Source: a virus. Taken from it: a stretch of DNA of 22,313 nucleotides. Below, in pieces: positions 1 through 22,313 of the stretch (position 1 is its first letter; each line of letters opens with the position of its first letter). The notes below the pieces were generated by a model that made no database searches, was not told the DNA's origin, and saw only the letters and a list, made by a program, of their open reading frames with translations. A program made the position numbers and the translations under genes. The stretch spans positions 1-22,313 of IMG/VR virus record IMGVR_UViG_3300025264_000130. One strand, written 5' to 3'.

Positions 1-25
1 CTAATTTACTTTTTGGCTTTTTCAT
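1..25 (-). CDS. N-terminal fragment of a small Lys-rich protein
   Basis: Only the first eight codons are inside the window, reading MKKPKSKL. The ATG overlaps the TGA stop of the preceding gene (ATGA), and a strong GGAGGAGAA Shine-Dalgarno sequence lies about eight bases upstream, encoded by the Gly-Gly-Glu-Glu codons of that gene. These two signals are the whole case for a real start. The product cannot be identified from eight residues. Confidence 0.55.
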
Positions 26-237
26 TGTGGTTCTTCTCCTCCGCAAATATATCCTATAACTTTTTTACCTTTGTAAGTGTGGTAATAATGATTAGACATA
101 AATGTCTTTTTCTTTTTTTCCACAGCTGTTATATTTGTCTTAAACCAAGAGCTACAACTTGTAAAGATTTCAAAACTATCTTGCTTTATTTCACCACCAA
201 AGGTGAGGTATAGCAAGGTTATCATTATAGGTTTCAT
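22..237 (-). CDS. Small Cys-containing protein, possibly exported, unknown function
   Basis: A 71-residue protein starting MKPIMITLLYLTFGG. The short basic and hydrophobic N-terminus could be a weak signal peptide or membrane segment, but no clear cleavage site is visible. Two cysteines (CSSWF near residue 33 and YICGG near the C-terminus) flank a Lys-rich loop. The start was chosen at 237 because its ATG overlaps the TAA of the upstream 47-residue gene and an AGGA lies five bases before it, inside that gene's last codons. A longer reading would need a TTG at 267 without a ribosome binding site. I recall similar short Cys-containing proteins in marine podoviruses but know no function. Confidence 0.65.
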   Translation of the reverse strand: MKPIMITLLYLTFGGEIKQDSFEIFTSCSSWFKTNITAVEKKKKTFMSNHYYHTYKGKKVIGYICGGEEPQ

Positions 238-380
238 TAATGTCCTTGTGAGTTGTAGGCTTTCCAAGTACGTTTCTTATGCTTGTTCATAGATGACATC
301 TTTGGTCGTCTACCAATGCTAGTATTTTTTGGTATTCTTTCGTGCTTTGGTTTTTGTAGATCGAACTTTACTCTTGCCAT
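237..380 (-). CDS. Conserved 47-residue basic phage protein
   Basis: A short gene of 47 codons encoding a strongly basic protein beginning MARVKFDLQKPKHERIPKN, with an IGRRPKMSSMNKHKKRTW segment in its second half. It lies between the 79-residue gene and the 71-residue gene, and its TAA overlaps the next ATG (TAATG). An AGGT lies about six bases before its ATG. I recall closely similar proteins, with the IPKNTSIGRRPK and SSMNK patterns, as conserved hypotheticals in SAR11 podoviruses and some cyanophages. The charge suggests nucleic-acid or protein binding, but no function is established. Confidence 0.75.
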   Translation of the reverse strand: MARVKFDLQKPKHERIPKNTSIGRRPKMSSMNKHKKRTWKAYNSQGH

Positions 381-407
381 ACTTACCTGTTTGTTGTGAT
401 AGTAAAC

Positions 408-647
408 TTACTTTAGAACTGTATTGTTGGACATAAGATGTTGATATTTTTTTTCCCATATTTCTTTCTGTGTTAAACCTTTCTCATCTTTTTTTTCTTT
501 ATTCCTAGAGTCTATATCTTTTGGATGTATAACTTCAACTAAAGCATAACGATAAACATCATCAGATTTATCCCATTGAAAATGAACTAAGTGTCTTGGC
601 TCTTGATATTTATCAATTAACCTAGGATCATAATCGTTGGTTGTCAT
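408..647 (-). CDS. Small hydrophilic protein, unknown function
   Basis: A 79-residue soluble, charged protein starting MTTNDYDPRLIDKYQEPRHL. It has no membrane segment and no motif I recognise. Its C-terminal half is Lys/Glu-rich and probably helical. Its ATG overlaps the TGA of the holin-like gene (ATGA at 644-647), so it is probably translated by coupling from that gene and belongs to the same lysis-region transcript. Position next to the holin and endolysin hints at an accessory role, but nothing in the sequence proves this. Confidence 0.7.
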   Translation of the reverse strand: MTTNDYDPRLIDKYQEPRHLVHFQWDKSDDVYRYALVEVIHPKDIDSRNKEKKDEKGLTQKEIWEKKYQHLMSNNTVLK

Positions 648-1024
648 TTGCTAAAGTTTTTGATTTCACTTGCTTTGATACCATAGATAGCCGCAACGAC
701 TGATACCCAAAGTCCAACCAACCACCATGGCATTGATTGTAGTTTCTCAAAGAATAAATCCATCTTTCTTTCAATCTCTGGATCATCTGTAAATACAGAG
801 TAAGCTAACATGAAGATGGGGGTTGATAAAACAATCAGCACGAATTCATCTTTCCAGTCTCCCTTCTGATGCTCGAATACTTTACCCGAAAATTCTATCT
901 CCCCCCGTCTCATCTTCTCTGCGTGAAGAAGTTTTGCTCCTGACAGAGCTTCTTTAGTTTTTTGTTTGTCTTGATATAGTTTGGCAGCTGTCTTTACTCC
1001 CATGCCTAATAAATTTAACCACAT
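644..1024 (-). CDS. Holin-like membrane protein (GTA_holin_3TM type)
   Basis: A 126-residue protein expected to sit in the inner membrane and open it at lysis so that the endolysin reaches the cell wall. The N-terminal 55 residues are basic and helical. Two hydrophobic segments are visible, at about residues 61-78 (following a GDWKDEF motif) and 99-116 (after PWW). The WKDEF motif before the first segment is a feature I associate with the 3TM holin family first described in gene transfer agents. The gene follows the M15 peptidase by one base and overlaps the next gene by four. Size, topology and neighbours agree with a holin. A different small membrane protein cannot be excluded. Confidence 0.7.
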   Translation of the reverse strand: MWLNLLGMGVKTAAKLYQDKQKTKEALSGAKLLHAEKMRRGEIEFSGKVFEHQKGDWKDEFVLIVLSTPIFMLAYSVFTDDPEIERKMDLFFEKLQSMPWWLVGLWVSVVAAIYGIKASEIKNFSK

Positions 1025-1025
1025 A

Positions 1026-1496
1026 TTATTCTAACCATGGTTTATATTGAACTTTATTTTCTTCTCTGAAAGCTCTTAACCATTGCTGTCTATTTGTATT
1101 AACTGAATAACTACAATGAATCCAACCTGATGTTGGTTCTCCATCTCTGTAAAATTCTAATATACCTTGATCTACTTCAAGATTATTTCTAATCCATCTT
1201 GCAAGTTCTCTGTTATCTACACCTGGTATTTCAAAATCAGCTGCAGCTGCTTCATCGTCTGCTACGTGCTGACTATTAATGCTGCTACCTATTTCTAGGC
1301 ATAGCTCTGCACATCTAAAGCCACTAGATATAATCAAAGGTTTGTCAAAGTGTGAACGAATAGGTTGTAGTACATTAACAGCTAATGCTTTTAAATTTTC
1401 TATTTGTTGTGGGTTAGGATTATTGTTAATGCCTTTTCGTTCAGCAATCTGCGACTTAGTTAGCTCATCAAGAGTTATGTTAGCTGTAAGTTTCAT
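1026..1496 (-). CDS. M15-family peptidase endolysin
   Basis: A 156-residue cytoplasmic protein without a signal peptide, expected to cut peptide crosslinks in peptidoglycan at the end of infection. M15 hallmarks are visible: the SSGFR motif (Arg61), SQH with zinc-ligand candidate His77, ADF with Asp87, and a C-terminal GWIHCSY motif with His127. These match the usual His, Asp, His zinc triad of M15 D-Ala-D-Ala peptidases. The distance from His77 to Asp87 is nine residues between them, against six in the common H-x6-D pattern, with an Ala-rich AAAA run in the loop. The start overlaps the stop of the nuclease-like gene (ATGA), and the holin-like gene follows directly, forming a lysis pair. Confidence 0.85.
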   Translation of the reverse strand: MKLTANITLDELTKSQIAERKGINNNPNPQQIENLKALAVNVLQPIRSHFDKPLIISSGFRCAELCLEIGSSINSQHVADDEAAAADFEIPGVDNRELARWIRNNLEVDQGILEFYRDGEPTSGWIHCSYSVNTNRQQWLRAFREENKVQYKPWLE

Positions 1497-1813
1497 TTGT
1501 TATAATATATTTTGACTTTTAATTTTTTTTGCTCGTCTGTCAATCCTCTATTTATTAGTGTACCTGCTCTTCTTTTATAAGTATCTTTAGGAGTATACTC
1601 TGATTTTCTATAATTAGCACTCTTAACATCATAGGCTTGATACTTACCTGTGGTTATATCTAATACTACCATATCTATTGGTCCTTTACCCATAGCTGGT
1701 ACAAAGACAATTTTGTTAGGGTCTTTAGCAAATTTAGCTTGTGCAATAAGTTCATTATATAATCCTACTGACGCTGTTTGTCTGCGTTTAGCCATTCCAT
1801 TTAAAGAAGCCAA
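1493..1813 (-). CDS. PD-(D/E)XK-type nuclease-like protein
   Basis: A 106-residue basic protein. Its core, KGPIDMVVLD followed 15 residues later by AYDVKSA, fits the PD-(D/E)XK nuclease pattern: Asp47 as the first metal ligand, Asp62-x-Lys64 as the (D/E)xK pair, with Glu21 in the first helix. Small enzymes of this fold include Holliday-junction resolvases and the PDDEXK_5 group, so resolving or trimming phage DNA before packaging is plausible. The start is uncertain. A TTG at 1813 has a good AGGAG six bases upstream, while an ATG at 1795 lacks one and would drop six residues. The gene overlaps the upstream membrane protein by 26 bases and the endolysin by four. The family call rests on motifs only. 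Confidence 0.6.
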   Translation of the reverse strand: MASLNGMAKRRQTASVGLYNELIAQAKFAKDPNKIVFVPAMGKGPIDMVVLDITTGKYQAYDVKSANYRKSEYTPKDTYKRRAGTLINRGLTDEQKKLKVKIYYNK

Positions 1814-2063
1814 TCGCAGCTCCTATAAGTCCACCTACAATAATAAAAAATGATATAACCCCTTTTCCTTTATTCATATCAGAGTGTAAACTTTTTATAT
1901 CTTTACGCATTTCGTCAATCGCTTTAAATAAAGTTTTCATACGTTCTTGACATACCTTCTCATGGTAAGAGATACGAATACTATTATTTTTTTCTGCGTA
2001 TTCTCTAATCTGTTTTTTGGCACTTACAGTTGCAGACGATTTTTTTAATTTTGTTTTTGACAT
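1788..2063 (-). CDS. Tail-anchored coiled-coil membrane protein, lysis region
   Basis: A 91-residue protein with a Lys-rich N-terminus, a charged heptad-like helix at about residues 30-64 (ending DIKSLHSDM), and one C-terminal membrane segment at about 69-87 that is rich in Gly and Ile. A short KWNG tail follows. This order, soluble coiled coil then C-terminal anchor, resembles XhlA-type lysis accessory proteins rather than a classic spanin, which would have an N-terminal anchor. It overlaps the upstream 40-residue gene by 59 bases and the nuclease-like gene by 26. It has only a weak GGGA upstream, so coupling to the small upstream gene is likely. Function as a holin or holin partner is inferred from topology and place. 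Confidence 0.6.
   Translation of the reverse strand: MSKTKLKKSSATVSAKKQIREYAEKNNSIRISYHEKVCQERMKTLFKAIDEMRKDIKSLHSDMNKGKGVISFFIIVGGLIGAAIGFFKWNG
1820..1824 (-). promoter_or_regulatory. Shine-Dalgarno AGGAG favouring a TTG start
   Basis: AGGAG sits six bases upstream of the TTG at 1811-1813 and inside the Gly-Ala codons of the upstream membrane-protein gene. The alternative ATG at 1795 has no such site at a usable distance, so this element argues for a TTG start of the nuclease-like gene. Confidence 0.5.
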
Positions 2064-2127
2064 AGCTTTTTACTTTTTCCCAAACTTTTTTTATTTGTTC
2101 TACAAATATTTTTAACATATTATCCAT
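2005..2127 (-). CDS. 40-residue cationic amphipathic peptide (small gene)
   Basis: A 40-codon reading frame starting MDNMLKIFVEQIKKVWEKVK, followed by a Lys-rich stretch and a CNCKC cluster near the end. The first 30 residues form a helix with hydrophobic residues (L, I, F, V, I, V, W, V, Y, V) spaced every three to four positions and lysines on the other face. A strong AGGAG lies six bases before the ATG, the best ribosome binding site in this stretch. Its 3' part overlaps the start of the 91-residue membrane protein in another frame. It may be a real membrane-active peptide, or a leader that delivers ribosomes to the next gene. I do not recognise the family. Confidence 0.5.
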   Translation of the reverse strand: MDNMLKIFVEQIKKVWEKVKSYVKNKIKKIVCNCKCQKTD

Positions 2128-2133
2128 AATATT

Positions 2134-2138
2134 CTCCT
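2134..2138 (-). promoter_or_regulatory. Shine-Dalgarno AGGAG for the 40-residue gene
   Basis: AGGAG overlaps the TAG stop of the 70-residue gene and precedes the ATG at 2127 by six bases (AATATT). No other start codon lies at a suitable distance, so it supports translation of the small cationic peptide. Confidence 0.6.
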
Positions 2139-2349
2139 ATGATTCATCAACTTCTACGCACTCAAAGTTAATAACAATTTTATTTCTATTTACCATATCA
2201 CTATCTATACTATTATTTGTTTGTATAGATCGTAGATAACCTGCACTAGCACATTCTGACCAAGAATTAAATACAAAATTATCGTGAATGGGTGGCAAAC
2301 AATTCAAGTGTACAACAGAACATACCTTTAAAATTAACATAAACTTCAT
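2137..2349 (-). CDS. Small Cys-containing protein, probably exported, unknown function
   Basis: A 70-residue protein with a short hydrophobic N-terminus (MKFMLILKVCSVVHLNC), which could act as a signal peptide, followed by a polar part with further cysteines (WSECASAGY and NFECVEVDES). The pattern of N-terminal MK-hydrophobic stretch, Cys-Leu-Pro-Pro, a mid Cys-x3-Gly-Tyr and a C-terminal Phe-x-Cys is one I recall from small hypothetical proteins of SAR11 podoviruses. Paired cysteines would fit a periplasmic fold. It has no clear Shine-Dalgarno sequence. It lies between the receptor-binding genes and the lysis block. Function unknown. Confidence 0.65.
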   Translation of the reverse strand: MKFMLILKVCSVVHLNCLPPIHDNFVFNSWSECASAGYLRSIQTNNSIDSDMVNRNKIVINFECVEVDES

Positions 2350-2387
2350 GTTAATTTATTAACAGATAATTTTACTAATAAATATAT

Positions 2388-3380
2388 TTATCTTGCGTTG
2401 TTTGGCACACCTTTAGAATTAACAAAAGGAGATTCTGCAAACGCCATATAAAAATATGTATTTGGGTCATTAGTTAATGCACCAGCTCCCCTTAACTTAA
2501 ATCCGTTAGCAAGCCAATCTATTTCTGGATATGCTTCTTCATTATTAGCTAAATTAGCATAATTAATTCTAAAATCTGGATTATAACCTAGTCTTTTATT
2601 ATCCATAATAACCCAATCACTACTGCTAGCATCTGTTCTTTTTATCATAAGCCAAGCGGGTCGAAATCCGAGATGAACATAGGCTCCATCCGCATTATTA
2701 TTACCAATATACGTTCCCATTTTAGAGAATCCCTGAACACTTCTCCATAAAAAAGCAGTATAAGTTTCTGAACTTCCATTAACCCCATTGTCATTTCCAT
2801 AATTAATTATAGAAGATGTTGGTGCGGCATCATAAGCATTAGCTTGGCTTGATTCTGCACTATTTGAATTTAAAAATACTGCTTTTTGAGCGCCTGTTGC
2901 AGTTGTAAAAACAAACCAGTCTTGAGCGCTTTCTAAGCGTTTAGTAAAAATTAACTCAGGAACTGCTGACAATGAGTGAGATACATTTTGTGTTCCACCA
3001 TTACCTGTATAAGTAACAATATCAAACCCAGCAGTAGCCGATTCTTTCCAGTTCCACGAAACAAAAGTAATAGTATTTTCATTCATTCCATCTGAAGAAC
3101 CTAAAGTAAATCCATCACTATTAAATGATGTTAAATAACTAGAATCTGCTGACGCTAAAGCACCATTATCATTTGGAGATAAAAATCTTTCTGCTCCATT
3201 AACAGAGTTAAAAAGAAAATGATCATGTCCAGAGCTATTTCTGTTTTTTAACCAGACAACATCGGGTTGCATATTGGTATCAGTATCATCAAAAGTAATA
3301 ACATTTGTTGAGCCATTACCAGTATAAAGCTGAACTTTAAAATATGCTGATGGGTCGTCTATTGTTGTATAAGCTGCCAT
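2388..3380 (-). CDS. Tail-fibre-associated protein with three DUF7483-like repeats
   Basis: A 330-residue protein made of three related units at about residues 14-113, 117-214 and 217-317. Each starts with a Tyr-Thr/Ile-Gly-Asn motif (LYTGNGS, TYTGNGG, TYIGNNN), continues with a Pro-x-x-(hydrophobic)-x-x-Lys-Arg/Asn pattern (PDVVWLKNR, PELIFTKRL, PAWLMIKRT), and ends near an aromatic or Trp position. The C-terminal FAESPFVNSKGVPNNAR is typical of this phage repeat family, which occurs at the ends of fibre or host-recognition proteins. Its ATG follows the stop of the LamG/SPRY gene directly and in the same frame. In other phages I recall these domains as one chain. A role in receptor binding at the tail tip is inferred. 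Confidence 0.75.
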   Translation of the reverse strand: MAAYTTIDDPSAYFKVQLYTGNGSTNVITFDDTDTNMQPDVVWLKNRNSSGHDHFLFNSVNGAERFLSPNDNGALASADSSYLTSFNSDGFTLGSSDGMNENTITFVSWNWKESATAGFDIVTYTGNGGTQNVSHSLSAVPELIFTKRLESAQDWFVFTTATGAQKAVFLNSNSAESSQANAYDAAPTSSIINYGNDNGVNGSSETYTAFLWRSVQGFSKMGTYIGNNNADGAYVHLGFRPAWLMIKRTDASSSDWVIMDNKRLGYNPDFRINYANLANNEEAYPEIDWLANGFKLRGAGALTNDPNTYFYMAFAESPFVNSKGVPNNAR

Positions 3381-4805
3381 TTAACCTCCATACTCCGCTA
3401 AGTTTTTTGTGTTTAAAGAAAAATAACCCGAAGGCACACTATACTCAAAATTTCCGTATCCATCAGCATCTGCGTTACCTGATGAAATTGCAAAAGATGG
3501 AGAACCAAAATTAAATGCAAATCCAGCAGAACTAGAATATAAAGCTGTTGCAAAAAAATAATCGTAACCACTTGCTATATCATACATTGAACCTGTACCT
3601 GTTGAACCACTTTCAGGATTTCCACTATTTTGCCAAGTTCCGTTTTTTGAAAAATAAATTTTTGAATTTGTAAAATCCACAGCGATTCCAACTATATCAT
3701 TTTGTGCATAAGCATCACCCCAAGCTGATTCACTTGAACCATTACCTTTTTCTCCTGATGCTGAATATCCATATCCTCTACTTTTATTATTAAATTTATA
3801 TACACCTGTTCCATCTACTTGCGAAGTATCAACAATTCCAACCCACGCATTTGCTGAACTTCCTGTTCTTTTTGCTTCAAAATACCATTTACCTGAATTT
3901 ACTGCAAATGTAGAAAAACCTGATCGCCAAGTATTATCTCCATTAAAAACAGTTGTATTACCCTCTGAAAATGTTAAATTTTCACCACCATTAGCAATAG
4001 GATTAAATGTACAAAAATTATTCGTTGGTGTATCGGTTGCCTGATCTGTTGCGGCTATATTATTTTCAGAAAAATCTGTTCCTGCATTAACACCAACATC
4101 ATTTCCTAAATTAGAACTATCTTTAAAATCTAAATAAAAACCATTTCCGTTTGAGTTTGCAGGATTAACGTCTATTGCTGAAATATCTTTTGGTTTCCAT
4201 ATTGTTGGCGAGTCTTCATCAAACTCTCCAAAATCACTTAATGCTTGAACCGCTCCATCAACAAACATATATTCTGCCATATATCCATCATAGTGTTCAT
4301 CTCCTAAATTTTTATCAGCACCAAGTCTAAAAGGATAACTAGCATTTTGAATTTCAAAATCTGTGTTTTGTGATGGATAAGTTGCTGTTCCAAAGTCAGT
4401 AACTTGTGAACCATTTATATAAATTTTACCTCTGTTAGATGCTGTACCTTGTGTTGTATCTACTGCAATATACAGATGAAACCAAGCCGTAGGGTCACGA
4501 AATACTTGTGTAGGTATTAATTCAAATACTGTTGAGCCACTTATTCTGCCTTTAACAACTAATTTAGGTTCTTCTGTAACATAAAATGTAAAATAATTTG
4601 TACCTGTGCCAGTATCAAAGATTTTATGTGTGTCTCCACTAGCGTGCAAATCCATTTTTAACCAAACAGAAAAAGTAAATGTTCTTTGATTTCCATCTCC
4701 AGTTGGACTTTTTTGAAAATAAGGATCATCTGATTGTTCAAAACGAACAGAGTTAGTTACATCAAATCCTGTATCTTTTATGGAGTTAGTTCCAAGAACA
4801 ATCAT
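3381..4805 (-). CDS. LamG and SPRY domain protein, probable host-recognition component
   Basis: A 474-residue protein with two carbohydrate- or protein-binding beta-sandwich domains. A LamG/concanavalin-like domain spans about residues 17-190 (SVRFEQSDDPYF, FTFSVWLKMD, WFHLYIAVD, KIYINGSQVTDFG, YMAEYMFVDG). A SPRY-like domain spans about 304-437 (GKWYFEAKR, WVGIVDTS, GYGYSASGEKGN, NDIVGIAVDFTNSKIYFSKN, FAFNFG). The chain ends in GYFSLNTKNLAEYGG, a linker that in related phage proteins I recall leads straight on into DUF7483 repeats. Here one TAA intervenes. The start overlaps the preceding gene's stop, with GGAG five bases upstream. It probably decorates the fibre or binds surface glycans. 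Ligand unknown. Confidence 0.8.
   Translation of the reverse strand: MIVLGTNSIKDTGFDVTNSVRFEQSDDPYFQKSPTGDGNQRTFTFSVWLKMDLHASGDTHKIFDTGTGTNYFTFYVTEEPKLVVKGRISGSTVFELIPTQVFRDPTAWFHLYIAVDTTQGTASNRGKIYINGSQVTDFGTATYPSQNTDFEIQNASYPFRLGADKNLGDEHYDGYMAEYMFVDGAVQALSDFGEFDEDSPTIWKPKDISAIDVNPANSNGNGFYLDFKDSSNLGNDVGVNAGTDFSENNIAATDQATDTPTNNFCTFNPIANGGENLTFSEGNTTVFNGDNTWRSGFSTFAVNSGKWYFEAKRTGSSANAWVGIVDTSQVDGTGVYKFNNKSRGYGYSASGEKGNGSSESAWGDAYAQNDIVGIAVDFTNSKIYFSKNGTWQNSGNPESGSTGTGSMYDIASGYDYFFATALYSSSAGFAFNFGSPSFAISSGNADADGYGNFEYSVPSGYFSLNTKNLAEYGG
3385..3389 (-). promoter_or_regulatory. Shine-Dalgarno GGAGG at the LamG-SPRY / DUF7483 junction
   Basis: GGAGG, encoded by the final Tyr-Gly-Gly codons of the upstream gene, lies four bases (TTAA) before the ATG at 3380. 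The spacing is short but the core is strong. It supports separate initiation of the downstream protein rather than loss of a coding sequence through a nonsense mutation. Confidence 0.65.
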
Positions 4806-5410
4806 TAGCTCTCCAATCTTGGCAGCTCACCTAATGGTCTTGATTGAACACCATCTGTTTTAGTGTATTTGTATAAAGTTTCTAAAGCTGGTGTATCACT
4901 TGCATTTAATATTTGTGTTTCCATACTTGCTTGTTTAGTTCTAACTGCGTCTCTATGAGTAGAGATAGAAGATGGTATAGCAGTAGATTTTTCTGTGTTT
5001 CTAGTTATATACCAATCAGTTTTAGCAAGTTCATTAGCAACTGTTATTTTTAAATCTTTAATTAAATTATATTTTAATCCTCTTGATTTAACTTCTCCTT
5101 CTGTACCTTTGCCATCTATTTCATCTTGTGCTGTCCATAAAGTATCTGCATGAGCTTTAGCTGTTGCAGTTCCCCATGATCTTGTTACTTGATTGTCTGC
5201 AAATGTGTATGATGCATTAGTGTTAATGTACCATTTCTCATCTTTTTTATTTGTTGAATCAGTTATTACTTCATAAATACCTATGGCATTCAACTCTGAT
5301 TGAGACCATACCGAAAATATTTTAGCTGGATAGTTTACATCGCCAATCATTAAAGATTTAGGATTGTTAATTAATTTTGTTATTTGATTATTTTCTACTA
5401 ATGCGTACAT
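4805..5410 (-). CDS. Possible tail-fibre assembly or accessory protein
   Basis: A 201-residue soluble protein starting MYALVENNQITKLINNPKSL. The N-terminal segment resembles proteins encoded after phage tail fibres (a short beta-rich part with residues such as YPAKIFSVWS). The second half is helical and rich in Lys, Glu and Ala (residues about 100-200), with conserved-looking AKTDWYITRNTEKSTAIP and a Thr/Ser-rich region. Similar domains, often labelled DUF4376 or tail fibre assembly, occur directly downstream of fibre genes, which is its position here. It could be a chaperone for fibre trimerisation or a short accessory fibre. It is four bases from the fibre gene and overlaps the LamG/SPRY gene by one. 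Confidence 0.6.
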   Translation of the reverse strand: MYALVENNQITKLINNPKSLMIGDVNYPAKIFSVWSQSELNAIGIYEVITDSTNKKDEKWYINTNASYTFADNQVTRSWGTATAKAHADTLWTAQDEIDGKGTEGEVKSRGLKYNLIKDLKITVANELAKTDWYITRNTEKSTAIPSSISTHRDAVRTKQASMETQILNASDTPALETLYKYTKTDGVQSRPLGELPRLES

Positions 5411-5413
5411 ATT

Positions 5414-7696
5414 TTAACTTTCACTTAAATTTAATGTTCTACCTACTTCTTGCCACACAGCACCATTGTATCTAAATACTAATATATCTGTTTTACCATC
5501 TGTACTTGTTGCAGTAGGAGCAGTTGAAGCAGCAAATTCAAATACTGTATTCCAAGCAATCGTGTGTGAACCATTATAATTAATTTCAACACAAATAAAA
5601 GCACCTTCTACTGCGTTACTTGGTGCAGAGAAAGTTGTGTTTTCTGTTGTAACATGAACTGCGTTTGGTTTAGCACTTGCATCCCAAGCTACAGCATTTG
5701 AAGATGATGTAATTGCTTGTTGAGTTACATTAGCGGCAGCACCAAAAGTAGATACACCACTAACATCACACGTTCCATTAATATCAATCGCTGTTGCTGT
5801 TAAATCAATTTCATTTCCACCAGCAATACTTAATATAGAACCATTACCACTTATGTGTTCTCCACCTGCATCATTAAGATATAATTTACCTGTACTTGCA
5901 ACCAATAAATTTGTACCATCAAATGTTAAGTTGGCTTCTCCAATAAGAGCATTAGCTCCTGTAACTGTTGCAACAGTATTGTTTGTTGATCCTGAAAGAC
6001 TTGTTCCTGCACCATCAGCACCAGAATAACTAAAGTGTACTCCAACACCATCATCATCTGAAAATGATCCTGCACTTACTACATGAGTTACTGGAACTTT
6101 AGTATAACCAGTTGCATCAGTAACAGCACCAGATACTTTAAATGTTGCGTAAGTAGATGGTGTGCCTTCTTTCGTTACAGTTACAATTCCTCTTGCTTCT
6201 GTGTTAGATACATCATCCCAAGATTGTACAAATGCAGATATGTCTGCACTAGCATCATCTGCATCATCTACATATAAAATTGATACACTTGATAGTGTAC
6301 CATGATTAAAAGCAATTTTACCCGCACCTGGATCAGCATCACTTGTTGTGCTTTCAAATGTCATAGATAGTTGTGAGTTAGTTCCAGCAGCTCCAGTAGC
6401 ACCTGTTGATCCTGTGCTTCCAGTAGAACCAGTTGAACCTGTGTCTCCTTTTAAACCTGTTCTTGTAAAGTGTACTGATAATTCATCAGCAGCACTAAAA
6501 GTATTATTAGATGCAAGATGAGCAACTGTAATCTTATTGTAGCCACTAGCATCTGTAACTGCAGCTGTAATTTTAAATCTGGCATAAGTTGAACTATCAT
6601 TAATATCTACAATGTGTAAAAATCCTTTAATAGTAGATGTTGATGATCCCCAAGTTTGAACATCTGTTGCTGTACTAGCTCCATTAGCATCAGCATCATC
6701 AATATAAATTTCTGTAGCTGAAGCGTATGTTCCATTATTAAATGCTATCTCTCCAGCACCAGGGTCTGCATCAGATGTGCCTGTATCAAACTTATAGAAA
6801 TATCCTGGTATTGCACCATCTTCTCCACTTGCTACAAATGAGATAAATACTTTATCATCATCAGCAAATGTACCCGCAGTATCAATGTAAGATAAAGTTA
6901 TTTTACTGTAGCCAGAAGCATCTGTAATTGAACCAGTTACTTTGAATACCATCCAAGTATCTAGTGTGTTAGCTTTTGAAATTCTTATTCGACCTCTGTT
7001 TGTGTCGTTACCTGTAACATCATCCCAGCTTTGTACCCATGCTGAAACATCTGTACCATTAAATTCTAAATCATCTATGTACATTTCAGTTGCACTAGAT
7101 ATTGTTGCATTGTTTAATCTAAATTTTCCTGCTCCAGGATCAGCGTCTGCTGTTGTTGTTGAATATTGAAACATTGCTGAATCTCCACCTGCAGGTAAAA
7201 AATCAGCTACTGTTGTTAAATCACCTGAACTATCAAATCCTAAAGTCTTACTAGCTCTTGTACTAGCATCATCAGTAAACTCTGGTGAAGTAATTGTGTT
7301 TGTTCTTGAAACTTTAAAGGAACGATCTAATGCTTCTTGCATTTGTTGAATCGTCATTGTTGCACGATCCAGACCCTCTTCGTGAGTCTCCGCAGGGAAT
7401 GGATCATTGGCTATATAATCTATAGCCTGAGTTTGCGGGACAGCTCTTCTAATAACCACAGTTTCTCCAGTAGCAGGTGTATTGCCAGATGTGAAAGTTA
7501 CATTTCCACCTGAAGCATCTCCTGCACCAGATACTGTATAGTGTGTTGTTAGAGTCTTTGTTGTTTCTGTTCCTGTAGAGGAACGTATAATAACTTGTAG
7601 GTCTGTGTCTGCAAATATTTTAAAGCTATAAGCAAAAGCTGTAGTTGAGCTATTACCTGAATATGAATTTTTTACTGTTGTTGAAGATATTGTCAT
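5414..7696 (-). CDS. Tail fibre with T7 gp17-like N-terminus and tandem repeats
   Basis: A 760-residue fibre, longer than T7 gp17 (553 residues). Residues 1 to about 150 match the T7 fibre attachment domain (FAYSFKIFADTDLQVI, YTVSGAGDASGGNVTF, VVIRRAVPQTQAIDY, DRATMTIQQMQEALDRSFKV). Three related units of about 120 residues follow, at about 175-297, 299-417 and 445-563, each starting at a DADPGAG motif. A collagen-like Gly-Ser-Thr stretch (415-438) separates units two and three. The C-terminal part has a TFDGTNLLVAS/LYLNDAGG beta region and ends with a compact domain (GKTDILVFRYNGAVWQEVGR) common at fibre ends. It attaches to the tail by its N-terminus and probably binds the host surface. An AGGA lies seven bases before the ATG. 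Confidence 0.9.
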   Translation of the reverse strand: MTISSTTVKNSYSGNSSTTAFAYSFKIFADTDLQVIIRSSTGTETTKTLTTHYTVSGAGDASGGNVTFTSGNTPATGETVVIRRAVPQTQAIDYIANDPFPAETHEEGLDRATMTIQQMQEALDRSFKVSRTNTITSPEFTDDASTRASKTLGFDSSGDLTTVADFLPAGGDSAMFQYSTTTADADPGAGKFRLNNATISSATEMYIDDLEFNGTDVSAWVQSWDDVTGNDTNRGRIRISKANTLDTWMVFKVTGSITDASGYSKITLSYIDTAGTFADDDKVFISFVASGEDGAIPGYFYKFDTGTSDADPGAGEIAFNNGTYASATEIYIDDADANGASTATDVQTWGSSTSTIKGFLHIVDINDSSTYARFKITAAVTDASGYNKITVAHLASNNTFSAADELSVHFTRTGLKGDTGSTGSTGSTGSTGATGAAGTNSQLSMTFESTTSDADPGAGKIAFNHGTLSSVSILYVDDADDASADISAFVQSWDDVSNTEARGIVTVTKEGTPSTYATFKVSGAVTDATGYTKVPVTHVVSAGSFSDDDGVGVHFSYSGADGAGTSLSGSTNNTVATVTGANALIGEANLTFDGTNLLVASTGKLYLNDAGGEHISGNGSILSIAGGNEIDLTATAIDINGTCDVSGVSTFGAAANVTQQAITSSSNAVAWDASAKPNAVHVTTENTTFSAPSNAVEGAFICVEINYNGSHTIAWNTVFEFAASTAPTATSTDGKTDILVFRYNGAVWQEVGRTLNLSES
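6008..7174 (-). repeat. Three tandem protein-level repeats in the fibre
   Basis: Three copies of a roughly 120-residue unit lie at about 6806-7174, 6446-6802 and 6008-6364. Each has DADPGAG followed by a Phe/Ala-Asn-x-Gly/Ala stretch, a YIDD or YVDD motif, a Val-Gln-(Ser)-Trp/Thr-Trp stretch, TDA(S/T)GY, and an ending Ser-Gly-x-Asp-Gly or Thr-Gly-Leu-Lys-Gly. They are diverged, so the duplication is old. They probably form successive trimeric beta units along the shaft. Confidence 0.8.
6383..6454 (-). repeat. Collagen-like Gly-x-Thr repeat
   Basis: About 24 residues starting GLKGDTGSTGSTGSTG and ending GATGAAG encode Gly-X-Y triplets with Thr or Ser instead of proline. The stretch is a short flexible or triple-helical linker between fibre units two and three. 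Its codons repeat at DNA level, so slippage could change its length. Confidence 0.85.
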
Positions 7697-7712
7697 ATTA
7701 TATTCCTATATA

Positions 7713-10700
7713 CTATTCCTTGTTTTGTTCAAGTTCTTTCATAATCTGTAATCCTTTTTGAGCCAAACCAATTCTAACTCTCATTAAATCATCTATAATG
7801 TCTTTTTTCTCATCAGAAGTAAAAAGTGTACCATCATCTTTCATTTTAGCATTGTATATTACCTTTATGTCTTTTGATACATCACTCATTCCTTTGGTAA
7901 TTTCTAATACTGCCTCTATATCAAAATCTGCTTTTTTTCTTAATTCTTGATACCTTTCCATATTACCTGTTCTTTTTAAATAATCCAATGTATTTAATTG
8001 TGTTTTTAATTTTTCTGTTTTTTTATAAAATTTAGATACAGATTGAGAGTATCCATAAACATCTTTAGCTTGAAAAACTCTAACACCTGGTATTTTGGAT
8101 AGTGGATCAGTTGGTTTAATAGGATCATCAATAACCCCACTTGTTATAGCTATTTTATTAATAGCATCTTTAATTATTACACCAACACCACCAAAATAAG
8201 AATCATATATATTTTCTAAAAAAATGGGATTACTAAAATAATTATCTGCACCTACAACAGTGGTTAAAGCTCTAGATAATTCTTTTATTGTTGGATTTGT
8301 ATATATTGAAGAGTATTCAGAATTAAGCATATCTTTAGGTGCATCAGGTGGAAGTATTGGAGCTTCTCTAAAAATACTATAGTCTGATAAATTTTCTAAA
8401 TGTGGTCTCATAAATGTTGGAATAGGAGTATATCCTTTTGCGTGTTCTTTTAAAAAATCTCCAACATAACTCATAAATTCTTGTTTTTCATTTGTTCTTA
8501 TATAGTCTAAAACTTTTTCAGTAAGGTTAGAGAAAAAAGTTCCAACCTCAAATCCTTTTGGAAAAAATCTTCCTTCACCATTTATCTTAAAATAATATTT
8601 ATTATTTTTTACATAGTCTGGTAACTCTTTATAATCTTTATCTAGTTCTCCATCTTTATCTAAATTAGAAATATAAAATCCAAAAGTTGGCAATACTACA
8701 GCTAGTCCAATCATAGAATAAAATTTTTTAGGTCTATCTCTTTGTGCTTCCCAAGCCTTTACAGCACCATTTATTCTTGCTGTAAAAAATGGAACACCTT
8801 TATTAACTATCGCACCTGTTGTTCCTTGTCTTTTATAATCAAGTAAATCTCTTGCTTCAAATCCAGCTCTTTCTAAAGCATCTCTTTCTGATAAACCTTG
8901 TTTCTTTGCTTTTTTAAGAACTTTATTAAGCATACCAACCCTAGTTGCTTCTTCTGAAATTTCAGTTAAATATCTAAATTGTCCTAATATTGGTGTAGAA
9001 TATTCATTTCTCATTACACCTTTATTTAGTATTGTGTGAGCATCTGTGTCAAACATTGTTCTATCAACCGATCTTAATGTTGACTGTGCACCTCCACTTT
9101 TTAAAAAATTTTTATATGCTTGTGTTGCTCTTTTTGGGTCTTTAAATATAACATGAAACATTCCTTTAAAGGAATCTAAAATAGGAATCCAACCTATTTT
9201 AGATAAAAAAGTTGCGTTCATTGAATCTTTTATAAAGTTTGGTATGGCAAAATTAGGAGTAACGATTGCACCTGTTCTTAATGTTCGAGTTGGTGCTGTC
9301 AACCATTTTGCTATAAAACCCATACTTGGATTATCCATAACTCTAAAAGCAGTTGCTAAATCTGGTCCAACTTCCCACACTTCATATTTACCAGTTTTTA
9401 TATTTCTAAAAGAAATAGAATTAGCATCTGGATAAACTGCTTCCTGTCTAAATATAGACAACTCTTCAATACCCTTATTAGAAAGAGTATCAAGAGTTTC
9501 TTTATCAAGTATTTTCGCAAGTTCTTTTCTTTGAACTGTAATTGGTTTTAATGTAGCTTTCTTTTTTTTAATCCAATCAAGAGATACAGGGTCTTTTTTT
9601 TGAGCTTCTATAATTGTATTGATAAAATCATTTTTAGTTTTGTTAAGTTCTGTCATTCTTACAATGTAATCTGTATTTTTAACTATGCTTTCTAAAGGAT
9701 CAATGATCTTATATTTTTTTTGACCTTTTAATTTTTTAAATGGATTACTAGCTTCTCTAATAAATCCAGATTCTCCAGGTCTAGGCAACTCTGCTGCCAT
9801 AGGTACATAATTTTTATTAATTTCTCTAAATGCGTTATAAGATTCTTTAGTAATTAGTCCACCATCAAAAGCATATTTTAAAACACCATCTTGTATAAAG
9901 GTATCTATTTTTTTGGCAGCTTCTTCGTAAGTAATTAACTTACCTGTATCTGGATCTTTAACTTTTTCTTTGCTGTATTTTTTTAAAAATATTTCTGCAT
10001 TAGGAATATCAAAAGGAGTGTCTTTACCTCTTTTAGCAAGAGTTACTGCGTGTCTGTTAGTTATATAAGTGCTTAATAATTTTGTTTCAGTCCTACTATC
10101 TTTTACAAATGGTTTAACAATAGACATTAATGAAGGTCCATTTTCAGCTAATGTTTTAAAATCAAGAGTTCCAAACTCTATAAAGTGAGCTGATCTTCCC
10201 TGCATACCTTCTTGTATTCTTAATTGTTCATACACATTTAATTTTTCTAATCCTGTTTTAGTATTAATTTTAGCTTCTTTAAGAGCTTCATATACAGGAT
10301 ATTTTTGATCTATAGCTTTAATAATAAATTTTCTTTTTGAAGTTTTAGCTGACTGTTTTATTGTTTCTTTAATTTGCTCTATAGTAATAGGAATTTTTAT
10401 TCCTTCAAAAGAAATATTTTCTGCAGCTTTATTTACAATAGGATCTTCAAAAGGTGGTTTTGTTTTTTTACTTGGTGGTATAATATCTTTTGCAGGTACT
10501 TCAATAATATCTTTTTTTTCATAGTCTCTAATAATTTTCATATTAGTAGAAAGTAAATCTTCTCTTAAAGTTCTGCTCTTTGAAGAGTCTAATGCAACAT
10601 CAGTAGGTTTTTTACCATAATCTATAAATATTTTTTTAGATTTTGTTGTTGCTATTTTGCTAGGCAACCTAAGATTAAAGACTGCAAACAAAGCAGAGGT

Positions 10701-11579
10701 TAAAGAAAACTCTCTCATGTCTGGCATCTCTTCACCTAGCAGTAAACCTGTTCCTTGATAGCCTGTAATTTGTGCAGCTGTTCTTGTAAAGTAATTTGAA
10801 GCTAAAGGTGCAGCACCAGGGTAAGCTCTTAAAAGAGGTAAAGCCATAGATGCTGAAAATTTTAAACCTTCTTTAGCTCCTGATTTTAAAGTTTCTTCTA
10901 ATAATATTTGTATAACATCAGATGGTTTTCCTTCATCTTGATTTTCAAGAACTTTTAATAAAGTTTCTCTTGTTGTTGTAGGTATTGCTGCTGCCGTAAA
11001 ACCTCCTCCTATTATTGTACCAGCACCAGGAGCAACAACACTTCCAGTTAAAGCACCAGGTACAGCACTTAAAGCATAAAGAGGAGAATCAAGAGCTAGT
11101 GTTCCTAGTGTAGTTAAAAATTCTTCTGTCCAAGTATAATCTTCAGGTTTTGGCATTTTTAATGCTTCAGGAGTTCCTTCTCCTTTTATTGCTCTCTTAC
11201 TTATATTCCATAAGTTAGTACCTAGTATTTGTTCTGAAATATAATCTCCATCAAATTTTGGTCCAACAAGTTTTTCTTTTAAAGAAGGTTCACTAGCTTG
11301 TTTTATTCTTGATTGATATAACATTTCATCTTCAGGACTAACTATTTCCTCTGATAAATAATCTTTAGTTATTTTAGAAACATATTCTTGTACAATTTTT
11401 GGATCAGGTTTTCTTAATCCATAAGTGGCATTGATCTGATCATCGCTAAAACCATTTTGTTTTGCTGCGTTTATTTCATCGCTATAAGAAGATTTAATTT
11501 CTTCATTAGAAAACCCAGCTTGTTTTGCAGCTTCTATTTCTAGTTTGATTTGTTCCATTCTCTCCATCTTGTTAGCCAT
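7713..11579 (-). CDS. Large internal virion protein, T7 gp16-like position, LPD38-type
   Basis: A 1288-residue protein in the place of T7 gp16 (1318 residues), expected to be ejected into the cell with the genome. Residues 14-53 hold two copies of a 19-residue AAKQ-x-GFS repeat. A long Gly/Ala-rich hydrophobic region at about 150-200 and another at about 950-975 (IGLAVVLPTFGFYISNL) could enter membranes. The middle and later parts show large-polyvalent-protein features: NKNYVPMAAE, a DPLESIVKNT segment, RTLRTGAIVTPNFAIPNFIK near residue 769, and LPDYVKNNKYYFKI with GFEVGTFFSNL further on, as in LPD38. I see no transglycosylase domain such as T7 gp16 carries. The start is uncertain: ATGs at 11579, 11567 and 11558 are all possible, and the 5' end overlaps the upstream gene. 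Confidence 0.8.
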   Translation of the reverse strand: MANKMERMEQIKLEIEAAKQAGFSNEEIKSSYSDEINAAKQNGFSDDQINATYGLRKPDPKIVQEYVSKITKDYLSEEIVSPEDEMLYQSRIKQASEPSLKEKLVGPKFDGDYISEQILGTNLWNISKRAIKGEGTPEALKMPKPEDYTWTEEFLTTLGTLALDSPLYALSAVPGALTGSVVAPGAGTIIGGGFTAAAIPTTTRETLLKVLENQDEGKPSDVIQILLEETLKSGAKEGLKFSASMALPLLRAYPGAAPLASNYFTRTAAQITGYQGTGLLLGEEMPDMREFSLTSALFAVFNLRLPSKIATTKSKKIFIDYGKKPTDVALDSSKSRTLREDLLSTNMKIIRDYEKKDIIEVPAKDIIPPSKKTKPPFEDPIVNKAAENISFEGIKIPITIEQIKETIKQSAKTSKRKFIIKAIDQKYPVYEALKEAKINTKTGLEKLNVYEQLRIQEGMQGRSAHFIEFGTLDFKTLAENGPSLMSIVKPFVKDSRTETKLLSTYITNRHAVTLAKRGKDTPFDIPNAEIFLKKYSKEKVKDPDTGKLITYEEAAKKIDTFIQDGVLKYAFDGGLITKESYNAFREINKNYVPMAAELPRPGESGFIREASNPFKKLKGQKKYKIIDPLESIVKNTDYIVRMTELNKTKNDFINTIIEAQKKDPVSLDWIKKKKATLKPITVQRKELAKILDKETLDTLSNKGIEELSIFRQEAVYPDANSISFRNIKTGKYEVWEVGPDLATAFRVMDNPSMGFIAKWLTAPTRTLRTGAIVTPNFAIPNFIKDSMNATFLSKIGWIPILDSFKGMFHVIFKDPKRATQAYKNFLKSGGAQSTLRSVDRTMFDTDAHTILNKGVMRNEYSTPILGQFRYLTEISEEATRVGMLNKVLKKAKKQGLSERDALERAGFEARDLLDYKRQGTTGAIVNKGVPFFTARINGAVKAWEAQRDRPKKFYSMIGLAVVLPTFGFYISNLDKDGELDKDYKELPDYVKNNKYYFKINGEGRFFPKGFEVGTFFSNLTEKVLDYIRTNEKQEFMSYVGDFLKEHAKGYTPIPTFMRPHLENLSDYSIFREAPILPPDAPKDMLNSEYSSIYTNPTIKELSRALTTVVGADNYFSNPIFLENIYDSYFGGVGVIIKDAINKIAITSGVIDDPIKPTDPLSKIPGVRVFQAKDVYGYSQSVSKFYKKTEKLKTQLNTLDYLKRTGNMERYQELRKKADFDIEAVLEITKGMSDVSKDIKVIYNAKMKDDGTLFTSDEKKDIIDDLMRVRIGLAQKGLQIMKELEQNKE
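11421..11540 (-). repeat. Two-copy 19-residue repeat at the N-terminus of the gp16-like protein
   Basis: Residues 14-32 (EIEAAKQAGFSNEEIKSSY) and 35-53 (EINAAKQNGFSDDQINATY) are near-identical in pattern with a 21-residue period. Each looks like a short helix-turn-helix unit. Similar repeats occur in other phage ejection proteins that I recall. Role unknown. Confidence 0.85.
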
Positions 11580-13054
11580 TTTTGATGTGATTCACCTTTT
11601 AATCTTTTAGGCTCATTTTCTTTAGGTTTAAATTCTTGCTTTGCAGCATAGTCTAAAAGAGCATTTCGTACAGATGATTGAGTTGGAGTGTAGTCTAAAA
11701 GGTCTTTACCAATATAATTATCTGATAATGAATCTAATAATTTAGTTACTGGTATATTATTATTTAAACCTTCAGTAAATTTAGTAAACATATCTTGTCT
11801 AAATAAACTTAATCTATTATTATAGTTCTCATCAAAATATTTAGAACTTGCTGAACCTTCAATTAAAGGAACTACCTTATCTATAAATTCAAAAAATTGT
11901 TTATGAGATTTATTAAGTTTAAGATCAGCTTGTCCTTCTATAACATTACTAAAAAAATTATCATCATCTAAATTAATTTGTCCATCACCTATTCTTTCAG
12001 TAATACTTTTAGCTTCAGTTTCTCCAGGTAACATAAAAGTTTGAAATGAATTTTTAATTTCATTGTTTAATATTTTTTTTATAATTTTATCATTAACTAA
12101 ATAATCTGTATCTAAACTAATTTTTTTATCTAAAAATTTATTATTCAAATTATTAATCTGATTATCGTATTCTTGATTACCTGTAGAATAATTAACAAGT
12201 TGGGATGGGTCTATTCCAATGTAACCATTATTTGCACCTTTAAATGCGTCTGCAACTTTTCTTTTTGATTCTAATAATTGTTTATTAGTTGCAAATTCTA
12301 CTGCTTTATTTTGAAAAACTGCTATCTCTCTCAACTCTGATCTTAATTTTTTTCTAGCTTCTCCTTGAATATTTGGATAATTTTTATTGTCATCTAAAGA
12401 GGATAAAACTCCAAAAGCATTTTTAAGTGCTGCTTGTTTTGCCATTGTAGTTTCAACAAGAGCTGGAAAATTCTTTCTGTATTCATTGTAATTTGCTTCA
12501 CCAATGATGCCATCTGTTACCAATCCTTTATATTTAGTAAGTGCAGATTCAGATAAAATATCAAACTGTAATTTATTACCAGAAGATACAGCATTTAATA
12601 TATCAGATGCAACTTGTTGTTCTACTTGTCCTACTCGAGCTGTAACTAAATTGTCTCTTGTTTTTTTTAAAATATTATTAACATATACATTTTTATTTTG
12701 AGATAAAAGCATATCAAAAGTATTAGCAACATTTTTATTAGATGCTTGTGCTTTATATTTTTGTTTAATGGTTTGAAATTTTTCATTAAAATAATCTACA
12801 CCATCTTGAGGAGTAGATTTTAATTCAGCTTGTTCTGCAGCATTAAATATTTCTACAGTTGCGTCTGCATTTAATTCACCAGCTTTTACTTTTGTTTCAA
12901 TAGCTTTTTCTTTTACATAATAATCTTCAGCTGCTTTTCCTATTGGTCTTAAAGCTGCTGCTATATTTTGTCTAGGATCAATTTGTATATTAGAAGTTAC
13001 ACTAGCTGCTTCTCCAGTTAATCTAGCTCTTGATGTAAACGTAGGTATCTTCAT
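11540..13054 (-). CDS. Internal virion protein, T7 gp15-like position
   Basis: A 504-residue soluble, largely helical protein (T7 gp15 has 747). It begins MKIPTFTSRARLTGEAASV, continues with long Lys/Glu/Gln/Ala-rich helices (about residues 40-270), and ends with a Trp-rich WLTRWREWNKSN tail that is read in two frames with the start of the next gene. Its place between the gp14-like and gp16-like genes and its helical content fit a core protein that helps form the ejection channel. I cannot show homology to gp15 by sequence, so the call is by position. The start overlaps the upstream stop (ATGA) and has AGGA eight bases upstream in that gene's last codons. Confidence 0.7.
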   Translation of the reverse strand: MKIPTFTSRARLTGEAASVTSNIQIDPRQNIAAALRPIGKAAEDYYVKEKAIETKVKAGELNADATVEIFNAAEQAELKSTPQDGVDYFNEKFQTIKQKYKAQASNKNVANTFDMLLSQNKNVYVNNILKKTRDNLVTARVGQVEQQVASDILNAVSSGNKLQFDILSESALTKYKGLVTDGIIGEANYNEYRKNFPALVETTMAKQAALKNAFGVLSSLDDNKNYPNIQGEARKKLRSELREIAVFQNKAVEFATNKQLLESKRKVADAFKGANNGYIGIDPSQLVNYSTGNQEYDNQINNLNNKFLDKKISLDTDYLVNDKIIKKILNNEIKNSFQTFMLPGETEAKSITERIGDGQINLDDDNFFSNVIEGQADLKLNKSHKQFFEFIDKVVPLIEGSASSKYFDENYNNRLSLFRQDMFTKFTEGLNNNIPVTKLLDSLSDNYIGKDLLDYTPTQSSVRNALLDYAAKQEFKPKENEPKRLKGESHQKWLTRWREWNKSN

Positions 13055-13485
13055 CCAGCAGTTCCTATTCTAAGTAAACTTTCACCAGCTTTAGCATAGT
13101 AACCTAGTTCAGCAATTCTTGCTTGTTGTCTCGCAATGTTACCTTGTATTCTAGCAAAGTTAGCTTCTTCCATTTTTTGTGATTGTGCAACTTGAGAGTT
13201 ATAAGTTATAACATCTTTTTCTGTTTCTGCTTGTTCAGCATTATATCTTAAAACATTTAATACACTTCCTGATCTTTCTGCACCTGATACTGCTGCGGCT
13301 ACTTTTGTTTGTCCTACTAACTGTTGATACGATTGATCAAATTTACCAATGTCAAATTCTGTTTGTTGTTTAATAGCTTGAGCTTCTTGTTCTTTAACTT
13401 TAGCATTACGATTCATCATCGCTTGATTATATTTACCAAGTGCGGATGCTTGTTGTGCTGCTGCTATATCAAATACAAAACTCAT
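13051..13485 (-). CDS. Internal virion protein B, T7 gp14-like
   Basis: A 144-residue Ala/Gln-rich, fully helical protein (T7 gp14 has 196 residues). It begins with a short hydrophobic stretch (MSFVFDIAAAQQASALGKY) and continues in one long amphipathic helix pattern, with a GAERSGSVLNVLRYNA motif in the middle and a C-terminal Ala/Gly-rich helix (GYYAKAGESLLRIGTAG). SGSVLNVL-like segments and the Gln/Ala composition are typical of gp14-type core proteins, which sit in the virion core and enter the outer membrane at ejection. AGGA in the last codons of the upstream gene lies nine bases before its ATG, which overlaps that gene's stop. Confidence 0.75.
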   Translation of the reverse strand: MSFVFDIAAAQQASALGKYNQAMMNRNAKVKEQEAQAIKQQTEFDIGKFDQSYQQLVGQTKVAAAVSGAERSGSVLNVLRYNAEQAETEKDVITYNSQVAQSQKMEEANFARIQGNIARQQARIAELGYYAKAGESLLRIGTAG

Positions 13486-13940
13486 TAAAAAATCCTCGCA
13501 TATCTGAAGTGATCTGAACCATCAAAACCATAATGTTTCATCAATCCTTCGTTTTGTAAACCAAGCCATGAAGCAAACTTTAAACCTATTTTAAAGTCAG
13601 CTCTTACAGCTGTTTGTACTCTTTTTATATTATTTTCTTTTGCTAGTCTTGCAAAATTTTTCTTAATAGCTCTGGCAATAACTAGCGGGTGATTCCAAAC
13701 TTTACTTGTCGCTAACACCCAACCTTCTGCCACACCATCCCAAATGATTTTCATACCTGCAGATGCAATAGGTTCGTTATTAATAATACAAGTATAAGCT
13801 AAACCATTCTGTTCTAACTGCATAGCATCTCCATCATATTGTGCATCTTTATCCATAAGAACGTGGTTCATTTGATTAGCAAGAATGATCTTACCATGAG
13901 TTGAGATATAAGGAACTATTTGTAATAAATTTTTAGTCAT
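13485..13940 (-). CDS. GNAT-fold internal virion protein A, T7 gp13-like
   Basis: A 151-residue protein in the place of T7 gp13 (138 residues). The order of elements is that of an acetyltransferase fold: a central strand with NNEPIASAGMKIIWDG, then a helix (HPLVIARAIKKNFARLAKEN), a strand (IKRVQTAVRADF), and a C-terminal FASWLGLQNEGLMKHYG motif like GNAT motif B. The acetyl-CoA pyrophosphate loop (Arg/Gln-x-x-Gly-x-Gly/Ala) is not visible, so it is probably structural rather than an active enzyme. T7 gp13 helps assemble the internal core, and the same role is likely here. It overlaps the nozzle gene by eight bases. Confidence 0.75.
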   Translation of the reverse strand: MTKNLLQIVPYISTHGKIILANQMNHVLMDKDAQYDGDAMQLEQNGLAYTCIINNEPIASAGMKIIWDGVAEGWVLATSKVWNHPLVIARAIKKNFARLAKENNIKRVQTAVRADFKIGLKFASWLGLQNEGLMKHYGFDGSDHFRYARIF

Positions 13941-16494
13941 TGGTTTGTAACTCTGGGTATAAAGATAATACTGTTAAAGGTAAAGGTTGAGTTTGTCTAA
14001 CAAAGATAAAGCCATCAGTATCGTAATTACCTCTAAATTCTACAGCTTTATCCCCAGTAAACACAGGTATACCTTCATCCATAGGATCAGATGATGTTCT
14101 AAATGGTATTCTTTCCATGTTACTTAAAGATTCTCCAACCTCAACACCAATAGATTCAAATAATCTAATTGTAATTTCAAATATTCTTTTTGTCTTACCT
14201 TGTGATGTACCATTTTGTGAACCAGCATCTAGTCTCATCGTTTGTAATATGGATTTGTAAGCTAAACCTATTTTAACATTAGTTGCTGAACGATCTAATG
14301 TAACTGAACCACTTGATACTGTTTTATCAGGATGGGTTGCACCATCTGCTAATATAGAAACTGTTTGTCCTTCAAGGTGATCTAAACCTGAAATAGTTGT
14401 AGCAGCTGAACCGCTATAAGCTAAAGCACTATCTAAAAAATTAAATGTTGTATTATCTGTTATTGTAAAGTCAAAGTTATTAATAAATTCTACAAACCTT
14501 CTTGTAGCACCATTGATTGTTCTTTTAACAATAACCCACGTTTGATATTCAGAATCATCTGTTGGTATAACTGAAACACTTTCACATACTGCTTTACCTT
14601 CGTCAGTTTTTGCTAATCTAACATCATCGTCTAAAGATGTAATAGTTAAAAATCCTGTAGACAATGGTGATGTCTCTGTAATGGTAACGACATTACTGCT
14701 AACTGTTGCTGTAAAATCAGAATCAGCATTTATTAATGTTTGTAGATTGGTTGCTGTTTGGTTGTTACTAGATGTAGTATGAAATTTACCAGTCGTAGAA
14801 GATGTAGCGGATGTAAAAGTTGTCGTTGTTCCATCTGCTTTTGTTAAAACTATTCTTGTACCATCAGCTATGTTTGCATAATCAGTAACTGTAATTGTAG
14901 CATTACCAAATCGACCACCAAAAATATGTCTGTGCCAAGCTGTAACTTGTTGTTCTCTTTGATAAGTTAAACCTATAAGCTCACCATCATTTCTAACTCC
15001 CCAAATAATTTGATTAGGTTCTTGTTGATAAGCTAATTGTGTTAGTCCACCTTCAGTAATATGTTCTGCAAGTATTGTCATATCAGGTGCAATGTAACCA
15101 TCAACATCAAAGTTATAAGCTAGTTCTCTAACTTTTCTTTTAGCACGTTGAAGAAATAAAGTTACGTTACCTACTGCAATAGAATCTACATTAGCTGCAC
15201 CATGGTTAGATTGTTTTTTAATTAATATATTTGTTGGTGTGATAGCACTATCTGTACCACCTCCTGATACTGTAAACTCACCACCAGCTGTACCAAGAAT
15301 TAAAGTTCTTGTAGCTGTCATAAATCTAATTGCATTAACTTGGTTAGAAGCTATGGTATAAATAATTGCATCGTCATCGGCTACAGTACCACCAATGTTA
15401 GCATCCATGTTTTCATAATCACCTGACTTTGAAAAGAAAATAGTTTGTGGTTGTTCACTTGTTCCTGCAAACACTAATCGTTGTTCAAAAAAAGTAACAC
15501 AAGAAGGATGTCCTGTAGTATCTGAAAAAGCTCCTAGTCTCCAATCTGCTGTAGCAGTTGAAGCACTTAAAGTGGAAATAATTGTAATAGTTGCGTTAGT
15601 TGTATCAGTAACTCCAGTTATCTTTGCATAACCACCATGAATAAAAACAAATCTACCAACGTCTGTAGAAAGAAAACCACTACCACTATTAATACCAGCT
15701 ACTGCAGAAGCTGCTAATGATACACCAGTTCCTATTGCTGTAGCTCCAGGATTTAAAGTTGTTGTGGTTGTGTTAGCATCTTGCATTGGTCCTTTAGTAA
15801 AATCTACATCTGTTAATGTCCAAGACGTATGACCTGTACGAGATAATTTTTCTACTTCGTGTGAAGGATGAGTAATGTACATAACGTCTGCTGATTGTGC
15901 AAATTTTAAATCAAAAAGTTGTGCAGTTGTGTAAGGTGTTGTAATTTCAAAAACTTTATTAGATACACCACCAGAACTATAAGCAGTAAATCCTGTGCTA
16001 TTTATATCTACTGCATCTTTATCTTGTAGTTCAAATGTATTCGTTGTTTTATCTGCAACTAAAAATCTTTTACCATTCACTTCTGTCATACCTGAAACAC
16101 CAGTAATAACAACTTCATCACCATTGTCATAACCATGACTTGTTGCTGTTACCACAGCAGGATTAGCTTGAGTGATTCCAGAAATAGTTTTGTCGCCTTC
16201 TAAAACAGATCCATCATCTTTATAAACTCTTATTTTAAGATTAGAAAACTCAAGCATATACGTTTGAGTTGTAGAAAATTCAAAAGGGATTAATCTTGTT
16301 TTGTTAGCACTACTTGCTACTTCAGCTACAAAGGTAGTACCTGATCTTCTTGCTGCTGCACCATGTGGATAAACAATAAAATTTTCTAATCGTTTACAAC
16401 TTGATGAATACTTGGTTAAATCATTACGACCATCTAAACGTGGTGAAAGCTCTCCACCTGTAAAGTTGGTCAGCTGTGCTGCAACTCGTGCCAT
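13933..16494 (-). CDS. Tail tubular protein B (nozzle), T7 gp12-like, with inserted domains
   Basis: An 853-residue nozzle protein (T7 gp12 has 794), forming the distal tube of the short tail. The start MARVAAQLTNFTGGELSPRL, the segments YPHGAAARRSGTTFV, VFEITTPYTTAQLFDLKFAQ, TFFEQRLVFAGT and WVIVKRTINGATRRFVEF are typical of the family. Two likely inserts are visible: residues about 108-178 resemble an E1_FCCH-type beta module (TATSHGYDNGDEVVITGVSG), and residues about 529-625 form another beta module between WHRHIFGG and ESVSVIP, which lie next to each other in simpler homologues as I recall them. Such modules often decorate phage tails. It lies three bases from the tail tube A gene. Confidence 0.9.
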   Translation of the reverse strand: MARVAAQLTNFTGGELSPRLDGRNDLTKYSSSCKRLENFIVYPHGAAARRSGTTFVAEVASSANKTRLIPFEFSTTQTYMLEFSNLKIRVYKDDGSVLEGDKTISGITQANPAVVTATSHGYDNGDEVVITGVSGMTEVNGKRFLVADKTTNTFELQDKDAVDINSTGFTAYSSGGVSNKVFEITTPYTTAQLFDLKFAQSADVMYITHPSHEVEKLSRTGHTSWTLTDVDFTKGPMQDANTTTTTLNPGATAIGTGVSLAASAVAGINSGSGFLSTDVGRFVFIHGGYAKITGVTDTTNATITIISTLSASTATADWRLGAFSDTTGHPSCVTFFEQRLVFAGTSEQPQTIFFSKSGDYENMDANIGGTVADDDAIIYTIASNQVNAIRFMTATRTLILGTAGGEFTVSGGGTDSAITPTNILIKKQSNHGAANVDSIAVGNVTLFLQRAKRKVRELAYNFDVDGYIAPDMTILAEHITEGGLTQLAYQQEPNQIIWGVRNDGELIGLTYQREQQVTAWHRHIFGGRFGNATITVTDYANIADGTRIVLTKADGTTTTFTSATSSTTGKFHTTSSNNQTATNLQTLINADSDFTATVSSNVVTITETSPLSTGFLTITSLDDDVRLAKTDEGKAVCESVSVIPTDDSEYQTWVIVKRTINGATRRFVEFINNFDFTITDNTTFNFLDSALAYSGSAATTISGLDHLEGQTVSILADGATHPDKTVSSGSVTLDRSATNVKIGLAYKSILQTMRLDAGSQNGTSQGKTKRIFEITIRLFESIGVEVGESLSNMERIPFRTSSDPMDEGIPVFTGDKAVEFRGNYDTDGFIFVRQTQPLPLTVLSLYPELQTND

Positions 16495-16497
16495 GTG

Positions 16498-17079
16498 TTA
16501 ATACCTTGAGTTAATAAAGGTACTAGATTCTATTTCATCTGTCATACCGAGATCAGGTGAAGTATTTTGACCTTCAGTTGCATCTACAAACCTAGCATCT
16601 CTTAATTTATCTTGAAATAGTTGATACATATTTTGAGTTACAGGATTAGAAGATGTAACTCCATAAGCAATGTCTGCTCCTAATGCTGCAGATAAAGTTT
16701 CTCTTAATAATTCATCGTATTCATTAGGGTCTGTAATTCTTGCTATATATAAAATTTTCATAGAAGAAGCATTACTTAAAATCTTTCTACCTTCTACTTT
16801 ATGATTAGAATCATAATCTAATATTCTTAATAATCTTAAACAGTCTGCGGGTAAAGTATATTGAAAACTAAATCCCCAAGCAGGTGTATCTGTGTCTGCT
16901 GCAATCTCTATTCTTTTTTGTAAGCAGTTCCAAGGGTGTGATCTAAAAAGTGAATCTCTTACTTGCGTATATCTAGCATTACATAGTCTTGCATTTTTTG
17001 AATCTTCCGTAAGTGAAAGAATAGTTGTTGCACCTAATTGATTTAATGCTCCGTTACAAATGTCTACTACTGATGCCAT
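16498..17079 (-). CDS. Tail tubular protein A (gatekeeper), T7 gp11-like
   Basis: A 193-residue protein, nearly the size of T7 gp11 (196). It joins the portal to the nozzle as a dodecameric ring. Family features are visible: VDICNGALNQLGA at the start, NARLCNARYTQVRDSLFRSHPWNC, YTLPADCLRLLRI, and the C-terminal helix with ETLSAALGADIAYGVT. The usual start MASVVDIC was kept, although only a weak GGA is present, more than ten bases upstream. It is the first gene after the terminator hairpin, so part of its expression depends on readthrough or on a promoter in the 63-base gap. Confidence 0.92.
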   Translation of the reverse strand: MASVVDICNGALNQLGATTILSLTEDSKNARLCNARYTQVRDSLFRSHPWNCLQKRIEIAADTDTPAWGFSFQYTLPADCLRLLRILDYDSNHKVEGRKILSNASSMKILYIARITDPNEYDELLRETLSAALGADIAYGVTSSNPVTQNMYQLFQDKLRDARFVDATEGQNTSPDLGMTDEIESSTFINSRY

Positions 17080-17107
17080 AATAATTTATAATCCAAAATC
17101 TATTTAA

Positions 17108-17133
17108 AAGATAGGGGATTTCTCCCCTATCTT
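17108..17133 (-). terminator. Strong hairpin terminator after the capsid module
   Basis: On the minus strand AAGATAGGGGA pairs perfectly with TCCCCTATCTT over 11 base pairs, closed by a GAAA tetraloop, and the run ending in TTTT follows (the last two T outside the stem). It lies in the 63-base gap between the decoration-like gene and tail tube A. T7 has its main late terminator at the same point, between gene 10 and gene 11. Partial termination here would keep capsid transcripts above tail transcripts. Confidence 0.85.
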
Positions 17134-17142
17134 AATTATTTA

Positions 17143-17640
17143 TTAATTAACTACGTAATTAATATTCCAATTTAAAGTTCCAGCAGTACCGCCAGCTGCA
17201 TCGAATAATAATCCGACATAGTAGTAACCACCAGGATCAGAAGATTGTCCAGCATCTTCCCAGACTTTCTGACCCATCTTATTGATGTTTCTAGCTTCAA
17301 ATGCTACTTCAGTTCCTGTCGTTACAGCAGCTCTAAGGCTTGTAATCGCAGAAGCATAAGCATCATCATCAACCGCAGCAATAGCTGTTGTGTATAATCC
17401 AACGTCTGTAGTATTTGTTGATCCAGAATCTAAGTCGTCATTAAACAACTTGATTGAGGAAATACTAGCATTAGTTGGTACAGGTGCTAACATTACTGTG
17501 TCAGTCGCTGATAAATCTCCTGCCGCTAAAGCAATAGTTCCCTGTGCAATTCTTTTTGCACCATGTAACTGTTGGGAATCATTCTTTACTGGCGGAGTCG
17601 CTACGAAATTCGTAACTATATCTGTATTTACGTTTGCCAT
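17143..17640 (-). CDS. Probable capsid decoration or stabilisation protein
   Basis: A 165-residue beta-rich protein starting MANVNTDIVTNFVATPPVKN, without cysteine or membrane segment. Segments such as IAQGTIALAAGDLSATDTVM, LAPVPTNASISSIKLFNDDL and DVGLYTTAIAAVDDDAYAS match a type of small protein encoded directly after capsid genes in marine phages that I recall as structural. It has the strongest ribosome binding site in the head module (AGGAGG nine bases before ATG), as expected for a protein needed in capsid-like amounts. It is followed by the terminator. Decoration is inferred. It could also be a head-completion protein. Confidence 0.6.
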   Translation of the reverse strand: MANVNTDIVTNFVATPPVKNDSQQLHGAKRIAQGTIALAAGDLSATDTVMLAPVPTNASISSIKLFNDDLDSGSTNTTDVGLYTTAIAAVDDDAYASAITSLRAAVTTGTEVAFEARNINKMGQKVWEDAGQSSDPGGYYYVGLLFDAAGGTAGTLNWNINYVVN

Positions 17641-17656
17641 AATTTATTTCCTCCTA

Positions 17657-18511
17657 TTATGATTCTGTACATTGTACTTCAACAACTTTCGCTTCTTCCA
17701 TTCTAGTAGCACCGATGCTCATGCAGTAGTACACTTGAGTGGCATAAGATTTGTCGCTTCTTTCGTCTATTCTTGCATTGACATCTTTGCCAACCGCAAG
17801 TGCGATTCCATCTTGTGCAAAAGCTATACATGATCTAGTTGTGCTAGATAATGCAAGTCTGTTTGATACAATAAAGTTAAAACCAAGGAATGAGTTTACT
17901 TCACCATTAGCCAATGCTTTGACTGTGTTGAAGTCTGAACTTGTTACCTCAGTTGTTCCTAATAGATCAGTAATCTGCTTAGGAGATACTATGATGTGTC
18001 TTGGTATAGAAGGATCTACATTACCTAAATCAAGAGTCTGTTTTGCAGTTCTTAATTTTGCAATAGTTAAACCAGCAGAACCATGTACGATTTGATTCGT
18101 ATTAGCTTGGCTAGTTGATCCTGTCTCACCAGTATACGCAGTACCTAGTGCAGCAGTTATGATCACATCATCCATAGCTCTTCCCATTGCCATAGCAGCG
18201 GCTTGAGCATAAGATGAAGTCGGATCGATTAAGAGTCTTACTTTGTCTTGTTGATCGATTAAATCAGCAAATTCATAATCTGCAAGTGATACTCTACGTC
18301 TAGCGTGAGGTGTATCAATTTGCGGAGTATCTGAATGTCTGCTAGTTTTTTCTATAGCAGTTACTGAGCCAACCTGATCAAAGAAAGCATTTTTTCCTAC
18401 AACACTTTCAAGTCTGACTTTGTCTCTTAATAACGATCCCATTTGTTGAGATAGCATTTGTACGTTAGCAGAATACTGCTGTACAAAAGCTGTAGTTATA
18501 TTTGATGACAT
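17657..18511 (-). CDS. Major capsid protein, not T7 gp10-like
   Basis: A 284-residue shell protein that follows the scaffold gene. It starts MSSNITTAFVQQYSANVQML and has the segments FFDQVGSVTAIEK, TPHARRRVSLADYEFADLID, AAAMAMGRAMDDVIITAALG and IPRHIIVSPKQITDLLG, which I recall from the Phage_capsid_2 type of HK97-fold capsids in marine podo- and siphoviruses. I see no resemblance to T7 gp10 beyond general size. A GGAGAG ribosome binding site lies seven bases upstream. The 184-base gap before it, and the terminator after its partner gene, bracket a capsid cassette. No prohead protease or N-terminal delta domain is visible. Confidence 0.88.
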   Translation of the reverse strand: MSSNITTAFVQQYSANVQMLSQQMGSLLRDKVRLESVVGKNAFFDQVGSVTAIEKTSRHSDTPQIDTPHARRRVSLADYEFADLIDQQDKVRLLIDPTSSYAQAAAMAMGRAMDDVIITAALGTAYTGETGSTSQANTNQIVHGSAGLTIAKLRTAKQTLDLGNVDPSIPRHIIVSPKQITDLLGTTEVTSSDFNTVKALANGEVNSFLGFNFIVSNRLALSSTTRSCIAFAQDGIALAVGKDVNARIDERSDKSYATQVYYCMSIGATRMEEAKVVEVQCTES

Positions 18512-18695
18512 AATTGTCTCTCCATTTTATTGTTATTGTTAAGTTAAACAGAAAGGTTCTCCGTCAAATTGACAGGCAATTCTTGCATTTTAGTTCTGTT
18601 AGAACACAGTCTTTCCTGTTGTCATTAGGGTTCTTACGAATTGTCCTAGTAATAATCCCTTATATTAATTTAACAAAAAATACAAGGGATTAAAA
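18512..18695. promoter_or_regulatory. 184-base scaffold-capsid gap with hairpins, candidate promoter or processing region
   Basis: The longest gene-free stretch in the window. It holds an 11-base-pair hairpin with a 16-base loop at 18654-18691 (AATCCCTT paired with AAGGGATT, one G-U), a small inverted repeat GTTCT-GTT-AGAAC, and GTCAA-A-TTGAC. No U-tract follows the large hairpin on either strand, so it is not a clear terminator. T7 places a strong promoter just before its capsid gene, so a promoter or RNase processing site is plausible, but I see no consensus I can name. Confidence 0.5.
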
Positions 18696-19574
18696 TTATT
18701 TGCTATTTAACATTTCTCTTAATGTATAAACTTGCTGTACCATTTTATCATGGTCAGGGTGTTGTTTATTCCAATAAGGTCCTTCACGATTATTAGTAAT
18801 TTCAGATATTTCTGACTCAATATCTCCTACATTACTTACGTTTTCGCTTTCTGTAGTAACCATTTTATCTTCAGACATCATGTTAGCAATCTTTGCAAAA
18901 CCTTTTATTACTTCAGGATGATCGCCAAGTCTAGTTCCATTAGATAAAGTCATGTCTAATATTTCTGGATTCATATTAGCTTTTGCTAATGCTCCAGCTT
19001 TTTTAACATTAGGCTCAAAGTCTCTACCCCACTCTTGTCTTAATAGTTGCTCAGATTGAGCTTGAGCAGTTTCAGTATCAACTTTAGCTTGTTGAGCTAC
19101 ACCTTCCATATTTGTTTTATAGAACTCTAAAATACCTTGAGCTTGTTTATTATTTAAACCTAGCTTATGAGCATTTTCTGCAAACTGTTTGATTGCAGTA
19201 TCTTCTATAGGCACAACATCTGATTTAACATTTAAAGTATATTTATCTGCAGACTCAGGTCTACCTAGTTTTTCAAATACTTCGTTCCATTGATCTTCTG
19301 TTGAGTTTTTGTTAGGCACAGCAACTTTATCTTGTCCAATCATTTTAGTTGCATTGATATATGACTTTGCAAGTGCATCTATCTCTGTAAACTTTTCTAT
19401 GTTTGGATCGTTTCTAAACTCTTCAGAAATTGCTTCTTTCCAAGATTTAGTCGGTTGTGGTGTTGGTTCTGTAGAAGGCGTTATTGCTGCTTCGACAGGT
19501 TTAGTTTCTGTAGGCGTTGTTGTCGTCTCTACAGGCGGAGTTGTTTTCTCCGTTATCTGTGTTTGTTCTGACAT
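18696..19574 (-). CDS. Capsid scaffold (assembly) protein
   Basis: A 292-residue acidic, helical protein (T7 gp9 has 307). The first 45 residues are Thr/Pro/Glu-rich and disordered. Then come SWKEAISEEFRNDPNIEKF, a long helical middle (about residues 115-210, with AENAHKLGLNNKQAQGILEF), and a C-terminal segment with EGPYWNKQHPDHDKMVQQVY, which matches the C-terminal helical part I recall from phage scaffold proteins of this type. It shapes the procapsid and is not part of the mature shell. It lies between the portal block and the capsid gene as expected. It is two bases from the preceding Bbp19-like gene. Confidence 0.85.
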   Translation of the reverse strand: MSEQTQITEKTTPPVETTTTPTETKPVEAAITPSTEPTPQPTKSWKEAISEEFRNDPNIEKFTEIDALAKSYINATKMIGQDKVAVPNKNSTEDQWNEVFEKLGRPESADKYTLNVKSDVVPIEDTAIKQFAENAHKLGLNNKQAQGILEFYKTNMEGVAQQAKVDTETAQAQSEQLLRQEWGRDFEPNVKKAGALAKANMNPEILDMTLSNGTRLGDHPEVIKGFAKIANMMSEDKMVTTESENVSNVGDIESEISEITNNREGPYWNKQHPDHDKMVQQVYTLREMLNSK

Positions 19575-19576
19575 TT

Positions 19577-19825
19577 TTATTTTCCTTTTTCATTATCATT
19601 TTGTAGCATTGCTTTTATAAATAGAAGGATGCTACGTTGTCCTTCCATGTACGCACTCTCATGACTATCACCTTTTACATTGGTAGTCGTATGATGGTGG
19701 CATCTTTTTTCTAAATCAGACATAACTTGTTTGCCTTCGTCTGTATTGAATATGTATTGGTAGTTTTTTTTTAAATCTTGAACATACTTTTCAAAATTTT
19801 TTTCTTTGTCTTTTGCTTGACCCAT
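19577..19825 (-). CDS. Bbp19-like small head-region protein
   Basis: An 82-residue hydrophilic protein with YQYIFNTDEGKQVMSDLEKR, an HHHTTT segment, and EGQRSILLFIKAM near the end. A Phe-x-Thr-x-x-Gly-x-x-Val/Met-x-x-Asp-Leu motif followed by Glu-Gly-Gln-Arg marks the Bbp19-like family, found in many phages next to portal and scaffold genes. Its role is not known to me. The ATG overlaps the TAA of the portal gene (TAATG), so translation is coupled. Confidence 0.7.
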   Translation of the reverse strand: MGQAKDKEKNFEKYVQDLKKNYQYIFNTDEGKQVMSDLEKRCHHHTTTNVKGDSHESAYMEGQRSILLFIKAMLQNDNEKGK

Positions 19826-21453
19826 TATTCTATATCAGCATTTGCAACAGCTTTGGCTTCTTCAGGTAAGGCTTTTGCTAGTGGAGCTATATCTCCTCCT
19901 GCTTTTGCTACCTGTTGTAATTGTTGCATCTGCATTTGCTCCTGTTGTTGTTGTTGTGCTTGTTGTCGTTCTGCATTAACTTGACTTTGTGATTTTAATA
20001 TCTTCTGTGGCACACCAACTATATCAGCTAAATGTTTTACAAGATTATCAAAATTAACATAATCAAATACAGGAGCTACATTAGCAAGTGATCCTAGAAT
20101 TTCAATAGCTCTCATAATAGATTGTAACTCTGTGGATTTCTGTGCTTTAGCTAATGGTGAAACGTATTCAATTTCTATATCCTGACCTGATAAAAATTCA
20201 GGTGCTGGGGGTAATTGATTGTTTCTTAATAGAATATTAAATACTCTATCAATTAATGGTTTTAATAATTCAGATTGTAATCTGCCTAAGACTGGTCCTA
20301 ACAATCTCATCTTCTCTTCATTACGTTGAATAACTTCTGTTGCGGTCATTTGTGGTCCTTGTTGCATCATAAGTTGATTAACGTAGAACACACCTCTAAT
20401 ACTATCTCTTCTTTGCTGTTCCATATTTAAACCTAGAGGATTGTTTGCACCAATGTTTAAAGGTTCAATTCTATCTCTTGTACCTGATCTATAAAAATTT
20501 AATCCACCTGGTACAGTTCTAACTGGTAATAAAAAACCATCATCAGGAACTAATAGTGGTGGGTCTACTTGTTTCTGTGCAGCTTTGATTGTTGTCTTTG
20601 CCATTTCATTTAGCATCTTAACATCTGGCAATGCTGTCATTGCAGGTGATCTTCCATAAATTTCATGTGAAGCCTTTAGGTATCTAGGTACAACAAACGG
20701 AAACTCTTTATAACCTGATACAGATAATTCATTTCCATTTTTATATTCCATGTATACCGATTCGAATGGCATATTCTTTTTATCTTTTTTGTTAGGATTA
20801 AAATCTGATCTTGGATAAACTGCGTGTACAATTTCTATTTCTTTGTATGGGTCTTTCTTTTCCATAACTAAAATATCTTGTGATACAGAAGCACCAAACT
20901 TTTGTACAATAGCTCGTGCTGATAGTTTAAATTTTCTATAGATGGTATCTATTCTACCTTTATCATTTTCCGCAATATAAACTTCATCAATATGTCTTGT
21001 AGAAAATTTTATAAAATCTTCATCATCTTCTTCAATAAACATTGCTGCTGTACCAAAGGTAATAAGGTCATGATACAATTCAAATATTTCTTGTTGAAAG
21101 TTTGATCTATTAAATGCTGTGTACATTGCATCAGTTGCAGACTCTAACCAAAGTTTAGCTTCATCTTCGTTATCTATATTCTCTTGTTTAAATCTTAAGG
21201 TAAACCAAGGTGTTGATGGGTTTGTAAGCATACCATGTAATGATGCTGCTAATAATTCTAAAGATTGTAAAGGGGAACTATCAAAGATAAGTTCCATTCT
21301 TTTATCGCCACGACTTCTTTTTTTTGTAACGTCTGATTTTCTTGGCATCATGTAGTCCGCTACTTCTTGCCAATGCGTTTCCCAGTTTTGTCTTTGACCT
21401 GCTAGTCTATCGAAACGTGATAATAATTTTTTTGTTAAATCTGTTTTTGCCAT
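19825..21453 (-). CDS. Portal protein (head-tail connector), T7 gp8-like
   Basis: A 542-residue dodecameric portal at the capsid vertex (T7 gp8 has 536). It starts MAKTDLTKKLLSRFDRLAGQ and shows the family segments WQEVADYMMPRKSDV, YGRSPAMTALPDVKMLNEMA (about residues 262-282), KTTIKAAQKQVDPPLLVPDD, QQGPQMTATEVIQRNEEKM and GPVLGRLQSELLKPLIDRVF. The C-terminus is Gln-rich (QVNAERQQAQQQQQ, then QMQMQQLQQ), from repeated CAA/CAG codons. AGGA in the last codons of the upstream small gene is five bases before the ATG, which overlaps that gene's stop. Confidence 0.95.
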   Translation of the reverse strand: MAKTDLTKKLLSRFDRLAGQRQNWETHWQEVADYMMPRKSDVTKKRSRGDKRMELIFDSSPLQSLELLAASLHGMLTNPSTPWFTLRFKQENIDNEDEAKLWLESATDAMYTAFNRSNFQQEIFELYHDLITFGTAAMFIEEDDEDFIKFSTRHIDEVYIAENDKGRIDTIYRKFKLSARAIVQKFGASVSQDILVMEKKDPYKEIEIVHAVYPRSDFNPNKKDKKNMPFESVYMEYKNGNELSVSGYKEFPFVVPRYLKASHEIYGRSPAMTALPDVKMLNEMAKTTIKAAQKQVDPPLLVPDDGFLLPVRTVPGGLNFYRSGTRDRIEPLNIGANNPLGLNMEQQRRDSIRGVFYVNQLMMQQGPQMTATEVIQRNEEKMRLLGPVLGRLQSELLKPLIDRVFNILLRNNQLPPAPEFLSGQDIEIEYVSPLAKAQKSTELQSIMRAIEILGSLANVAPVFDYVNFDNLVKHLADIVGVPQKILKSQSQVNAERQQAQQQQQEQMQMQQLQQVAKAGGDIAPLAKALPEEAKAVANADIE

Positions 21454-21689
21454 TATTTTCCTAGTAAACTTTTTCTACCTAAAGTAACTGTTTGATCTTC
21501 TATACCTTTAGGTCCTGTTATAATTGTCATTGATCTACCTTTAGCTTTTGTTTTTCTTGAATCATATCCATCCATGCTAGTTGCTGTTGCTTGAGAAACT
21601 TCTGCTGTAGTAGGTGATGCTGCTATAGGTGCAGGGGGTTTCGGTGTAGTAATAAATCTTTTAACTGCTCTTGCTGGACTTCCTCCCAT
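21453..21689 (-). CDS. Small basic virion-assembly protein 3, gp7.3-like position
   Basis: A 78-residue basic protein starting MGGSPARAVKRFITTPKPP, with a Pro/Ala-rich N-terminal half, then KGRSMTIITGPKGIED and a C-terminal LGRKSLLGK. The TI(I/L)TGPxGIE box and the end (K/R)K(S/T)LLG are shared with the 73-residue gene two genes upstream. The T(I/L)LTGxxG pattern followed by KTLLG is one I recall from small proteins before the portal in many podoviruses. T7 gp7.3, a tail assembly and host-range protein, lies in the same position, but homology to it is not shown. The portal gene overlaps its stop. Confidence 0.65.
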   Translation of the reverse strand: MGGSPARAVKRFITTPKPPAPIAASPTTAEVSQATATSMDGYDSRKTKAKGRSMTIITGPKGIEDQTVTLGRKSLLGK

Positions 21690-21690
21690 G

Positions 21691-22005
21691 TTATGTTCCT
21701 AAAATACTTTTTTTACCTAATTTATAACCTACTTCAAATTCTTTAGGATTTAATTTTTTATATTTATTTTTTTCAGTTGTTGTCATTTTTTTATACAAAC
21801 CTGTTGTTTTAACATCTTTTAATTTACCACCTGTTTTTGCTACAAAAGTTTTTCTAGCAGCTGTTAATTGTTCAGGTTTATCTCTAATAATTGATGGACC
21901 TATTCTAAAACTTTGTCCGTCTTTAGTTTTAAGAGTTACATTTTTTTTACTATAATCTACATCTGGTCGTTTTAATTTTCCAATCATTGCTCCATTTGAT
22001 CCCAT
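21691..22005 (-). CDS. Small basic protein 2 of the portal-upstream triplet
   Basis: A 104-residue Lys-rich protein starting MGSNGAMIGKLKRPDVDYSK, with VTLKTKDGQSFRIGPSII in the first half and a C-terminal YKLGKKSILGT. It shares the MG(S/G) start and the end GKKSILG with the two flanking small genes but lacks their TILTGP box. Its high positive charge could serve DNA or tail binding. AGGA of the upstream gene's GlySer codons is seven bases before its ATG. Function unknown. I list it as part of one small-gene block. Confidence 0.65.
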   Translation of the reverse strand: MGSNGAMIGKLKRPDVDYSKKNVTLKTKDGQSFRIGPSIIRDKPEQLTAARKTFVAKTGGKLKDVKTTGLYKKMTTTEKNKYKKLNPKEFEVGYKLGKKSILGT

Positions 22006-22006
22006 A

Positions 22007-22228
22007 TTATGATCCTAGTAAAGTTTTCTTTTCTGTTTCAGGCTCTTCTTCAATACCTAAAGGTCCAGTTAAGATAGTTGACTTTCTACCTTTTCTTTTT
22101 CTTTCTATCTTTGCTTGTTCCGCTGCAATTCTTGCTTTCTCTTCTGCAGACACTTCAGTTGATGGCGGTGTCGGCAAAGGTTGTACTGGTGGTAGTGGCG
22201 GCATTTTTGGTGAAAATAATGATCCCAT
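22007..22228 (-). CDS. Small protein 1 of the portal-upstream triplet
   Basis: A 73-residue protein starting MGSLFSPKMPPLPPVQPLP (Pro-rich), then a charged helix (SAEEKARIAAEQAKIERK), a RKSTILTGPLGIEE box and the end KKTLLGS. The start at 22228 was chosen because AGGA lies nine bases upstream, because the two following genes also begin MGS or MGG, and because an earlier ATG at 22249 has no ribosome binding site and would lie inside the upstream gene's end. It aligns well with the 78-residue gene in its C-terminal third. Likely a virion or tail-assembly protein. Confidence 0.65.
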   Translation of the reverse strand: MGSLFSPKMPPLPPVQPLPTPPSTEVSAEEKARIAAEQAKIERKRKGRKSTILTGPLGIEEEPETEKKTLLGS

Positions 22229-22229
22229 A

Positions 22230-22313
22230 TTATATAATCCTGTATTCATTATCTGCTATATGTTGTGGAGCAGATTGTCTAGTGTTAATTTCTTGTAAAC
22301 CAACAGACAAGTA
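22230..22313 (-). CDS. C-terminal fragment of an upstream gene
   Basis: The only open frame reaching the right edge on the minus strand reads 27 residues ending NEYRII, then TAA, which ends two bases before the ATG of the 73-residue gene. The Arg-Ile codons supply the AGGA of that gene, as elsewhere in the window. No product can be named. The other two minus-strand frames are closed here by TAG and TAA, which supports this one. Confidence 0.5.
   Translation of the reverse strand, partial: YLSVGLQEINTRQSAPQHIADNEYRII

Follow-up and report, generated by a model that had tools for sequence, protein, structure and literature searches.

When the last codons of a gene encode a conserved protein ending and also lie where the ribosome would bind to start the next gene, it may be asked which of the two roles keeps them. 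This question is raised by P1, P2 and P3, three small genes directly upstream of the portal gene in the stretch of DNA analysed here, referred to as the window (22,313 nucleotides, IMG/VR virus record IMGVR_UViG_3300025264_000130). The late genes on the minus strand of the window are those of a podophage closely related to pelagiphage HTVC010P, and its portal has 89% identity to the HTVC010P and HTVC034P portals. A first-pass annotation of the window proposed that the Leu-Gly ends common to the three proteins may be conserved in part as translation signals, and that the (K/R)K(S/T) preceding them reflects true common ancestry. The features concerned are:

22238..22241, minus strand: AGGA in Arg-Ile codons (not Leu-Gly) at the terminase end; presumed Shine-Dalgarno (SD) sequence of P1
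22007..22228, minus strand: P1, small pre-portal protein of 73 aa, ends KKTLLGS; phrog_831 member
22055..22078, minus strand: box TILTGPLG of P1
22013..22021, minus strand: Leu-Leu-Gly codons of P1, TTA CTA GGA; their AGGA (22013-22016) presumably serves P2 as SD
21691..22005, minus strand: P2, 104 aa, ends KKSILGT; no family match and no TILTG box
21697..21705, minus strand: Ile-Leu-Gly codons of P2, ATT TTA GGA; their AGGA (21697-21700) presumably serves P3 as SD
21453..21689, minus strand: P3, small pre-portal protein of 78 aa, ends RKSLLGK; phrog_831 member
21504..21527, minus strand: box TIITGPKG of P3
21459..21467, minus strand: Leu-Leu-Gly codons of P3, TTA CTA GGA; their AGGA (21459-21462) presumably serves the portal as SD
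19825..21453, minus strand: portal (head-tail connector), matching PF12236 and phrog_332; its start overlaps the P3 stop

Direct reading of the minus strand confirmed every feature that had been described for the three tails. P1 ends ACT TTA CTA GGA TCA TAA and P2 ends AGT ATT TTA GGA ACA TAA, in each case with AGGA 7 nt 5' of the next ATG (at 22005 and 21689, respectively), and P3 ends AGT TTA CTA GGA AAA TAA, with AGGA 5 nt 5' of the portal ATG at 21453, the P3 stop and the portal start overlapping as TAATG. The AGGA reported before the first gene is also present, within the EYRII ending of the terminase (22241-22238) and 9 nt before the P1 ATG; here it is formed by Arg-Ile codons, so a ribosome signal can be spelled by other residues. 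With gaps of +1, +1 and -1 nt and AGGA 5-9 nt from the ATG, these are compact junctions of the SD-assisted kind. Random 17-mers with the base composition of the window have a mean anti-SD duplex energy of -1.8, whereas the four AGGA sites reach -4.0 to -4.2, a stronger pairing than chance would give, and we infer that these sites serve as SDs in vivo. Of the 37 junctions between annotated late genes in HTVC010P, 13 contain an SD-like word within the upstream coding sequence, nine have one that is intergenic or over the stop codon, and 15 have none; an SD in the coding sequence of the upstream gene is routine here.

To avoid circularity, relatives were sought with a tail-free profile, in which everything after the TxLT..G box had been removed from the family alignment, in loci gathered through the portal alone. 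This search found 217 unique proteins, 216 of which carry LLG (ILG in two) 0-3 residues from the C-terminus; in those 216 tail-keeping relatives the last Leu-Gly is invariant, and the residue following the Gly varies across relatives. In phiV10 and 80 phages closely related to it, the pre-portal protein has the end KTLLGQ, its LLG encoded for instance by CTG CTT GGT, and in phages of the phiV10/epsilon15 type the next gene has a separate intergenic SD, CGGAG or CGGGG, although the phages found by the phiV10 portal scan are near-identical and give little independent evidence. All 38 distinct portal-selected sequences of the DC33-like clade (49-69% GC) have LLG, their Gly codon being GGC, GGA, GGT or GGG. 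(Limnohabitans phage DC33, PQ492659.1, our locus L162, is recorded as Inoviridae despite a podophage portal region of the PF12236 type.) In GC-rich prophages of Mesorhizobium and other hosts, LLG is retained even where the nearest start is more than 25 nt away; these loci came from a degenerate DNA pattern that itself requires LLG, and so prove the existence of such ends, not their frequency. AT-rich LLG cases with a seemingly distant next gene were rejected as artefacts of the 50-codon threshold, most of them adjoining shorter open frames or a contig end. Because relatives keep LLG where translation cannot benefit, the ending is a real protein motif, the residues of which are not kept on account of the ribosome site.

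The choice of codons is another matter. Almost every AT-rich relative has AGGA at the spacing of an SD. When expected values are computed from each locus's own Gly usage, the terminal Gly of genes with an adjacent start at below 38% GC reads GGA in 244 of 303 genes where 102.5 would be expected (2.4-fold), and at above 58% GC it is at background (7 against 5.7 expected with adjacent starts, 0 against 1.0 with far ones). The Leu codon preceding the tail Gly ends in A in 215 of 220 cases. GGA is used at the tail Gly before Ser (73/74), Gln (30/31) and Glu (24/24); its share falls to 40-54% when the next residue is Lys, Arg or Gly, in which case pairing with the anti-SD remains available through AGGT or a following GGA. 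As the sequences are related, changes were counted on a portal tree of 120 tips, on which the Gly codon of the pre-portal LLG has gained or lost GGA at least 10 times while LLG stayed constant. Codon selection is clear for P1, the Gly codon of which has 5 changes, tied for the fewest of 20 conserved portal Gly codons (range 5-27), and moderate for P3, with 11 changes in total and lower values for three of the 20 controls. The selection is far from extreme: synonymous resampling showed a small gain in SD energy (-5.23 against -4.80) and was set aside as a main argument. Extra selection on the AGGA bases in AT-rich pelagiphages is supported by these counts.

Part of the GGA excess may be due to inheritance or context, given that the Gly of the TILTGP box is also rich in GGA. 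Of 95 pelagiphage sequences, 85 have GGA at the first Gly of this box (window 22055-22078 and 21504-21527), where it has no apparent SD role; for Gly-Pro in the portal the figure is 82 of 280. In some relatives (window 13933-16494 and similar clades) LLGG tails use AGGCGGA, though AGGAGGA would pair better, a pattern resembling avoidance of a very strong SD in front of the portal.

The proposal that translation signals maintain the C-terminus is thus upheld for the AGGA codons and fails for the Leu-Gly residues themselves: given distant-start LLG ends and synonymous change at the Gly, Leu-Gly neither depends on an adjacent downstream start nor is bound to unchanging AGGA bases, as the DC33-like clade and the repeated GGA switches in pelagiphages attest. 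If Leu-Gly were kept mainly as codons for the next gene's ribosome site, protein function being secondary, the GGA enrichment and the near-constant placing of AGGA in AT-rich relatives would follow, but LLG persists with non-SD codons, beside a separate intergenic SD or far from starts, and the terminase end makes its AGGA from Arg-Ile. Moreover, an SD dictates xxA-Gly at most and leaves (K/R)(S/T)Leu unexplained, and in HTVC019P, a phage of the same host, the small protein in the corresponding position lacks LLG, and no AGGA precedes the portal. The homologues largely refute this explanation, which we consider very improbable.

How far the three proteins share an ancestor is a separate question. 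The TI(L/I)TGPxGIE box is common to P1 and P3 only and, as the first-pass annotation held, the likeness extends to both protein and DNA (8 of 11 residues, about 25 of 33 bases). Both proteins match the 70-position profile of phrog_831 over most of its length (P1, E 1.6e-17, positions 2-70; P3, E 5.8e-12, positions 11-69), and this shared membership supports descent of the two from one ancestor. P3 overlaps the portal start, a position of the phrog_831 type; a portal lies downstream on the same strand within 5 kb for 174 of 258 family genes found by pattern, in loci that are partly truncated. P2 matches neither phrog_831 nor any other family in profile searches. At the position of P2, HTVC010P has a 202-bp annotation gap between its two LLG genes (L159:2438-2639), and all that follows P1 directly is a frame of 16 codons; P2 is either a lineage-specific insertion in the window lineage or was lost in HTVC010P.

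The tail is nevertheless found on bodies other than that of P1 and P3. ORFs ending in (S/T)(L/I/M)LG plus at most three residues number 568 of 5421 within 3 kb upstream of a portal on its strand, 25 of 9135 on the remainder of that strand and 12 of 21664 on the opposite one, a descriptive count that takes in loci found via the LLG family itself. Among unique ORFs lacking the box, the corresponding figures are 31 of 3957, 3 of 7404 and 8 of 16743. Degenerate boxes are present in about ten of these 31, and another is a spurious frame of 30 residues; the remainder form several groups, none linked to the box family by phmmer, including the P2 family (eight sequences, window P2 among them) and short basic proteins such as ...KKFTLNYPDLTINKKTLLGQ. 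In the complete genome of HTVC010P the tail is found on two pre-portal genes only, and in phiV10 on gp3 only, plus one antisense frame. In locus L372 it is attached at a different place of a P2-like body. The [ST]LLG tail thus appears nearly confined to the pre-portal cluster, on several apparently unrelated bodies including that of P2, and neither its confinement nor its sharing is explained by the ribosome site, since AGGA fixes at most xxA-Gly and not (K/R)(S/T)Leu. Common descent is supported for P1 and P3 through phrog_831, but (K/R)K(S/T) does not on its own establish it for all three proteins, because P2 and other boxless bodies with no detectable homology share the tail.

Two further accounts of this sharing have to be weighed. 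All LLG-tailed proteins might be diverged copies of one ancestor, the tail having come down with the whole protein and not as a module. This would agree with the family and box shared by P1 and P3, with the degenerate boxes kept in many boxless hits, and with the fast divergence of small disordered proteins. However, phmmer joins neither the P2 family nor several others to the box family, and the different point of attachment in L372 fits such descent poorly. The low-confidence structure models also differ, P2 being partly helical (mean pLDDT 64, no fold match) and P1 largely extended apart from one helix. No meaningful match to a solved structure came from single-sequence or profile searches. 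We regard whole-protein descent of every tailed protein as rather unlikely. Alternatively, the tail could be a C-terminal signal for a protease or chaperone of the host or the phage, acting in stability or maturation rather than docking. C-terminal protease signals are short and hydrophobic, as is this tail, and its position is fixed relative to the C-terminus, with 0-3 residues after the Gly. But its carriers are phages and prophages of widely differing bacteria, and it is essentially restricted to the pre-portal cluster, a distribution for which a phage-encoded partner is a better fit than a host protease, and this account seems improbable.

We favour an explanation, to which we assign a probability of roughly 0.7, in which two layers of selection act on the same nine bases, protein function selecting the residues and translation selecting the codons. 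The protein layer would be old and widespread: (K/R)-(S/T)-Leu-Leu-Gly would be a short linear motif, 0-3 residues from the C-terminus, carried by small proteins just before the portal in HTVC010P-like and epsilon15-like phages and in many prophage podophages. Most likely, we infer, the tail anchors or addresses these small proteins, as components of the virion, to one shared partner on the portal-core-tail axis. The translation layer would be local to compact, AT-rich pelagiphages. Because the next start there usually lies 4-12 nt after the Gly codon, the Leu-Gly codons fall at SD distance and are biased to xxA-GGA, and AGGA would act as the SD of the next gene. More tentatively, (K/R)(S/T)LLG might be a general C-terminal address tag that brings unrelated small pre-portal proteins to one shared virion site in many podophages, new cargo being recruited by gaining the tail.

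The two selective forces on these bases can thus be separated, residues for the protein and codons for the ribosome, and poorly annotated small pre-portal proteins, both phrog_831 members and their unrelated neighbours, gain a shared and testable mark. Were the tail a virion address tag, the small proteins that abundant ocean phages package and eject could be predicted from it, and searching near portals for a simple C-terminal pattern would be a way to find uncharacterised ejection proteins.

The closest model for the putative docking is T7, in which short segments hold two small pre-portal proteins of the virion, gp6.7 and gp7.3, on the axis: gp6.7 rings the portal barrel via an N-terminal loop, and the C-terminal loop of gp7.3, which starts Lys-Lys, is anchored in the nozzle (PMC11784390). 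Like gp6.7 (PF17570, phrog_1391) and gp7.3 (PF11653, phrog_1320), the window proteins are small, Pro/Lys-rich and pre-portal, and the N-terminus of T7 gp6.7, MCFSPKIKTPK, resembles that of P1, MGSLFSPKMPPLP. T7 gene 6.7 (L454:665-931) ends RKSAFGGKK, its Gly-Gly codons holding the GGAGG of gene 7 in the same dual use, and in a Klebsiella-phage gp6.7 (L469:301-522), which has the end KSALGG, TTAGGAGG precedes the next gene. Most sampled gp6.7 proteins lack the LLG end, as do HTVC019P and P-SSP7. The pre-portal proteins of the latter two (L640:17271-17483 and L641:16404-16685) have a common MC...P-rich start and Ser/Gly/Asn-rich tails, not LLG, which by eye are nearer to the T7 gp7.3 end. Position, N-terminus, a mid motif and the KSAFGG/KSALGG ends suggested P1 and P3 as gp6.7 homologues, a candidate that profile comparison and an HMM test did not support. 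P1 and P3 have no Pfam hit, and so match neither PF17570 nor PF11653, and do not match phrog_1320; the T7 gp6.7 profile search returned phrog_1391 only; hhalign gave a probability of 0.4%; and in the shuffle-controlled test the shift in score over shuffles was slight. Weak links run from phrog_13568 of P-SSP7 to P1 (E 0.012), HTVC019P (E 0.009) and a Pasteurella-phage gp6.7 (E 0.005). By reasoned analogy, the comparison suggests that the window proteins may work like gp6.7 and gp7.3; identity with gp6.7 is not claimed.

Within phrog_831, a family of unknown function that includes gp3 of epsilon15 and phiV10, P1 and P3 share the pre-portal place, the TxLT..G box and the KTLLG-type end. Whereas phiV10 has one copy and an intergenic SD, AT-rich pelagiphages have two or more tandem copies and add unrelated proteins with the same tail, the codons of which would serve as SD. 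As in other compact or overlapping SD-assisted junctions, a known kind associated with translational coupling (PMC12548453), the gaps in the window are +1 to -1 nt and the SD lies in the last codons of the upstream gene. The mechanism itself is not unusual; in the window the presumed SDs fall in the codons of a conserved protein tail.
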